Shown here: positions 1-64,000 of the stretch, piece by piece
Position numbering within the stretch: the first letter of the stretch is position 1
Layout of the letters: every line of letters starts with the position of its first letter
Assembly: GCA_018242725.1 (NCBI GenBank)
Contig: JAFEBI010000021.1
Span: forward strand, 1 to 64,000
Origin: Nitrospira sp.
Lineage (GTDB): Bacteria; Nitrospirota; Nitrospiria; Nitrospirales; Nitrospiraceae
Direction of reading: 5' to 3'
DNA length: 64,000 nucleotides
Made by a program: the position numbers and the translations under genes
The notes under the pieces: generated by a model
What the model saw: only the letters and a program-made list of their open reading frames with translations
Database searches by the model: none
What the model was told of the DNA's origin: nothing

Positions 1-60
1 CCGAAGAGCATCTTGGATCCGTTCCCGGCCCAGGTGCAGGGCGCCAAGAGCGTATACTAA
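1..60 (+). CDS. C-terminal end of an unidentified protein (5' end outside window)
   Basis: The first 60 bases are one open frame ending in TAA and encode 19 residues ending in QGAKSVY. A strong hairpin follows at 88, consistent with the end of a transcription unit. The fragment is too short to identify. Confidence 0.6.
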   Translation, partial: PKSILDPFPAQVQGAKSVY

Positions 61-87
61 GTAGTAAGATCTCCTCGGTGAATCGAG

Positions 88-130
88 CGGCCCGGAACTC
101 CTCAAGGGGTTCCGGGCCGTGTCGTTTCTT
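88..130 (+). terminator. Rho-independent terminator after the partial gene
   Basis: A GC-rich stem of about 14 bp (CGGCCCGGAACtCC pairing with GGgGTTCCGGGCCG) is followed by a short T-containing stretch (gtcgtttctt). It lies 28 bases after the stop codon of the partial gene. Confidence 0.8.
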
Positions 131-237
131 GGTATGAAGAAGTCTAGGATGTGACATCATGTGCTTCTGTCAGATGGATCATCGTTTTTACGGTAGTTTG
201 AGATTGAGTCATTGGTTGTGGGGAGAGGAGCGGGTCG

Positions 238-621
238 ATGTCTACTGAACGAGTTTGTCCCAGCTGTAGTGCTGACCAGGTTCAACGAGTGAGTGATATC
301 TTCAGAAATGCCACTTCAGAAAAGGCTATCAGTGACCTTCCAAAGTCATTTCACCCGCCGCGGGCACCCTGGGCCTATCTTCAGGGATTTCTGCTTGGGA
401 TCCCGGCAAACGCCGCCGTCATGCTCAGCCTGGGGCCTCCTCAAGGATCAGAATCGCAGATGGCCATCGCAGAAATGGCCTCATCTCTTGCTTTTCTAGG
501 GGTCTGGGTCGGTTATGGGAGATTGAAGACGAAGAATTACAGTAAGAAGCTCGATGAATGGAAAGAGACGACCGCGTCAAAATTTCTTTGTCTCAAATGC
601 AGACACTCGTTTGAAAGGTAG
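238..621 (+). CDS. Small membrane protein with two CxxC zinc-ribbon halves
   Basis: The 127-residue protein has a CPSC pair near residues 8-11 and a CLKC pair near 118-121. Between them are two hydrophobic segments (about 48-66 and 76-94). The cysteine pairs could come together as one zinc ribbon on the cytoplasmic face of a membrane hairpin; that is inference. The ATG is preceded by a purine-rich gggagaggag Shine-Dalgarno. No family is recognised and the neighbours give no functional clue. Confidence 0.6.
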   Translation: MSTERVCPSCSADQVQRVSDIFRNATSEKAISDLPKSFHPPRAPWAYLQGFLLGIPANAAVMLSLGPPQGSESQMAIAEMASSLAFLGVWVGYGRLKTKNYSKKLDEWKETTASKFLCLKCRHSFER

Positions 622-861
622 TCTTCCCGCAGGGGCTCGCGTCATGCTGGTTTTTGCGGTAGGTACGCACTGCGCACTTGTTTGGTCGGACTAGGGATCG
701 GCCCTAATCGGAATGTGAGCCTTTCAATATTGTCTCTGGCTCATCTGATCATTCCTGTTTTCTAGCAGAATTCCGGCCCGCGCCGTGTAATGCCATTGAA
801 GAGCAGATTCGGAACGGTCTGGGCCGGAGATTCTTTTGACGGTTCGATCAGTGCGAGTTAC

Positions 862-1185
862 TTACCAGCGATCGCGCTTTCCCCCACGGCCGCCACCACC
901 GCCTCCACCGAAACCGCCTCCTCCGCCGCCAGAACGCTCCATAGGTTTGGCTTCATTGACCGTGAGCGTCCGGCCACCCATCTCCGAGCCATGGAGTGCC
1001 GTGATTGCCGCTGTTGCTTCAGCATCCGAGGACATCTCCACGAAGCCAAATCCACGCGACTGTCCCGTGAACTTATCCGAGATAATTTTTGCCGAGGCCA
1101 CCGTGCCATGCGCCCCGAATGTGTCAGACAATTGCTGCTCGGTCACCGAATACGGCAACCCACCGACATAAAGCTTTGAACCCAT
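862..1185 (-). CDS. RRM-type RNA-binding protein with glycine-rich tail
   Basis: A 107-residue single-RRM protein. RNP2 (LYVGGL) is at residues 4-9 and RNP1 (RGFGFVEM) near 43-50. A polyglycine stretch interrupted by F and R ends in the basic GGKRDRW. Proteins of this build are single-stranded RNA binders or chaperones, often cold-induced in cyanobacteria and other bacteria. The chosen ATG has an AGGAGG site just upstream; an earlier in-frame ATG at 1296 adds 37 unrelated residues and lacks a comparable site. The upstream leader contains an inverted repeat (1344-1372). Confidence 0.9.
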   Translation of the reverse strand: MGSKLYVGGLPYSVTEQQLSDTFGAHGTVASAKIISDKFTGQSRGFGFVEMSSDAEATAAITALHGSEMGGRTLTVNEAKPMERSGGGGGGFGGGGGGGRGGKRDRW

Positions 1186-1343
1186 CTTGGGGTCCTCCTG
1201 TGATGATGACATTGTCCATGACGCGAGAGTGTTTCGTAAAAGGAAGGAGCGACCCGGGGATGGTACTGCGTAAGGGGGCTCAGTCTGGACTTCCAATCAC
1301 CGTCTCGGCAGGCACAACATCGGTAATAGGCCATCTTGCGCTC

Positions 1344-1372
1344 GTTTCATGCGAGGCCCGACGCGATGAAAC
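1344..1372. repeat. Inverted repeat upstream of the RRM gene
   Basis: GTTTCAT and ATGAAAC arms, with imperfect GCG extensions, flank a GC-rich centre about 160 bases upstream of the RRM gene start. It could be an operator or a leader hairpin. No role can be assigned from sequence alone. Confidence 0.35.
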
Positions 1373-1573
1373 AGCTCTAGTGTATCAAGATACGACGGCA
1401 ATAGATAGCGTTCCTTATGGCCAGGGGCTTTTATCAGCCATACGCATGGGGGATCACGAGGCTCCAATTGATTGGGATGAGCAACGATTTCCTAGAAGCC
1501 TTTCAGGCTACACCGGTGAGTAAGCTGAACGGCGAAAGGTTCTACAACTTTGAAGGGAGGGTGCTGAAAGGTC

Positions 1574-1651
1574 TGGTGTCCCCAACGGGATTTGAACCCG
1601 TGTTACTGCCTTGAAAGGGCAATGTCCTAGGCCAGGCTAGACGATGGGGAC
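1574..1651 (-). tRNA. tRNA-Glu (anticodon TTC)
   Basis: Read on the minus strand, the acceptor GTCCCCA pairs with TGGGGAC, the anticodon loop is CTTTCAA with TTC at positions 34-36, and the T arm is GGGTTCAAATCCC. The discriminator is A and CCA is encoded (1574-1576). Confidence 0.95.
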
Positions 1652-1801
1652 GGCTGCAATAACCAGGAGGAAATGGATACCATATTCAGAGCCGTGCTGT
1701 CACTAAGAGACATAGCCGGTATGCTGTGGCGGTCTGGTTTGCGAGGGTTGATCGAGTCCGTCGGTGTCTTGAGGTTGAGTATGCCGGTGCTCGGGTCTCC
1801 C

Positions 1802-2365
1802 TCACGCCAAAGGAGCATAGAGTGGCAAGATTCCTTCCAGGGCAGCAAGGGGAGGGTGGTCTTGGTCTTTTCGTGAGAGGATCGGTTGAGTCACCGGCCA
1901 GCGAATTCCTATGGTCGGATCATTCCAGAGGATCCCGCGATCATCTTTTGGGGAATAATAAGCTGTACATTTGTAGAAAAAGCAAGCGGTGTCGCTGGTG
2001 ACGCAAAAGCCATGAGCACAGCCGGGGGGAATATAAAGTTGCTGAATGGTTGACCCGGACAAAACCATTCCATACCACTTGCCGAACGTCGGCGAGCCCT
2101 TTCGAATATCGACCACAACATCGTAGACCGTACCTTCCAGGGCCATCACGAGTTTCCCCTGGGCGTTGGGGTGTTGGAAATGAAGGCCTCGCAGCGTGTT
2201 TCGAATAGACCGGGAGTAGTTATCCTGGACAAAGTGTTCCGTAATGCCCGCTTCACGGTATCGCTGTTCGTGATAGGTTTCCGCAAAAGAGCCACGATGA
2301 TCTCCCAGGACGGAGGGCTCTAGTACGAGGACACCGGGAATGTTGATAGTGGTGACCTGCATCAT
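1802..2365 (-). CDS. rfbC: dTDP-4-dehydrorhamnose 3,5-epimerase
   Basis: This 187-residue cupin epimerase converts dTDP-4-dehydro-6-deoxy-glucose to dTDP-4-dehydro-rhamnose in nucleotide-sugar synthesis. Family signatures are visible: DHRGSFAETY near residues 22-31, LRGLHFQ with the catalytic histidine near 58-64, and the IPPGCAHGF strand. Length matches the family (about 180-190). It begins 5 bases after the preceding hypothetical gene, so the two are probably one transcript. The other dTDP-rhamnose genes (rfbA, B, D) are not in the window. Confidence 0.93.
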   Translation of the reverse strand: MMQVTTINIPGVLVLEPSVLGDHRGSFAETYHEQRYREAGITEHFVQDNYSRSIRNTLRGLHFQHPNAQGKLVMALEGTVYDVVVDIRKGSPTFGKWYGMVLSGSTIQQLYIPPGCAHGFCVTSDTACFFYKCTAYYSPKDDRGILWNDPTIGIRWPVTQPILSRKDQDHPPLAALEGILPLYAPLA

Positions 2366-2370
2366 GTCGC

Positions 2371-2799
2371 CTATTGGGAATCAGGCTTTTCCCCAGCCTG
2401 CAGGCCGGTTGAAGGATCGACGCTTCCTAGTGCATCGGGATACAATCGCTCCAAGCGGTCGATCAATGGTAATGCTTCAGGCGTGCTATTCATCCTAGGG
2501 GCACTGACTGGGTGGTCCCAGACCAGGGTGGAAATATTGGCTTCTTGGAGCAGAGATCGGATGGTAGAGGCACAGGCCTCAAGCGTGAGCTCAGTTCCTT
2601 GGCGGAGATCAAGAACACGTTCTTGAGGGTTGGTTGGGGGTGGTTCCGTATGAAGCAGTCTCCAACAGCGATCGAAAATTGTTTGGCGAAGCTCTTCGGA
2701 GACGTTGATGGTCGTCAGATCTGCAGTGCACAGTGCCGACACGAATAAGACGAACTGAAGCTCAGGCATTCCTGGCTGCTCGACATTAAGAGACGGCAT
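2371..2799 (-). CDS. Hypothetical protein upstream of rfbC
   Basis: A 142-residue soluble protein without recognised motifs. It is moderately acidic and helical, with a Pro-rich region near residues 53-58. The open frame, opposite-strand spacing to the divergent gene at 2883 and 5-base gap to rfbC support a real gene in a two-gene operon. Function unknown; a role in nucleotide-sugar supply would be guesswork. Confidence 0.6.
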   Translation of the reverse strand: MPSLNVEQPGMPELQFVLFVSALCTADLTTINVSEELRQTIFDRCWRLLHTEPPPTNPQERVLDLRQGTELTLEACASTIRSLLQEANISTLVWDHPVSAPRMNSTPEALPLIDRLERLYPDALGSVDPSTGLQAGEKPDSQ

Positions 2800-2882
2800 C
2801 CGTTCATTATCCGTATGGATGTCGAGCGAGTCAACAGCCGGATCCTTGGGTGTGCTATCGTTGATGCAGTGTAGAAGGGAGT

Positions 2883-3167
2883 ATGGGGAAAATGGTGACG
2901 ATTGTTCTGACCGGACAACTTCAAACCATGGATGGGGACTGTGATCTCGCCTGCGAACTCGATCAGGCGTTGTCTGTTCGACAACTGATCCAGCGGCAGG
3001 GTGTTCAATTGCGCCATCTGCTGCAACTGTTACGCGAGAAAAAAGTGCTGGTCACCATCAACAAGAGAATCGCAAGCGAAGATTCGCTCGTTCACGATGG
3101 GGATGCTGTTCGCCTCATCGGACACGACGGGATGGGTGGGAGCGGGCTTGGCCCTACGCATGTATAG
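2883..3167 (+). CDS. MoaD/ThiS-like beta-grasp protein with extra C-terminal tail
   Basis: A 94-residue small protein with the ThiS/MoaD pattern: an N-terminal strand (VTIVLTG), a middle helix (RHLLQLL), then VLVTINKRIA and a turn DGDAVRLIG. Family members carry sulfur or a conjugation bond on a C-terminal Gly-Gly. Here the Gly-Gly at 85-86 is followed by eight residues (SGLGPTHV), so the tail would have to be removed, or the protein does not act as a sulfur carrier. An alternative ATG at 2892 has better spacing from the AAGGGA site. No adjacent E1-like or protease gene is seen. Confidence 0.7.
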   Translation: MGKMVTIVLTGQLQTMDGDCDLACELDQALSVRQLIQRQGVQLRHLLQLLREKKVLVTINKRIASEDSLVHDGDAVRLIGHDGMGGSGLGPTHV

Positions 3168-3188
3168 ATTGAGTGGAACATAAACGAT

Positions 3189-3223
3189 GAGGGAATCGAA
3201 ACGGTTTTAGTTTCGATTCCCTC
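3189..3223. terminator. Bidirectional hairpin between convergent genes
   Basis: A perfect 14-bp stem (GAGGGAATCGAAAC/GTTTCGATTCCCTC) with a 7-base loop sits between the converging beta-grasp gene and the HU gene. There is no clear T tract on either side, so it may act as a weak intrinsic terminator or transcript end-stabiliser. Confidence 0.6.
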
Positions 3224-3303
3224 ACGAAATGAGGCCCTATGCAGCGGATGGTCAAACTGGTTGTTGATCAAGCACTGCCGCAAAGCCAGGACAGGAGGTC
3301 GTG

Positions 3304-3591
3304 CTATTTCTTGCCGAGAATCGCGTCCTTGGCTGCCTTCGCCACTCGGAATTTCACCACTCGCTTTGCGGGGATCTTGATCTCTGCGCCGGTTTGAGGG
3401 TTGCGCCCGATCCGCGCCTTTCGGTTGGCCAGCTTGAGTTTGCCGATACCGGGTACGGTGAAGACATTCTTGGCCTCACGATAGGCTAAGGCCGCCAGAT
3501 CATCGAGGATCTGGACCGCCCCTTTCTTCGTGATGCCGGCTTTCCCGGCGAGATAATCAGCAATCTGGGACTTCGTCATTGATTTTGCCAT
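3304..3591 (-). CDS. hup: HU-family histone-like DNA-binding protein
   Basis: This 95-residue nucleoid protein has the HU/IHF build: helical MTKSQIADYLA start, then VPGIGKLKLANRKARIGRNPQTGAEIKI-type beta arm with the conserved GRNPxTG turn, and a basic C terminus. HU dimers bend DNA nonspecifically; IHF is sequence-specific, and the two cannot be separated safely here. The ATG at 3591 is preceded by AGGAGG; an upstream in-frame ATG adds 23 residues that lie in the leader. A consensus-like promoter sits at 3723-3751. Confidence 0.93.
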   Translation of the reverse strand: MAKSMTKSQIADYLAGKAGITKKGAVQILDDLAALAYREAKNVFTVPGIGKLKLANRKARIGRNPQTGAEIKIPAKRVVKFRVAKAAKDAILGKK

Positions 3592-3722
3592 TCGTAAACC
3601 TCCTTGAGGGTAAGGAATGAAAAAAATATGGTTCGTGTGACGCGACTCGCACAGAAACATTCCGCCCGAGAATTGGGAGGGCCCGAACGTCCGCTCGTGC
3701 TCGCCTTGTGAAAGTCCGCGAG

Positions 3723-3751
3723 AGTGTAGCCAAGAGTCGAAAAAGTGTCAA
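3723..3751 (-). promoter_or_regulatory. Sigma-70 type promoter of the HU gene
   Basis: On the minus strand TTGACA (3746-3751) is followed after 17 bases by TACACT (3723-3728). It would give a leader of about 125 bases before the HU start. Confidence 0.7.
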
Positions 3752-3882
3752 CGAGAAAAACGCGCATCTGGCGTGGAGAAAAGCGTATGCAGCCCTTGCG
3801 GATCCTGCAAATGGAAGGGTACAGTAGGGCTGGATGGACGTCGGCGTCATCGTAAACGGCTCTTGACTGTGGATCGGCTAAT

Positions 3883-4443
3883 ATGGGTAAAGACCTTCCT
3901 ATAATATCCGTAGGTACATCAGGCTCGTCTTCGGAGCAGCCTGATAACTTTCTCTACTCCCGAGTCTTCTGCCAAAAAGAAAACTCACCTCCACTCGGCC
4001 TGTTACTGGAGTTTCTCAGGTCTCGTGGGCAAGATCCGATTCTCCCGAACAACCTCGAGAAGGGAATGCTTCAGGAGTGGGCCTGGGTTCAAGTGGCGTT
4101 GGGCTACCAGAGGGATCGGAAACCGATCCAGGTCTTTTGTGTGCGCGATCGTGGAAGTTATCGTGATGTCTATGATCAGGAGAAACAGCAATTCCTGGAC
4201 ATCCTCACGGCCTACCCCGACGTCGAAGCGCACTTGGCGTTGGAATATGTGAACCGATGCCGATTCATTTTGACGACGCGCATGGTTGAACAAGACGTGA
4301 CGGACGAGGGCTATGATTTCAATGGCTGGATTCTTGAGTTCTACCAAGAACAGTGCAATGGGATCGTGCAGATCGATCGGCAGGGGTTCTATTCTCCGAA
4401 AGGAGAATTAATCGTCGACCTGTCGAGTTCGGCCGACAGTTGA
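3883..4443 (+). CDS. Hypothetical soluble protein upstream of a YkgJ-type gene
   Basis: A 186-residue protein without transmembrane segments or recognised motifs; it is rich in aromatic and acidic residues in the second half. The next gene (GTG at 4445) starts one base after its stop, so the two are translationally close and probably co-transcribed. No function can be assigned. Confidence 0.65.
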   Translation: MGKDLPIISVGTSGSSSEQPDNFLYSRVFCQKENSPPLGLLLEFLRSRGQDPILPNNLEKGMLQEWAWVQVALGYQRDRKPIQVFCVRDRGSYRDVYDQEKQQFLDILTAYPDVEAHLALEYVNRCRFILTTRMVEQDVTDEGYDFNGWILEFYQEQCNGIVQIDRQGFYSPKGELIVDLSSSADS

Positions 4444-4444
4444 T

Positions 4445-5080
4445 GTGGTGCAGGCAAAGAACGACCGATCCTTTCCGCTGTTCGAACAAACGGCGCGATG
4501 GTTTGAGCGTGCGCACGCGGCCCTGCTCGGCGAATTGCCATGTTGCCGAGGCTGCTCACACTGTTGTGTGGGGATCTTTCCCGTCACGCTTCTCGATGAG
4601 CGAATGATCCAGATTGGGTTGAACACCCTTCCCGACGCTCACCGGAAGCGAATCGTCGAGACAGCGGCCACCCAAGTCACACAACTTACGGCGGCAGTAC
4701 CTCAGTTACTCACGAATCGGTTCGTCGATCACTGGCCGGAGCAGGAATACGAACAGGTGATTGAGAAGTGTTCTGCTTGGCCTTGTCCTGCGCTGGAGAG
4801 TGACGGGAGGTGTGCGATCTATCAGTTTCGACCGCTCGTCTGTCGATCCATGGGGATTCCCTCGGAGGACGAGGACCGTATCGATGGAGCCTGTGCGGTA
4901 CAAACGTCGGTCCCGTTGATCCGACTTTCGAAAACCTTTCGAGAGGAGGAAAACCGTCTAGCGAGGCTGGAAGCCGAACAACTCGAGGCCTTGCGCCGCC
5001 GGCAAGGAGTCGAAGGAGAAGAGATACTCCTCCCATTTGCGTTCATACCGGAGATATCGGCACAGGTAGACTCGGCCTAG
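4445..5080 (+). CDS. YkgJ-family cysteine-cluster protein
   Basis: A 211-residue protein with the Cys pattern of the YkgJ/CxxCxxCC family: CCRGCSHCC near residues 33-41, then CPAL...GRCAIYQFRPLVCR near 116-138. The cysteines probably bind zinc or an iron-sulfur cluster; family function is unsettled. The GTG start directly follows the stop of the preceding gene. A second, divergent member of the family is at 13409. tRNA-Arg follows 47 bases later. Confidence 0.85.
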   Translation: MVQAKNDRSFPLFEQTARWFERAHAALLGELPCCRGCSHCCVGIFPVTLLDERMIQIGLNTLPDAHRKRIVETAATQVTQLTAAVPQLLTNRFVDHWPEQEYEQVIEKCSAWPCPALESDGRCAIYQFRPLVCRSMGIPSEDEDRIDGACAVQTSVPLIRLSKTFREEENRLARLEAEQLEALRRRQGVEGEEILLPFAFIPEISAQVDSA

Positions 5081-5127
5081 ACAGCATATTTCTGGCTATG
5101 CTAAGGTAAACACCCTTGGTTACGGGA

Positions 5128-5204
5128 GCGCCTGTAGCTCAGCTGGATAGAGCATCAGCCTCCGGAGCTGAGGGCCACAGGTTCAAATCCTGTCAGGCGC
5201 ACCA
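5128..5204 (+). tRNA. tRNA-Arg (anticodon CCG)
   Basis: Acceptor GCGCCTG pairs with CAGGCGC. The anticodon stem TCAGC/GCTGA encloses loop CTCCGGA with CCG. The T arm is CAGGTTCAAATCCTG, and ACCA is encoded at the 3' end. Confidence 0.95.
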
Positions 5205-5245
5205 AACCGCCGCTTGTGGTCGCAGCGACAATTCAATATCCGGTG

Positions 5246-5321
<76 letters not shown>

Positions 5322-5480
5322 AACCTCGCTCGCACGTACCGTTTGGTCTTTATCGAAGTATCGCAAGTACCACCGACCGATAACCCATCCGGCGTCTTAT
5401 CCTCGAGATTCGCTCTTCTCCCCAAGGCATCGCCCGGGCGGAGGATCAAGTCGTGTATGAGGCAAAGGTCGGTGTGTCTT

Positions 5481-6902
5481 CTAGGCGATTGAGGCGACGG
5501 GTACGTGCCTCGGCTGAAGCCTCATCTTTATCCCGCCTTTGGGTCGTAAGGTCACCATGAGGTAGGGTTCGACTTGGGCTTGTGCCAATTGCAGATCATA
5601 ACGTCGGCCGATCAAGGCCAGCAGGAGAGGCCCTTCAACCGACGCAAAATGTAGCCCCACACAGGTGCGCGGTCCTGCACCAAACGGCATATAAGCGTAA
5701 CGAGCCCCTGGCCGCCCACCATCCAGCCATCGCTCCGGCAGAAACTGTTCGGGGTTCGTCCAAAAATCTGGATGTCTGTGCAGATTGTATGTGCCTACCA
5801 AGACAAATGCGCCTTCCGGCAGTGATAGCCCACTCACTGTCGTATTCGTCGCCGCTTTGCGATGAACTGCCGGAGCCGGTGGATAGAGACGAAGTGATTC
5901 CTCGAAAATCGCACGCGTATAGGGGAGCTGTTCAAGATCCTCGGCATTCGGGGTTCGTCCCTGGAGTATTCGGTCCACTTCCTCATGAAACCGCGCCTTC
6001 GCCTCAGGGTGCGTCGCCAGGAGGTACCAGGTCCAGGCGAGTGCGTTCGCCGTGGTCTCGTGACCTGCGGCAAAAATAGTCAGCGCTTCATCGCGCAGCT
6101 CTTGATCACTCAGTCCCGCACCGGTTTCTTCGTCACGAGCCTGAAGCAGCAGATCCAGCAGATCATCATGGTGTGCACCGCTTCGGCGTCGTTCTGCGAG
6201 CAAGCCATATATCAGCCCGTTCATGAATTGCATGACAGAATGAAATTCGCGGTTACGTGCGGTCGGTACCCACAGGGGAAGGGAGAGGGGATTACTGAAC
6301 GAGTCGAAGGCGTACTTGATACTGACTTGCAGCGCGTGGCTGATTTGGTCGATGTGCTGAGTCATGCTGGTGGTGAACATCGTTTGCGAGATGACTTCGA
6401 GCGCCAACTGCATCATTTCTGCGGCGATGTCGATCGTGTTCCCTGCCCGGCCTTTCCACGAAGCCAGTCGTTGTTCGCCCACTTGAGCCATGCGATCGGC
6501 CATCGCGGCCATCCGGGATCGGTGAAAGATCGGCTGAATGATTCTTCGATGCCGTTTCCAGACCTCACCGGAACTGGTCACCAAGCCATTCCCTAACACG
6601 AGGGCAAGGCCATGTGGACGGCGAGGGTTGTAGACCTTCACGAAACGATCAGATTGTTTAACGAGAATTTCTTCGGCAAGATCGGGATGACTGAACAAAT
6701 AGAAGGTCTTCGGCCCCAGCCGAAAGCGGATCGCATCCCCGTGTTGCCGCCACCACATCGATAGAGATTCTAAGGGTTGTTGCTTGAACGCAGTGAGGTG
6801 GCCGAGCAGTGGTACCGCGCCGGGTACATCGAGTAAGGTGAAGGAGGAAACAGAGTCCGACATGCGAGGGCGAACCGTATCACAGTATGCGAGGGGCATC
6901 AA
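5481..6902 (-). CDS. Cytochrome P450 monooxygenase
   Basis: A 473-residue P450. The I-helix oxygen-binding AGHETT is at residues 279-284, the K-helix ExxR (EESLR) at 334-338, and the haem loop FGAGPRTCVG at 407-416 with Cys414 as thiolate ligand. There is no N-terminal membrane anchor and no fused reductase domain, so it needs separate redox partners, which are not adjacent. The sequence style resembles the fatty-acid/terpenoid-type bacterial P450s with a eukaryote-like haem loop; the substrate is unknown. A later ATG at 6863 (MSDSVSS) is also possible; neither start has a good Shine-Dalgarno. Confidence 0.95.
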   Translation of the reverse strand: MMPLAYCDTVRPRMSDSVSSFTLLDVPGAVPLLGHLTAFKQQPLESLSMWWRQHGDAIRFRLGPKTFYLFSHPDLAEEILVKQSDRFVKVYNPRRPHGLALVLGNGLVTSSGEVWKRHRRIIQPIFHRSRMAAMADRMAQVGEQRLASWKGRAGNTIDIAAEMMQLALEVISQTMFTTSMTQHIDQISHALQVSIKYAFDSFSNPLSLPLWVPTARNREFHSVMQFMNGLIYGLLAERRRSGAHHDDLLDLLLQARDEETGAGLSDQELRDEALTIFAAGHETTANALAWTWYLLATHPEAKARFHEEVDRILQGRTPNAEDLEQLPYTRAIFEESLRLYPPAPAVHRKAATNTTVSGLSLPEGAFVLVGTYNLHRHPDFWTNPEQFLPERWLDGGRPGARYAYMPFGAGPRTCVGLHFASVEGPLLLALIGRRYDLQLAQAQVEPYLMVTLRPKGGIKMRLQPRHVPVASIA

Positions 6903-7168
6903 ATCCAGATGCGAGCTCTCTGCTCAGTATAATGGGACTTCCTGACCATCAACCTGATCGCGTTTGCGTTTCTCCGAAGTGAACCGTTTGAACCTCTCCT
7001 GGTACGACCAATCCTCCTACGTAATCGCTGTATGGGTGCTGCCGATTCAGAGAAGGGCAAGCGCTGTGACAATATGGCATCTGCTTGTAGTCGCGCTCTA
7101 TCGTGCGTTACGATGTTCAAGTATCCGGCGGCACTTTGAATTGATGCGACCTAGATTAGGAGGATGTC

Positions 7169-7657
7169 ATGAGGCAAAAGCACATAGTGACGGCCTTAGC
7201 CATTTTCGCCGTGACTGGAATCGTCGGCCATTCCCCGAGTATTGCCGAAGCGGGGCAGGGGAATGTCATCACGCGTCTCAATGGGATGGTAGCGAACACA
7301 GCACACCTGAACAAATCTTGGCGAGAGAGCAGGCTCTCATCGTCGCCGCTGGACCGGTCGTTGATCCACAGGGTGGGAGCTGAAACCTATCCCGGTAGCT
7401 TGTCCGGAATATCCGGCGCTGCACCATCATCTCCGCAAGGGACCGTACAGGGTAATCAACCTCGCTCCACGGAGGACTATAAGTTTAGTTCGCCCGGCAA
7501 CGACAGTCGATATGGCGCCGGCCCTTCCAGCCCCTCCGACAACTACTTTAAGAAAGAGTCGTCTGGATCCTCAAGTGGACCCTACGGTGGATCTGTTTAT
7601 GGGGGGCCCCCGTCGACGCCGAGTGCAGATCCCATGATCAAGGATTTGAGCCGGTAA
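7169..7657 (+). CDS. Secreted low-complexity hypothetical protein
   Basis: A 162-residue protein with a clear signal peptide (basic MRQKH, hydrophobic core, probable cleavage after the AEA near residue 28). The mature part is rich in Ser, Gly, Pro and Tyr (for example GPYGGSVYGGPP) and probably disordered. An AGGAGG site lies five bases before the ATG. Likely periplasmic or surface; function unknown. The region after it, 7658-8072, contains no gene I can support. Confidence 0.7.
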   Translation: MRQKHIVTALAIFAVTGIVGHSPSIAEAGQGNVITRLNGMVANTAHLNKSWRESRLSSSPLDRSLIHRVGAETYPGSLSGISGAAPSSPQGTVQGNQPRSTEDYKFSSPGNDSRYGAGPSSPSDNYFKKESSGSSSGPYGGSVYGGPPSTPSADPMIKDLSR

Positions 7658-8072
7658 CGGGCAATCACCATAGGGCGATTATGATAAAGGGACAGAGAGC
7701 TTCCTCAGATCTGATGTCAATCGAGTTTTGTGGTTCTTTCACGTAACCAGATAGGCTTGAGCACCCCGGCTCCTCGGAAGCGCATGTGATAGCGGACGTG
7801 GTCCCTGCGCGGTGGTTTTGTTTTTTAACCAGAGTACGTACCTCGTGATTAACTAGATCTTGCCCTGCGTTTTCATCGTAGTCTGGCGACATAGCCGGCA
7901 GGAGTTCGTGTCTCTTCTTCCGGTATCTCTTCGGCTGCAATCAGGACTGTGATTTGGAGTCCCGTGCCTGCACCCCTTGGGAAACGCAGATCGGGATGGT
8001 ATTCTGAACCTTTCGTCTCCGCTCGTTGTATCTGCATGATTTGAGCAACCCTGCTCAGGGAGAGCAGGATCC

Positions 8073-9413
8073 ATGGCCGACTCCACACCTACCTCGTTAT
8101 TTGAAACACGCGACCTCTGGACGAAGGACCTGACGACCATGTCAAGGGCTCGGCGGCTGGGCACTCAAGTGATCAGGCTGGCGACTGCGGTCGGGATGGA
8201 ATTCCGCCATCGCTTGCTCGATGCAAGGGCGGCGGGGCTCGTTTTCACCACGTTATTGTCGTTGGTTCCGTTTCTTGCCGTGATGTTCTCCGTACTCAAG
8301 GCCTTTGATGTTCACCACGTGATCGAACCGCTGCTGGCTCAGGTGCTGGAACCGCTGGGCCCAAAGAGCCGCGAGATCACGGCCACGATCGTGGGATTCG
8401 TGGATAATATCAAGATCGGTGTGCTGGGCGTCGTTGGCATCGCCGGTCTCTTCTACACAACCTACTCACTGATCGACAAAATCGAACAAGCGTTAAATGC
8501 GATCTGGCAGGTCAAGCAGGGACGTACCTGGGAACGAAAGTTTGCCGACTACTTAAGCGCGGTCCTGGTAGGGCCGGTGCTCGTCGTGAGCGCGTTCGGG
8601 ATGGTGGCGTCGCTCCAGAGCAACAGTTTGGTTCAGCGGCTCGCGGCCATGGAACCGTTTGGGACGCTGCTGGTGTGGACCGGCGAAGCGATCCCGTTGG
8701 TGATGCTGTGCGCGGTGTTTACCTTTTTTTATAAAGTGATTCCCAATACGCAGGTCCATGTTCGTTCGGCTGCTGTCGGCGGTGTTTCGGCAGCCATCCT
8801 CTGGATCATGGCGGAGGAGATCTTTGCGAACTTTGTGACGGCTTCTGCCAGCTACAGCGCGATCTATTCAGGTTTTGCCGTCCTCATCCTGTTCCTCCTG
8901 TGGTTGTACACCGGGTGGATGATTGTGCTGATCGGGGCACAGTTCTCCTTTTTTCATCAATATCCCACGGCCTATTTGTCCCGCCTGCTGTGGGAACAGG
9001 GTACGTACGTCTTTCGTGAACAACTGGCTCTCAAAGTCTTACGCGTTCTGGGACATCATTATCTGAAAGGCGATCGTCCGTTGAAGTTGCCTGAATTGTC
9101 GAGCGAATTGAATATGCCCTTGTCGCTGGTGGAGCATGAGATCGAACGTCTCGTTGCCAGTGGATTCGTGGGTCGTCTTCAGGAGCCGGAAGGATTCAGT
9201 CTTCTTAAAGCGCCGGACCTGATTTTCGTCAAGGAGGTCCTGAATTCGGTGCACAATGGAACCCCGCCATGGATCGTACCCCATCTCGAGACCAGCGATC
9301 CGGTGTCTGCGCTCCTACGGCGACGGGACCTGGCAGTGGAACGGGTTCTGGCCGGGGAGACGATACAGTCACTCCTACATGATCGCTCATCAGCTCAGTC
9401 GACTGAGTCGTAA
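8073..9413 (+). CDS. YihY/BrkB-family inner-membrane protein
   Basis: A 446-residue protein with about six transmembrane helices in residues 45-300, and the YihY-type segments DARAAGLVFTTLLSLVPFLAVMFS and YTTYSLIDKIEQALNAIW. A soluble C-terminal third (about 310-446) with LPELSSELNMPLSLVEHEIERLVASGFV resembles a winged-helix module. Early literature called this family RNase BN, which proved wrong; its role is not settled. An alternative start is the ATG at 8139. Confidence 0.9.
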   Translation: MADSTPTSLFETRDLWTKDLTTMSRARRLGTQVIRLATAVGMEFRHRLLDARAAGLVFTTLLSLVPFLAVMFSVLKAFDVHHVIEPLLAQVLEPLGPKSREITATIVGFVDNIKIGVLGVVGIAGLFYTTYSLIDKIEQALNAIWQVKQGRTWERKFADYLSAVLVGPVLVVSAFGMVASLQSNSLVQRLAAMEPFGTLLVWTGEAIPLVMLCAVFTFFYKVIPNTQVHVRSAAVGGVSAAILWIMAEEIFANFVTASASYSAIYSGFAVLILFLLWLYTGWMIVLIGAQFSFFHQYPTAYLSRLLWEQGTYVFREQLALKVLRVLGHHYLKGDRPLKLPELSSELNMPLSLVEHEIERLVASGFVGRLQEPEGFSLLKAPDLIFVKEVLNSVHNGTPPWIVPHLETSDPVSALLRRRDLAVERVLAGETIQSLLHDRSSAQSTES

Positions 9414-9501
9414 CGATTCGCGGAAGAGTCTTATTCCCTACGGTGGACTTAAGGAGCCGTTCCACTCAAAATTTTCTCAATGGGCTTGGAAGGGGCGCGG
9501 T

Positions 9502-9978
9502 CTATGGCTGGTGTTCGGATGCGGGTGTCGTCTTGTTCTGTCCGAAGGACCGCACGTAGAGCAGGACCTGCCAGGCTTCTGCTTCGGTGAGAATCAGCGG
9601 GACAAACGGCGCCATCGCGGTGCCTTTGCTGCCATTTTTTAGGATCCAGAACAGTTCCCCATCTGTCCTGCTTGCCTGCCAATCCGTGTCGGTGAAATTA
9701 CGAGGCAAGGGGCCCTTGAGCGTTCCCGGCTCAATGTCCGCTCCTAGTCCCTTACCGTCTCTTCCATGACAGGTGGCACAGAAGGCTTTCCCTTCAAATA
9801 ACTTTTTCCCTTTGTCGATCGTATCCTCGGTAGGAGATAGCGGATTCTTCCATGTTCTTACCTGCTGGAGTTGATCCACAGGCACTCGAGGTTTCAGGAT
9901 TGCGTCATCGGCTCCAAATGCCGATAGGTTTTGCAACCCCAGCAACGACATGATCGTAACCAGCAGATAGGCACCCAT
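9502..9978 (-). CDS. Secreted mono-haem cytochrome c
   Basis: A 158-residue precursor: a hydrophobic signal segment (LLVTIMSLLGL) then a class I cytochrome c domain with haem-binding CATCH and a likely axial methionine in GTAMAPF. It would carry electrons in the periplasm; in a nitrite oxidiser it could serve Nxr or a terminal oxidase, but that is inference. The ATG at 9978 has a GAGAGGA site five bases upstream and is preferred to an ATG at 9993. It is convergent with the YihY gene. Confidence 0.88.
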   Translation of the reverse strand: MGAYLLVTIMSLLGLQNLSAFGADDAILKPRVPVDQLQQVRTWKNPLSPTEDTIDKGKKLFEGKAFCATCHGRDGKGLGADIEPGTLKGPLPRNFTDTDWQASRTDGELFWILKNGSKGTAMAPFVPLILTEAEAWQVLLYVRSFGQNKTTPASEHQP

Positions 9979-10028
9979 GTCTGTTCCTCTCATTACCTAA
10001 TCTTGCAGAATCATCGGTCCAACGACAA

Positions 10029-10063
10029 GGGTCGGCCCGATCCGTGAAGGATAAAGCCGACCC
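10029..10063 (-). terminator. Candidate terminator after the DUF1264 lipoprotein gene
   Basis: An 8-bp perfect stem (GGGTCGGC/GCCGACCC) with a 19-base loop lies 17 bases after the stop, followed on the minus strand by TTGTCGTT. The loop is long, so the call is tentative. Confidence 0.5.
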
Positions 10064-10079
10064 GCTTCAGATGACGATT

Positions 10080-10598
10080 CTATTTTTCTGAATATCCAGG
10101 GAATTTGTGTCCTAACGACTGCGGGAAACTCACCGTCCCATCGGGGAATTCCTGCCCATGCTGCCACAGTTGGTAGACGATACCGTCTGTTCCTGCCGCG
10201 ATTTCTACGACTTTGGCGGCCTGGTCAGCAGGCATATCCAAGACTTGAACTCGCCCGGTCGCGACTTCTACCTTATGATCATGGAAATGCCGGTGCCACT
10301 GAATGGCTGGGAGCTTGCGCGTGAGGTCTTTGGCGATAAAGTACTCGACAGCGACCAACGGAGCCTTTGGATCGGTGGATTCAAACAGGAGACATTGGAG
10401 AATTTTGTCCGAGATCCCCTTGCAGTAGTGGTGGAATGGGCCGCCTGGTGTGCCATCCGCCATCATATGAGGCGCCTGGACATGAATGTCGTATCCGACT
10501 GCCGGACCGGCTGGTTCTCCGCTCACGGCTTTTTGAGTGGCGATGCTGCTACAACCGATGGCAACCAGTGCAAATGCGGCCAAGAGTCCTTTTTTCAT
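10080..10598 (-). CDS. DUF1264 (oil-body-associated-protein-like) lipoprotein
   Basis: A 172-residue precursor with a lipoprotein signal (MKKGLLAAFALVAIGC; lipobox VAIGC, Cys16). The mature part matches the DUF1264/OBAP pattern: HHYCKGISDKILQCLLFES, then VEYFIAKDL and QWHRHFHDHKVEV, rich in histidine and cysteine. Plant relatives associate with oil bodies; bacterial function is unknown. The Shine-Dalgarno GAGGAGG lies within a predicted hairpin (10610-10626). The neighbours are a cytochrome c downstream and a PSP1 protein upstream. Confidence 0.85.
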   Translation of the reverse strand: MKKGLLAAFALVAIGCSSIATQKAVSGEPAGPAVGYDIHVQAPHMMADGTPGGPFHHYCKGISDKILQCLLFESTDPKAPLVAVEYFIAKDLTRKLPAIQWHRHFHDHKVEVATGRVQVLDMPADQAAKVVEIAAGTDGIVYQLWQHGQEFPDGTVSFPQSLGHKFPGYSEK

Positions 10599-10609
10599 TG
10601 GAATACACC

Positions 10610-10626
10610 CTCCTCAGTTTGAGGAG
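10610..10626 (-). promoter_or_regulatory. Hairpin sequestering the ribosome-binding site of the DUF1264 gene
   Basis: A perfect 7-bp inverted repeat (CTCCTCA-aac-TGAGGAG on the transcribed strand) includes most of the GAGGAGG Shine-Dalgarno that lies about 10 bases before the ATG. Pairing would hide it from the ribosome. Confidence 0.5.
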
Positions 10627-10644
10627 TCCCCTCCTAGCCCATCT

Positions 10645-10660
10645 AGGCAGAGAACTGCCT
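10645..10660. repeat. Second leader hairpin of the DUF1264 gene
   Basis: AGGCAG and CTGCCT form a perfect 6-bp stem around a 4-base loop, 18 bases upstream of the ribosome-binding-site hairpin. Together they make a structured leader. Confidence 0.4.
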
Positions 10661-10759
10661 CACTATTCAATAGAGCATTAGAGAGTGTGTTGCTGAAAAG
10701 GATTCGAATAACTTCAAGAAAAGAAGAGCGGTCAAACGTGAGGAAAGACAGGGTATGAA

Positions 10760-11605
10760 TTACGATGGCAGGATTGGCGAGTCAGCTTTGGTTGGGGTAA
10801 TGAGTTCATGTGTCTGTTGTAGAATTTTTCCCTGAGCATCCATCATTTCAAACATCAAGCAGCACTTCAACCGTCCGCAGACGCCGAGCAGGCGAGGATC
10901 ATCGATCGGCAGATCCATCTTCTTTGCTTGCTTCGCTGTCACTGGTTTCACGTCGGTTAGAAATGACGCGCAGCATAACACCAGACCACAGGTATCGATC
11001 CCACCCAGTCGCCTGGCCTCTTCCCGAACCCCGACCTGGCGCATTTCAATCCGACCGCCAAACCGTCGTGCAAGGTCACGCACGAGCTCCCGAAAATCGA
11101 TGCGTTCATCCGCCGTATAGACAAAGGTGAGTTGTCGACGGTCCATGGCGCCATAGACCTCAACTAGTTTAAGGTGGATGTTGAGATCGACAGCTTTCGC
11201 CTTACAATAGCTGGCCGCCTCCTCGGATAGACGCTCCAGCCTCGTAATTAACCCCGCTTCCTCGGAGTCCGGCTTGCGCAAGAGGGATTTCATAGCCCGC
11301 ATGGGCGGAGTAAACGGAGCTGAGTAGGGGGGAGTGTAGACGATGCCGTAGGTTACTTCACCGTCGGCCTCAAGTAAGACTGGATCGCCATAGGACAAGA
11401 CCAGCCCATTCGATCCCAACTTCTTGACATCTCCACGGTTTCTAATCTTGACGCCAACAAGCGAGACCCACGTCGGCCAGGGAGTCAACACATCGTGGTT
11501 CACAGGGGACTCCATACGTCGATCATACACAATTCCCGTGCATGGTGAAAAGGGTTGATGCTGTGGAGTAGATAAAAGTTTCAGCAACCGCCTTTCTCCA
11601 ATCAT
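10760..11605 (-). CDS. PSP1-domain protein, RicT/YaaT-like
   Basis: A 281-residue protein with a PSP1 domain from about residue 48. The cysteine-rich CGLVLCC and CGRLKCC motifs near 206-250 correspond to the iron-sulfur-binding cysteines of Bacillus RicT. RicT with RicA/RicF adjusts mRNA processing by RNase Y; those partners are not in the window. A strong start is lacking: the ATG at 11515 (MESPVNHD) gives a shorter N terminus closer to known RicT proteins, and neither start has a clear Shine-Dalgarno. Confidence 0.87.
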   Translation of the reverse strand: MIGERRLLKLLSTPQHQPFSPCTGIVYDRRMESPVNHDVLTPWPTWVSLVGVKIRNRGDVKKLGSNGLVLSYGDPVLLEADGEVTYGIVYTPPYSAPFTPPMRAMKSLLRKPDSEEAGLITRLERLSEEAASYCKAKAVDLNIHLKLVEVYGAMDRRQLTFVYTADERIDFRELVRDLARRFGGRIEMRQVGVREEARRLGGIDTCGLVLCCASFLTDVKPVTAKQAKKMDLPIDDPRLLGVCGRLKCCLMFEMMDAQGKILQQTHELITPTKADSPILPS

Positions 11606-11700
11606 TCTTATAACAAGTTGATATTATGGACTAAAAATACCAACACCGGAGCTATCTGCTTGTGGTAGGCTAATCCACCAGGAGGAAGAGGGAGTGAATC

Positions 11701-11979
11701 ATGGGAACTATGTTGAAAGAGCGAAAGAAGATGCTCCGAATTCCCAATCAGGTTGTCTTGCCGTTCGGCTACCGTATCTCGGTTCGGCAGTTATCGGATG
11801 CCGAGATGGACAAACGTGATCCCAATGCCGATGGGATCTGGGACGATGATACGAAGACCATTTATGTCAGAAAACGGCTTCCCGTCACCCGCCGCCGATA
11901 TATCCTTGCCCACGAGCTTGGGCATGCGTGGTTGGACTGGCAACATCGATATATGGACGATGGAAAGGCCAGTATCTAA
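11701..11979 (+). CDS. Small zincin metallopeptidase-like protein (HELGH)
   Basis: A 92-residue protein with a zinc-peptidase signature AHELGHAWLDWQH at residues 70-82 (His71, Glu72, His75). The segment TKTIYVRKRLPVTRRRYILAHELGH resembles the ImmA/IrrE arrangement of strand, Arg-rich helix and HExxH. It is much shorter than ImmA, so it may be a minimal catalytic core or a peptide-binding relic. An AGGAGG-like purine run precedes the ATG. It converges with the EVE gene with a 12-base gap. Confidence 0.75.
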   Translation: MGTMLKERKKMLRIPNQVVLPFGYRISVRQLSDAEMDKRDPNADGIWDDDTKTIYVRKRLPVTRRRYILAHELGHAWLDWQHRYMDDGKASI

Positions 11980-11991
11980 GATGCTTCCCGG

Positions 11992-12471
11992 TCAGTTTTC
12001 CGCCAGACGCAGGATGCGCTTCCATTCGCCTGAGGTGACCGGCTGAACCGAGAGCCGAGAGCCTTTCTGCAGTAGAGCCATGCCCTTGAGTTGAGAATCT
12101 CTCCGCAAGTCGTCCAATGATAATGGTTTCGAAAATGTTCTGAGATATTTGATGTCGACCATATCCCATCTCGGTTCAGATGGCTTGCTTGCAGGGTCAT
12201 AATGCTTATCCTTCTTATCGAATTGTGTTGAATCCGGATAGGCGGTCCTGACAACCTCTGCGATGCCGACGACTACAGGGGGGGCAGCGTTACTATGATA
12301 GAACAGAACGTGATCACCGCTTGCCATCGCACGCATAAAATTACGAGCTTGATAATTACGAACCCCATCCCAACAGGTCCTCTGGCCGGGGGCTTGCGCG
12401 AGGTCCTCGATCGAGAACGTAGAGGGTTCAGATTTCATGAGCCAATACCTTCTTGGAACCATTCCCATCAC
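11992..12471 (-). CDS. EVE-domain protein
   Basis: A 159-residue single-EVE protein (RYWLMKSEP at the start; CWDGVRNYQARNFMRAM; GDHVLFYHSNAAPPVVVGIAEVV). EVE domains are PUA-like folds that bind modified bases in DNA or RNA; the eukaryotic homologue is THYN1. The aromatic pocket residues (W, Y) are present. No modification enzyme is adjacent, so the recognised base is unknown. An AAGGGAGTG sequence lies immediately before the first ATG. Confidence 0.93.
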   Translation of the reverse strand: MMGMVPRRYWLMKSEPSTFSIEDLAQAPGQRTCWDGVRNYQARNFMRAMASGDHVLFYHSNAAPPVVVGIAEVVRTAYPDSTQFDKKDKHYDPASKPSEPRWDMVDIKYLRTFSKPLSLDDLRRDSQLKGMALLQKGSRLSVQPVTSGEWKRILRLAEN

Positions 12472-12558
12472 TCCCTTCTCACGATGCTCGACGGTACGGT
12501 ATGAAGCGCGGTGGTATCGTAGGCCTGAATCGCTGATAAACTTCCTCGCTCTGAGGGT

Positions 12559-12945
12559 TCAAGGCCTTTCTCCTGAGCGGGCCTCGATAAAATCGATCAG
12601 GGCATGATAGGTCAGTTCTCTTATTTTTGCCTTACCCGGACTCTGGCCTCCCAGATTGGTCTCCAGCCACACACGATCCGAGATGGGGGAGAGTGCCTCG
12701 TTACAGAGATCCCACATGTCATGGAGAAAACTGTTCGGCAAGCCCACCTGTATTCCTTCCGATTCGATCCGGTCATCGAGTAAGGCCAACAGATCAGACA
12801 CTGCCTGATCTGGACGGTAGGGATAGGACGTAAATCCAAATTGTTCGTGGGAATGGCTCTCCTGGTCGGCCTGATCAACCAGGTCGCGCATGTATGCTTT
12901 GAGCAAACCGATGATATGACCGGAAAAAACTTGGGGCGATCCCAT
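12559..12945 (-). CDS. Hypothetical acidic protein
   Basis: A 128-residue acidic, soluble protein with likely helical content (LLKAYMRDLVDQADQES; VSDLLALLDDRIESEG). No motif or family is recognised. It lies 87 bases upstream of the EVE gene on the same strand. Confidence 0.55.
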   Translation of the reverse strand: MGSPQVFSGHIIGLLKAYMRDLVDQADQESHSHEQFGFTSYPYRPDQAVSDLLALLDDRIESEGIQVGLPNSFLHDMWDLCNEALSPISDRVWLETNLGGQSPGKAKIRELTYHALIDFIEARSGERP

Positions 12946-13408
12946 ACTGTATTATCGAACTTCTGTGAAGAAGGAGCAAGCTGATCAACTATGGCTGTAG
13001 GTCGGCCAAGATCTCTGTTGAGAAGATCGCCTCCTGCCAAGGCTGGAAGAGTCGAGTGATGGTTGGGCGGGGGTACATCTCGCTACCTCGATATGAGCGA
13101 CGATCTCTCATTGGCTATCTCATGCACGGCAGGGTCGATGTACCCGCGCATTGTAAACTGTACGCCTTTTTCTAAGACTCGCAAGACCCAAAGATGGCCT
13201 TATCTGGAAGCCCATTTGGGGTACGGTGATTGAACCAGTAGGATCTGCTGTGCGTGATGGAAAAGATCCAATGGTGTTAGAAAGGGGTCTCATGTGCACA
13301 GCGTGATGAGGCGTCGATCTCCAGCTCTTGATTCGCCCCACGGACGCATATTACTGTCTATGCGCGAGCGACTAGAGGAGTGGATCCTATTCCAAATTGG
13401 TTGCGTTG
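12946..13408. other. 463-base intergenic region, possibly containing decayed coding sequence
   Basis: No supported gene is present. A short plus-strand frame from 13059 encodes about 38 residues including PRYERRSLIGYLMHGRVDV, which loosely recalls the start of a PilZ domain, then stops. No Shine-Dalgarno or continuation was found. Confidence 0.3.
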
Positions 13409-14209
13409 ATGATTTCTCAGGTCAGTGAGCGCTTCGAGATTTCGCTGAATACATCTGCCGGGCAAATTACCACGGCTGTCGATGTGCCGACCGGGTTCGT
13501 TCCCATTACGTCTATTGTGCCGCTCATGAGGCGTTTGGGAGAAGAGGCCCAAGCCTTGGAGGTTGCACGGGCGGGTGAGCAAGGAAGAGTGCCTTCCTGC
13601 CAAAAAGGCTGTGCGGCCTGCTGTCGAATGTTGGTTCCTCTGTCTGCACCGGAGGCGTTTGCGGTCCGAGAGTGGGTTCGTTCTCGCTCTGTGGAACAAC
13701 AAGCCCGTATCATTGCCCGCTTTACTGAGACAAAAGCGCGATTGCTCTCCAAGGGGATCTGGCAACCACTCTCGGCGCTGTGCGGGGCCTCTGATCCCTG
13801 GAGCGACGAAGCTCTTGATGAGATGAATCGTAGGTATTACGCGCTGCGGTTGGCCTGTCCGTTTCTGGAAGAGGAACGCTGCACAATCTATGACGAGCGC
13901 CCTGCAGCCTGTCGTGAGCTGTTGGTGACGTCTCCTGCCGATCAATGTGAGGATCTCATCGCGAATCCGGTGAACACGATTCCCGCACCGATGCGGGTCA
14001 GTACGATTCTGGGGTTGTTGTGGCAGGATGTGACGAGCACGTCGACACGGTTGATTCCACTTCCACTGGTTCTGGACTGGGCGGAAGATCATACACGAGA
14101 GAACACCCGAAAGTGGAAGGGGACTCAGCTTTTTGACCAAGCGTTGGATAAGGTTTGGCGATTTTTGAGCCACTCATTTTCGGATGGGGGCAGAAGAGCT
14201 GGCAGCTGA
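13409..14209 (+). CDS. YkgJ-family cysteine-cluster protein (second copy)
   Basis: A 266-residue protein with CQKGCAACC near residues 64-72 and CPFLEEERCTIYDERPAACR near 147-166, the same paired Cys pattern as the protein at 4445 but with a longer N terminus. The cysteines probably bind a metal. A TTG four codons upstream (13397) is an alternative start; the ATG is preferred. The gene is followed after 38 bases by thrH. Confidence 0.82.
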   Translation: MISQVSERFEISLNTSAGQITTAVDVPTGFVPITSIVPLMRRLGEEAQALEVARAGEQGRVPSCQKGCAACCRMLVPLSAPEAFAVREWVRSRSVEQQARIIARFTETKARLLSKGIWQPLSALCGASDPWSDEALDEMNRRYYALRLACPFLEEERCTIYDERPAACRELLVTSPADQCEDLIANPVNTIPAPMRVSTILGLLWQDVTSTSTRLIPLPLVLDWAEDHTRENTRKWKGTQLFDQALDKVWRFLSHSFSDGGRRAGS

Positions 14210-14247
14210 TCGTCATACGCGATGGCAGCCAGGTGAGAGGAGAAGGA

Positions 14248-14868
14248 ATGCAAAAGCCTGTTGTGGTGTGTTTAGACCTGGAAGGTGTGCTCGTTCCCGA
14301 GATTTGGATTAATGTCGCGTTGAAGACAGGGATTGATGAGTTGAAGATGACCACCCGGGAGATGCCGGACTATGACCAACTCATGAAGCAACGAATAGAA
14401 ATTCTCGGCCGACATGGCTTGAAGATCGGTGAGATTCAAGCGGTCATCGCCGACATGGGTCCATTGGAAGGGGCCGTCGACTTCCTCGGCTGGCTCAGAG
14501 AGCGTAGTCAGATCATCATTTTATCTGATACCTTCTATCAGTTCGCACAGCCCCTCATGCGCCAGCTGGGTTACCCGACGTTGTTCTGTAATCAGCTTGA
14601 TATTAATCCGCAAGGCCGGATCGTGAATTATCACATGCGGATGGAGAACCCCAAGAAGCACGCGGTCGCCTCGCTGAAGGCATTGAATTTCTTTACCGTG
14701 GCTGCGGGGGATTCATACAATGATATTGGGATGTTAGGGGAAGCCGATAAAGGGTTTTTCTTCAGGCCGCCCGACCATTTGCCCAAAGAATTCCCGGCAT
14801 TTCCAGTGACACACACCTATGGTGAGCTTCAGGAGCAGTTTGTCAACGTTGGCTGTTTCTCAGCCTGA
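14248..14868 (+). CDS. thrH: ThrH-type phosphoserine phosphatase / homoserine phosphotransferase
   Basis: A 206-residue HAD-superfamily protein matching ThrH in length and motifs: motif I CLDLEGVLVPEIW with the D-x-E variant typical of ThrH (DLEGV, residues 8-12), motif II ILSDTFYQF, and motif III/IV AAGDSYNDIGML. ThrH dephosphorylates phosphoserine and can transfer phosphate to homoserine. The ATG follows a GAGAGGAGAAGGA site; an upstream in-frame start would add 31 residues overlapping the previous gene. Confidence 0.93.
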   Translation: MQKPVVVCLDLEGVLVPEIWINVALKTGIDELKMTTREMPDYDQLMKQRIEILGRHGLKIGEIQAVIADMGPLEGAVDFLGWLRERSQIIILSDTFYQFAQPLMRQLGYPTLFCNQLDINPQGRIVNYHMRMENPKKHAVASLKALNFFTVAAGDSYNDIGMLGEADKGFFFRPPDHLPKEFPAFPVTHTYGELQEQFVNVGCFSA

Positions 14869-14977
14869 AGCGTACCAGCTCAATTCAAAACAGCTGTGCG
14901 AGCCCAGCATTTCTCGCACCCGACCTCTGATCGCCGAGTCCGGCAAGCCTCTCTCCCTTAGCCCTCTCGTCACTCCA

Positions 14978-16705
14978 TCAGAAGTTGATCCAGAGCTGAG
15001 CATAGGCCCAGTCTTGACCGACTGCTCGCCGCCCGAGATTCTGTGAGACGTACGATCCAGGAAAGAGGTGCCCGTATCCTCCTTGAAAGGCGACCATTCC
15101 ATTCATAAAGAAGTGGGTCCAGGCGAAGTCTATCTCGTCACCAATATGGGTCTTGGTATTACCTGGTTGAGAAAACACATAGACCCCCTGACTTGCTCGA
15201 TACCAATTGTCTTTCGCATTGGCAAGATGGAGGTTGGTGTACCATATTTCAATATGATCATCCGGAGAGAGACGGGCCTGGAAGTTTCCTGAAAAGCTCA
15301 TCATGTTTTTCCATCCCATCACGTCCATGTATCCCATATGGATGTGGTTGGTCGGGAAAAAGTTTTCAAAGGTATTGGCCGTCTTACACGCTCCGTAGGC
15401 TCCGTTCGATAACGTACAATTTGCACGACCGTCGCCGGACGCATAATCAAAATTGAAGGCGATGCGAGGCTTACCGGGCAAGTTAAATGCTGTGTATCCG
15501 ATCCAGTTTCTGGTAGCCCAGGCGTTGATGTGGAGACATTTCCCTTCTCCTCCTGGATTACCGCAGAGGCTGCTGGCACTGCCGGCGGTGTCCCCCATCT
15601 GGCCGAATTGGTAGATTACTTCACTCGAGAAATCGAAGTAGCCTTTTTTCATGGCAATCCGGTTTCCGAGGACATGGCGGGTTTGGTCCCCATGCTTGGG
15701 AGTCCCAAGTCCTTGAAACGAGACATCGCCCCCTCCGAGATTGTTTTTGTAATAAATGTAGAAGGGTTCGATCAGAAAACCTGGTACCGCCTTGATTTGA
15801 TTGTAGAAGATAATAAAATCGGCATCACCAGCCGCATTTCTCGCCTGACCAGTGCCAGCGATATTCGGTCCGCCGCTTCCGAGGGTGGCTCCCTGTAAGA
15901 GATCGGTTTCTGCTGTGCGAAACCAGCCGAGGTGCGTATCAATAATATTGGTTGAATACTGCAGCATCACCCCATCAAACGACCATCCGGTATTGGCCCA
16001 ATCAAAGTGACCGAAGAGGCTCTGATCTCCAAAGACGAGGTATTGCCGTCCTGCCTTGAGCCCAAGTCCTTGGACGCCTGCAAAGTTTCGAATCAACATA
16101 TATCCGGCTCGGATTCCAAGGGTACAGGCAGGTCGTACGTTTGCGGGGGTGGATCCAACAAGGGTGGAGCCGCAGGTATGAATGGCGGGATCTCCATTAT
16201 TGCCCGCGCCATTGGCACCGACGGGCGTTCCATTCCCGCCCCATGTCCTCGAGTCGATGAATTCCATGTAGAAATTGACGTCTGGTGAAAGATCGTACCC
16301 GATACCTAATCGAGTCATCTGCTGGACGAATTGATCGTTGGCCTTGCCGGGGAGGTTGTTGGCGACGAGTCCGGGTGCGTTACATTGTCCAGCGGCTCCA
16401 ATACCTCCACCGAAGCAGACATTGGTCCGATACTCTGGTCTCACACGCATGTCGGCACGCATCCAGAGATTTTTCAGGTTGAAATTACGGCCGATCTTTG
16501 GATCGAACGGCTCATAGGCCTCTTTTTGGGGAATACCTCGCCCGATAACGATGGGATTCGTGATTTTTTCTCCCTCTGGGAGTTGAAAGGCCGCCTGTGC
16601 TGTGGAGTAACCCGCGATGAGACCGACCACCGTCAGGAATTGTATAAGAGCTTTCTTCCCGTATCCTGATTTCTTCGCTGTTCCTATGCTATGCAGTGTG
16701 TCCAT
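14978..16705 (-). CDS. Alginate-export-type outer-membrane beta-barrel protein
   Basis: A 575-residue precursor with a long signal sequence ending near STAQA-AFQ. It is followed by many alternating amphipathic strands, Gly/Asn-rich turns, and a C-terminal aromatic residue (WINF) typical of outer-membrane barrels. Segments such as MRADMRVRPEYRTN and GLGLKAGRQYLVFGDQSLFGHFDWANTGWSFDG match the AlgE-like porin family. It probably forms a channel for small anions or organic molecules; the substrate is not readable. The upstream region 16706-16937 presumably contains its promoter. Confidence 0.85.
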   Translation of the reverse strand: MDTLHSIGTAKKSGYGKKALIQFLTVVGLIAGYSTAQAAFQLPEGEKITNPIVIGRGIPQKEAYEPFDPKIGRNFNLKNLWMRADMRVRPEYRTNVCFGGGIGAAGQCNAPGLVANNLPGKANDQFVQQMTRLGIGYDLSPDVNFYMEFIDSRTWGGNGTPVGANGAGNNGDPAIHTCGSTLVGSTPANVRPACTLGIRAGYMLIRNFAGVQGLGLKAGRQYLVFGDQSLFGHFDWANTGWSFDGVMLQYSTNIIDTHLGWFRTAETDLLQGATLGSGGPNIAGTGQARNAAGDADFIIFYNQIKAVPGFLIEPFYIYYKNNLGGGDVSFQGLGTPKHGDQTRHVLGNRIAMKKGYFDFSSEVIYQFGQMGDTAGSASSLCGNPGGEGKCLHINAWATRNWIGYTAFNLPGKPRIAFNFDYASGDGRANCTLSNGAYGACKTANTFENFFPTNHIHMGYMDVMGWKNMMSFSGNFQARLSPDDHIEIWYTNLHLANAKDNWYRASQGVYVFSQPGNTKTHIGDEIDFAWTHFFMNGMVAFQGGYGHLFPGSYVSQNLGRRAVGQDWAYAQLWINF

Positions 16706-16937
16706 AATGTCGTTCGACAGGCAGATGCCATCTTAGCGCTCTCATCGTCAGGTGGATTTGGTTGCGGTCTCAAAAGCCCAAGGGATTTGTGTACGAACCC
16801 GAGGGGGAGAACAGCTGGGCCAGGGTGTCCAACCATCGTCACGAAGATCTTGACGAGTGTGAAGCTACGAGATGTCGGTGAGGCGGCTGTCTTTCTCCTT
16901 TATGTGGGTGGTCAAACCGGGTGTGATTCTACTTCGA

Positions 16938-17237
16938 TCATACAGGGCCGGGTTTAGATAATTCTGATGGACCCGTTTCTTCCGGCTTGGGTTCGGCTGT
17001 GAGTTCTTCTTCGGCTTCTTTGAGGGAGGCTTGAAGGTCTTGTTCTACCATCTTGACTTCTTGTTGTATCATGTTGAGTTCCGGCTCGACGGATTTGCGA
17101 AGGTCCTCCGCCGTGTCTTTAAAGCCCTTGATGGCTTTACCAACTTGACGACCGACTTCTGGCAGTTCTTTGGGTCCAAACAGGAGAAAGGCGATGATCA
17201 GAATGATGAGAATCTCGCCTGCGCCCAGTCCAAACAT
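16938..17237 (-). CDS. TatA/TatB-like twin-arginine translocase component
   Basis: A 99-residue protein with an N-terminal membrane helix (MFGLGAGEILIILIIAFLLFGP), the FGPKELPEVGR hinge and an amphipathic helix, then an acidic Pro/Glu-rich tail. It forms the pore or receptor with TatC to export folded proteins; NxrA in this window has a twin-arginine signal. TatA and TatB are hard to separate by eye; the long charged tail hints at TatB. A second copy lies 66 bases upstream. Confidence 0.9.
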   Translation of the reverse strand: MFGLGAGEILIILIIAFLLFGPKELPEVGRQVGKAIKGFKDTAEDLRKSVEPELNMIQQEVKMVEQDLQASLKEAEEELTAEPKPEETGPSELSKPGPV

Positions 17238-17303
17238 GATTGGCTATTGCGGTAATTGTCTGACGGCGCCCCGTCATTTATTCATCCACCTGGGGGTGGG
17301 CTG

Positions 17304-17588
17304 TCAGCCTTGTTTCATCTGAGTGGGTTGGGTGGTCGTGGGCCTGGGCGATGGAGTTGGTTCAGTGTGAGTACCGACCTGCGCAGCGGCGTTAGCCTGA
17401 GGCTCACTATGTGCAGGTTGTTCGCCTGGTGTGACATCGATCGCGTCGGCTTCATGAACCGATTTCTTAAAACCCTTGATGGCTTTACCGAGCCCTTCTC
17501 CCAATTGGGGCAGTTTCCCTGCACCGAAGATTATCAGCACAATTATCAGGATCAGGAGTAGTTCCATCCAACCAAATGAGCCGAACAT
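17304..17588 (-). CDS. tatA: TatA-family twin-arginine translocase component
   Basis: A 94-residue protein with an N-terminal helix ([22 protein letters not shown]), the hinge [22 protein letters not shown] and a disordered Pro/Thr tail. The [21 protein letters not shown] pattern is typical of TatA. It is on the same strand as the second Tat-like gene, and tatC is not nearby. Confidence 0.92.
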
Positions 17589-17708
17589 GATTTCCTCTGA
17601 TCGATAGGGACTACCGTGTCTGTCGATGACATGACAGAGTAGTGCAATTGCGCACCTGTATTCTCAGAGGCTATCTGAATATTCAGGGACAAGTCAAGAA
17701 GCTGGGTT

Positions 17709-18800
17709 TCATGATGAGGGTGGGAAGGGTTGGATAATACCGCCACCAAGAACGTCGTCCCCGCTGTAGAAGACTGCTGATTGTCCAGGACTTAGTGCTC
17801 GCTGGGGTTGGTGGAATTGGATATGTAAGGCCGACGAATTCAGCCGTGTGAGAGTCGCGACCGTCGGAGGCGTTGCATATCGGACTTTCACGTACACTTC
17901 TGTACTCTGGGACGGGAAATCAGGAGCAAACATATTAAGGTCGGCGATGGTGCATTCTGAGTGAAGCCGTTCGCCCGGCCCGAGCACGACGATATTGGTG
18001 GCTGGGTGTACTTGATGAACGTAAAGACGCTGGCCTGTGGCAATACCAAGGCCGCGTCGCTGACCGGGTGTATAGAACGCGATACCGTCATGCCGACCCA
18101 GTGGACGGCCTTCCTGGTCAGTAAATAAGCCCGGCTTTCTTGAATGTGGCGCCTCGTTCTCGAGAAAGGTTCGATAATCACCCTGACTCACGAAGCAGAT
18201 CTCCTGGCTTTCCTTGAGCTCGTCCACGGGCAGGCCCAACGCCTCGGCTTCTCTCCAGACACTAGTTTTCTCCATGCCTCCTAATGGAAAGAGGAGGCGC
18301 GGGAGCCACTCAGCCCGCAGACGGTAAAGAAAATATGTTTGGTCTTTTCGAGGATCAACCGACCGCGAGAGGACGGCGAATCCTCGATGGTCATGCAGTC
18401 GCGCATAATGCCCGGTGGCCACGTAGTCGAATCTTCGTTCTAAGGCAAGGTCGATGAGGGTATGAATCTTTACCCGTTCATTACAACGGACGCAGGGGTT
18501 GGGTGTCGTACCCGTGGTATAGCCGTGGATGAAGTCGTCAATGACGGCATGGCGAAACGTGTCTCGGGAATCAACAACCTCGTGCGGGATGTCGAGAAGT
18601 TTTGCGACATGCCGTGCGATCCCGACCTTGCAACAGCCGCGCTCTTCCCACTTTTTTGATGTGGCGACGGAGTCGTCCTCGTGTTCCCACACCTGAAGGG
18701 TGATGCCATGGACGTCATAGCCTTGACGGACGAGCAATGCTGCGGCGACGGAGCTATCAACTCCCCCGCTCATACCTAGGAGAACAGACTTCCGACTCAT
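17709..18800 (-). CDS. mnmA: tRNA-specific 2-thiouridylase MnmA
   Basis: A 363-residue enzyme that thiolates U34 of tRNA-Glu, Gln and Lys. The ATP-binding PP-loop SGGVDSS is at residues 11-17. The two catalytic cysteines are Cys103 (NPCVRCN) and Cys202 (ICFVSQGDY), and the C-terminal beta-barrel is present. Length matches the family. MnmE and MnmG, which modify the same U34, are encoded in the same gene cluster, and tRNA-Glu(TTC) is in the window. Confidence 0.97.
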   Translation of the reverse strand: MSRKSVLLGMSGGVDSSVAAALLVRQGYDVHGITLQVWEHEDDSVATSKKWEERGCCKVGIARHVAKLLDIPHEVVDSRDTFRHAVIDDFIHGYTTGTTPNPCVRCNERVKIHTLIDLALERRFDYVATGHYARLHDHRGFAVLSRSVDPRKDQTYFLYRLRAEWLPRLLFPLGGMEKTSVWREAEALGLPVDELKESQEICFVSQGDYRTFLENEAPHSRKPGLFTDQEGRPLGRHDGIAFYTPGQRRGLGIATGQRLYVHQVHPATNIVVLGPGERLHSECTIADLNMFAPDFPSQSTEVYVKVRYATPPTVATLTRLNSSALHIQFHQPQRALSPGQSAVFYSGDDVLGGGIIQPFPPSS

Positions 18801-18837
18801 AAGAATCTGTATTGTACCGAGGGTCTAGGGGAAAGGG

Positions 18838-19281
18838 CTAGAGGCTGGTTGAACGGGTCTTCCCCCGATAGGTCGTGGTGTCATGTGGGTTTTTAGACGA
18901 GGACAGCTCTTCCACCCATTTCTGGGCGCCCATATCGCACATACCATGAAAATGTGCCCCATCCTCAATGGAGATACCCGGTGTACGGATATCGCCAATG
19001 AGGATGCCTGGTTTCTGAATTTGAATTTTTGCCGTTGCTGAGATGGTGGCGTTGACTTTGCCGCTTGTAATAAGAACCCCTGCGGAGATTATTCCTTTCA
19101 CGATGGCTTGCTCGCCGATAATGAGTGTTCCACTGGTCGTGATTTCTCCTTCCACCCGACCGTCGATTCGTATAGTCCCGTCAAAATTGAGGGTGCCTCG
19201 AAAATCGACTCCCTTACTGAGGAAAGTAAAGTTGTCGTTGGGAGCTGTGTCAGTTGTCTGTTTTTCTCCGATAGCCCACAT
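18838..19281 (-). CDS. Bactofilin (polymer-forming cytoskeletal protein)
   Basis: A 147-residue bactofilin (DUF583): repeated short beta strands with G-x-hydrophobic turns from about residue 23 (FLSKGVDFRGTLNFDGTIRIDGRVEGEI) to 120, flanked by disordered ends. It should form nucleotide-free filaments near the membrane. The ATG (MWAIGEKQ) follows a GAGCAGAGAA purine run; upstream in-frame ATGs are less likely. It is 38 bases from mnmA and follows a second bactofilin and parAB. Confidence 0.92.
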   Translation of the reverse strand: MWAIGEKQTTDTAPNDNFTFLSKGVDFRGTLNFDGTIRIDGRVEGEITTSGTLIIGEQAIVKGIISAGVLITSGKVNATISATAKIQIQKPGILIGDIRTPGISIEDGAHFHGMCDMGAQKWVEELSSSKNPHDTTTYRGKTRSTSL

Positions 19282-19402
19282 GGGTATTCTCTGCTCCTCG
19301 TGACAAGATCGATGACAAGGCAGTGGTGAACGTGGTACGCAGCGTATCAAGCTCGCACGAAGCTCCCGCGTGTCCCTCACTCACCACTCCGACAGTATTC
19401 CG

Positions 19403-19894
19403 CTAGACGGTCAGCCGGCGAACGGGAGGCTCGTTACCGGTCCCAACAGAATGAAGCGGGAGATCCTTGTGCGCGGGGCGGGCCTGTTGTTCCATCTCCA
19501 GCGTTCCGTTGAATGAGACGCCCTCTTCCATGGAGAGCATGGGAGTGGTGACCCCACCGTTGATCACTGCTGGTGACCGCAATTTTATCTTTTCTCGCGC
19601 AGTAATATCGCCGGTGATCTTGCCTTTACACACAATAGTCCCGGCCGTGACTTTGGCATTGAGGACGGCATCTTCGCCAACAAGCAAGATGCCGTCCGTA
19701 TGAATTTCTCCCTCGAGGGTTCCATCAATTCGCACGGTGCCATTGTAGGAGATGGTTCCCTTGAACACGACTCCTTTACCGACGAAGGCGCTGACCTCTT
19801 GGCCGGTATCAGGCCGTGGCATATCGAGCGCCGAGCTCATGGCATCTAGGTCGTTATCATCCGTGCGTCTACCATCTTGCTTATCTTTCCACAT
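19403..19894 (-). CDS. Bactofilin, second paralogue
   Basis: A 163-residue bactofilin with the same beta-helical repeat block (AFVGKGVVFKGTISYNGTVRIDGTLEGEI...). The N-terminal 35 residues are acidic and disordered. The ATG (MWKDKQD) lies 7 bases after GGAGGAGG, the best Shine-Dalgarno in this neighbourhood; a start at 20011 lacks one. It and the other bactofilin probably arose by duplication, sharing MW starts but having different tails. parB is upstream. Confidence 0.92.
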   Translation of the reverse strand: MWKDKQDGRRTDDNDLDAMSSALDMPRPDTGQEVSAFVGKGVVFKGTISYNGTVRIDGTLEGEIHTDGILLVGEDAVLNAKVTAGTIVCKGKITGDITAREKIKLRSPAVINGGVTTPMLSMEEGVSFNGTLEMEQQARPAHKDLPLHSVGTGNEPPVRRLTV

Positions 19895-20052
19895 ACGATC
19901 GCCTCCTCCCACAATGTGGCTGGCCCCAGACAGAACAAACGGTGCGGTGCCGTTATGTTCCATATCGGCTGGTTTGTGGGAGATATTTAGTGGTTGAAGG
20001 GGGGGGAACAAAATATTGCGGTTTCGGGGTCCGGGTAGGGTGGGGCCTGGTA

Positions 20053-20901
20053 CTACCCCAGGATGGTTTCCACCACCCCGTCGAGTTCATCGGAGGAGAA
20101 GTAGTGGATTACGAGTTTCCCGCCCTGACCTTGAGGGTGAAGGGTCACCTTGGTTCCAAGACGTTTTTGCAGTCTGTCTTCAAGATCTCGCCATTGCGTG
20201 GTGTGAGCGGTGCGGCCGACGGGTTTTTTTCCGATGATGGATTGCTCGACGAGCTTCTCTGTCTCGCGAACAGATAGATTCCCTGAGGTCACCAGTTTGG
20301 CTAGGCGGAGTTGCGCTTCTGGTGTGGAGAGACTGAGAAGCGCCTTGGCATGACCGGTGGTTAGGGTTCCGTCTTCCACAAGGAGCTGTAGATCAGGATG
20401 GAGATGGGTCAGCCGGACGAAGTTGGCGACCGAAGAACGGTCACGGCCTACCTTGGTGGCAACGGCTTCTTGGGTCAGGCCGAATTCTTTCATGATTCGT
20501 GAATAGGCGCGAGCTGTCTCCATTGGGTTTAAGTCTTCCCGTTGGAGATTTTCCACAAGAGCAAGGAGTAAGGCTTCCTGATCGGTACAATTCTTGAGGA
20601 CAGCCGGAATGACGGCCAGTCCTGCCTCTTTGGAGGCTCGCCAGCGTCGTTCTCCGGCAATGAGTTCATAGGTGCCATCTCCCTTACGTCGGACCATAAT
20701 GGGTTGAATAACACCGCTTTCCTTAATGGATGCTGTAAGTGCAGCAAGCTCTTGCTGAAGAAAGGTTTGGCGTGGCTGGTAGCGATTCGGAACAATCTGG
20801 TCGACAGCGATCCGTTGTACGTCCGCGGTGTCTTCGGCTCTGGCCATTCGGGCGGGCGGCAACAGCGCGTCGAGTCCTTTACCGAGGGCTTTTTTCTCCA
20901 T
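20053..20901 (-). CDS. parB: Chromosome partitioning protein ParB
   Basis: A 282-residue ParB. The N-terminal LGKGLDALLP is the ParA-stimulating segment. ParB box II GERRWRA is near residue 80, followed by the ENLQREDLNPMETARAY helix and the helix-turn-helix (LTQEAVATKVGRDRSSVANFVRL). The C-terminal dimer domain ends FSSDELDGVVETIL. ParB clamps on DNA at parS using CTP. The ATG at 20901 overlaps parA by 23 bases, with AAGGAG inside parA; a TTG at 20907 is possible. Confidence 0.97.
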   Translation of the reverse strand: MEKKALGKGLDALLPPARMARAEDTADVQRIAVDQIVPNRYQPRQTFLQQELAALTASIKESGVIQPIMVRRKGDGTYELIAGERRWRASKEAGLAVIPAVLKNCTDQEALLLALVENLQREDLNPMETARAYSRIMKEFGLTQEAVATKVGRDRSSVANFVRLTHLHPDLQLLVEDGTLTTGHAKALLSLSTPEAQLRLAKLVTSGNLSVRETEKLVEQSIIGKKPVGRTAHTTQWRDLEDRLQKRLGTKVTLHPQGQGGKLVIHYFSSDELDGVVETILG

Positions 20902-21655
20902 GGGCAATAAACTCCTTAGCTAGTGATACGTATGACTGGGACCCGGAGGATGCCATGTTATACAAGATACCTGGACGACCGTAACTGGGTGCTTCTGCAA
21001 GTGCGACATTGCGAGGGATCACCGATTGATACACCTTGTGCGCAAAATGAGAGCGTACTTGATCTGCTACTTGTCGAGAAAGACTGATTCGCGAATCAAA
21101 CATCGTGAGGGCGATGCCCTCAATTTCTAGATGTGGATTATACGATTGACGGACAAGATCGATGCTTCCAATGAGCCTGGTCAGACCTTCCATTGCGTAA
21201 TATTCGCATTGAACAGGTATGAGCACAGAATTGGCTGCAGTGAGAGCATTGATGGTTAAAATACCAAGTGCTGGTGGGCAATCAAGAAAAATAAAGTCGT
21301 ACGTGTCTCGTATTTCAGCAATGAGTGACCGAAGATGACCTTCTCGACCTTCAAGATTTGCGAGTTCCACCTCGGCACCGGCAAGGTCGGCATTGGCCGG
21401 CAAGAGACTAAGTCCAGAAATAGTTGTTTCTATTATTGATTCGTGAATAGTACTGTTTTTAACGAGACAGCTGTAGGTGCTGCTTTTCAATGTCCTCTGA
21501 TCAACCCCAAGGCCACTTGTTGCATTTCCTTGTGGATCAATATCAATCAACAATACAGTTTTTCCCTCAAGAGCCACTGCTGTTGATAGATTGATGGCAG
21601 TAGTCGTCTTTCCTACGCCGCCTTTTTGATTGGCAACCGCTATAACTTTTCCCAC
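20879..21655 (-). CDS. parA: Chromosome partitioning ATPase ParA (Soj)
   Basis: A 258-residue ParA/MinD-type ATPase. The deviant Walker A KGGVGKTTT is at residues 11-19, Walker A' DIDPQGNATSGLG near 38, and Walker B FLDCPPALG near 124. ATP-bound ParA binds DNA and, with ParB, moves origins. The gene sits between rsmG and parB in the usual order, with a parS-like site 24 bases upstream of its start. Confidence 0.97.
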   Translation of the reverse strand: MGKVIAVANQKGGVGKTTTAINLSTAVALEGKTVLLIDIDPQGNATSGLGVDQRTLKSSTYSCLVKNSTIHESIIETTISGLSLLPANADLAGAEVELANLEGREGHLRSLIAEIRDTYDFIFLDCPPALGILTINALTAANSVLIPVQCEYYAMEGLTRLIGSIDLVRQSYNPHLEIEGIALTMFDSRISLSRQVADQVRSHFAHKVYQSVIPRNVALAEAPSYGRPGILYNMASSGSQSYVSLAKEFIAHGEKSPR

Positions 21656-21675
21656 GAGAAGACTCCTAGGCGAAA

Positions 21676-22368
21676 TTATGTTCCACGTGGAACAACATGA
21701 GAAGATAAGTCAACACGATGAGAAAATGTTGAGATAGTTCGCGGTCCATGGGCGTGAGGTAATTCAAACGTATAGTCGCCCACAAAGTTCCAATCGTTTG
21801 GTACTAACGTCCTATCAAGCGGCCTAGCTGAATAGATAATTGCTTTGACGCCCGCATTTAGTAAGTGCTGTGCGGTGTGAAAAATTAGTGACGGGTTGAG
21901 CGCTCTGGTTGTCAGATAGTCATAGGTGATTACGGCGTGACGTCTACAGTTGAATCGCTCAATGGTTCCCTGAAACACATCAACATTTTTTAACCGTAGA
22001 AGGCCAACAATGAAATACAGAAAGGCTGATTTCTTGTGGGCTGGTTCAATCAGTGTCATATAAAGGTCTGGCCTGACAATTTTTAAAGGAATTCCTGGAA
22101 AACCAGCTCCAGTACCAATATCAAGAACATGGGCTTCAGTTCCAAGGTTCACGGCCTTCAGTGCAGCTAGGGAATCTATGAAGTGTTTGACAATCACCTC
22201 CTCATCTTTGGTGATGGCAGTAAGATTAAATGATTGGTTCCAAATCTTTAGTTGCTTCAGGTACTGAAGAAATAGTTGGGCATGGACTGGTTCAATCGCA
22301 ACGCCAATTTCACTTGCGCTTTCATGGAGTAGCTGTTCAAGTGCTCCACGTTGTTCCACGTGGAACAA
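21676..22368 (-). CDS. rsmG: 16S rRNA (guanine527-N7)-methyltransferase RsmG
   Basis: A 230-residue Rossmann-fold methyltransferase with the SAM-binding motif VLDIGTGAGFPGIPLKI near residues 76-92 and the following LIEPAHKKSAFL strand. It methylates G527 of 16S rRNA. The start is a TTG at 22368 inside a parS palindrome, giving the N terminus MFHVEQ; the last codons (HVVPRGT) come from a second parS palindrome. It is 38 bases downstream of mnmG. Confidence 0.95.
   Translation of the reverse strand: MFHVEQRGALEQLLHESASEIGVAIEPVHAQLFLQYLKQLKIWNQSFNLTAITKDEEVIVKHFIDSLAALKAVNLGTEAHVLDIGTGAGFPGIPLKIVRPDLYMTLIEPAHKKSAFLYFIVGLLRLKNVDVFQGTIERFNCRRHAVITYDYLTTRALNPSLIFHTAQHLLNAGVKAIIYSARPLDRTLVPNDWNFVGDYTFELPHAHGPRTISTFSHRVDLSSHVVPRGT
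21679..21694. promoter_or_regulatory. parS centromere site
   Basis: TGTTCCACGTGGAACA is a perfect 16-bp palindrome, two changes from the Bacillus consensus TGTTTCACGTGAAACA. It lies in the last codons of rsmG and just before parA. Confidence 0.9.
22352..22367. promoter_or_regulatory. parS centromere site, second copy
   Basis: The same 16-bp palindrome TGTTCCACGTGGAACA occurs at the start codon of rsmG, 673 bases from the first copy. A similar imperfect half (CTCCACGTTG) sits beside it. Confidence 0.9.
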
Positions 22369-22406
22369 TTACGCTGATACCGAGAGGAGGTCAATAGAAA
22401 ATGTGC

Positions 22407-24308
22407 TTATCCAACAATCTCAGGAGGTTGAGCGTTGCAGTGGTGACTTTGCCGTCTGCTTTTTTCAATTGCCACTAGCAGTAAAGAGATAGCAGCTGGG
22501 GTAACTCCGGAAATTCGTGATGCTTGGCCAACCGTCTCAGGCCTGACGCGATTAAATTTCTCACGGACCTCACATGAAAAACCAGAGACCATGTTGTAAT
22601 CGAACGAACTGGGTATCAATTTTTTTTCAAGCTTCTTGAACTTTTCAACCTGCCGCACTTGTCTCTGTATATACCCTTCGTATTTGATTTGAAGCTCCAC
22701 TTCTTCGGCAATATCATCATCTACTGGTTGTATCTCAAAAATATTCATAAGCTCATGATAGCGAGCTTCTTGCCTGCGGAGTAACTGGGCCATAGATTGA
22801 GCGGAAGAGGCATTTTCAAGGTAGGTACCCCTCGTCCGCATGTTAATCTGTTCAGTAAATTGCGGTCTCAAGCTCTGTAGGTTTAAAATCTCCGATTCGA
22901 TCATCTCCCTTTTGTGAAGCAATTGCTCATACTCAGCTAACGGGATGAGGCCAAGGCCATATCCGATCTCCATGAGGCGAAGGTCGGCATTCCCATGTCG
23001 GAGCAACAAGCGGTACTCAGCACGTGAAGTGAACATACGGTATGGTTCATAGGCATCTTTGGTGATGAGATCATCGACCAGCACGCCTATGTAGGCCTGG
23101 GAGCGATCCAAAACAAATGGTGGGCGTTCTCTAATTTTGAGAACAGCATTAATCCCGGCCACCAAGCCTTGTGCAGCGGCTTCTTCATATCCGGAAGTCC
23201 CATTTATCTGACCTGCGTGATACAGCCCTGCCACCAGTTTGGTTTCAAGCGTTCGGTACAGCTGCCGAGGAGGAAAATAGTCGTACTCGATCGCATAGCC
23301 AGGTTTAAGTATTCTCGCGTGCTCCAGCCCCGGGATGGTTTTGAGTAGGGCGGCTTGAACGTCGACAGGCAGGCTTGTTGAAATGCCGTTTGGGTAAAAC
23401 TCGTTAGAATCTAAGCCTTCAGGTTCGATGAAAATCTGATGCCGTTGTTTATCGGCAAAACGTATTACCTTGTCTTCGATCGATGGACAATAGCGAGGGC
23501 CGGTGGATTCAATCACACCACTGTACAGCGGGGAACGATCTAAATTTTGCCGAATCAGTTCGTGCGTTGCCTGCCCTGTGTAGGTCAAATGGCAGAGTAC
23601 CTGCTTCGTGGCGATGACCTGAGTGCGGTAGGAAAATGAAGGCGGCGGTGTATCTCCTGGTTGGGGCACCATCACGGAGAAGTCGATGGTCTCCCTATCC
23701 AAACGGGGAGGCGTTCCGGTCTTCAGCCGGCCGACCTCAAAACCAAGGTCACGCATGCAATCTGAAAGGTGCTCGGCTGAGGCTTCGCCGGCGCGTCCAG
23801 CCGGAAAGTGTTGTAAGCCTATATGGATGAGTCCCTTAAGAAAAGTACCTGATGTCAGGATGACGGCCTTCGCGTTAATCGTCTCGCCCGCCCCAGTGAC
23901 AATTCCGGTCACGGCTCCACCGTGCACCAGCAATCGATCGACAACACCCTCGGTCATCGTCAGCAGAGGCTCTAATTTGAGTGTATTTTGCATCGCATGT
24001 CGATACAGCGATTTGTCGCACTGAGCCCGTAAAGCACGAACTGCCGGCCCTTTGCTCGTATTGATAAATCTAAACTGGATACCGGATTGATCGGTATTAT
24101 GCCCCATCTCGCCGCCAAGTGCGTCTATTTCCTTAACAAGGTGTCCCTTGGCAATCCCACCGATGGCCGGATTGCACGACATTTGGGCGATGCGGGAAAG
24201 GTCCATCGTCAAGAGCAAGGTCGTGGCACCCATCCGCGCCGAAGCCAGAGCCGCCTCGCAGCCTGCATGTCCACCTCCCACCACGATCACATCGAACGTT
24301 TGTGCCAC
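22407..24308 (-). CDS. mnmG: tRNA uridine 5-carboxymethylaminomethyl modification enzyme MnmG
   Basis: A 633-residue FAD protein. The N-terminal dinucleotide motif [19 protein letters not shown] is at residues 10-28. The [12 protein letters not shown] stretch, the [16 protein letters not shown] motif and the C-terminal helical tRNA-binding domain are all present. With MnmE it installs cmnm5 on U34 of several tRNAs. It is 9 bases downstream of mnmE and co-directional. Confidence 0.97.
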
Positions 24309-24317
24309 GCCCTCTCC

Positions 24318-25763
24318 TTACTTGCCGATACAAAACTCTGAAAATATTCGCTCCAACACATCGTCCGAAGTAATACTCCCGATAATCTCTGCCAAGGCAT
24401 CAGCCGCGTCGTGGAGATCGACGGACAGAAGTTCGGCCTGCGCCTCTCCCTCAATGGAATATAAGGTCAACTGAATCGCAGTGATGGCCTGCTCCAATGC
24501 CACACGGTGACGGACATTCGTGATCACTACCCCTACGTTGGATTCAAAGGATGGAGTGAAGAAGCGAGCGGTGACCGCGATCTTGAGCTCTTCAAGACCA
24601 TCACCGGACTTTGTAGAAATGGGGAGAATGGGTTGGCCTAACCGTTGTTGCACATCCTCACAAAGGGACCGCATGGTGAGGGGAGTCAGTACGTCAATCT
24701 TGTTTAGAACGACCAGATGCTTCGGTTCAAGCAGGGGGAAAGGAAAATCAGAAGCTCCAGCCTTCTGAACCTCAGCCGCGTCGACCAGATGGAGAATTAG
24801 GTCCCCCTGCGCTTGAGCCTCTCGGGACCGTTTGATTCCCTCCTGTTCCACCACATCTACCGTGTCGCGTAAACCCGCGGTATCTACCAGTGTGATGGGA
24901 AGTCCTTTCCAGATCACTGTTTCCTCAATAAGATCGCGGGTCGTACCAGGGACATCGGTAACAATCGCGCGATTGTCATGAATGAGGCTATTGAGCAAAC
25001 TGGATTTCCCCGCATTCGGAGGCCCAGCGAGTACCACTCGCACTCCCTCTCGCAAAGCACGACCGGTCCGGGCGGTATCCAAGACCTTCTGTATCTGGTC
25101 CGCGATATGCTGAAGGCTCGTTCTAAGCTCACCTCGCGTGACGAAGGAAATGTCCTCATCTGAAAAATCAATTCCAGCTTCGATCCGTGCCTGAAGCGAT
25201 AAGAGAGTCGTGCGCAATTCCTGCACATAACATCCTAAATTTCCACGGAGCTGCTGTTGAGCAATGGTAAGAGCAAACTCGGACTTGGCCTTGATGGTGT
25301 CTAAGACTGCCTCAGCTTGAGACAGATCCAATCGCCCATTCAAGAAAGCGCGCTTCGTGAATTCACCAGGTTGTGCCAATCGAGCCCCAGCCGCAATACA
25401 AGACTCACAGACGCGACGGAGTACCGTTGCATTGCCATGGCAATGGAATTCCACCACATCCTCTGCAGTAAACGAGCGTGGCCCTTTCATGTAGACAACC
25501 AAGCCTTCATCAATAATGTGCTCCTGCGTCACCAATGGATGGGAATAACCGGCTGGCCCCGCATGAGGAATCGAGAGAATATCCGCAAGATGGAGAGTAT
25601 GTGTGGGGAGGGTGCGGAGGGTTCCGTTTGTGCGGAGTCTCACAATTTTGGAGGCGATGTCTGTTGCGTACTGACCGCTAATGCGGACGATCCCAATGCC
25701 TCCCTCACCCATCGGGGTTGCAATGGCACAAATTGTATCCTCAGGAGCTCCATCGATAGGCAC
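24318..25763 (-). CDS. mnmE: tRNA modification GTPase MnmE
   Basis: A 481-residue protein: N-terminal folate-binding domain (ATPMGEGGIGIVRISG), helical domain, and a G domain with GPPNAGKSSLLN (G1), DVPGTTRD (G2), DTAGLRD (G3) and NKID (G4). The C-terminal CIGK motif carries the essential cysteine. It partners with MnmG, whose gene is directly downstream, in U34 modification. Confidence 0.97.
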   Translation of the reverse strand: MPIDGAPEDTICAIATPMGEGGIGIVRISGQYATDIASKIVRLRTNGTLRTLPTHTLHLADILSIPHAGPAGYSHPLVTQEHIIDEGLVVYMKGPRSFTAEDVVEFHCHGNATVLRRVCESCIAAGARLAQPGEFTKRAFLNGRLDLSQAEAVLDTIKAKSEFALTIAQQQLRGNLGCYVQELRTTLLSLQARIEAGIDFSDEDISFVTRGELRTSLQHIADQIQKVLDTARTGRALREGVRVVLAGPPNAGKSSLLNSLIHDNRAIVTDVPGTTRDLIEETVIWKGLPITLVDTAGLRDTVDVVEQEGIKRSREAQAQGDLILHLVDAAEVQKAGASDFPFPLLEPKHLVVLNKIDVLTPLTMRSLCEDVQQRLGQPILPISTKSGDGLEELKIAVTARFFTPSFESNVGVVITNVRHRVALEQAITAIQLTLYSIEGEAQAELLSVDLHDAADALAEIIGSITSDDVLERIFSEFCIGK

Positions 25764-25813
25764 GATGCACCATAGTCGTGAGGCCTAATCGCGCAAGTCC
25801 GGCCCCGGGAGTC

Positions 25814-27511
25814 TCATGTTTGCTTACTCGGCTCATCCGCACTCAGAGCCACTGATCGATTTTTTAAAAAAAACCGGTCCGTGACAAACTGCTGAGCGAT
25901 GGACAACACGTTGTTAGTCAGCCAGTACAAGACTAAACCGGCAGGAAAATTAATAAACAGAAAAGTCATGACGACGGGCAGCATCAACATCATCTTTGCC
26001 TGGGCGGGATCCATCGTGGTGGGCTGGATCTTCTGCATCACCATCATACTGACTCCCATGATAATGGGCAGGATGTAATAGGGATCCTGGACGGACAGGT
26101 CGGTAATCCAGAGACCCAAGGGCGCTTGGCGAAGGTCGATGGTCATGTAAAGAATATTGAACAGGGACACGAACACCGGCATTTGAAGGACCATCGGGAG
26201 ACACCCACCTACGGGATTCACCTTATGATCGCGGTACAGTTTGATCAGTTCCCTATTCAAACGGTCACGATCATCCTTGAATTTCTCTTGGAGTGCAGCC
26301 ACCTTCGGTTGGATGGTCTGCATCTGCTTCATCGATGAGTAGCTCTTGTACTGCAAGGGGACGAATAACAGCTTGATGGCGACGGTCAATAGGATGATGG
26401 TGATACCGTAATTGTGGGTGTACTCGTTGATGGTGCGAAGTACGGAGAAGATTGGTTTAGCCACAGCCCGCACCATGTCCCAGCTACCGAACAGAAACCA
26501 TCCGAAATCAATCGTATCCTCAAGTCTAATGTGCAAGTTTTGAAGAGTGTCGAACTCCTTCGGCCCCGCAAATAACTGAAACGTGAGCGGGGCGCCTGAT
26601 GGATCGACACCCATGCGAATGCCGGTGGATACGAGTTTTTCACCTTGTTTCTTCGGCCAAGCGGAGGCACTCCCTTTTGGAATAAACGCGGACATGAAAT
26701 ACTTGTCCTGCAAGGCCGTCCAAGCCAACGCGCCTTTACGCTCCGTGTCAGATTCCGGAGCCTCGGTATCAAGCTTGTCGTCGAGCAAGGACACCGTTCC
26801 AACGGAACCGATGAATCCCTCCCCCCACTCCACTACGCCAAAATTAGTGCCCAATTCAACCTTCAGCGGCCCTGTCAATCCTTTGGATGTCAAGCTGATG
26901 TCCACGATGTAACTATCGGAATGAAAAGTGAGTTGTTTCTCAAGGACTACGCCGGAACCAGGGTTGCTGTAGGAGAACGTGATATGGCCGGTTGGGTGAT
27001 CTTGGTCCAAGGTCTTAAAATCTTTCTCTACCCTGTAGAAACCTTCCCTTAAATCCTTCGCGAGCGCCGCGTCGTCTGTTGTAACGGTGAGGGGATCAGC
27101 AAATTTGCCCCCTTGTCGAACGAGCTGGACAAAAGACTTCGCATCAGAGCTGCTGCGATATCGTTTCAGCTCCCAACTTGTCAGGATGGCTCCTCTGGAC
27201 GTGAACTTGGCGCGATAGAGCTCAGTCTCTACTTCAATAGTTTCTGCAGCGACGGACTCGGTACGAGCAGAGGGCACCTTTGGGTTATCACTACGGGGGG
27301 TGCCAGGTGGTTCCGGGGCTTTCCCAGTCGCAGGTGTTGCAGGCAGGCTTCCGGAATTGGTGCTGGGCGCAGAGCCCGCTTCATCAGGGGCTGGTGCTGT
27401 AGAATCTGAAACAGTTGGAGGCGGCAGCAAGCCCAATCCTTTGAGGGCATACTCATATCCAAAGACAATCGCGGCCGAGAGTATTAAGAAGACAACCAGG
27501 CGCTTTTCCAT
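25814..27511 (-). CDS. yidC: Membrane protein insertase YidC
   Basis: A 565-residue Gram-negative-type YidC. An N-terminal anchor (about 5-25) is followed by a Pro/Ala-rich linker and a large periplasmic domain (about 85-350). The five-helix insertase core follows, with the motif LLVTIAIKLLFVPLQYKSYSSMKQMQ and the cytoplasmic hairpin KYRDHKVNPVGGCLPMVLQMPVF-like stretch. It inserts inner-membrane proteins alone or with Sec. It lies between yidD and mnmE in the conserved order. Confidence 0.97.
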   Translation of the reverse strand: MEKRLVVFLILSAAIVFGYEYALKGLGLLPPPTVSDSTAPAPDEAGSAPSTNSGSLPATPATGKAPEPPGTPRSDNPKVPSARTESVAAETIEVETELYRAKFTSRGAILTSWELKRYRSSSDAKSFVQLVRQGGKFADPLTVTTDDAALAKDLREGFYRVEKDFKTLDQDHPTGHITFSYSNPGSGVVLEKQLTFHSDSYIVDISLTSKGLTGPLKVELGTNFGVVEWGEGFIGSVGTVSLLDDKLDTEAPESDTERKGALAWTALQDKYFMSAFIPKGSASAWPKKQGEKLVSTGIRMGVDPSGAPLTFQLFAGPKEFDTLQNLHIRLEDTIDFGWFLFGSWDMVRAVAKPIFSVLRTINEYTHNYGITIILLTVAIKLLFVPLQYKSYSSMKQMQTIQPKVAALQEKFKDDRDRLNRELIKLYRDHKVNPVGGCLPMVLQMPVFVSLFNILYMTIDLRQAPLGLWITDLSVQDPYYILPIIMGVSMMVMQKIQPTTMDPAQAKMMLMLPVVMTFLFINFPAGLVLYWLTNNVLSIAQQFVTDRFFLKNRSVALSADEPSKQT

Positions 27512-27552
27512 GTGGAGATTATACTTTCGTTATTGAAGTGAGGCTTGTATCA

Positions 27553-27762
27553 CTATCTGACTGGATCTTCCCCTCCAGGATGGAAAGGGTGACATTTCAG
27601 CAGTCGGACACAGGCTAGCCAGAATCCATGCCACGCACCGTACTTGGCGATAGCATCCGAAGCATAACGCGAACATGACGGATGAAAACGACAAGTCGGA
27701 CCATACATCGGTGAGATCACCAGACGGTAGCCCTGTAGAATCCATAGGAACACTTGTTTCAT
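27553..27762 (-). CDS. yidD: Membrane protein insertion efficiency factor YidD
   Basis: A 69-residue protein with the YidD pattern ([33 protein letters not shown] and KCHPFHPGG), including conserved Cys and His/Pro residues. It is a small membrane-associated factor that aids YidC. It starts 7 bases after rnpA, and yidC follows 41 bases later. An overlapping frame at 27530-27745 is not used. Confidence 0.95.
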
Positions 27763-27769
27763 GCCAATC

Positions 27770-28162
27770 TCAATCGGTGCGAAGAAGGCGCATGCGCGCG
27801 AGTGACGTCTCCCAGGCGTGGATTAAGTTCTTCCGCGACGACAAGAGAACATCCTTTTTAGGGAAGACAAGGATCCCACGTCCGGCAACCAATTCCGAAT
27901 AAGAGTCCCTCACCAACTCGCGGAACACGCGTTTCGCACGATTGCGACTGACCGCATTCCCAAATCGCTTCCCAACGACAATTCCAATTCGAGTCGGCGC
28001 TTCATTCATATTGTAGGCCAGAAGGTTGAAGAGCACGGTCGATATGCGCCGACCATGATGTTTAATGGCTTGGATATCTCGGTGACTCTTTAGAAAAATA
28101 CCATCACGCGTGTGTATCTTGAGTAGTGCCGGATAAGGGTGTGTGCCTTTGTCGTATCCCAT
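27770..28162 (-). CDS. rnpA: Ribonuclease P protein component
   Basis: A 130-residue basic protein with the RnpA signature near residues 59-84 ([25 protein letters not shown], including the RNR motif). It binds RNase P RNA to mature tRNA 5' ends. The first 18 residues are longer than in many homologues and a later start is possible. It lies between rpmH and yidD. Confidence 0.95.
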
Positions 28163-28274
28163 CCGCTCATGACCCCTGGAGAAGACTGCAACCGGTAGGT
28201 GGGCGTACGCTCAACAGGAATGCAAGAGGTCGGGGAGCGACACGAAGAACACCTGCATAACCCGAGACGACAAC

Positions 28275-28412
28275 TTAGACAGTCAGCCGAGCTCGTCCTT
28301 TCGCGCGTCGACGAGCCAGGACTTTGCGCCCGTTTTTTGTGCTCATACGCTTTCGAAACCCATGTTCACGTTTCTTCTTTAAGTTAGACGGCTGCTGAAA
28401 TGTAAACGACAT
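28275..28412 (-). CDS. rpmH: Large ribosomal subunit protein bL34
   Basis: A 45-residue protein too short for usual cut-offs: [10 protein letters not shown], then [20 protein letters not shown] and [13 protein letters not shown]. The KRxHGFRxRMxTxxGRxVLxxRRxKGRxxL pattern is diagnostic for bL34. It is 112 bases upstream of rnpA in the conserved order rpmH-rnpA-yidD-yidC. Confidence 0.97.
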
Positions 28413-28466
28413 GTTTTCCCTTCTCCTTCCCAAAACCGTGACGAAACGAGGTCAAGTGAACGGTGA

Positions 28467-28495
28467 ATTATAGGGGAGCCAATGAAGCCTGTCAA
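28467..28495 (-). promoter_or_regulatory. Perfect consensus sigma-70 promoter of the rpmH operon
   Basis: On the minus strand TTGACA (28490-28495) and TATAAT (28467-28472) are separated by exactly 17 bases. Both hexamers match the consensus fully. Transcription should start near 28460, about 48 bases before rpmH. Confidence 0.9.
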
Positions 28496-28693
28496 TTTCA
28501 TGGCCGTGCGGCTCATGATGGATAGTAAGGACTCCACACCTGTGCTGTCTGATCTGTTGTTTGTTGAGGCGGTTTTGCGGTCACTCACCAGAATGCCACA
28601 AAATCCATCGTGATGGGGCAAGCATCTCCTGTACAAGTGCCTGAAATAGAAGGGCTCATGATTCAAGAATAAGTACGACTCTTGGCATTGGGC

Positions 28694-28721
28694 TTGCTCG
28701 CTGTTTTAGGTGTGCTAGTAT
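28694..28721 (+). promoter_or_regulatory. Candidate promoter for the coiled-coil lipoprotein gene
   Basis: TTGCTC, 16 bases, TAGTAT upstream of the gene at 28839. The match is moderate. The remainder of the 426-base region between rpmH and 28839 holds no gene I can support. Confidence 0.35.
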
Positions 28722-28838
28722 GCCCTAGGCCGATGCGTAGGTTGTCCATATGGTAAACGGACGCATGAAGGAAGATCGATATTAGGTCGGCATTAAGTTT
28801 AGCTATCAGAATCGCATTTATTAAGGAGGACCCACAGC

Positions 28839-29450
28839 ATGGCGAGAAGAGTAGCCCTTGTATCGATCACACTGACCCTGGCTCTTACCGCAGGGTGTGC
28901 GGACCCCCCGACCCAGCAGGTCCAAGACGCCGAGAAGGCTTTGAAAGAGGCGCAGGAGAGTGGAGCGGCTACGTATTCAGCGGAGGAATATGCCAAGCTC
29001 GAGGGGACTCTGGCGGCAATGAGGAAGGAAGTCTCTGATCAAGAAGGAAAATTCGGATTGTTCAGGGACTATGGAAAAGCGCAAGAGCTCTCCGCTTCAG
29101 CCAAGGCTGAAAGCGACCGAATAAAGGCGGCCTCGGTTCAAAAGAAAGAAGAGGCCAAAGCGGCGGCATTGCAGGCTCAACAGGTTGCGGAAGAGGCTGT
29201 AAGAGCGACTCAAGATCTGGTTGCCAAGGCTCCAGTTGGGAAGGATCGTGCGGCAGTGGAAGCGATCAAAAACGATGTTGAAGGTTTGAAATCATTGCTC
29301 AAACAGGTTCAGGCTTCGATCGATAAAGAAGATTTTCCAGCTGCGCAAACTCAAGCCAAGGCCATTCACGATATGAGTCAAGGTGTTTCAACCGAAATAC
29401 AGAATGCCCTCGCCAAGGTAGGGAGAGGCAAGCCTGGACGAAAAAAATAA
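28839..29450 (+). CDS. Coiled-coil lipoprotein
   Basis: A 203-residue precursor with a lipoprotein signal (lipobox LTAGC, Cys20). The mature part is almost entirely Ala/Lys/Glu-rich helix, a predicted coiled coil (EKALKEAQES; AAALQAQQVAEEAVRATQ), with a basic end (GRGKPGRKK). It could span periplasm and peptidoglycan like Lpp or TolA-type rods, which is inference. A strong AAGGAGG precedes the ATG. It is 7 bases from an L,D-transpeptidase gene, suggesting an envelope operon. Confidence 0.75.
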   Translation: MARRVALVSITLTLALTAGCADPPTQQVQDAEKALKEAQESGAATYSAEEYAKLEGTLAAMRKEVSDQEGKFGLFRDYGKAQELSASAKAESDRIKAASVQKKEEAKAAALQAQQVAEEAVRATQDLVAKAPVGKDRAAVEAIKNDVEGLKSLLKQVQASIDKEDFPAAQTQAKAIHDMSQGVSTEIQNALAKVGRGKPGRKK

Positions 29451-29457
29451 TCACGGC

Positions 29458-30591
29458 ATGGGAGCGGTATATATATCCAGAACAGTCGCCGCATTACTCT
29501 GTACGGCCGGCTTGGTCGGCTGCGTACAAGCTGTCCCGCCCGATCTGATTGCTGCTGTTGAAGCCATCGATCAAGATCTTATCGCGCTACACGCCCCAGA
29601 AACTGCACCTGAAGAGTACAGACAATTCGTTCGACAATGGGCATTACTGAAAGCACGCACTCAACTGGACGACGATGTGATTCGCTGGCCCTGGGAATCA
29701 GGCGATCTTGAAAATGACATCCGCTGGCTCTACGTCATGGGAGAACGCACCGTTTCACAATTGCACGATCGACAGGTTTCGCAACAGCGTGCAACTCAGG
29801 ATAAGGTCACTCGTTTGGAAAGCCAACTTCACAGCATCGCCGCCAGGATTGAAGCGATTGATGGACGTATTCTGCTCGGGGAAAAAGGTGTTCAGACTGA
29901 TCTCTTCGTCAAACAGGCGCGATCGTACCTTGATCAAAAAGACTATCCGAGAGCGATGCAGGCTGCGGAAAAAGCCGATCACGCTCTCAAAGCCCAAGCG
30001 TCTTTACTCAGTCAAGAATTGGGGCGCTACGCCGACGATAATCGAATCATCTACTGGCAAATTCTAGCCAAACAGACCATCGAATGGTCGCGTACTCATC
30101 AGGCCACCGCCATTGTGGTGAGCAAGGCGGAGAGAGAGCTGAGCCTCTACAAGAACGGGCGGAAGGTGTTATCATACCCTGTGCGCTTGGGTTTCAACGG
30201 CATGCTTGAGAAGCAGTTTCAGGGAGACGGTGCGACACCGGAAGGGCGCTATCATGTCACCGACAGGCGAGGGCAAGGCCAAACACAGTTCTACCGGGCG
30301 TTGGCGCTGGACTACCCCAATGCCGAGGACCGTCGGCGCTTCCAGCTTGCCAAACGATCCGGAAAAATCGCCCTGTCCAGGGGCATCGGTGGGCAGATTG
30401 AAATCCATGGAGCAGACAACGAACGGCTGGCGCTCACGCTTGGGTGCGTCATGCTTGATAACCCGAACATGGCTGTTCTCTATGAGAGCGTCCCCGTTGG
30501 GACACCGGTCACTATCGTGGGCGCATTAAGCAAGCAAAATGCGGTGGCCTCGGCATTGACGCAATTCGATCGTGGTAAAGAAGAAATCTGA
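29458..30591 (+). CDS. L,D-transpeptidase (YkuD domain) lipoprotein
   Basis: A 377-residue protein with lipobox GLVGC near residue 22, a helical/coiled-coil region (about 100-200) and a C-terminal YkuD catalytic domain (about 216-360). The catalytic His (IEIHG) and Cys (TLGCVML) are present, although the usual S-x-G-C-I-R becomes T-L-G-C-V-M. It forms 3-3 peptidoglycan crosslinks or attaches proteins to the wall. It overlaps the next transpeptidase gene by 20 bases if that gene starts at the GTG. Confidence 0.88.
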   Translation: MGAVYISRTVAALLCTAGLVGCVQAVPPDLIAAVEAIDQDLIALHAPETAPEEYRQFVRQWALLKARTQLDDDVIRWPWESGDLENDIRWLYVMGERTVSQLHDRQVSQQRATQDKVTRLESQLHSIAARIEAIDGRILLGEKGVQTDLFVKQARSYLDQKDYPRAMQAAEKADHALKAQASLLSQELGRYADDNRIIYWQILAKQTIEWSRTHQATAIVVSKAERELSLYKNGRKVLSYPVRLGFNGMLEKQFQGDGATPEGRYHVTDRRGQGQTQFYRALALDYPNAEDRRRFQLAKRSGKIALSRGIGGQIEIHGADNERLALTLGCVMLDNPNMAVLYESVPVGTPVTIVGALSKQNAVASALTQFDRGKEEI

Positions 30592-31240
30592 GCGGAAACC
30601 AATGGGGCGAATCCTTCTTGCGGCGTTTGCAGTCGTCCTCATCACTATTTTGGTGATGAAGGCTCCGACGACGACCCCCCCCACACCCGGAACCAGTCGT
30701 GAGGTCCAGCAACCGCGTGTTGAGGAGAAAGCCGCTCTCCGCACCCTGCAGGCCAAGTATAAGACGCTTTCCAAACAGCTGGTCCAGCTCATGCCCGACC
30801 AGCCCTACATATTAGTGGACACGGCTCGAAACCGCCTCTACGTGAAGCGCCAGGGTGAAATCGTTCTGGATGCCATTGCATCAACAGGGAGTGGGACGAT
30901 TCTTGACAAACCCGGTGAAGGCAACGACCAATGGATCTTCGATACACCACGGGGAGAGTTTCTGGTCCAATCAAAAATCACCAATCCAACGTGGATTAGG
31001 CCGGACTGGGCGTTTGTCGAAGAAGGTCTCGATGTTCCAAAAAATGCGGCAGAACGGGCGGAACCCGGCGTGCTCGGTGACTATGCACTGGGGTTCGGCA
31101 AAGGGTATTTCATCCATGGGACGCTCTATACTCGCTTGCTGGGAAAAAACGTCACGCATGGATGCATCCGGCTTAACGACAATGATCTGAAAGGTGTCTA
31201 CAAACTCGCTCGAGTAGGGACGCCGATCATGATCTTTTAA
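30572..31240 (+). CDS. L,D-transpeptidase (YkuD domain), membrane-anchored
   Basis: A 222-residue protein with one N-terminal membrane segment (about 13-30), a Pro/Thr linker and a YkuD domain (about 80-222). It ends with the canonical catalytic motif HGCIRLND and an upstream HGT. The start is uncertain: the GTG at 30572 overlaps the previous gene, and an ATG at 30602 (MGRILLAAF) would place the membrane segment right at the N terminus. It acts in the periplasm on peptidoglycan stem peptides. Confidence 0.88.
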   Translation: MVKKKSERKPMGRILLAAFAVVLITILVMKAPTTTPPTPGTSREVQQPRVEEKAALRTLQAKYKTLSKQLVQLMPDQPYILVDTARNRLYVKRQGEIVLDAIASTGSGTILDKPGEGNDQWIFDTPRGEFLVQSKITNPTWIRPDWAFVEEGLDVPKNAAERAEPGVLGDYALGFGKGYFIHGTLYTRLLGKNVTHGCIRLNDNDLKGVYKLARVGTPIMIF

Positions 31241-31267
31241 TCAACCGAGAACGCGCAGATATTGCCG

Positions 31268-31906
31268 ATGAACTTCTGCGCCATTCTTCTCCTCCTCACA
31301 TTCGCCGCACCAGGATGGGGAAAGGAGCCTGAGGCCTTTCCCGATCTGAACCTGACCGACGGCCAGGCGATCAAAGAAGCGACCAGGGTTCTTGAGGAAG
31401 AGGTCAAGCTTGCAGCTCGTCCGCAAACCTATGTCCTCATCGATTTGGCTACCAAGACCATTCACATAAAGGGCCGAGGGGTTGATCTTCATCGGATACC
31501 CATCATTTTGTGGGCCTCAGATTCACGCGATCACCTGAAAGGCATTCATAAGCTGACGACGAGACCGGCCGTTGTCAGGCGAAAGATCGAACCGGGTGCA
31601 GGGGCGGAGCAGGAACCGATTTCAGTTGCCGATATGCCGGTTGACTATGTGCTGACGTTCACTCCTGCCCTCACCATCACTGTCGTTCCTTCCGCAGCAG
31701 AGAATAATCTGTTGAAGGGTGCATTGTTTCTGAGTAAGGCATGGTGGCGTCAGACCAAGACCTGGGCCGGCACAGTCTTTTCCGATCAGTCCTCCAAGCA
31801 GAGTGGTCAGCTCCAACTCACTCTATCCGCTGACCATGCGCAATCCTTCGCCTGGTCGTTGGTAGATGGGGTGGCGGTCGTCATCAGACGGGCTTCAGAT
31901 AGATAG
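31268..31906 (+). CDS. Secreted protein resembling a degenerate L,D-transpeptidase
   Basis: A 212-residue precursor with a signal peptide (ILLLLTFAAPGWG). The strand pattern YVLIDLATKTIHIKGRG matches the N-terminal strands of the neighbouring YkuD domain (YILVDTARNRLYVKRQG). No HG...GC(I/V)R catalytic motif is present. Together with its position, 27 bases after a true L,D-transpeptidase, this suggests a decayed or non-catalytic paralogue. A TTG at 31262 is an alternative start. Confidence 0.6.
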   Translation: MNFCAILLLLTFAAPGWGKEPEAFPDLNLTDGQAIKEATRVLEEEVKLAARPQTYVLIDLATKTIHIKGRGVDLHRIPIILWASDSRDHLKGIHKLTTRPAVVRRKIEPGAGAEQEPISVADMPVDYVLTFTPALTITVVPSAAENNLLKGALFLSKAWWRQTKTWAGTVFSDQSSKQSGQLQLTLSADHAQSFAWSLVDGVAVVIRRASDR

Positions 31907-32008
31907 GCACAGCATTCAGTTTGCGTTGCCTTTTTCATAGTGGATCAATAAGATACGACCACAGTTCCCGCCAAATCCGCAATGAGGATTCAATCCGAGA
32001 GGAGGTCC

Positions 32009-33706
32009 ATGCCTATGCGCAGGAATGAACAGCTTCCAGCGTTTTTCCAATCCACGATCACCGCCGCTCTTGATGCACTCACTCAGAATCAAGCGGTGGA
32101 GCGCATGTGGCAGAAAGATTACCGACTCTGGAAACAGGAGCCCACGGAGATTTCCAACCGCCTCGGCTGGCTGACCCTTCACGACCAGATGCGGCAGCAA
32201 CATGAGCAACTCACACGATGTGTCGCGACCGCTCGCGATCTGAGAATAAAGGATGTGGTGCTGTTAGGGATGGGTGGGAGCAGCCTGGGACCCGAAGTCT
32301 TCCGCGCGGTGTTTGGAACGCAGAAGAGATCACCGCGTCTCTGGGTTCTGGACTCTACCGTTCCAGGATGGGTTCGACAGGTGACGAGGAGCATCACCCC
32401 AACAAGAACACTCTTTCTGGTCGCCAGTAAGTCAGGTGGGACGATCGAGGTTATGTCGCTCTTCGGTCATTTTTGGAACCTCGTGACGAAGGCGAAGGGC
32501 AATCATGGCGGGAAGCACTTTGTCGCGATCACCGATCCAGAGACCGGCTTGGAGCAGATGGCCAAGGAGTATGGATTCGGACAAATCTTTTCGAATCCTC
32601 CGGACATCGGTGGCCGCTATTCAGTCCTCTCGCTTTTTGGCCTCGTACCGGCGGCACTATTGGGACTCGACATCATGCGTCTCCTCGATCGCGCAGCCGG
32701 CATGGCGGAGCAGTGTCGCAAGTCGGATGACGTGCACTCCAATCCAGGGGCATACCTTGGGGCAGCAATGGGGAGCCTGGCAAAAGCGGGGCGGGATAAG
32801 GTGACGGTTCTGTCATCACCGGCTCTATCAACGTTTGGTCTGTGGGTGGAACAGTTACTTGCCGAAAGCACCGGTAAAGAGGGAACAGGCCTCATTCCTA
32901 TCGCACAAGAACCGCTTTTGAAGCCCGGCGCCTATGGCACCGATCGATTCTTTGTTTATCTCAAGCTGAAAGGGGATAAGAATCAAGCACTGGATCGTGC
33001 TGTTCAGGCATTGGTCAAGGCCAAGCATCCAGTACTGCAGTTCGATCTTCGAGACCGTTATGATCTTGGGGCAGAATTTTTCCGCTGGGAGTTTGCCACG
33101 GCGGTGGCAGGTCACCTCCTTGGTATCCACCCCTTCAACCAGCCGAATGTCCAGGAAAGCAAAGACAACACAAATCGGGTACTGGAGAGCTTCCACTCAA
33201 CAGGACGGCTTCCAGAACAAACAAGTCATCCAGCTAAAGACGCGGCACAAGCGCTCTCAGGCCATCTCAAGCCAGGCACCTATGTTTCGATCCTTGCTTA
33301 TACGACTCCAACCAAGTCGTTCGAAGTTGCGATACGTCGTCTTCGTCAAGTTTTCATGGCGCAACATCAGATTGCCACGACATTTGGGTATGGACCGCGC
33401 TATCTCCATTCAACGGGACAACTGCACAAAGGCGGGCCCAATACGGGCGTATTCCTGGAACTTGTCGACCGAATGGCGCCGGACCTGTCGATTCCTGGAA
33501 AGCCCTTCACGTTCGGGACATTGGCGAAAGCACAGGCAACCGGTGATATCGAATCACTCCGCGCCCATCATCGTCATGCGATTCGTGTGGAACTCGGCCG
33601 TGACCAAGCCGCCACGGTAAACGCCATCACGGCAGCGGTAACAGGGGCTCGATCAACGAAACCTCGGCACGCCGCAAGGACACGCCGTAAGGTCAGTCGC
33701 CGTTAA
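32009..33706 (+). CDS. pgi: Glucose-6-phosphate isomerase
   Basis: A 565-residue SIS-domain enzyme interconverting glucose-6-P and fructose-6-P. Motifs are GMGGSSLGPEVF near residue 88, ASKSGGTIEV near 139, and the C-terminal half with HPFNQPNVQESKD. The family outline resembles the isomerase half of fused transaldolase-isomerase proteins, but there is no transaldolase domain here. The chosen ATG follows a GAGAGGAGG site closely; an ATG at 32015 has better spacing. It leads a four-gene sugar-phosphate operon. Confidence 0.92.
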   Translation: MPMRRNEQLPAFFQSTITAALDALTQNQAVERMWQKDYRLWKQEPTEISNRLGWLTLHDQMRQQHEQLTRCVATARDLRIKDVVLLGMGGSSLGPEVFRAVFGTQKRSPRLWVLDSTVPGWVRQVTRSITPTRTLFLVASKSGGTIEVMSLFGHFWNLVTKAKGNHGGKHFVAITDPETGLEQMAKEYGFGQIFSNPPDIGGRYSVLSLFGLVPAALLGLDIMRLLDRAAGMAEQCRKSDDVHSNPGAYLGAAMGSLAKAGRDKVTVLSSPALSTFGLWVEQLLAESTGKEGTGLIPIAQEPLLKPGAYGTDRFFVYLKLKGDKNQALDRAVQALVKAKHPVLQFDLRDRYDLGAEFFRWEFATAVAGHLLGIHPFNQPNVQESKDNTNRVLESFHSTGRLPEQTSHPAKDAAQALSGHLKPGTYVSILAYTTPTKSFEVAIRRLRQVFMAQHQIATTFGYGPRYLHSTGQLHKGGPNTGVFLELVDRMAPDLSIPGKPFTFGTLAKAQATGDIESLRAHHRHAIRVELGRDQAATVNAITAAVTGARSTKPRHAARTRRKVSRR

Positions 33707-33707
33707 T

Positions 33708-34457
33708 ATGTCTGTTACCCCCGACATCCGCATTGCTCACTCCACTCATGAATGGGCGCAGGATGCCGCAGCAGTCATTGCGTCCATCAGTGAACGAGCC
33801 ATTCAGACCACCGGCCGATTCATCATGGCCCTCTCCGGGGGATCCACGCCCAAAACGCTCTATCACGTCCTGGCCTCTCCTGAATGGAACGAGCGATTCG
33901 ATTGGTCACGAACCCTTTTTGTGTTCGGTGACGAACGCTGCGTCCCGCCTGACCATCCGGACAGCAATTTTAGGATGGCCCACACCACGCTGTTTCAGCC
34001 CCTCAACATTCACGCCGATCATATTTTTAGGATGAAAGGTGAGCATGGAGATCCAGCGGTTGCGGCTCAAGAGTACGAAGAAATTATTCGACGCCTGACC
34101 GACAGCGCTGCTCCACAGGTGCCGCGTGTGGATCTTGTCCTACTCGGCCTTGGGAACGACGGGCATACCGCCTCGCTGTTTCCAGGAACCGCAGCATTGC
34201 ACGAGCAGAATAAGGTCGTCACTGTTGGCCAGGCACCCACAGGGGTTCGGTCTCGTATCACCCTTACTCTGGGTGTGTTGAACCGGGCGGCTGTGATACT
34301 GTTCCTGGTCACCGGGACCGGTAAGGCGAGCATGGTTCGCCGGGTGATCAAGCCTGAAACGGAGGTGGATCGTTTCTTGCCGGCGGCGCTGGTTGCACCG
34401 GAATCTGGTCAATTAGTCTGGATGCTTGATCCGGGGGCTGGCGCTCAAACGAAATAG
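33708..34457 (+). CDS. pgl: 6-phosphogluconolactonase
   Basis: A 249-residue DevB/SOL-type lactonase hydrolysing 6-phosphogluconolactone. Signatures are ALSGGSTPKTLY near residues 42-53, VFGDERCVPPDHPDSNFRM near 72, and LLGLGNDGHTASLFPG. It starts one base after the pgi stop codon. Glucose-6-P dehydrogenase, which makes its substrate, is not in the window. Confidence 0.94.
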   Translation: MSVTPDIRIAHSTHEWAQDAAAVIASISERAIQTTGRFIMALSGGSTPKTLYHVLASPEWNERFDWSRTLFVFGDERCVPPDHPDSNFRMAHTTLFQPLNIHADHIFRMKGEHGDPAVAAQEYEEIIRRLTDSAAPQVPRVDLVLLGLGNDGHTASLFPGTAALHEQNKVVTVGQAPTGVRSRITLTLGVLNRAAVILFLVTGTGKASMVRRVIKPETEVDRFLPAALVAPESGQLVWMLDPGAGAQTK

Positions 34458-34482
34458 GGTTTCGACAGGAACGAAAAAGAAC

Positions 34483-35553
34483 ATGATTCTCGCAGGGGAC
34501 ATTGGAGGAACAAAAACGAATCTGGCGCTCTATGACTGGACCATCGAGCGAGTAGAACCGCTGCGTTTGGAGAGTTTTCCCAGCGCGGATTACACTTCGC
34601 TGGAAGATATTCTGGTTGAATTTCTCACCGCGCCAAGAGTGCCTGCCGGTCTTGCATCTTCGGCGGTTGAGCATGAGAAGAACGACGAAAATAACGACCG
34701 ACAGTCATCCGAACCGGTGAAGCTGACGGCCGCCTGCTTCGGCATTGCGGGCCCGGTCATCGACAACCGTTGCGAGACGACCAATCTGCCCTGGATCGTG
34801 GATGGACCGACGATCGCCGCTCGATTTGCCATTCCTCGCGTGCAGTTACTTAACGACTTGGAAGCCACAGCGTATGGGATTCTGTCGCTGCGGTCGGATG
34901 AGCTGGAAGTGCTCAATGCGGGAAATCCTCCGAAAAAGCGACAGGCCCTTGCCTTAATTGCGGCTGGGACGGGATTGGGGGAGGGCATTCTGTTTTGGGA
35001 CGGCAAATCGTATCGACCTATGCCGTCGGAAGGCGGGCATGCGGATTTCGCACCGAACAATGACCAGGAAATCGACCTGCTTCGCTATTTGCGAAGTCAG
35101 TACCTTCACGTGAGCTATGAACGCATTCTGTCCGGGCCTGGACTCCACGCGATCTACGAGTTCTTGCGTGATACGAAGAAGAATGAGCCCACATGGCTCA
35201 TGGAAAAGATCAAGGCGGGTAATCCAGCGGCTGAAATCACACAAGCCGGCCTCCAAGGGCAAGCGGAAATTGCCAAGCAGGCCCTGGAACTCTTTGCGTC
35301 GATTTACGGTGCAGAAGCAGGGAACCTTGCCTTGAAGACGCTCTCGCTGGATGGGGTATATGTGGGGGGGGGGATTGCGCCGAAGCTCATCGCAAAACTC
35401 AAAGACGGAACATTCATGAAAGGGTTTCTGAACAAGGGGCGCTATAAGAAGCTCCTTGGTAACATGCCGGTGAAAGTCATTATGAATCAACAGACTGCTC
35501 TGCTCGGGGCCGCGTCGGTCGCAGGGGCCCTATCTCTCGCCCCCACGCCATGA
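34483..35553 (+). CDS. glk: Glucokinase
   Basis: A 356-residue Glk-family kinase. The ATP-phosphate motif LAGDIGGTKTNLAL is at the start, followed by CFGIAGPVIDNRCETTNLPW (substrate), LLNDLEATAYG, and GTGLGEGILFWDG...PSEGGHADF. A polar insertion near residues 60-80 (EHEKNDENNDRQSSE) is unusual. The chosen start is the ATG at 34483; an upstream frame overlaps pgl. A run of ten G encodes VGGG near the end. Its stop overlaps the rpiA start by four bases. Confidence 0.93.
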   Translation: MILAGDIGGTKTNLALYDWTIERVEPLRLESFPSADYTSLEDILVEFLTAPRVPAGLASSAVEHEKNDENNDRQSSEPVKLTAACFGIAGPVIDNRCETTNLPWIVDGPTIAARFAIPRVQLLNDLEATAYGILSLRSDELEVLNAGNPPKKRQALALIAAGTGLGEGILFWDGKSYRPMPSEGGHADFAPNNDQEIDLLRYLRSQYLHVSYERILSGPGLHAIYEFLRDTKKNEPTWLMEKIKAGNPAAEITQAGLQGQAEIAKQALELFASIYGAEAGNLALKTLSLDGVYVGGGIAPKLIAKLKDGTFMKGFLNKGRYKKLLGNMPVKVIMNQQTALLGAASVAGALSLAPTP

Positions 35554-36248
35554 GCGCATTTGATCTCGAAAGCCTTAAGAAAGCCGCTGCCCTCAAGGCT
35601 GTGGAGTTTGTTCGTGACGGGATGGTGGTCGGACTAGGAACAGGGTCCACCGCGAAGCATCTGGTGATGGCGCTCGGTGAACAAGTCCGCGCCGGTATGA
35701 AGTTGCGCGCGGTGCCCACGTCTCTGGAAACCGCAGAACTTGCGAGACAGGTGGGGATTTCGCTGATCGATACGGAGAACCGTTGGGAAATCGATGTGGC
35801 GATTGACGGGGCTGATCAAGTGGATCCGCAGTTCAACCTGATCAAGGGGGGGGGCGGCGCGCTCTTAAAAGAAAAGATTGTAGCGGCGTCGGCCCAGCAA
35901 TTCATTGTGATGGTCGATCAGACGAAACAGGTTCCGGCCCTCGGAGGATCATTCCCCTTACCGATCGAAATTATTCCGTTCGGGTGGGGAAGTACGGCGC
36001 GTGAGATTGAAGCACTGACCAGAGGTCGCGTGGTGCTTCGAGAACGCAATGGGGCGCCGTTCAAAACTGAAGCAGGCCACCTGATTCTCGACGTTCATCT
36101 GGACCGCATCGATCAGCCAGCCGAGCTGGAGACGGCTTTGAATCTCATTCCTGGTGTGGTAGAAACCGGCCTGTTTGTCAATCGAACGCATCTCCTCATC
36201 GTCGGTGCATCGGACGGCGTACACATCCTGCATGTTCCGGGAAAATGA
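35550..36248 (+). CDS. rpiA: Ribose-5-phosphate isomerase A
   Basis: A 232-residue RpiA: GLGTGSTA near residues 28-35, the DGADQVD active-site loop near 90, and KGGGGALLKEKI near 100. It interconverts ribose-5-P and ribulose-5-P in the pentose phosphate and Calvin-type pathways. A four-base ATGA overlap with glk points to translational coupling. Part of the KGGGG motif is encoded by a run of nine G. Confidence 0.96.
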   Translation: MSAFDLESLKKAAALKAVEFVRDGMVVGLGTGSTAKHLVMALGEQVRAGMKLRAVPTSLETAELARQVGISLIDTENRWEIDVAIDGADQVDPQFNLIKGGGGALLKEKIVAASAQQFIVMVDQTKQVPALGGSFPLPIEIIPFGWGSTAREIEALTRGRVVLRERNGAPFKTEAGHLILDVHLDRIDQPAELETALNLIPGVVETGLFVNRTHLLIVGASDGVHILHVPGK

Positions 36249-36387
36249 ACGCCGGCCCAGCAGACGGGACCTGCTGGTCAGCATCGTGCGATGCACCCGC
36301 TTTCTTCTCTCCCTCCCGATAGCGTATACCGTGCTATCATCGAAATTTTCCGGTGCCACAACCACGACCAGACCACAAGGTGACGAA

Positions 36388-38985
36388 ATGACGGTTGTAG
36401 ATATGTCAGCCAGTACCGATCCGTATCGACTTCCGCGCCATGTGAGTCCAACTCGATATGAGTTGCGGCTTGAACCGGACCTCGCAGCGGCCACGTTTCG
36501 TGGCCGTGAGACGATTGCCGTCACGGTCACACAAGCGACGAAGACGATTTTGTTGAATGCCGTAGATCTGGTCATTGAGTCGGCTGAGGTGGAACGACAG
36601 AATGGGTCGGTATTCGAGGCTTCGATCGAAATGGAGGCACAGACACAACGGGCACGGCTGACGTTCGGTGAATCGATCACGCCTGGTGAGTGGCAATTAC
36701 GCCTGTCGTTTCATGGCCAACTGAACGACAAGCTCCGTGGGTTCTATCGCAGTACCTACAAAGATGAATCCGGAACAACGCAGACGTTAGCTGCCACGCA
36801 ATTTGAAGCCACCGATGCCCGCCGCGCTTTTCCCTGCTGGGATGAGCCGGATTTTAAATCCGTCTTTGCGACCACCTTGGTCATTGATCCACAACTCGCT
36901 GCGGTCTCAAACACCGCCGTGATTTCGGAGACTATCGAGAACAATAAGAAAGTCCTACGGTTTACCGAGACCATTAAGATGTCGACATACCTTGTGGCCT
37001 TCGTAGTGGGTCGGATTGAATCGACACCACCGCGCTACGTCGGTAAGACGCCGCTGCGGCTCTGGACCGTACCGGGTAAGCAGCCTCTCACGCCATTTGG
37101 GCACGACATCGCGGTCGCCTCGCTCGCATTTTTTGAGGACTACTACGGTGTGCCCTATCCGGGGGATAAGTTGGATCTCTTAGCCATTCCAGACTTTGCA
37201 TCCGGAGCGATGGAGAATCTCGGCGCCATCACGTTCCGTGAAACCGCGCTCCTCGTCGATCAACGGACAGGCACGCACGCCGAGCTGGAACGCATCGCTG
37301 ACGTCGTGGCCCATGAGAACGCCCACATGTGGTTTGGCGATTTGGTCACCATGTCCTGGTGGAACGGCCTGTGGCTCAATGAAGCCTTTGCCACGTTCAT
37401 GGAGATGTTGGCCGTCGATGCCTGGAAACCGGAATGGAAACGGTGGGAGTCGTTTGCGGTGGCACGAGCGGCTGCGTTTTCCGTTGATGGGCTCGTGAGT
37501 ACTAGGCCAATTGAATATCCCGTGCGCGCGCCGAAGGATGCGGATGCGATGTTCGATATTTTGACGTATGAAAAAGGGGCGTCGGTCCTTAGGATGTTGG
37601 AACAACATATCGGATCGACCGTTTTCCGTGATGGGGTGCGACAGTACCTCCGCACCCATGCCTATGGCAATGCCGATACCAAAGACCTCTGGACCTCGCT
37701 CGGTGCAGTCGCACGTCAGCCCGTTCCCGAACTAATGGATGGCTGGATCTTTCAGCCAGGTTTCCCATTAATGACGGTAGACGTGCGGGAGAACGAACTG
37801 AGGCTCTCACAACAACGATTCACCTATCTATCTCGGGAATCGTCTACTGAAAAGCTCTGGCACATTCCGGTTCAGATTCGTCTCACCGTCGGGGGTCGTA
37901 CGGAACACCGCAAACTGTTGCTGAAGGAACGGGAAACGAGTATCGGCCTACCGGCCGGGGTCACCTCTATTTTTGTCAACGAAGGAGGACATGGTTTTTA
38001 TCGCGTCCGCTATCAGGGAATGCTCCTGCAGCAACTTCTCGATCAAGGCCTTAAACGCCTGGCGGCCATTGAACGGTTCATCCTCGTCAGTGATGCCTGG
38101 GCCACGACGGTAGCCGGGGTCGTTCCGCTCACGGAATTTCTTCAGCTCACCACGCACTTCAAGAACGAACAGGACAAGAATGTCTGGGCCGTCTTGTTGG
38201 AATCGTTCTCGTTCTTGAACCGGATCATCACACCGGAAGATCGACCGGCGCTGGAGGCCTTCGTACGTGATCGAGTGACGCCGGCCGTGCAAGATCTCGG
38301 TTGGGATCCGAGGCAAGGAGAGTCGGATCTTATCCGGCAATTACGTGGGGATCTCCTTAGTACACTCGGTCGGCTCGGCAATGATCCAGAGATACAGCAG
38401 CAGGCGGTAGAACGATATCGGCAATACCTGAACGATCCAGCGAGCGTGGATGTGAACGTCGTTCCGGCGCTGGTGGCCATCTTAGCCCATACAGGAGGTG
38501 AAGCTCGTTACAACGAATTCTCCGAGCGATACCGCACCGCGCCGACCCCTCAGGAAGAACGGCGGTACCTCTTCGCGCTCGCGGCATTCCATCCCAAGGA
38601 ACTTGTTGGGCGCACATTGGCCCGCACGATCAATGGTGAAATTCGTACACAAGATGCTTCCTTCATCGTGGGGTCCTTGATGGCCAACGTGTATGGACGC
38701 GAACAGGCCTGGGTATTTGTCAAAGCCAACTGGGATCAGATGGATAAGCTGTTTCCCAAACAGGGGTTGCGACGCATGTGCGGAGGCATTGTCGGCTTGG
38801 CGACTCCGGAGCTAGAAAAAGATGTTCTTCAGTTCTTTAGCTCGCGCAAGATCGACCTGGGTGGGAAAACTCTGGATCAATACTTGGAACAACTTCGTGT
38901 GGCTGTTTCATTCCGGGAACGAGAAAGAAATACCCTTCACACTACACTATCCAACGCGTTGAAGGACTTTAAACTCAAGGGGTGA
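36388..38985 (+). CDS. M1-family zinc aminopeptidase
   Basis: An 865-residue ERAP/PepN-like aminopeptidase. GAMEN substrate motif at residues 273-277, zinc site HENAH at 309-313 with Glu332 in WLNEAF, then the C-terminal helical ERAP1-C-type domain. The long C-terminal region groups it with tricorn-interacting-factor/puromycin-sensitive types. It removes N-terminal residues from peptides in the cytoplasm. The ATG follows AAGGTG; a longer frame extends upstream into rpiA and is not favoured. Confidence 0.93.
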   Translation: MTVVDMSASTDPYRLPRHVSPTRYELRLEPDLAAATFRGRETIAVTVTQATKTILLNAVDLVIESAEVERQNGSVFEASIEMEAQTQRARLTFGESITPGEWQLRLSFHGQLNDKLRGFYRSTYKDESGTTQTLAATQFEATDARRAFPCWDEPDFKSVFATTLVIDPQLAAVSNTAVISETIENNKKVLRFTETIKMSTYLVAFVVGRIESTPPRYVGKTPLRLWTVPGKQPLTPFGHDIAVASLAFFEDYYGVPYPGDKLDLLAIPDFASGAMENLGAITFRETALLVDQRTGTHAELERIADVVAHENAHMWFGDLVTMSWWNGLWLNEAFATFMEMLAVDAWKPEWKRWESFAVARAAAFSVDGLVSTRPIEYPVRAPKDADAMFDILTYEKGASVLRMLEQHIGSTVFRDGVRQYLRTHAYGNADTKDLWTSLGAVARQPVPELMDGWIFQPGFPLMTVDVRENELRLSQQRFTYLSRESSTEKLWHIPVQIRLTVGGRTEHRKLLLKERETSIGLPAGVTSIFVNEGGHGFYRVRYQGMLLQQLLDQGLKRLAAIERFILVSDAWATTVAGVVPLTEFLQLTTHFKNEQDKNVWAVLLESFSFLNRIITPEDRPALEAFVRDRVTPAVQDLGWDPRQGESDLIRQLRGDLLSTLGRLGNDPEIQQQAVERYRQYLNDPASVDVNVVPALVAILAHTGGEARYNEFSERYRTAPTPQEERRYLFALAAFHPKELVGRTLARTINGEIRTQDASFIVGSLMANVYGREQAWVFVKANWDQMDKLFPKQGLRRMCGGIVGLATPELEKDVLQFFSSRKIDLGGKTLDQYLEQLRVAVSFRERERNTLHTTLSNALKDFKLKG

Positions 38986-39282
38986 TAGCAGAGCTGTTTG
39001 GCTCGAAATGGGGTTGGTTGGTCTCCGGATGTCCTTATGCTGTGATTGTCGACCCTCTACGTTCAAAGGGTTGATAACTACATGCCTCTACATGACGCCA
39101 GGATACGCGTGTCGGAGGTGTCGGGAGGTCTATCCAGGCGAGCTGCTGTGAGTCAGTGGGTCCTGACATACTGCAACAGCCAAGAGTTTCTGTGCTCACC
39201 GCAGTTGAAGGAATCGGCTGGTAGCCAAAGTGTAGGCCGTACAAGCTCGAAACCGTCAGCCACGCGTCTTGTTGTTCGCCTA

Positions 39283-39459
39283 CTATAATAATCGAGAGCT
39301 GTCTGTTTTGTAGGCGATGAGAACAGAGTCTGGGGTAAAGACAATGATGCCGCCGAGATGCCGGTAGACAAAATTGTCTGGGAGGATCTGATCGTGGTGT
39401 CCGGTGAACAAGACCACTGATACCAGTGTGTATCCGAGTATGTTTGGCAGGTCGAGCAT
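39283..39459 (-). CDS. Possible 58-residue protein downstream of the permease
   Basis: A minus-strand frame MLDLPNILGY to a TAG encodes 58 residues with a hydrophobic start and beta-like end (VYRHLGGIIVFTPDSVLIAY). GGAGAG lies just before the ATG. The same frame continues upstream across one TAG into a 43-codon frame (39460-39591) that overlaps the permease stop. The 598-base gap to the M1 gene otherwise has no supported gene. The composition looks coding-like, but there is no family support. Confidence 0.3.
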   Translation of the reverse strand: MLDLPNILGYTLVSVVLFTGHHDQILPDNFVYRHLGGIIVFTPDSVLIAYKTDSSRLL

Positions 39460-39591
39460 CTACTCTCCGAGATCGATCACAGCTTCATTAGGGACGAGAG
39501 CCGCCAGCTTGAGCGATATCGATGGCTTCTCATATGATGAAGTGGGATGGGAGACACTCAGGCAGGCATTTCTATCGACAGAGTTATTCAT
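39460..39591 (-). CDS. Possible 43-residue frame overlapping the permease end
   Basis: The frame begins with an ATG overlapping the final codons of the permease gene and ends with a TAG immediately followed by the ATG of the 58-residue frame. It could be a short leader protein or the first half of an amber-interrupted gene. Evidence is only frame continuity. Confidence 0.2.
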   Translation of the reverse strand: MNNSVDRNACLSVSHPTSSYEKPSISLKLAALVPNEAVIDLGE

Positions 39592-42259
39592 GCCTCAATA
39601 CAGCCAGTGGAGGTTGTCCCAGGATCCGGTAGGTACTGAAAAATCCTACGAGCACGGTTAGTATGACTGTAGCCGCGCACCCCGATGCCAGAATCGCTGG
39701 TTGAAGGCTCCATGACAGATCGAACACGGTCGCAAGGACTGCCCAGGAGAGAACACTCGCCAGCGCTGTCCCTAACAGTCCGCCCAATGCACCAAGTAGA
39801 GCATATTCAACCGCAAACGATTGGGCGATCACCATTCTAGTTGCTCCCAAGGCCTTGAGAATGACGGACTCATACAATCGCCGATAGCGAGTCGCAGCCA
39901 ATGCCGCTGCCATCACAAAGCAACCGGACAGGACACAGAACAGGGCCACCGCGCGAATAGCTAGAGAGAGCCGATCGAGCACCCGCGCGAAACTATCGAG
40001 CATGTCGCCCATGTTGATAGCGGTCACATTCGGAAAGGTTGCGACTATCGCCTGCTGTACGGCGACCTCTTCTGAGGGTGATACATGGACTGTAGCCACA
40101 TAGGTATGCGGGGCTTCATCAAGGGATCCTGGGGAAAAGATCATGTAGAAATTTGTCGAGAAGCTTCCCCACTCCACTTTTCGAATGCTTCCGATCTCTC
40201 CCATCACGGGAACTCCTTGGATATCCACTTCCAGGGTATCCCCCACTTTCAGGCCGAGCTGTGTGGCAGCCTCCTCTTCAATCGAAATCATCGGTGTCGT
40301 GAAGGTCTGGCCAGGTTTCCACCACTTGCCCGTGACAACTTGGTTATCTTTGGGAAGCTCCTGCAGAAACGTCAGGACATACTCGCGAGTGAGGTACCAT
40401 TTTTTTCGTTGTTCTTTCTTGGCCTCAGACTTTTCCTTCTGTTCTTCAGCTTCGGACAACGCTTCGAGCTTGATGGGTTGGCCCTTGATCGCAGCGAGTC
40501 GGGATCGAACCAACGGCGTTAATCGAGGAGCTGGGTCGTTGGTCCATTGATGCAACAGACGAGCAAACTCTTCGGTCTGATCGGGCTGGATATCGATGAA
40601 AAAGAAGGTGGGCGCATCGCTTGGTCGGTTCTCGCCGACTTGCGCGAGGAGCGACCGTTCAACCAGCGACACAGTCGTCACAACCATCACCCCGATGCCG
40701 ATGGCAATGGTGATGCTGATCGCTTGACTTCCGGGCCTCACCACATTCCCTAGCGCTTGGCGAAAGATGAGTAGGTCTGGGCGTGGCCATCTCGTGAGGA
40801 CACGGAGCAGAGTACGGGCCGCGAGCCCCAACAGCAACACGGCTCCAGCAAAGGCTGCGATGAAGAGTGCTCCCACTCGCCATGATCCGGCTTGCCACAC
40901 CGACAAGAGCGCCAAGCCCAGCCCGATCCCGATCGACGTGAGGCCTTTCCATCGATCGACCTTTCTCCAGGTCTTCCACCAGGAGCGCGTATTCTGACTT
41001 GTCGGAGTAACCATGGAGACGATCTCTCGCCGAAAAATTCGAGCCGGTCTCACTTCACGAATAGTCAACAGAGGCCACAGAGTGAAGAGCAGTGTGGACA
41101 ACAGGCCCAAGGCCAATCCCTTCACTAGGGGTACAAGCGAAATACTCAATCCCCCTTCAGTGAATCCCAGTTGAGCCAAGAGATCCGAATCCATCAAGGC
41201 AGCGATCATCCATGGAAGCCCTTGTTGGAGCAAGACTCCGATGGCCAAACCGATCAGACTACCGGCGAGTCCGAGCATCATGGCCTGAAGGGCATAAGTG
41301 CGGATGATCGTCGGAGAATCAGCCCCGATCGTCTTGAGGATGGCAATGGTCGTCAGCTTTTCTCGTATGAAGGCGTGCACGGAGGTCGCAACGCCCAACC
41401 CACCGGTGAACAATGCGGTCAATCCAATCAGACCAAGATAGCGGGTCAGCTGGTCCAAGAATTGTTTTAGTTGCGGTTGGGCGTCCTTATAGATCGACAC
41501 GCGGGCGGAATCTGATTCCAGACGCCCACGCAGCTCATAGAGTAGTGGATCGGCGGGAAGGTCGGGTGGGGTTTTCACCAGATACCGCTCGCGTACGCGA
41601 CTGCCAACCTTCACCAGCTCGGCTGCTTGAAGACCTTCTCGAGACATCAGCAACCGGGGGCCCAGGCTGAAGGCGTTGGCCATACGATCCGGTTCAGTTC
41701 TGACCACCCCGGTGATACCAAAGAGGCCCTGACCGATTTTGAGGCATCCCCCTATCCGAAGTCCCATCTTGATCAAAAGCGATTCTTGGACAACCACACC
41801 AAAGGTGGGACGACCCTGACATCGGCCTGCTTGTTGGTCGAGAAGCGCAGTCAGGTTGCCCTGGGGTTCCAAGCGAATCGTGCCGTAGAGCGGATATCTT
41901 GGTTCCACAGCCTTAAGTTCCACTATTTGTGTCTGCTGCCCGCTTGTGGAGGAGTCGGTCCTGGCCGCCATCGCGATCAGCTCACTCACATGTGTGAGCG
42001 ATATCCCGCGTGGACTCAACGAGTCCAAGATCGTCTGCCCTTGGGGGCTGATGGGGCGAGACAGTCTGATTTCAAGATCGCCCCCCAAAAGGCTTCGAGC
42101 TTCCTTGTTCACGGTCTTCTCCACTTCCGTTCCAAAGAGCGACACCCCGGTCAATGCACCGACACCAATGGCGATGCAGACTAAGAAATAAACAAAGTGT
42201 CGCCAAGCCGAGCGAGTCTCACGCCACGCCATGGTGAACGTGAAGGGAGTCATGAGCAA
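39584..42259 (-). CDS. FtsX-family ABC transporter permease
   Basis: An 891-residue permease with an N-terminal membrane helix, a large extracytoplasmic MacB-PCD-type domain, three central helices with an FtsX domain (about 265-400), a second periplasmic domain and a final FtsX domain (about 760-880). This duplicated architecture matches YbbP-type permeases paired with YbbA/LolD ATPases. Its start overlaps the ATPase stop by 10 bases, so they are one operon. A role in lipid or lipoprotein handling is the family expectation. Confidence 0.9.
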   Translation of the reverse strand: MLMTPFTFTMAWRETRSAWRHFVYFLVCIAIGVGALTGVSLFGTEVEKTVNKEARSLLGGDLEIRLSRPISPQGQTILDSLSPRGISLTHVSELIAMAARTDSSTSGQQTQIVELKAVEPRYPLYGTIRLEPQGNLTALLDQQAGRCQGRPTFGVVVQESLLIKMGLRIGGCLKIGQGLFGITGVVRTEPDRMANAFSLGPRLLMSREGLQAAELVKVGSRVRERYLVKTPPDLPADPLLYELRGRLESDSARVSIYKDAQPQLKQFLDQLTRYLGLIGLTALFTGGLGVATSVHAFIREKLTTIAILKTIGADSPTIIRTYALQAMMLGLAGSLIGLAIGVLLQQGLPWMIAALMDSDLLAQLGFTEGGLSISLVPLVKGLALGLLSTLLFTLWPLLTIREVRPARIFRREIVSMVTPTSQNTRSWWKTWRKVDRWKGLTSIGIGLGLALLSVWQAGSWRVGALFIAAFAGAVLLLGLAARTLLRVLTRWPRPDLLIFRQALGNVVRPGSQAISITIAIGIGVMVVTTVSLVERSLLAQVGENRPSDAPTFFFIDIQPDQTEEFARLLHQWTNDPAPRLTPLVRSRLAAIKGQPIKLEALSEAEEQKEKSEAKKEQRKKWYLTREYVLTFLQELPKDNQVVTGKWWKPGQTFTTPMISIEEEAATQLGLKVGDTLEVDIQGVPVMGEIGSIRKVEWGSFSTNFYMIFSPGSLDEAPHTYVATVHVSPSEEVAVQQAIVATFPNVTAINMGDMLDSFARVLDRLSLAIRAVALFCVLSGCFVMAAALAATRYRRLYESVILKALGATRMVIAQSFAVEYALLGALGGLLGTALASVLSWAVLATVFDLSWSLQPAILASGCAATVILTVLVGFFSTYRILGQPPLAVLRHE

Positions 42260-43005
42260 AATCTTGAGGAGAGCACGGAAGGTGGATTATTGTTGAATGC
42301 ATCGGGAGCGATCCCGCCGGTGATTTCCATAGGCGAGGGTTGGGTATCGGACTCAACATGTCCGTCGCGAAGAGACAGCACTCGTTGCATCAATGCTGCG
42401 AGTCCGACATCGTGTGTTACGAGGACCAAGGTGGTCCCATGATCGCGGTGCAATGACAGCAGCAACTCCACGACCTGTGTCCCGGTACCACTGTCGAGAT
42501 TGCCCGTCGGCTCATCGGCCAGGAGGATCGGTGGTCGACAGGCAAAGGCCCGTGCCACTGCGACACGTTGTTGTTCTCCCCCCGATAACTGGACGGGATA
42601 GTGCCCCATCCGGTCGGAAAGTCCGACGGCGGAGAGTAACTCTGCTGCCCGACTCCCAGCTTGTTTCTCCCCGCTCAACTCCAAGGGGACTGCGACATTC
42701 TCAATAGCCGTGAGGGTAGGGATCAGGTGAAACGATTGGAAGATGTATCCAATTTTTTCCCGCCGAAATTGTGCCATTCGGCTTTCGGTCATGGTTGTGA
42801 TGTCGGTCCCATCCAGAGCAATCGAGCCGGACGTCGGTTGGTCGAGTCCGGCCATCAGGCCCAATAGCGTTGACTTCCCACTCCCAGACGGTCCCACAAT
42901 CGCTACCGACTGTTGAGCCGGAATAATAAAACTGATGTGATCGAGAATCGTGACGGCCTGTCCCGCTGCAACTAAGACCATCGAAACTTGCTGTACCGAA
43001 ATCAT
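42250..43005 (-). CDS. ABC transporter ATP-binding protein (LolD/YbbA-type)
   Basis: A 251-residue ATPase. Walker [10 protein letters not shown] near residues 39-47, Q-loop [16 protein letters not shown], signature [14 protein letters not shown] near 142, and Walker [14 protein letters not shown]. The MacB/LolD-like spacing fits an exporter working with the downstream permease. The last 30 residues are an unusual Pro/Asn-rich extension. Confidence 0.93.
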
Positions 43006-43043
43006 ACTAACCCTTTGTTTCTTCAGAGGAGAGAATCTCGTAA

Positions 43044-43059
43044 AGATAGTATACTGTCT
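43044..43059. promoter_or_regulatory. Palindrome in the divergent ABC/esterase spacer
   Basis: AGATAGTATACTGTCT is a near-perfect palindrome with core AGTATACT, containing TATACT on each strand. It sits between the divergent genes starting at 43005 and 43090 and could hold the -10 elements of both or an operator. Confidence 0.4.
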
Positions 43060-43089
43060 GGGATGTAGGTGTAAGTGATGAGTTAAGTT

Positions 43090-43776
43090 ATGCCACTCTG
43101 TACGATTCTTGTTCTAGTCATGTCCGCCATCGTCACCGTACACTGGTACCTTACACCAGGAGGGGCATTTTCCTCCACGTTAGATACCAGACCGCGAATC
43201 GTGGCCTTTGGAGACAGTCTGACGGCAGGACTTGGGGTACCAACTGAGGAGTCGTACCCGGCCCAATTACAACGACGGCTCGATGCACTCGGATACACCT
43301 ATAAGGTCATCAATGCCGGGGTGAGTGGTGACACGACCGCCGGAGGCATGCGTCGCGTGCCGTGGATCCTCACGAACAAACCGGTCCTGGTTGTTCTTGA
43401 ATTGGGTGCGAATGATGGACTCAGAGGACTCAGCATCGATCAAACACGACACAATCTTCGCGAGATCATCCTGCGGTTGCGAGGGGCTGGTGTGGAGATT
43501 GTATTGGCCGGGATGAAATTGCCCCCGAATTACGGCCAGGACTACACGACTCAATTCGAAACCATCTATCGGACTCTGGCAAGAGAACACCAAGTTCCCT
43601 TCATCCCATTTTTCCTCGAAGGGGTTGGGGGGAGTTCTTCGCTAAATCAGGCAGACGGTATTCATCCAACCAGTGAGGGGTACAAAGTCGTCGTTGAAAA
43701 TCTACTCAAAACACTCATCCCGATACTGAACGAAAAACCACAGAAGCTCAGCCTCTCACTCAACTCAGTTGAGTGA
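43090..43776 (+). CDS. GDSL-family esterase/lysophospholipase (TesA-like)
   Basis: A 228-residue SGNH hydrolase with an N-terminal membrane/signal segment (about 3-20). Block I FGDSLTAG, block II with NAGVSGDTTAGG, block III LELGANDGLRG and block V DGIHPTSEGY give the catalytic Ser, Gly, Asn, Asp and His. Bacterial relatives act as arylesterases, thioesterases or lysophospholipases in the periplasm. It is divergent from the ABC exporter, a common pairing for this family. The 3' end of the coding region is part of a terminator stem. Confidence 0.92.
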   Translation: MPLCTILVLVMSAIVTVHWYLTPGGAFSSTLDTRPRIVAFGDSLTAGLGVPTEESYPAQLQRRLDALGYTYKVINAGVSGDTTAGGMRRVPWILTNKPVLVVLELGANDGLRGLSIDQTRHNLREIILRLRGAGVEIVLAGMKLPPNYGQDYTTQFETIYRTLAREHQVPFIPFFLEGVGGSSSLNQADGIHPTSEGYKVVVENLLKTLIPILNEKPQKLSLSLNSVE

Positions 43777-43787
43777 GAGGCTGAGCT
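43745..43787. terminator. 21-bp inverted repeat overlapping the esterase stop codon
   Basis: AGCTCAGCCTCTCACTCAACT and its exact reverse complement are separated by one base. The stem runs from the last codons of the esterase gene past its TGA. The next gene is convergent, so a bidirectional terminator is likely, though no T tract is present. Confidence 0.65.
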
Positions 43788-43847
43788 GCCAGCTCTCAAT
43801 CGAGACAAGATCCTCAGGCCCTACGGTGGGTCTGCATACCCGATGGC

Positions 43848-44030
43848 TTAGGACTTCTTGAAAAACGTGTCGTAGACGCCGTAGATAAGAACAATCGCGA
43901 TCAGAGTGTAGTACAGGCCGGTGACTCCGCTATAATCCGGAGGCCCTTCCGACACATTTGCCATCGCCGGCAATGCCTGGACCAGTAAGGCCCCGGTGAA
44001 GAGTCCGGTTCGTGAAAATAACTGCATCAT
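43848..44030 (-). CDS. Small membrane protein with signal sequence
   Basis: A 60-residue protein with an N-terminal signal-like helix (LFTGALLVQALPAMA), an acidic loop (NVSEGPPDYSGV) and a C-terminal transmembrane helix (LYYTLIAIVLIYGVYDTFF) ending in KKS. A GGGGGGAAGAG run precedes the ATG. The two-helix build with a short periplasmic loop recalls small subunits of respiratory complexes, but this is inference. A promoter-like pair is at 44072-44101. Confidence 0.7.
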   Translation of the reverse strand: MMQLFSRTGLFTGALLVQALPAMANVSEGPPDYSGVTGLYYTLIAIVLIYGVYDTFFKKS

Positions 44031-44071
44031 CTCTTCCCCCCTCTAAATCAACAGAAGACAAAAATTGGCCT

Positions 44072-44101
44072 ATTTTACTGGACATCGAATGGATGGTGCA
44101 A
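44072..44101 (-). promoter_or_regulatory. Promoter of the small membrane protein gene
   Basis: On the minus strand TTGCAC (44096-44101), 18 bases, TAAAAT (44072-44077), about 40 bases before the start codon. Confidence 0.55.
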
Positions 44102-44150
44102 GAGGCAGCACTAGAGGGGAAGAAAGACACCGAGAAGAAGGAGGAACTCG

Positions 44151-45053
44151 TTAGGGTTGGGGGGTGTTCTTGGCTACGGCCTGAAGTTCCTCGGCGACTT
44201 CCTTGAAGGATGTGGCCACCTTGTCAAAGTGGGAACCCTTCTCTAGAATTTCACGGGCTGCCATACGAATCTGTTCATCATATTGTGCCACCTCGTTCGT
44301 CAATTCTCCGAGCTTCGTGAGAGTGGCCCGATAGGTGTTGACTTCGCGTTCAAGATCACGTGTGGTCGTTTGGGTTGTTTTGAGTTCTGCCACGGAGGCC
44401 TGGAGCTGTTGCGTGAGACGTCCGGCATAGGCCTTACGATCTCGTAGTTCTGCCTCTAGGGTCGCTAACACATCCTCCGTTTCCCGGCGTCGATCCTCTA
44501 AGCTTTTGATCGCGAGGATCCATGCGGAAACTTCTCCCGCTTCGATGACGGGCGAGGGAGGCAGCGGCTGTTCTTTTTCAACGGCCTTCATCGCTAGTTG
44601 CAACCATTCAACAAATTTCAGAATCTCGCTCAGTTTAATGTCGGCGACAGACGACTGCAAGGGCAAAGGTGACGCTTTGTGAGAATGATTGGTCGGTGGC
44701 CGTGATGGGGATTCCTTGCGGATGCTCGATGTGGAGGACTCTGGCAGGGAGCTCCATCGATGATATTCCAGTAAGACCGCGATCGAGTGACGACACATGG
44801 GTTCTTCTGGTACGGAGCAAGAACATGTTGAAAAGAGATGCCCGTCCTTTAGATTGACTTGTTGCTCATAGAGACCGGCGTTGCCTATCACGGTTGATAA
44901 GATCTGAGAATCGCTTGCTTCGGCAATGCGGACCCTCTTTTCCGTCACGTATTGGCAGGCGATGTGATATGCGGCAGCCTCGGAGACTGCTTGGATCATT
45001 TGTGGAGCCAACAGATTGAGTCGCTCAGCACTGCAGGGAATCCTATTCGTCAT
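44151..45053 (-). CDS. SWIM zinc-finger protein with coiled-coil C terminus
   Basis: A 300-residue protein. A SWIM zinc finger CSCSVPEEPMCRH (CxCx7CxH) lies near residues 77-89. A Ser/Pro-rich linker follows, then a helical segment and a coiled coil (about 180-285; EDVLATLEAELRDRKAYAGRLTQQLQ). SWIM fingers bind DNA or proteins; the coiled coil suggests oligomers. The ATG at 45053 follows AAGGA; an earlier ATG at 45086 has none. The pairing of SWIM and coiled coil does not match a family I can name. Confidence 0.8.
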   Translation of the reverse strand: MTNRIPCSAERLNLLAPQMIQAVSEAAAYHIACQYVTEKRVRIAEASDSQILSTVIGNAGLYEQQVNLKDGHLFSTCSCSVPEEPMCRHSIAVLLEYHRWSSLPESSTSSIRKESPSRPPTNHSHKASPLPLQSSVADIKLSEILKFVEWLQLAMKAVEKEQPLPPSPVIEAGEVSAWILAIKSLEDRRRETEDVLATLEAELRDRKAYAGRLTQQLQASVAELKTTQTTTRDLEREVNTYRATLTKLGELTNEVAQYDEQIRMAAREILEKGSHFDKVATSFKEVAEELQAVAKNTPQP

Positions 45054-45187
45054 GGGGTGGGTCCTTGATACTCCTCTGAATGCCATGATGGTGCCAGTTT
45101 GACGACCAATCTGGAGAGTGTCAATTAGTCTTTAGTAGCGTGCCTCCCTTGCCGTAGGGGAGCGGTTGGACAGATGGAGAAATGATA

Positions 45188-46198
45188 CTACTTGCAAGGC
45201 TTGGTAGGGTTTGGTTTTCCCATCGGGGTGAGCCACACATAGTCTGCGATGGATTCTTCCAGGCGTGCGTGTACGTCGTCTGCCTTGTTCGTCTCAAATG
45301 ACATCATGTACACAGTGGTCTGCTTGATGTCCTCTCCTAGTCGTCTGGCTACTCGTTTGGGCACTGGAAGGTTATATTGGATGTGACCACCTCCTGTATA
45401 ACTCACGATGATCCGATGAGCTTCACGGGGGTCTCTGCGAAGTTCTTTCTGCCGAGTGACAAGTGTCTTGGCCATACCCTCGTCGCGAACCATAGATGCC
45501 TCGTACATCGTTCGAAAATGGTCTTCTGTCCCCCCGTGGCACCGTTTCAGTTGATCCATGATTCGCTCGCGATAGGCGAGATCGTCGACGATCTCGTCCT
45601 GTAGGATCCCCCAGGTTGCCCATTCCGGCTCTTGCTTGGCCTGCTCCAGTCCAAGCTGTACAACACGACGAATCAGAGGCTTGGGTGGGTTCATGGCTCG
45701 GACGGATAGATGATGGTCTCGGGCGAAGGTCACTAACGGGGCATAGTCTTCAAATGCGCCGCCCCAATTTTGTTTCCAGCGCACCTCTTCTAAGAACTCG
45801 TTGGTCGTCAGTTTGCCCGCCGAGACATACTCATCGAGCGCTGGTTGGCCGTCCCAGCCGAACATCTCCAGTCCGATCGTGGGCTCCATCCCGTCTGCCA
45901 CCAACTGGTCCAATATTTTGAGTGCGGCTTGAATGTGGAAGGAATTGTGATGCTCCTCCCCTAAATAGATAATCTCCTGCTGTTCAAGAATCTTGAGCCA
46001 GTCCGAAAACGGTATGGTACGCCTGGTTCGAGTCTCTAGGATCTGCCAAGGTTGCCAGTCCATATCGAGGGTGGCCTGAGAGTGCGTGGCATCTTCCGCC
46101 GGAGCGCTGGTTACGCACACGAGCACGGACATGAAGAAAATGAGCATGACCGTCGGCCATATTCGGTGCGCAGGGAGAAAGGTGAGGCGTGCAATCAT
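45188..46198 (-). CDS. ChaN-like haem/iron-uptake-type protein (DUF399)
   Basis: A 336-residue precursor with an N-terminal hydrophobic segment (VMLIFFMSVLVCVTSAPA). The core pattern is IIYLGEEHHNSFHIQAALKIL, GLEMFGWDGQPALDEYVSG-like, then YTGGGHIQYNLPVPKRV near the end; the paired HH and GGGH motifs are typical of the ChaN family. ChaN in Campylobacter binds haem and is a lipoprotein; binding here is family inference. The ATG at 46198 has AGGAG seven bases upstream and is preferred to 46264. Confidence 0.85.
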   Translation of the reverse strand: MIARLTFLPAHRIWPTVMLIFFMSVLVCVTSAPAEDATHSQATLDMDWQPWQILETRTRRTIPFSDWLKILEQQEIIYLGEEHHNSFHIQAALKILDQLVADGMEPTIGLEMFGWDGQPALDEYVSAGKLTTNEFLEEVRWKQNWGGAFEDYAPLVTFARDHHLSVRAMNPPKPLIRRVVQLGLEQAKQEPEWATWGILQDEIVDDLAYRERIMDQLKRCHGGTEDHFRTMYEASMVRDEGMAKTLVTRQKELRRDPREAHRIIVSYTGGGHIQYNLPVPKRVARRLGEDIKQTTVYMMSFETNKADDVHARLEESIADYVWLTPMGKPNPTKPCK

Positions 46199-46241
46199 CA
46201 AAACACTCCTATCATACCGCGTGTGTATGAACAAGCGGACT

Positions 46242-46271
46242 TGACCATGAACTTGAGACCTCACTATCCTG
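46242..46271 (+). promoter_or_regulatory. Candidate promoter upstream of the 438-residue hypothetical gene
   Basis: TTGACC (46242-46247), 18 bases, TATCCT (46266-46271), about 48 bases before the ATG at 46319. Confidence 0.45.
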
Positions 46272-46318
46272 CTGCGTGACCGTTGACGCTCTGACAGGTA
46301 CTGCTGATCCTATTTCTC

Positions 46319-47635
46319 ATGCAATCTGATGAGTTCGCCGAATTTCGCCGTGCCGTGAGTCGTCGTGCGCGCCAAATTCCGGCTCAGTGGGATGGTTCAA
46401 AAAGGCTCGTGGATGACCAGACCCTTTCTTCCACGATTGCTCGGCTCCATGACGCGATCCAGCGGAGAGAGCTTCCGGTAGCGGTCAAACAGGCCCTTCT
46501 GCGGCTCTTTGATCAATCTCTCTCAACACGCCTCCAAGATTATAACGGGGAAGCGCTTAAATTTCTGACAGGACTCCCGCCGGCCAAAGCAATCCGGGCA
46601 TTGTGCGTGTGGTTTGACTTGGTTCCTGCTCCCGGCTCCAAGTGGCCGGCCACACGTATGTCGAGCGAGGTCGTCGAAGGCCAACTGCGTGAGCTGATGA
46701 ATCCATTCGATGTTCTGTCCCATGCTGATGTGGCATCTGTGCTTGACATCGGAGCCGGTGATCTTTCCTTCGCCGAGGAACTGGTTGATCTATATGGTCG
46801 GCACGGTACCCAGGAGAATCGGCCGTTCATCCTCCACTGTCTCGACCGACTCGATCCGCGCTCACGATTAGGTGGTCCGCTTCACGCAGAGCCTGAACGG
46901 CTTCGAAAGCTGCAGCAGCAAGAGGGGCTGTCATTCGCCTTCTTCGGGAATCAAGACATGTTTGATCTTGAAGCCTTGGATGAACGAGGATCTCTTGCTC
47001 CGCGCTATACGATCGTCACCTGCTGGGCGCCTGCCAGTCCCACGTTTGCCTATGAGCCAACCAGACTATCAAGGACGCTGATCACTCAAGACCTTGAGAG
47101 GAACAAGGGGGTGTTCCGACGGACCTTCTATGGGAAGGAGACTGCGCTTGAAGTGCAGCATCATGATCGCGCCCTTCTCTTTCCACCATGGAAATTCGAT
47201 GTGGTAGGCCCCTGTGCGCTGTTGGACCTGCTTGCGCAGCGTGGGGCTGTCGGTGTGCTGGGATCGGTTGATGCGCAAGTGTTCTGGGAACTGCTTGCGC
47301 AGTTGCTTGATGACCCGCGGTATCGACCGCAAGACGCACTATTCAGCTCTCTGACGCTGCCTAACGTCTTCGGTCACCTGTACGAGGTGCTGGGCGGTCT
47401 GAGGGTCGGTGAGTCGATCGATCTTGGTGACCTTGCGCCTCTGAGACAGCCACATTCTCACTCGGAGGCATCTCGTAGTCCGGATGGCCTCACTAGTACA
47501 TTTCGTTATGTCCGGATTAGCCGTGGCGCCACATTCCCAGGAGTGCCTGCCAGCAGTACCGCACGAAAGTTTTCAGCCATGACCGAAGAAGTTCCGCCCT
47601 GGTTGGTCACGCTTGTTCCGGCGTGGGAAAGCTGA
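46319..47635 (+). CDS. Hypothetical protein with methyltransferase-like motif
   Basis: A 438-residue soluble protein. VLDIGAGDLSFAEELV near residues 141-156 resembles motif I of SAM-dependent methyltransferases, and LHCLDRLDPRSR follows where motif II would lie. The N-terminal 110 residues are helical and the C-terminal third matches no family I know. It stands upstream of moxR with its own promoter. A nucleic-acid or small-molecule methyltransferase is possible but not proven. Confidence 0.6.
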   Translation: MQSDEFAEFRRAVSRRARQIPAQWDGSKRLVDDQTLSSTIARLHDAIQRRELPVAVKQALLRLFDQSLSTRLQDYNGEALKFLTGLPPAKAIRALCVWFDLVPAPGSKWPATRMSSEVVEGQLRELMNPFDVLSHADVASVLDIGAGDLSFAEELVDLYGRHGTQENRPFILHCLDRLDPRSRLGGPLHAEPERLRKLQQQEGLSFAFFGNQDMFDLEALDERGSLAPRYTIVTCWAPASPTFAYEPTRLSRTLITQDLERNKGVFRRTFYGKETALEVQHHDRALLFPPWKFDVVGPCALLDLLAQRGAVGVLGSVDAQVFWELLAQLLDDPRYRPQDALFSSLTLPNVFGHLYEVLGGLRVGESIDLGDLAPLRQPHSHSEASRSPDGLTSTFRYVRISRGATFPGVPASSTARKFSAMTEEVPPWLVTLVPAWES

Positions 47636-47765
47636 ATTCAGCATCGGCGTGACGCCACAGACGTGTAAAACACGCGATTGGTTGACCGTCTTCAGACCCT
47701 TTGCTAGACTTCGAACGTGTCTGATCACCACGCATTTCTTCGGTATCTCAGACCTTAATCCCATC

Positions 47766-48707
47766 ATGACTTCTGCGGAGACCATCCGGGCCATTCAGGA
47801 GAACATTGCTCGGGTGATCAAAGGGAAACCCCATGTCATCGAGATGTGCCTTGTCGCGCTGCTCGCTCGCGGGCATCTCCTTCTCGAAGATGTTCCAGGA
47901 GTCGGCAAAACCACGCTGGCCCATAGCCTTGCACGATCGCTGGACTGCTCGTTCAAACGTATTCAGTTCACAAGCGATCTGTTGCCGTCCGACATTGTGG
48001 GCGTGTCGATTTTCAATCGGCAGAAGCAGGCGTTTGAGTTTATTCCCGGGCCCATTTTCGCGAACATTGTCCTGGCGGATGAAATCAATCGCACGACGCC
48101 GAAGACTCAGAGCAGTCTGTTGGAGGCGATGAGCGAGGCACAGATTTCTTTCGATAATAAGACCTATCCGCTCAACCCGCCATTTATGGTCATCGCGACA
48201 CAAAACCCCGCAGAGTATCATGGAACTTTCCCACTCCCCGAGTCACAACTCGATCGGTTCTTGATGAGGTTGCGCATCGGCTATCCAGCACCGGAAGAAG
48301 AGAAAAAAGTTCTTGAACGAGCGTCATCTCTGCATCCAGCGGAAGAGTTGCTCCCACTGTTGACGGCATCGGAAGTGGTCCAGCTTCAGGACCAGGTGGA
48401 CAAGGTCTTTACTGAGGAAAGCTTGACCGAGTATCTCCTGGCCATTGTCCGGAGTACCAGGCAGTCTGAGCTCTTGGCCCTTGGGGTGAGCACAAGGGGA
48501 GCGCTTGCATTGAGTCGCGCTGCAAAAGCATTGGCTCTCGTGCGCGGACGGACCTATTGCCTGCCGGACGATATTAAAGAGCTCGCTCCGATCGTGCTGC
48601 CTCACCGCATCATGGTGGCACGTCAGACTGGTCTTCACCAACGAAGCTTTGATCAAGCCGAACGCATCATCCGCGATTTAGTCGACACGATTCCTGTGCC
48701 GGTCTAG
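47766..48707 (+). CDS. MoxR-family AAA ATPase
   Basis: A 313-residue AAA+ protein with Walker A EDVPGVGKTTLA near residues 39-50, Walker B IVLADEINRTTPKTQSSLLEAM, sensor motif ATQNPAEYHGTFPLPESQLDRF and a helical lid domain. MoxR ATPases act as chaperones that mature metalloenzymes or surface proteins. It is followed by DUF58 and TgpA-type genes, the standard partner set. The ATG at 47766 is preferred to an upstream frame overlapping the previous gene. Confidence 0.95.
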   Translation: MTSAETIRAIQENIARVIKGKPHVIEMCLVALLARGHLLLEDVPGVGKTTLAHSLARSLDCSFKRIQFTSDLLPSDIVGVSIFNRQKQAFEFIPGPIFANIVLADEINRTTPKTQSSLLEAMSEAQISFDNKTYPLNPPFMVIATQNPAEYHGTFPLPESQLDRFLMRLRIGYPAPEEEKKVLERASSLHPAEELLPLLTASEVVQLQDQVDKVFTEESLTEYLLAIVRSTRQSELLALGVSTRGALALSRAAKALALVRGRTYCLPDDIKELAPIVLPHRIMVARQTGLHQRSFDQAERIIRDLVDTIPVPV

Positions 48708-48749
48708 CGCGGTTCTGTCCCTCGGGCGCCCTCACAGAGTTGGTGGGAT

Positions 48750-49871
48750 ATGCCGTTTCAGTTGCCGACGTTCGCCCATCGAGTCTTCCGGTATCGCTCC
48801 ACACGGATCACGTCAGAGGGGCTGCAATTCCTGATCTTCGTGCTGGCGATCGGTATTGCGGCCATCAATACCGGGAATAACCTATTTTATCTGCTCCTGG
48901 CCATGATGTTGAGCTTCATTCTGATATCAGGCATTGCGGCGGAATACTGCTTGCGACGACTTGAAGTCCGACGGCATGTACCGGATCTCCTCTTTATCAA
49001 CACTCCGGTCACCGCTGCGCTCGTAGTCAAAAACCAGAAGTCGCTATTGACCAGCTTTTCGCTGACCCTGAGTGATGTCGGAGACGATCAATCCGTCTCC
49101 CCGAGCATAGAGCTTCACTCCCTTCTCCCAGGAGCCAGTCGAGTGCTCACCTACCAATTGACCCCTACGCATCGCGGGAGATTGCTTTTGAGCGGTGTTC
49201 GAATCAGCACGGAGTTTCCTTTTGGGCTCTTCACGAAACGGGCGTTCTACTCAAGAGAGGACACCGTCGTGGTGTGCCCGGAGATCCAACCGGTTCATGA
49301 ACGTCTTTTGCGTGGTCTCTTCGCTGCAGGGTACGAACAGGCCGTCCATCGGCGGGGGCACGGCAGCGATCTGTATAATCTTCGCCTGTACCAGGCGGGA
49401 GATGATTCCCGGAGTATTCATTGGCCGACGACGGCACGGACCTCTCAACTGACTATTCGAGAAACCGAAGCAGAGGAGCAACGTCGAGCGATCATCTGTG
49501 TCCCAACGAGTATTCCGATGAGTCATGACGTCTCGTTTGAACGTGCAGTTTCGTTAGCTGCGTCGCTGGTTCAGCATTTGACTCACCACAACTACTCCAT
49601 CCAATTGCGCCTAGGATCAGAGCGTTCGTCGTTTGGCCAGGGAGAAGCGCATCGCCTTGACCTCCTCCGTATGCTGGGCCTCTGTCAGCGAATCACTCCC
49701 ACTGCTGACTCGATGAGGCAAGATAACTGGACGGACGCTCATTCCGAGGTTGATGGAGGGGGAACGGTGGTTGTCATACAAGCCTGGTCAGATTCCGAAA
49801 CAGGAGAGACCGAACTCCCTTGGATCCTGATCGATGGGGTACTCATTCCTGGAACAGCCCATGCTGCTTAG
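48750..49871 (+). CDS. DUF58-domain membrane protein
   Basis: A 373-residue protein with two N-terminal transmembrane helices (about 26-65), a beta-rich region and the DUF58 signature LRLYQAGDDSRSIHWPTTARTSQLTIRETE near residues 211-240. DUF58 proteins have a VWA-like fold and work with MoxR ATPases. The end of the gene overlaps the following transglutaminase gene by 11 bases. Confidence 0.92.
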   Translation: MPFQLPTFAHRVFRYRSTRITSEGLQFLIFVLAIGIAAINTGNNLFYLLLAMMLSFILISGIAAEYCLRRLEVRRHVPDLLFINTPVTAALVVKNQKSLLTSFSLTLSDVGDDQSVSPSIELHSLLPGASRVLTYQLTPTHRGRLLLSGVRISTEFPFGLFTKRAFYSREDTVVVCPEIQPVHERLLRGLFAAGYEQAVHRRGHGSDLYNLRLYQAGDDSRSIHWPTTARTSQLTIRETEAEEQRRAIICVPTSIPMSHDVSFERAVSLAASLVQHLTHHNYSIQLRLGSERSSFGQGEAHRLDLLRMLGLCQRITPTADSMRQDNWTDAHSEVDGGGTVVVIQAWSDSETGETELPWILIDGVLIPGTAHAA

Positions 49872-52059
49872 TCAGGCCCTTCATCTGACCTCCATCCTAT
49901 TGGCGTCTGCCTCCTTTATTGGATTGACGCTGGGCGCCGGGTTGCCGGAGTGGCTGGCCGCACTGACAGGCATGACGCTGATCGCAGTGCTCCTACAAAA
50001 CATGGGGATGAAGTCGGTCGATCGATTTACCACGCGAATGCCTGTTTCAGCCATTGGATGGAATCTGATCGTGTTCGGCGGTTTTGTGGGATTTTGGATC
50101 GACCTCTTGTGGGTTTCCGGTGATCTGCTTCCAGCCGGACTACACTTCTTGATGATTCTGATGGTCATCAAGCTCTTCAACCTCCGACTTCGTCGTGACT
50201 ACCTGCATCTCTATGCGATCAGTCTCGTCGCAATGCTCGCCTCAGGATCTCTCATGACGGATCTGTGGTTCTTCCCGATTTTTTCAATCTACCTTCTGGC
50301 CGGAGCCTGGACCCTTCTTCTATTTCAGTTGACCAAGACGTCGGAGGTCGGTGGCGATGTCTGGATGCCTGAGCCTATTCGACATGAGAGGCATGAAGGA
50401 AGTCACCGGGTCTCGCCTCGACTTTTTTGGATAGCGAATGGGCTGGCCTTTGGGGCATTCCTCATAACGGTGGTGATCTTTTTCACCATCCCACGAGTTA
50501 ACGCGGGGATCTACCAGAAGGGGTTTGGGGAAAATCTTCGCATGTCCGGGTTTTCCGACAAGGTGAACCTGGGTGCGATTGGATCAATTAAACGGGATCC
50601 CAGCGTCGTGATGCGAGTCGAGTTGCCCAGGAGTCCGCTGAATGATGCCAGACCGTTCTATATTCGAGGGGTGTCCTTCGATCGGTACGATGGCAAGGTG
50701 TGGACAAATCAACTGAGCTATCGACGGAGTCTCATCGAGGAAAGTCCCGGCACCTTCACGTTTCGAGGAAAACGAGCTTTCTCGCGGGCTCAGCTTGGTG
50801 AGGCGATACAACAGAAAATTCTTCTCGAGCCACTGGATACGCCGGTGTTGTTTGCCGCACCGTTCATCGAAAGCGTGATGGGGATGTTTCCCAGTCTCTT
50901 CTTTGACGCAACTGGTGCGGTTTATCTACCCTTCCCGAGTTCGTCCCGTATTGAATATACCGTCGTGTCTCGTTCGAATGTGCTGGTTTCGGAGGATCTC
51001 GGGTCCGAGTCCGAGCTTTATCCCGAATCGGTGGTCAGGCAGTACTTGCAACTGCCCTTTCAGCCAGATCGCATCAAGACATTGGCGGCAGAAGTGACGC
51101 AGAGGCAACACAACCCATATGAAAAGGCTACCGCGATTCAGGCGTATTTAACTCGCAACTATCGATACAGTCTGGATGCGCCGCTTGCTGAGCAGCAGCA
51201 ACCGTTGGAAGAATTTCTTTTTGCGAGAAAGACTGGGTACTGCGAGCACTACGCCACGGCGATGGTCATTATGCTTCGAACCGTTGGGGTTCCTGCTCGT
51301 CTGGTGACAGGCTTCATGGCCACGGAATGGAACGAATACGGAAATTACTACGTTGTCAGACAGCAGGATGCCCATGCGTGGGTCGAAGTGTATCTGCCGC
51401 ATTCCGGGTGGATCAGGATGGATCCGACTCCCACTGAAGATAATCCAGCGGCCGGAGGTCCGGTATGGAAAGTTCTTGGACCCATCGTGGATAACATCAA
51501 GCTCCAATGGAACCGATTGTTCGTACAGTATAGTGCGGCCGATCAGCTGGCCGTCGTTCGGGAATTAAAAGCCGAAAGTATGTCGGTTCGAAACAAAGCG
51601 CTGGATTCTATGACTGTCCTGTTCAGCGCTTTCATGACGCTCTTGAGTGAGATCGTGAGCCATGACGTGTCTCGGATCAGGATCGGGCTTTTGGGAGAGC
51701 TTCTCGGCTTCGCAGGGATAAGCCTTGCCATCCTTTTCTGGTTACGTAGAAGGCGACCGTGGACAGCCTGGAATCTCTGGAAAAATGACCGCAATGATGA
51801 ATTGGTCATCGTACAATGTTACCGGACCATGCGTAACTACCTGATAAAAAAAGGTCTTTCAAGCTCTACGGCTATCGCACCACTTGAATTGGTCGAGATC
51901 ACTCGATCACGGTGGAGAGATGCCCATTTTTCGGTGGCGTCGATTACAGAGCTCTATTGCCGGACCAGGTTCGGTCATATTCCACTTACCTATGAGGACT
52001 TGAAACGTGCGGAAGACGAACTCCATCACCTCCTGGAACTACAGAAATCCTCTCTGTAA
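49861..52059 (+). CDS. TgpA-type membrane transglutaminase (DUF3488)
   Basis: A 732-residue protein: about six N-terminal transmembrane helices (to residue ~215), then a periplasmic transglutaminase core with catalytic Cys in TGYCEHYATAMVIML (about 461-475), His in DAHAWVEVYLP and Asp in RMDPTP. One more membrane helix near 615-635 precedes a C-terminal DUF4129-like segment. TgpA of Pseudomonas is essential for envelope integrity. The start at 49861 (MLLSQAL) overlaps the DUF58 gene, a typical coupled arrangement. Confidence 0.93.
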   Translation: MLLSQALHLTSILLASASFIGLTLGAGLPEWLAALTGMTLIAVLLQNMGMKSVDRFTTRMPVSAIGWNLIVFGGFVGFWIDLLWVSGDLLPAGLHFLMILMVIKLFNLRLRRDYLHLYAISLVAMLASGSLMTDLWFFPIFSIYLLAGAWTLLLFQLTKTSEVGGDVWMPEPIRHERHEGSHRVSPRLFWIANGLAFGAFLITVVIFFTIPRVNAGIYQKGFGENLRMSGFSDKVNLGAIGSIKRDPSVVMRVELPRSPLNDARPFYIRGVSFDRYDGKVWTNQLSYRRSLIEESPGTFTFRGKRAFSRAQLGEAIQQKILLEPLDTPVLFAAPFIESVMGMFPSLFFDATGAVYLPFPSSSRIEYTVVSRSNVLVSEDLGSESELYPESVVRQYLQLPFQPDRIKTLAAEVTQRQHNPYEKATAIQAYLTRNYRYSLDAPLAEQQQPLEEFLFARKTGYCEHYATAMVIMLRTVGVPARLVTGFMATEWNEYGNYYVVRQQDAHAWVEVYLPHSGWIRMDPTPTEDNPAAGGPVWKVLGPIVDNIKLQWNRLFVQYSAADQLAVVRELKAESMSVRNKALDSMTVLFSAFMTLLSEIVSHDVSRIRIGLLGELLGFAGISLAILFWLRRRRPWTAWNLWKNDRNDELVIVQCYRTMRNYLIKKGLSSSTAIAPLELVEITRSRWRDAHFSVASITELYCRTRFGHIPLTYEDLKRAEDELHHLLELQKSSL

Positions 52060-52145
52060 AAGGCTAAGTCCCACCAGACCAGATCGCAATTCCATCGGCG
52101 GGCAAACACAAAGCTGAAGGTTAGGAGAATCGTCCGGCAAGATGT

Positions 52146-52220
52146 TGGAGCGGGAAAAGGGATTTGAACCCTCGACCCTCGCCTTGGCAAGGCGATGCTC
52201 TACCACTGAGCTATTCCCGC
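52146..52220 (-). tRNA. tRNA-Gly (anticodon GCC)
   Basis: On the minus strand the acceptor GCGGGAA pairs with TTCCCGC. The anticodon stem TCGCC/GGCGA encloses TTGCCAA with GCC. The T arm is GAGGGTTCAAATCCCTT, and the discriminator is T with CCA encoded (52146-52148). Confidence 0.95.
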
Positions 52221-52240
52221 TCGCGAATGATCAGGAGCGG

Positions 52241-52269
52241 AGTGTACTGACCTCTCCGGTGACTGTCAA
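52241..52269 (-). promoter_or_regulatory. Promoter of tRNA-Gly
   Basis: On the minus strand TTGACA (52264-52269), 17 bases, TACACT (52241-52246), about 20 bases before the tRNA start. Confidence 0.75.
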
Positions 52270-52712
52270 GCCACGAATCCTGCGTAATGCTTCAGTGTAA
52301 ATCTGCTTTTATTATTCAATAAATCGTTACGAAAATGTAACGCGATGAAGTCAGACGAAGTAAATCAATAAACAATGCAATTTATCAGTGACTTATTAAA
52401 TTCTTCGCTGACCAATCGTCCTTACGTATCAAAATAACTGGTACGTAGACTACTCACCATAGCTATTCTGCAATGACTGGATATCGTTGTTCAATACATT
52501 CATAAAATATCAATATTATCAGATGCTTAAACAGTATTTTCTTAGTGGAGGCATGCTCGAGTTTCAGTGGTTTGAGTCTTGCTATGAAACTAGTTCGTTC
52601 ATGTGTGGGCATTTTCGAAAACGTGTCCGTGCCGAGTGGCTATTGAAAGAAAAAAGGGTATCGCTAGGAAAAAGCTTCGTTCAAGTTCACATCATGTGAG
52701 GAGGGATTCACA
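52270..52712 (+). promoter_or_regulatory. AT-rich upstream region of nxrA
   Basis: This region is clearly richer in A and T than the surrounding genes and contains an inverted repeat CGTTAC-gaaaat-GTAACG (52325-52342). Candidate -10 elements (TATTAT near 52514) are present, but no clear -35 stands out. A 70-codon frame inside it has no coding character. A GAGGAGG site precedes nxrA. Confidence 0.5.
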
Positions 52713-55700
52713 ATGTTCTTGTCACGTCGACAATTTCTAAAGGTCTCTGTCGGGACGGTTGCTGCCGCAGCCGTGGCGGACAAGGTCCTGGCATTGACGG
52801 CACTCCAACCGGTGATCGAGGTCGGGAATCCATTGGGTGATTATCCGGACCGGTCATGGGAGCGTGTCTACCACGATCAATATCGCTACGACTCATCTTT
52901 TACCTGGGTTTGCTCTCCAAACGATACTCACGCCTGCCGTGTTCGGGCCTTTGTCCGAAACGGGGTGGTCATGCGTGTGGAGCAGAATTATGATCATCAA
53001 ACTTACGAAGATCTCTATGGTAACCGTGGGACTTTTGCGCATAACCCACGCATGTGCTTGAAGGGCTTTACGTTCCATCGGCGTGTGTATGGTCCTTACC
53101 GACTCAAGGGGCCGCTCATGCGAAAGGGCTGGAAGCAGTGGATGGATGATGGATCACCTGAGCTGACGCCTGAAACCAAGCGCAAGTACAAATTCGACAG
53201 CCGGTTTTTGGACGATATGCTTCGTGTCTCGTGGGATACGGCGTTTACCTATGCCGCCAAGGCGATGATCATCATTGCCACTCGATACAGCGGTGAAGCG
53301 GGAGCGAGACGGCTTCGGGAGCAGGGTTACGCTCCGGAAATGATTGAAATGATGAAGGGAGCCGGTACACGGTGCTTTAAGCATCGTGCAGGTATGCCTG
53401 TTCTCGGTATCATCGGGAAAATGGGCAATACCCGTATGAACGGCGGTATCAATGCGTTGCTGGACACCTGGATTCGGAAAGTCAGTCCGGAGCAAGCACA
53501 GGGTGGTCGCTACTGGTCGAATTACACCTGGCACGGAGATCAGAACCCATCACAGCCGTTCTGGTCCGGTGTGCAGGGGTCGGATATCGACCTCTCCGAT
53601 ATGCGTTTTTCCAAGCTGAATACCAGCTGGGGAAAGAATTTCGTCGAAAACAAGATGCCTGAGGCGCACTGGAAGTTGGAGTGTATTGAGCGCGGTGCCC
53701 GCGTCGTTGTCATTACTCCCGAATACAACCCAACAGCCTACCGAGCTGACTATTGGATGCCGCTGCGGCCGGAGTCGGACGGCGCATTGTTCTTGGGAGC
53801 CATGAAAATCATCATCGACGAAAATATGCACGACGTGGACTTCCTGAAGCAGTTTACCGATGCCCCGATTTTGGTGCGCACGGACACTCTGCAGTACCTG
53901 GATCCGCGTGACGTGATCGCAGATTATAAATTTCCTGATTTCTCAAAGAGCTACTCTGGCCGTATTCAAGCGCTGAAGCCTCAAGATATTGAGCGGCTCG
54001 GCGGCATGATGGTGTGGGACTTGAGCAAGAAGCAGGCGGTCCCGCTCCACCGTGAGCAGGTTGGATGGCACTATGCCAATAGTGGAATCGACGCGGCGCT
54101 GAACGGGACGTATCGGGTCAAATTGCTGAACGGTCGTGAAATTGATGCGATGCCGGTCTGGCAAATGTATCTTGTCCACTTCCAGGACTATGACTTGGAT
54201 ACCACACACCAGATCTGCCGTACGCCGAAGGACCTCATTGTCCGTTGGGCGCGCGACTCGGGGACGATCAAGCCGGCCGCAATCCACAACGGAGAAGGCG
54301 TCACGCACTATTTCCACATGACGCCAAACGGTCGTGCAGCGGCCATGGTCCTCATCATCACGGGTAATGTGGGTAAGTTTGGCACCGGGCAACATACCTG
54401 GGCCGGTAACTATAAGGCAGGATGTTGGACGGCTACACCGTGGTCAGGAGCTGGCTTATCGGTTCACACAGGCGAAGATCCGTTCAACATTACGTTGGAC
54501 CCGAATGCCCACGGAAAAGAAATCAAGACCAAGTCCTATTACTATGGCGAAGAAGTTGGTTATTGGAACCACGGGGATACGGCCTTGATCGTCAATACGC
54601 CGAAGTATGGCCGCAAGGTGTTTACGGGGAAGACCCATATGCCGACCCCAAGCAAATTCCGCTGGGTCGTGAACGTCAACGTGCTCAACAATGCCAAACA
54701 CCACTACGACATGGTGCGGAACGTCGATCCCAACCTTGAATGTCTGATCACGCAGGATATCGAAATGACATCCGACGTGAATCACAATGACATCGCCTTT
54801 GCCTGTAACTCCTGGATGGAGTTTACCTATCCGGAGATGACGATCACGGTCTCCAATCCATGGGTTCAGATTTGGAAGGGTGGAATCAGGCCGTTGTATG
54901 ACACCAGAAACGATCTCGATACCTTTGCCGGAGTGGCCGCAAAACTGTCGGAGATGACCGGCGACAAGCGCATGAAGGACTACTTCGCCATGGTCTACGC
55001 GAACCGCGTGGACGTCTACGCGCAGCGTATGCTCGATGCGTCCAGCACCTTCTACGGCTATTCAGCAGACGTGATGCTGAAGTCGGAAAAGGGATGGATG
55101 GTCATGGTGCGGACCTACCCGCGGCATCCATTCTGGGAAGAGACCAACGAGTCGAAGCCGATGTGGACTCGCAGCGGTCGGTATGAGAACTATCGTATTG
55201 AACCAGAATCCATTGAGTATGGGGAAAACTTTATCTCCCATCGTGAAGGGCCGGAGGCCACGCCGTATTTGCCGAACGCCATCTTCACGACAAATCCGTA
55301 TTGTCGTCCGGACGACTATGGTATTCCCATCACGGCCCAGCACCACGACGACAAGACGGTTCGGAACATCAAGCTGTCATGGCATGAAATTGTACGGCAT
55401 TCAAACCCCTTGTGGGAAAAGGGCTATCAGTTCTACTGCGTGACGCCCAAGACGCGTCACCGGGTGCATAGCCAATGGTCGGTGAACGACTGGGTGCAGA
55501 TTTACGAGTCGAACTTCGGAGACCCCTACCGCATGGATAAACGGACGCCCGGGGTCGGCGAACACCAGATCCATATTAATCCCCAGGCGGCGAAAGACCG
55601 GGGGATCAATGACGGCGACTATGTCTACGTCGATGGGAATCCGGTAGATCGGCCCTATCGAGGCTGGAAACCGAGCGATCCGTACTACAAGGTCGCGCGG

Positions 55701-56150
55701 CTCATGATCCGGGCAAAGTACAACCCGGCCTATCCGTACCACGTGACCATGGCCAAACACGCGCCCTATGTGTCGACGCCCAAGTCCGTGAAGGGGCATG
55801 AAACCCGACCGGATGGACGGGCCATTGCGATCGATACCGGGTATCAGTCGAACTTCCGGTATGGGGCCCAGCAGTCATTTACCAGAAACTGGCTGATGCC
55901 CTTGCATCAGACCGACTCGCTGCCCGGCAAACACGCGATTGCTTGGAAGTTCAAATGGGGCTATCAGGTCGATCACCACGCAATCAACACGGTGCCGAAG
56001 GAATGTCTCATCCGCATTACGAAGGCGGAGGACGGCGGGATCGGAGCCCGAGGTCCCTGGGAACCGGTGCGGACCGGGTTTACGCCGGGTCAAGAGAACG
56101 AGTTCATGATTAAGTGGCTGAAAGGTGAGCACATCAAGATTAAGGTCTAA
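52713..56150 (+). CDS. nxrA: Nitrite oxidoreductase alpha subunit
   Basis: A 1145-residue molybdopterin oxidoreductase that oxidises nitrite to nitrate. A twin-arginine signal (SRRQFLK, residues 4-10) with hydrophobic core predicts Tat export to the periplasm, the Nitrospira orientation. The N-terminal Fe-S site reads C67-xxx-D71-xxx-C75...C115, with Asp in place of one Cys. The long Mo-bisMGD-binding body and C-terminal domain follow (GVGEHQIHINPQAAKDRG). Length matches known Nitrospira NxrA. The ATG has GAGGAGG upstream. nxrB follows after 89 bases, and no gamma subunit gene is adjacent. Confidence 0.97.
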   Translation: MFLSRRQFLKVSVGTVAAAAVADKVLALTALQPVIEVGNPLGDYPDRSWERVYHDQYRYDSSFTWVCSPNDTHACRVRAFVRNGVVMRVEQNYDHQTYEDLYGNRGTFAHNPRMCLKGFTFHRRVYGPYRLKGPLMRKGWKQWMDDGSPELTPETKRKYKFDSRFLDDMLRVSWDTAFTYAAKAMIIIATRYSGEAGARRLREQGYAPEMIEMMKGAGTRCFKHRAGMPVLGIIGKMGNTRMNGGINALLDTWIRKVSPEQAQGGRYWSNYTWHGDQNPSQPFWSGVQGSDIDLSDMRFSKLNTSWGKNFVENKMPEAHWKLECIERGARVVVITPEYNPTAYRADYWMPLRPESDGALFLGAMKIIIDENMHDVDFLKQFTDAPILVRTDTLQYLDPRDVIADYKFPDFSKSYSGRIQALKPQDIERLGGMMVWDLSKKQAVPLHREQVGWHYANSGIDAALNGTYRVKLLNGREIDAMPVWQMYLVHFQDYDLDTTHQICRTPKDLIVRWARDSGTIKPAAIHNGEGVTHYFHMTPNGRAAAMVLIITGNVGKFGTGQHTWAGNYKAGCWTATPWSGAGLSVHTGEDPFNITLDPNAHGKEIKTKSYYYGEEVGYWNHGDTALIVNTPKYGRKVFTGKTHMPTPSKFRWVVNVNVLNNAKHHYDMVRNVDPNLECLITQDIEMTSDVNHNDIAFACNSWMEFTYPEMTITVSNPWVQIWKGGIRPLYDTRNDLDTFAGVAAKLSEMTGDKRMKDYFAMVYANRVDVYAQRMLDASSTFYGYSADVMLKSEKGWMVMVRTYPRHPFWEETNESKPMWTRSGRYENYRIEPESIEYGENFISHREGPEATPYLPNAIFTTNPYCRPDDYGIPITAQHHDDKTVRNIKLSWHEIVRHSNPLWEKGYQFYCVTPKTRHRVHSQWSVNDWVQIYESNFGDPYRMDKRTPGVGEHQIHINPQAAKDRGINDGDYVYVDGNPVDRPYRGWKPSDPYYKVARLMIRAKYNPAYPYHVTMAKHAPYVSTPKSVKGHETRPDGRAIAIDTGYQSNFRYGAQQSFTRNWLMPLHQTDSLPGKHAIAWKFKWGYQVDHHAINTVPKECLIRITKAEDGGIGARGPWEPVRTGFTPGQENEFMIKWLKGEHIKIKV

Positions 56151-56158
56151 CTGCTCTT

Positions 56159-56198
56159 GGCAGGACGGGCGGCCCGTGCCCAGGCGGGGCGGGCTGCC
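56159..56198 (+). repeat. GC-rich hairpin in the nxrA-nxrB spacer
   Basis: ACGGGC-g-GCCCGT (56165-56177) lies inside an outer GGCAG/CTGCC pair (56159-56163 with 56194-56198). The 89-base spacer is much more GC-rich than the genes. There is no T tract, so it is not a classical terminator; it may stabilise or process the transcript. Confidence 0.5.
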
Positions 56199-56239
56199 GC
56201 CGTTGGACCAGAGCCTACTGATGAATTACGGAGGAGACT

Positions 56240-57529
56240 ATGCCTGAAGTATATAACTGGCAGCTGGGACGAAAGATGTTGTATCCCTACGAAGAGCGGC
56301 ATCCCAAGTGGCAGTTTGCCTTTGTCTTCAATATCAATCGCTGCTTAGCATGCCAAACCTGTAGCATGGCCGATAAGTCGACCTGGCTCTTCTCCAAGGG
56401 GCAGGAATACATGTGGTGGAACAACGTGGAGACCAAACCCTATGGGGGGTATCCGCAGTTCTACGACGTCAAGATCACCCAACTGATTGAACAGGTCAAT
56501 CCCGGCGGACAAGTCTGGAACGTCCGCGTGGGGCGCAAACACCATGCGCCGTATGGGGTCTTTGAAGGGATGACCATTTTCGATGCCGGGGCCAAGGTGG
56601 GGCAGGCGGCGATCGGGTACATTCCGACCGACCAAGAATGGCGGTTTGTGAATATCTATGAGGATACCGCGACCTCGATGCGCGCGCTGGTGGAAGGGAT
56701 CGATAAGACCGGGTTCTCACGGGACGAGCCCTGGAAAATGACCGGCAGCAGTCTGCCGGAGCATGAAACGTTCTTCTTCTATCTGCAGCGGATCTGTAAC
56801 CACTGCACCTATCCGGGCTGTTTAGCGGCCTGCCCGCGAAAGGCGATTTACAAGCGCCCGGAGGATGGCATTGTGCTGATCGACCAGAACCGATGCCGTG
56901 GGTACAAGAAGTGTGTGGAGCAATGTCCCTACAAGAAGCCGATGTATCGCGGCACGACGCGGGTCAGTGAAAAGTGTATCGCCTGCTATCCCCGTATCGA
57001 GGGAAAAGATCCGTTGACCGGTGGAGAGCCGATGGAAACCCGCTGTATGGCGGCCTGTGTCGGAAAGATCCGGATGCAGAGCTTGATGCGGATTGGGGAG
57101 GATGGGTTGTGGGCGGAGGATCGATGGCATCCGCTGTACTATGCGATCCGTGTGGAGCAGGTGGCCTTGCCGCTGTACCCGCAGTGGGGGACGGAGCCCA
57201 ACGGCTATTACATTCCGCCGCGGCATTCCCCGCGCGGCTATGCCCGCCAGATGTTTGGTCCGGGCGTGGACAATGCGATTGAAAAGTATCTGGTCCCCAG
57301 CCGGGAGCTGTTAGCGGTGCTCCAACTCTGGCGGGCCAGCCAACAGATCGTCTTCCGGTACGATGTGATTCCGGGGCCGAAAGTGTTCGAGACACAGATT
57401 CACGGCAAGCGCTTTGAGATGTACAACGACACCGTCTTGGGCTTCAACAAGTCGGGGAAAGAAGTGGCGCGTATTCAGGTGGAAGAGCCGATCTACATCC
57501 GCCCTGCCGAACGGGTGACCTGGTTGTAA
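56240..57529 (+). CDS. nxrB: Nitrite oxidoreductase beta subunit
   Basis: A 429-residue iron-sulfur electron-transfer subunit that passes electrons from NxrA. Four cluster motifs are visible: C35-C38-C41; C186-C189-C194-C198; C219-x5-C225-x3-C229 with Tyr222 where NarH has Trp, consistent with a [3Fe-4S] cluster; and C246/C249 with C269/C273. It has no signal peptide, so it probably leaves with NxrA by the Tat system. GGAGG lies five bases before the ATG. Length and sequence fit Nitrospira NxrB. Confidence 0.97.
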   Translation: MPEVYNWQLGRKMLYPYEERHPKWQFAFVFNINRCLACQTCSMADKSTWLFSKGQEYMWWNNVETKPYGGYPQFYDVKITQLIEQVNPGGQVWNVRVGRKHHAPYGVFEGMTIFDAGAKVGQAAIGYIPTDQEWRFVNIYEDTATSMRALVEGIDKTGFSRDEPWKMTGSSLPEHETFFFYLQRICNHCTYPGCLAACPRKAIYKRPEDGIVLIDQNRCRGYKKCVEQCPYKKPMYRGTTRVSEKCIACYPRIEGKDPLTGGEPMETRCMAACVGKIRMQSLMRIGEDGLWAEDRWHPLYYAIRVEQVALPLYPQWGTEPNGYYIPPRHSPRGYARQMFGPGVDNAIEKYLVPSRELLAVLQLWRASQQIVFRYDVIPGPKVFETQIHGKRFEMYNDTVLGFNKSGKEVARIQVEEPIYIRPAERVTWL

Positions 57530-57553
57530 ATCGAAAGGACCGAGAAGATACAG

Positions 57554-57596
57554 AGGGGTGGAGTTCCGAAGGGGGCTCCACCCCTTTTTATTTTTC
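57554..57596 (+). terminator. Rho-independent terminator after nxrB
   Basis: A perfect 10-bp stem (AGGGGTGGAG/CTCCACCCCT) with a 12-base loop is followed by TTTTATTTTT. It lies 25 bases after the nxrB stop and ends the nxrAB transcript. Confidence 0.93.
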
Positions 57597-57762
57597 AGTG
57601 GTGTTTTCTGCCGACAAAAACCGATGGTGAGCGATCATTCTCAATCAAATGCCGGGTCCACTCCCACCGTGTTGATACGGCCATCTCACCGAGAGAAGTA
57701 GATCCTGATTCCCATTAGCTGATCAGTCTTTCGACTCAGCCATCCCTGAATCTTCTGCACAC

Positions 57763-57791
57763 TTGACGACTTGCAAGACCTCCAGTAAAGT
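57763..57791 (+). promoter_or_regulatory. Promoter downstream of nxrAB
   Basis: TTGACG (57763-57768), 17 bases, TAAAGT (57786-57791), about 48 bases upstream of the GTG start at 57839. Confidence 0.6.
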
Positions 57792-57838
57792 TTTTTCTAA
57801 GTCAGCATCATACCTCCCAACCACGGAGTTACTTCAGC

Positions 57839-58168
57839 GTGACAGTCGAACAGCAGAAGACGATCCCATTTGCTGCTCAACCTATTCCCTTCAAAGAGTT
57901 GCTCACCACGGGCCAGCTTCCTGATGGATATCTCACCAGTGAATATATCGCCCAGCAATTCGTTGAACGGCTTGTTCACTATATTCTCAGTGTCCCATCC
58001 GGTAGCTATACCATGGGTGAACTCAGTCAACTTCTTGAGCAATTAGACCCTCGTGCACAGGTTTTCTTCTTTAAAAAATTGAAGGAGACCAGTCCGGAGT
58101 GCCTGAAAGATTTTGCGCCTCTCTATTATGGCTTCATGAACGAATTTGAATCTCTGCTCTTCACATAG
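57839..58168 (+). CDS. Small hypothetical protein downstream of nxrAB
   Basis: A 109-residue soluble protein with aromatic and helical content (LDPRAQVFFFKKLKETSPECLKDFAPLYYGFMNEFESLLF). No motif is recognised. The start is a GTG preceded by an A/G-poor site, and it has its own promoter after the nxrB terminator. Association with nitrite oxidation rests only on position. Confidence 0.6.
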   Translation: MTVEQQKTIPFAAQPIPFKELLTTGQLPDGYLTSEYIAQQFVERLVHYILSVPSGSYTMGELSQLLEQLDPRAQVFFFKKLKETSPECLKDFAPLYYGFMNEFESLLFT

Positions 58169-58348
58169 GCGAAAAACCAGCCAGTTCCTTCATGATCCGA
58201 ACACTCAGCTGCGCTATCCCGTAGGAGTATACTGACGCGCAGATTCACATTCACGATGAGTCTTTGTCCTGTTCATCGTATGAAAGACCACTCGATGTAA
58301 ACGAAATCAACCGAAACCAGTCAAGAAGAGATCCCTTAGATCAGAGTG

Positions 58349-58363
58349 GGAGAAAAATTCTCC
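58349..58363. promoter_or_regulatory. Inverted repeat abutting the -35 of the next gene
   Basis: GGAGAA-aaa-TTCTCC is a perfect inverted repeat ending directly before TTGTCG. Position suggests an activator or repressor site. Confidence 0.4.
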
Positions 58364-58391
58364 TTGTCGTACTGGCAATCTGATGTATAAT
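58364..58391 (+). promoter_or_regulatory. Promoter of the 122-residue hypothetical gene
   Basis: TTGTCG (58364-58369), 16 bases, TATAAT (58386-58391), 29 bases before the ATG. Confidence 0.65.
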
Positions 58392-58420
58392 TGCCCCTCA
58401 TCTACTGGAAAAGGAGTGTT

Positions 58421-58789
58421 ATGAATCCATCCTTACAACGCGCGGTCACCAGTTTTTATAACCTGATCTATGAAGCACAAACCTTTGCCACTGCGATGGC
58501 ACGGATCGATACTGCTGAGCAGGAACACTATGCCGGACGAATTGAGGGCCTCAATTGGGTCCTCGATCGTTGTCAAGAACTTGAAGAGATGGACGCCAAT
58601 CTCACGCCGTCCTCCCTTCAACGTATCTTGGGCGAAGTCAAGTCCGACTTGGAACATGAGTTATCAGTTCAAAGGCGGGAAAAAGGTCGTAGGGCCGATG
58701 GACGTGAGGAGGCTCTCAATTTTGTCGCGGACTACCTTTCGAGCTTGATTACTGCGACCGAGATCGAGTCTGCCAAAACTCCCGCCTAG
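58421..58789 (+). CDS. Small helical hypothetical protein
   Basis: A 122-residue, mostly helical soluble protein (AMARIDTAEQEHYAGRIEGLNWVLDRCQELEEM...). No motif recognised. AAGGAG lies four bases before the ATG, and a longer frame starting at 58391 lacks a site. A -10/-35 pair and inverted repeat precede it. Confidence 0.65.
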   Translation: MNPSLQRAVTSFYNLIYEAQTFATAMARIDTAEQEHYAGRIEGLNWVLDRCQELEEMDANLTPSSLQRILGEVKSDLEHELSVQRREKGRRADGREEALNFVADYLSSLITATEIESAKTPA

Positions 58790-58969
58790 GACAAGCGGTC
58801 TTTCTAAACGGGGCATGCATCAGCTCAGCAATGTTGACTGGGGGCCCCGTTAAGTCCATCGCTTTCTTTCTAAGATCTTTCCAACCAGTTCTCTTTAGCT
58901 AGGCAAACCACGGGTCAGATAAACCTGCAATGACTTGACCCTGCAGCAGGGATCTCAATAGAATGGGCT

Positions 58970-59257
58970 ATGTTTCAAACGCCCCGTAAACCAGGAATGC
59001 CCTGGGTTCCCAACCGCCCCCAGGCTCCACGCAGTCGGCCTCGTACTTCGCCGACAGGGCAGCAGGATCAGTTTGGGTCATTGAATGCCTCGCTGCTGTA
59101 TTGTCCCCGCTGTCGAGTCGCAACACCGACCAGGGAGCGGCTGCTTCTCGTCCTTCCTACCGGAAATCTTTATGAATATCTTTGTGCACAGTGTGGCGCT
59201 TCCACCGGATCAAAGACCGAGAATCCCGAAAAACCCGTTCACATTGTGGCGCCATAA
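58970..59257 (+). CDS. Small zinc-ribbon-like protein
   Basis: A 95-residue protein with a basic, Pro/Arg-rich N terminus and one zinc ribbon made of CPRC near residues 45-48 and CAQC near 72-75. Function unknown. It sits in an array of short genes after nxrAB. Confidence 0.55.
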   Translation: MFQTPRKPGMPWVPNRPQAPRSRPRTSPTGQQDQFGSLNASLLYCPRCRVATPTRERLLLVLPTGNLYEYLCAQCGASTGSKTENPEKPVHIVAP

Positions 59258-59527
59258 TCGTGCCACCTTGAGCAATCCTTGCTTCGCAACGCGCATCGCC
59301 ACGAGTTCACCGAGCTGGTTCATTTGTGAAAGCAATTTGTAGACAGCTGAGCAGCCTAGGGGCCAAGTCTTCGTCGTAAATCGGATCGTTGGATGGGCGG
59401 GGAGGGTGCATGTTAAGTCGCAGGGAACGGTAGCCGTTCGCTAAGTTGCACGAGGTAAATCTTTGGCGGTATCGTGACGATACAGTAAGGTCTGAAGCCG
59501 GAAGGAAAACCCAAAATTGGAGAAGCG

Positions 59528-59788
59528 TTACTGAATCTGCGCCAGTGGGATTCCTTCTTCAATCAGCATGACGGGAATATTATCTCGGATGGGATACAGA
59601 AGTGTTCCGTCTTCTCGAACTAATCCCGCCTCAAACAGTTCGGTGACCGGTCGATTGCCCTTGTTTTTCAATTCACCTCGAGTAACCGAGGTATTCAGTG
59701 CGATAATGACGGCGTCTTCTGCGATCATCACTTTTTGCTTTGATTCGGGGCAACAGAGAATCGCCAGCAGATCCGGGTTGATGTTCAT
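59528..59788 (-). CDS. Trm112-family protein
   Basis: An 86-residue protein with the Trm112/YcaR pattern: LLAILCCPESKQKVMI at the start, the ELFEAGLVREDGTLLYPIRDNIPVMLIEEG end. In eukaryotes Trm112 activates methyltransferases, and small bacterial relatives may do likewise. The start at 59788 follows AAGGA; an upstream ATG adds nine residues without that spacing. Confidence 0.9.
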   Translation of the reverse strand: MNINPDLLAILCCPESKQKVMIAEDAVIIALNTSVTRGELKNKGNRPVTELFEAGLVREDGTLLYPIRDNIPVMLIEEGIPLAQIQ

Positions 59789-59921
59789 GGTCTCTATCCT
59801 TCCCACAGTTGTCACATGCTATTGGCCTGCATCATGCCACCAAGTGTGATGAACTCTCAAGAGCTCTCCAGGACTGGTAAACTCTGGTAGACTGCCACCC
59901 GCTAGTGATCGGGAATGGAAT

Positions 59922-60536
59922 ATGGTTAAAGCCTTCTGGAAAACCTGTGTAGCTGGGCTCATCCTCATTGTGCCGGCCTGGGCCACACTGCTGATCCTCT
60001 CGACCCTCTTCACCGCTCTTGATAGCGTGGTGGGCCGATACCTGGTCTACCCTCTTCCTGGTCTTGGCCTGCTGCTTTTAGTGTTCATACTCATTCTCGT
60101 CGGAGTCATCGGTGATCATATGATCGCTCGTGGCTTGTTCGAGCGGCTGGAACGGAGGATTGAACGGATCCCGCTCATACAAAGCATTTACCTCACCTTA
60201 AAAGGTATGACGGACTTAATCAATTTTCGATCCCGATTTGGGCAGAGCCGGGTCGTCGCATTTCCATTTCCGCGTGATGGATGTTGGGCTTTAGGATTTG
60301 TCATGGGTACAGCCCCGTCGGCCCTTCAGGTGGACCGCTCCCATACGCTTGTGATGGTATTTGTCCCGACGGCTATTCATCCATTTACCGGGTATTTGGC
60401 GTTTATCCCTGACACCGTCCTCAAACCCATTAATCTGCCGTTCGAAGAGGCCATGAAAATGGAATTCTCGGCTGGGTTTTACAGGCCACGGAGCGGATGG
60501 CTTACCCCGTCTCCGGCCACAATCCCACGATCATGA
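59922..60536 (+). CDS. DUF502-family membrane protein
   Basis: A 204-residue protein with two transmembrane helices (about 10-32 and 48-66) and a DUF502 beta domain (IPLIQSIYLTLKGMTDLI; VFVPTAIHPFTGYLAFIPDTVL). Function unknown. It overlaps the following GNAT gene by four bases (ATGA). Confidence 0.88.
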   Translation: MVKAFWKTCVAGLILIVPAWATLLILSTLFTALDSVVGRYLVYPLPGLGLLLLVFILILVGVIGDHMIARGLFERLERRIERIPLIQSIYLTLKGMTDLINFRSRFGQSRVVAFPFPRDGCWALGFVMGTAPSALQVDRSHTLVMVFVPTAIHPFTGYLAFIPDTVLKPINLPFEEAMKMEFSAGFYRPRSGWLTPSPATIPRS

Positions 60537-61033
60537 GTCCAGACGCGTTCGACATTAGGCCAGCCACGGTAGACGATGTGCAGACAATTGTCGCTTTCAA
60601 TACGGCTATGGCGTTGGAAACCGAACAGCGCAGGCTGGATCTCGATCGGCTCCGAAAAGGCACGCTCGCACTGTTGACACAACCTCAGCATGGTTTTTAC
60701 ATCGTGGCAGAAACACCGGTTGGGACAATCCGAACCGCTGTCGGCCAGCTCATGATCACATTTGAATGGAGTGATTGGCGGAATGGGGTCTTTTGGTGGG
60801 TGCAAAGCGTCTATGTGAGACCGGAGTGGCGTCGCCGTGGAGTGTATCGAGCGATGCATGAGCATATTACCACGCGAGCCAAGAAGGATTCGCAAGTCTG
60901 CGGGATCCGTCTCTACGTTGAACACCAGAATCGCGATGCCCAAACCGTCTATCGACGTGTGGGACTCAGTCCCTCTGTCTATACTGTCTACGAACAGGAT
61001 TTCATACTGGGCCATCAGCGACCGGATCCCTGA
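60533..61033 (+). CDS. GNAT-family N-acetyltransferase
   Basis: A 166-residue acetyltransferase with the acetyl-CoA site VYVRPEWRRRGVYRAMHEHI near residues 94-113 and the strand IRLYVEHQNRDAQTVYRRVGL. The substrate is unknown. The ATG overlaps the DUF502 stop, so the two are translationally coupled. Confidence 0.93.
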   Translation: MSPDAFDIRPATVDDVQTIVAFNTAMALETEQRRLDLDRLRKGTLALLTQPQHGFYIVAETPVGTIRTAVGQLMITFEWSDWRNGVFWWVQSVYVRPEWRRRGVYRAMHEHITTRAKKDSQVCGIRLYVEHQNRDAQTVYRRVGLSPSVYTVYEQDFILGHQRPDP

Positions 61034-61048
61034 AAAGGAGGACTCGAC

Positions 61049-61435
61049 ATGAAGATCGTTCGATCAATCTACGCACTGTTAGTCCTCACCATGATGATAC
61101 AAGGGTGCGCCTTCAGCAGAGGGACGCTAGGAGACGACATCAGAACGGATGCCGTCGCTGCACTTCAGAAAGGAATTACGACAAAGGATGAGGTCCTGCG
61201 CCTCTTGGGCGCTCCAGATAGGCTGGTACCACTGAATGGTCGAGACGTCTTTCAGTACTACCGATATGATGCCAAGGCGGGGAGTCTCCTATTGATCATC
61301 CTCAATTTCTCACGTCTTTCCGTTAAGAGTGATGATCTCTTCGTCATCCTCAACCGTGATGGGATCGTCGAAGACGTGATCGCATCGAAACGCACCGACG
61401 CGTTGGCCTTCCGATTCTGGCCTTTTGGGGAATGA
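61049..61435 (+). CDS. SmpA/OmlA-like lipoprotein
   Basis: A 128-residue precursor with lipobox MIQGC (Cys20) and the BamE/OmlA pattern: LQKGITTKDEVLRLLGAPDRLV, then FQYYRYDAK. It is probably an outer-membrane-facing lipoprotein. Its start follows AAAAGGAGG. The next lipoprotein gene begins one base after its stop. Confidence 0.85.
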   Translation: MKIVRSIYALLVLTMMIQGCAFSRGTLGDDIRTDAVAALQKGITTKDEVLRLLGAPDRLVPLNGRDVFQYYRYDAKAGSLLLIILNFSRLSVKSDDLFVILNRDGIVEDVIASKRTDALAFRFWPFGE

Positions 61436-61436
61436 C

Positions 61437-61979
61437 ATGACACAGATGATGCGTAGAATGGCCTCGATGGCACTGGGACTACTGATTGGTCTCTCCGCGC
61501 TGGGTTGTAACGTCATCCGCGTTTCACTCAATACCTCCCTTGCTCCGGAGGATGTGGCCTTCATCGTACCTGGAAAAACGACCTTGTCCGAAGTGGTCGC
61601 TAACCTGGGGGCGCCCGATTCCATCGACGATTCTGATTCGGGGGTGGTCGCCACCTACCGATTCCTAGACCTGAAATACTCACGCGTTAATTTTGGTTGG
61701 TTGGCAAAACCTTGGACACCGGTGGATCCCGATCTTATCTTTTCCCGAACGGGACTCGGGGTTGATGCCTTTGAGGTCTTGTGTGACGGGCAGTGGGTCG
61801 TTCGTCAGAAGGAGTTTCTTCGGCATCTCATCAGGCCGCCCTTCTATCCCTATCCGTTCCAGCGGTCAGGACGATTAGCCCCCGATGAATTACTACTTGG
61901 CACTGGCCCCGCTCGACCCGCTATAATGGTAAGCCATGAGTCAGGGAACGACAGATCCCGCTCCGTGCCCGACAAGTGA
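61437..61979 (+). CDS. Second SmpA/OmlA-like lipoprotein
   Basis: A 180-residue precursor with lipobox LSALGC and a similar fold outline (VPGKTTLSEVVANLGAPDSID; VVATYRFLDLKYSRVNFG). It starts one base after the preceding lipoprotein stop. Its end overlaps the LOG gene start by 44 bases. Probably a paralogue of the lipoprotein at 61049. Confidence 0.75.
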   Translation: MTQMMRRMASMALGLLIGLSALGCNVIRVSLNTSLAPEDVAFIVPGKTTLSEVVANLGAPDSIDDSDSGVVATYRFLDLKYSRVNFGWLAKPWTPVDPDLIFSRTGLGVDAFEVLCDGQWVVRQKEFLRHLIRPPFYPYPFQRSGRLAPDELLLGTGPARPAIMVSHESGNDRSRSVPDK

Positions 61980-62790
61980 TCACCCATCTTCTTCCTATAT
62001 CCCTGCCGACAAAGATACGGAATTTCTTCAGCGGGATGAGTTGCGGCCCATTCGGATCGGGCTCGAACTGCTGAAGCCCGAACTCATCCAAAAAGAAGAA
62101 CAGATCCAGTCCACCATTGTCGTCTTCGGGAGCGCCAGGCTGCACGAGCCGGTGGCTGCGACACAGGCGCTGCGGCAGGCGGAAGAAAACGCCGCTCGGG
62201 CCCCTGCCGATCAGCCGCTCCAACAACAACTGGCTATTGCAAGGCGTCAACTTGAGCTCGCGAAATACTATGACGTGGCCAGGGACTTTGCGCGGCTGGT
62301 CTCGTCAACCTGCCAGGTTGATGGGCACTGCCACTATGTAGTCGTGACGGGCGGTGGCCCCGGCATTATGGAAGCAGCCAACCGTGGGGCGGCAGACGTG
62401 AATGCCAAGTCGATAGGGCTCAACATTACGCTGCCGCACGAACAGCACCCGAATCCCTATATTACCCCTCGGCTCAGTTTTCAATTTCGCTATTTTGCCA
62501 TCAGAAAAATGCACTTTCTCATCAGGGCTAAGGCACTCGTCGCGTTTCCCGGAGGATTCGGCACTCTGGACGAACTGTTTGAAACGCTGACCTTGCTCCA
62601 AACGGGTAAGACGGACAAGGTCATCGTGATCCTCGTCGGGCGAGACTTCTGGGAGAGACTGATCAATTGGCAGCTGCTTGTAGAGTACGGACTGATCTCA
62701 CAGAAGGACTTGGACCTCTTTCACTATTCGGAAACGGCTCAGGAAGCCTGGGACCTGATTGCACGCCACAATGGAGTACCTACGACATGA
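61936..62790 (+). CDS. LOG/TIGR00730-family protein (cytokinin-type phosphoribohydrolase)
   Basis: A 284-residue protein with the LOG signature GGGPGIMEAANRGA near residues 138-151 and PGGFGTLDELFE near 212-223. Relatives cleave nucleoside 5'-monophosphates to base and ribose-phosphate. A helical N-terminal region (about 1-110) is longer than in small LOG proteins, as in the YgdH/PpnN group. It overlaps the MBL gene by four bases. Confidence 0.92.
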   Translation: MSQGTTDPAPCPTSDHPSSSYIPADKDTEFLQRDELRPIRIGLELLKPELIQKEEQIQSTIVVFGSARLHEPVAATQALRQAEENAARAPADQPLQQQLAIARRQLELAKYYDVARDFARLVSSTCQVDGHCHYVVVTGGGPGIMEAANRGAADVNAKSIGLNITLPHEQHPNPYITPRLSFQFRYFAIRKMHFLIRAKALVAFPGGFGTLDELFETLTLLQTGKTDKVIVILVGRDFWERLINWQLLVEYGLISQKDLDLFHYSETAQEAWDLIARHNGVPTT

Positions 62791-64000
62791 AACTCTCATT
62801 CTACGGCGCAGCTCGCTCAGTGACGGGGAGTCGTCATCTACTGGAAGCTCCGGGCTTCCGGTTGATGTTTGACTGTGGAATGTTTCAAGGCCGCCGTCAG
62901 GAGGCAATCCGGAGGAATCAGGATTTGGGGTTTGACCCCAAGTCGATCGGAGCCGTCCTACTTTCGCATGCGCATATCGACCACTCAGGCGCCTTGCCGG
63001 TTCTACCGAGACAGGGGTTTTCAGGAAAAGTGTACTTAACGAGAGCATCGGCAGACTTGGCCGGGATTATGCTCGAAGATTCGGCGCGTGTGCAGGAATA
63101 CGACTGTCGATACGTTAACAAACAGGAGCGCAGACGCGGAAGAACTTGTGTCCAGCCGATCTATGATGCAGACGATGTTCGCAAGATCGTAAAACGATTC
63201 GAAGGGGCTCGGTATGGGGATCAACAGAAGATCGCACCCCGCCTCACGGCATCATTCCACGACGCCGGGCATATCTTGGGCTCAGCCGCCGTGTGTGTGA
63301 AGTACACGGCGCGAGGAAACAGCACCACGGTGTTGTTCAGCGGCGATCTAGGACGGTCCCATATGCCGATCCTGCGCGATCCCGAACCACCGCCGGCCTG
63401 CGATGTTCTGATCCTCGAATCGACCTACGGTGACCGATTGCACGAACAGGCCGGCGAGGAGATGAAGCAGAAGGCGCAAGAGCTGATCGCCCATGCCAGA
63501 ACACACAAGAGCAAGATTATCGTCCCAGCGTTCGCGGTAGGGCGCACGCAGGAACTGGTCATGCGGATCAAGGAATTGGTGGGCGAAGGCCGTGTCGAGC
63601 CGATCCCGATCTATATCGATTCTCCATTGGCGGGAAAGGCCACTGAGGTGTTCAAGCGGCATCCGGAGTGTTATGACGAAGAAACCATGAAGACGTTCTC
63701 TTCAGGGGGCGACGTCTTTGCCTCACGCTACATTCACTTTGTCTCCTCGCCGGAAGAGAGCAAGCGTCTCAATGCCATGCGTGGACCCTGTGTCATCATC
63801 GCTTCGTCCGGCATGTGCGAAGGAGGGCGCATCGTACACCACCTGAAACATGCCATTCAGGACGAAGCGAATGTCATCGCGTTTGTCGGTTTTCAAGCCG
63901 AACATACGTTGGGCCGCAAACTGGTTGAAGGCTGGGATGTCGTACCGATCTTTGGTGTCCCAACGAAACGCCGTGCGCAAATCGTGAGGTTCAACGGCCT
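62787..64000 (+). CDS. MBL-fold metallo-hydrolase with beta-CASP/RNA-specificity domains (3' end outside window)
   Basis: The open frame covers 404 residues and continues past the window end. The MBL metal site reads LLSHAHIDHSG near residues 57-67, with further ligands in HDAGHILGSA and FSGDLG. The C-terminal beta-CASP and RMMBL motifs (IIVPAFAVGRTQEL; ASSGMCEGGRIVHHL) match the RNase J-like/Ysh1-like family that acts on RNA. It starts within the stop of the LOG gene (ATGA). Confidence 0.95.
   Translation, partial: MKLSFYGAARSVTGSRHLLEAPGFRLMFDCGMFQGRRQEAIRRNQDLGFDPKSIGAVLLSHAHIDHSGALPVLPRQGFSGKVYLTRASADLAGIMLEDSARVQEYDCRYVNKQERRRGRTCVQPIYDADDVRKIVKRFEGARYGDQQKIAPRLTASFHDAGHILGSAAVCVKYTARGNSTTVLFSGDLGRSHMPILRDPEPPPACDVLILESTYGDRLHEQAGEEMKQKAQELIAHARTHKSKIIVPAFAVGRTQELVMRIKELVGEGRVEPIPIYIDSPLAGKATEVFKRHPECYDEETMKTFSSGGDVFASRYIHFVSSPEESKRLNAMRGPCVIIASSGMCEGGRIVHHLKHAIQDEANVIAFVGFQAEHTLGRKLVEGWDVVPIFGVPTKRRAQIVRFNG

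Follow-up and report, generated by a model that had tools for sequence, protein, structure and literature searches.

The leader of the DUF1264 gene in a Nitrospira genome raises the question of whether RNA structure governs this message and, if so, which of several competing structures is under selection. The stretch analysed, hereafter the window, comprised positions 1 to 64,000 of contig JAFEBI010000021.1 (Nitrospira sp., assembly GCA_018242725.1). On its minus strand the open reading frame 10598-10080 (10080..10598) codes for a 172-residue product assigned to DUF1264 by domain match (PF06884, E 2.9e-17), and downstream of it lies a c-type cytochrome gene (9502..9993, minus strand), also identified as an open reading frame with a domain match. 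The closest related loci were from Nitrospira assemblies (94–98% protein identity), and among 80 related loci compared for gene neighbourhood 76 carried the DUF1264 gene followed by a c-type cytochrome gene, an order also found outside Nitrospira, including in Nitrospinota. The gene upstream is psp1, and the leader occupies the intergenic region downstream of it. The DUF1264 protein contains conserved HHYC and WHRHFHDH-like stretches, residues that suggest metal or haem handling, and comparison of the protein with solved structures returned no real match. Literature searches found nothing for DUF1264 together with Nitrospira (the DUF1264 papers were not on Nitrospira as judged by title and start of abstract) or for Nitrospira together with RNA thermometers. 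Cold-shock/DUF1264 fusions are treated in the accessible part of PMC4679880.

The preliminary description of this leader had proposed that the Shine-Dalgarno (SD) sequence is locked in a perfect hairpin, with a second perfect hairpin just upstream, and that the arrangement acts as a translational switch, for example one responsive to temperature or to a protein. An inverted-repeat search of positions 10400–11000 found both repeats exactly as described. The first (10610-10616/10620-10626, 7 nt, 100% complementary, 3-nt loop) forms hairpin S (10610..10626, minus strand), in which the arm CUCCUCA (10626-10620) pairs with UGAGGAG (10616-10610). The latter is the 3' arm of S and includes part of the SD of the DUF1264 reading frame, GAGGAGG (10609..10615, minus strand), so that the arm does cover the SD in the window. 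The second repeat (10645-10650/10655-10660, 6 nt, 4-nt loop) gives the AGGCAG/CUGCCU hairpin at 10645..10660 (minus strand). When the upstream part was dinucleotide-shuffled 5000 times, a perfect stem of at least 7 pairs over the SD arose only 14 times, indicating that S exceeds chance expectation, and the energy model left the window SD mostly paired (unpaired 0.13 at 37 °C, falling to about 0 when 45 nt of coding sequence were included).

Comparison with relatives placed these hairpins in a different light. Sixty-seven leaders (the window and L031–L096) were collected, and 43 with one shared architecture, chosen by eye, were aligned. S was complete with all 7 pairs in 3 of the 43 and one pair short in 8, while the upstream hairpin retained its six pairs in the window alone (1/43) and was rejected as a conserved element. 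Double changes in S numbered 4 in comparison to a mean of 7.4 under a tree-aware null, in which the tree and the number of changes per column are preserved over 500 replicates, and 3 in comparison to 4.0 for shuffled data in an alignment that had not been fitted to a covariance model; pairing of S was slightly above the tree-aware null (70.3% versus 61.4%, 29/500). The complementary arms expected in relatives were thus absent for the upstream hairpin and largely so for S, and both hairpins as reported are, on comparison of the sequences, specific to the window genome and its closest kin. The lock on the SD stands as a prediction for the window, whereas its covariation in relatives was not found.

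Judged by the same aligned rows, the conserved structure is a longer hairpin, H (10620..10662, minus strand), identified by covariation, folding z and covariance-model matches, and of the two partners available to the CUCCUC strand the first reading had taken the one that is less conserved. H is 43 nt long with 17 pairs (10662-10620: GAGG..GUUCUCU-g-CCUAG[AUGGG]CUAGG-AGGGGAC-u-CCUC). Its stem P1 pairs 10662-10658 with 10624-10620 (UGAGG/CCUCA), P2 pairs 10655-10649 with 10632-10626 (GUUCUCU/AGGGGAC), and above a bulged G at 10648 P3 pairs 10647-10643 with 10637-10633 (CCUAG/CUAGG), all on the minus strand, as is the cap AUGGG (10638..10642) delimited by row comparison. Together with its closing pair the cap is GAUGGGC or GAUAGGC in 32 of the 43 leaders, a near-constant GAURGGC. 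The CUCCUC strand (10626-10620) is common to H and S, which are therefore mutually exclusive, and the reported upstream hairpin likewise excludes P1 and P3 of H. The H segment folded at z = -3.39 in the window, and mean folding z was -1.90 for the 43 leaders with H in comparison to -0.21 for the 24 leaders without it and -0.72 for 42 coding segments.

Pairing within H was tested against several controls. In the model-fitted alignment 81.0% of H cells were paired with 42 double-change cells, in comparison to 24.7 in shuffled and 10–16 in slid controls, and the unfitted alignment gave 80.4% paired and 40 double-change cells versus 25.7 shuffled. Under the tree-aware null the whole of H was 80.6% paired versus 71.3% (1/500), and P3 stood out with 97.7% versus 88.0% pairing and 20 versus 4.6 double changes (0/500), keeping all 5 pairs in 39 of 43 leaders. 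P1 alone fell within this null (68.8% versus 60.6%, 69/500); its arms shift register between clades, with GCGGA/UCCGC in clade L089–L095, and from our own reading of the rows the column counts probably understate P1. An R-scape-like test on the 43 leaders found no significant pair over all column pairs, and when restricted to the 17 structure pairs it gave two pairs with E about 0.04–0.05. The RNAalifold consensus for the unfitted alignment contained P3 and a portion of S, with P1 and P2 absent. Of the 587 cells that paired, out of 728, 111 were G.U; taken as the complementary strand the same 728 cells would yield 515 pairs, which argues that H is a sense RNA. Overall, these results showed that H is under RNA-level conservation, strongest in P3 and the cap. 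The suggestion that this leader carries a regulatory structure is upheld to the extent that it is structured RNA under selection, and the covariation sought in relatives was present, in H rather than in the hairpins first described.

In the genomes scanned, H occurred at one position and in one genus. The covariance model, which was built from the 43 leaders and by construction re-found exactly those 43 among 81 sources, gave one strong match in the window's own genome (E 1.6e-17; next match E 1.37). A scan of 79 genomes of the genus, overlapping those that trained the model, found the DUF1264 gene in 67 and an H match at or below E 6.1e-4 in 50, a single strong match per genome, and all 50 matches ended 7 to 14 nt before the DUF1264 gene (positions compared by eye). 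The 17 of 67 genomes possessing the DUF1264 gene with no H match indicate that H is dispensable. Several H-less leaders (L042, L055, L059, L067, L069–L072) have a different C/A-rich stretch of CAACC type just before the SD. Among 98 relatives in 15 genera, every match at or below E 0.1 fell in this genus. On the DUF1264 protein tree the presence of H required 3 changes in comparison to 23.7 with shuffled labels, so that H follows lineage, having arisen on one or a few occasions. H was also retained in 14 of 42 H-bearing relatives whose fetched flank yielded no psp1, indicating that it belongs with the DUF1264 gene and not with the tail of psp1. A wider RNA family was rejected, given the next own-genome match and six weak genus matches (E 0.006–0.08), four of which were read and by eye had no P3 with cap. 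An Rfam search of positions 10000–11600 matched no family; the sole hit, to a snoRNA model (E 0.73), scored well short of the gathering threshold and did not overlap the leader.

Upstream of H lies a promoter-like element at 10678..10705 (minus strand), consisting of GAATCC (10705-10700), a 17-nt spacer and TCTAA (10682-10678). GAATCC-N17-TCTMA or close variants, searched as a fixed pattern, occurred in 54 of 67 leaders, many of them without H, and we take this element to resemble sigma-E/ECF promoters. Seven bases downstream of the element, 32 of 43 leaders have a purine, about six rows being mis-anchored, which points to a likely start near 10671 and would leave about 9 nt between the 5' end and H. 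The pattern occurred at 4 sites in the window's own genome and at none in a reversed control. One other site lies inside a rapZ-like gene and is attributed to chance, and one precedes a pair of ThiS-like and cysteine-synthase-like genes (all these names being read from translations). A further copy in the same genome (L149 841-866) lies about 150 nt before an open reading frame with a CAHCH haem motif, and judging by this motif a cytochrome-linked sigma regulon is possible. A clear sigma regulon was rejected, as the three other own-genome sites showed none. No promoter consensus was found in the accessible part of PMC3107203, which deals with promoters and Nitrospira.

We interpret the feature as the 5'-terminal structured leader of the DUF1264-cytochrome c message, in which H stabilises the message and/or keeps the SD open, and assign this reading a probability of about 0.5. 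Transcription would probably start near 10671 from what appears to be an ECF-type promoter, and the nascent RNA would fold at once into the 43-nt H, which has a GAURGGC cap and stops three nucleotides short of the SD region. H would protect the 5' end of the message, and its base would hold the CUCCUC strand so that this strand could not pair with the SD, the default effect being a stable, translatable message. Message stabilisation and an open SD are what we infer as the function of H, and regulation may also act through the cap or through the alternative fold. When the 43 leaders were folded with 45 nt downstream of the aligned segment, P3 had a probability above 0.5 in 34, and the CUCCUC strand paired upstream more than downstream in 28 of 43. 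According to the accessible part of PMC7148126, a stem-loop and the SD allow the ompA leader to lengthen the life of its message, and the ompA stem is called nonspecific there. The present leader resembles that of Escherichia coli ompA in that a stem-loop lies close to the (here predicted) 5' end of a message for an envelope protein, with a strong SD after it. It differs in the covarying stem of H and the conserved sequence of its cap, and stabilisation by H is presumed. It differs from the tisB ribosome standby leader, as presented in the accessible part of PMC7708055, in that the unpaired stretch is short and adjoins the SD and that no processing is known.

Alternatively, and with considerably less likelihood, the leader may be a two-state translational switch, H leaving the SD free (on) and S locking it (off), with a factor or the state of translation shifting the balance. 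Translational riboswitches use sequestor and anti-sequestor stems, and here too a single strand has two possible partners, an upstream one and the SD; H differs in being a simple 17-pair hairpin, before one gene per genome, with no Rfam match in the stretch searched and no ligand core visible. A switch would account for the strand shared by the two folds and for the fold preference of the window, which moved from H to S as coding sequence was added (30 nt). For a transcript ending at the start codon H was better by 3.4–4.5 kcal/mol in minimum free energy (68 or 78 nt upstream) and by 0.1 kcal/mol (88 nt); addition of 30 or 60 nt of coding sequence made S and long-range pairing more favourable than H by 2–8 kcal/mol, and with 120 nt the two tied. 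S was also complete, or lacked a single pair, in 11 of 43 leaders, mainly in the window's clade. However, S lacks covariation and is broken in near relatives. In L033, L034 and L041 an SD-side change breaks S and H stays whole. Predicted pairing of the SD with the arm exceeded 0.5 in 6 of 43 leaders, the window among them (in folds extended 45 nt past the aligned segment), and was about 0 in clade L089–L095, which keeps H with CCGC in place of CCUC. Of these two exclusive folds H is conserved and S is not, and a two-state switch is possible chiefly in the window's own clade.

Another explanation that we regard as doubtful is that an RNA-binding protein or a small RNA controls the operon by docking on the hairpin with the GAURGGC cap. 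This would explain why the cap is GAUGGGC or GAUAGGC in 32 of 43 leaders while the stem below varies by compensation, and one gene per genome is what dedicated or autoregulatory control would show. The usual CsrA site is a GGA in a hairpin cap. CsrA is encoded once in the genome, but the cap is without GGA in 41 of 43 leaders, so that the usual CsrA site is missing, and a CsrA target was rejected with GGA in only 2 of 43 caps; no candidate factor was found. The cap (10637-10643, minus strand) is also partly complementary to a stretch round the inferred start (10669-10675, minus strand) in many relatives, and the cap may pair with the 5' end of the message. The best register of this pseudoknot paired 205 of 294 cells in comparison to 199.4 (sd 2.9) shuffled, a weak excess for which part of the partner precedes the inferred start and the anchor is visibly misplaced in about six rows (L045, L047, L052, L061, L064 and L065), L045 alone being uncounted owing to its longer cap.

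An RNA thermometer or SD lock formed by the two reported hairpins is very improbable. ROSE and FourU elements are RNA thermometers that mask the SD, and the window does share with them an SD-complementary arm just upstream of the SD, both repeats being real and the window SD predicted mostly paired. S is, unlike them, a G+C-rich perfect stem with no predicted melting, and its masking is not conserved. Exposure of the window SD was 0.08 at 10 °C and only 0.15 at 45 °C, the energy model showed no general melting trend over this range across the 43 leaders, and SD accessibility averaged over these leaders was no lower than after shuffling (mean rank 0.615), which makes a thermometer unlikely. The proposed temperature response was therefore rejected on the energy model and conservation, S being whole in so few leaders and the upstream hairpin in one. 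Least probable of all is a DNA-level palindromic operator or a terminator of psp1, which would fit an inverted repeat in the intergenic region downstream of that gene but was rejected as largely refuted by the G.U bias towards sense RNA, with no terminator-like site called there and H persisting in relatives where psp1 was not found.

Returning to the structured-leader reading, a more speculative extension, which we consider improbable as it stands, is that H is a Nitrospira-specific single-target RNA control element. A factor recognising the GAURGGC cap would move the leader from H to the SD-locked fold and back, and DUF1264 and cytochrome c would thereby be tied to a signal, respiratory or from the envelope, that an ECF sigma factor senses. 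The genus Nitrospira includes central nitrite oxidisers and comammox bacteria; it is hard to manipulate, and little is known of its RNA-level control. A covarying leader with one target, together with its conserved promoter type and the conserved DUF1264-cytochrome c pair, offers a handle on that control and on the role of DUF1264.
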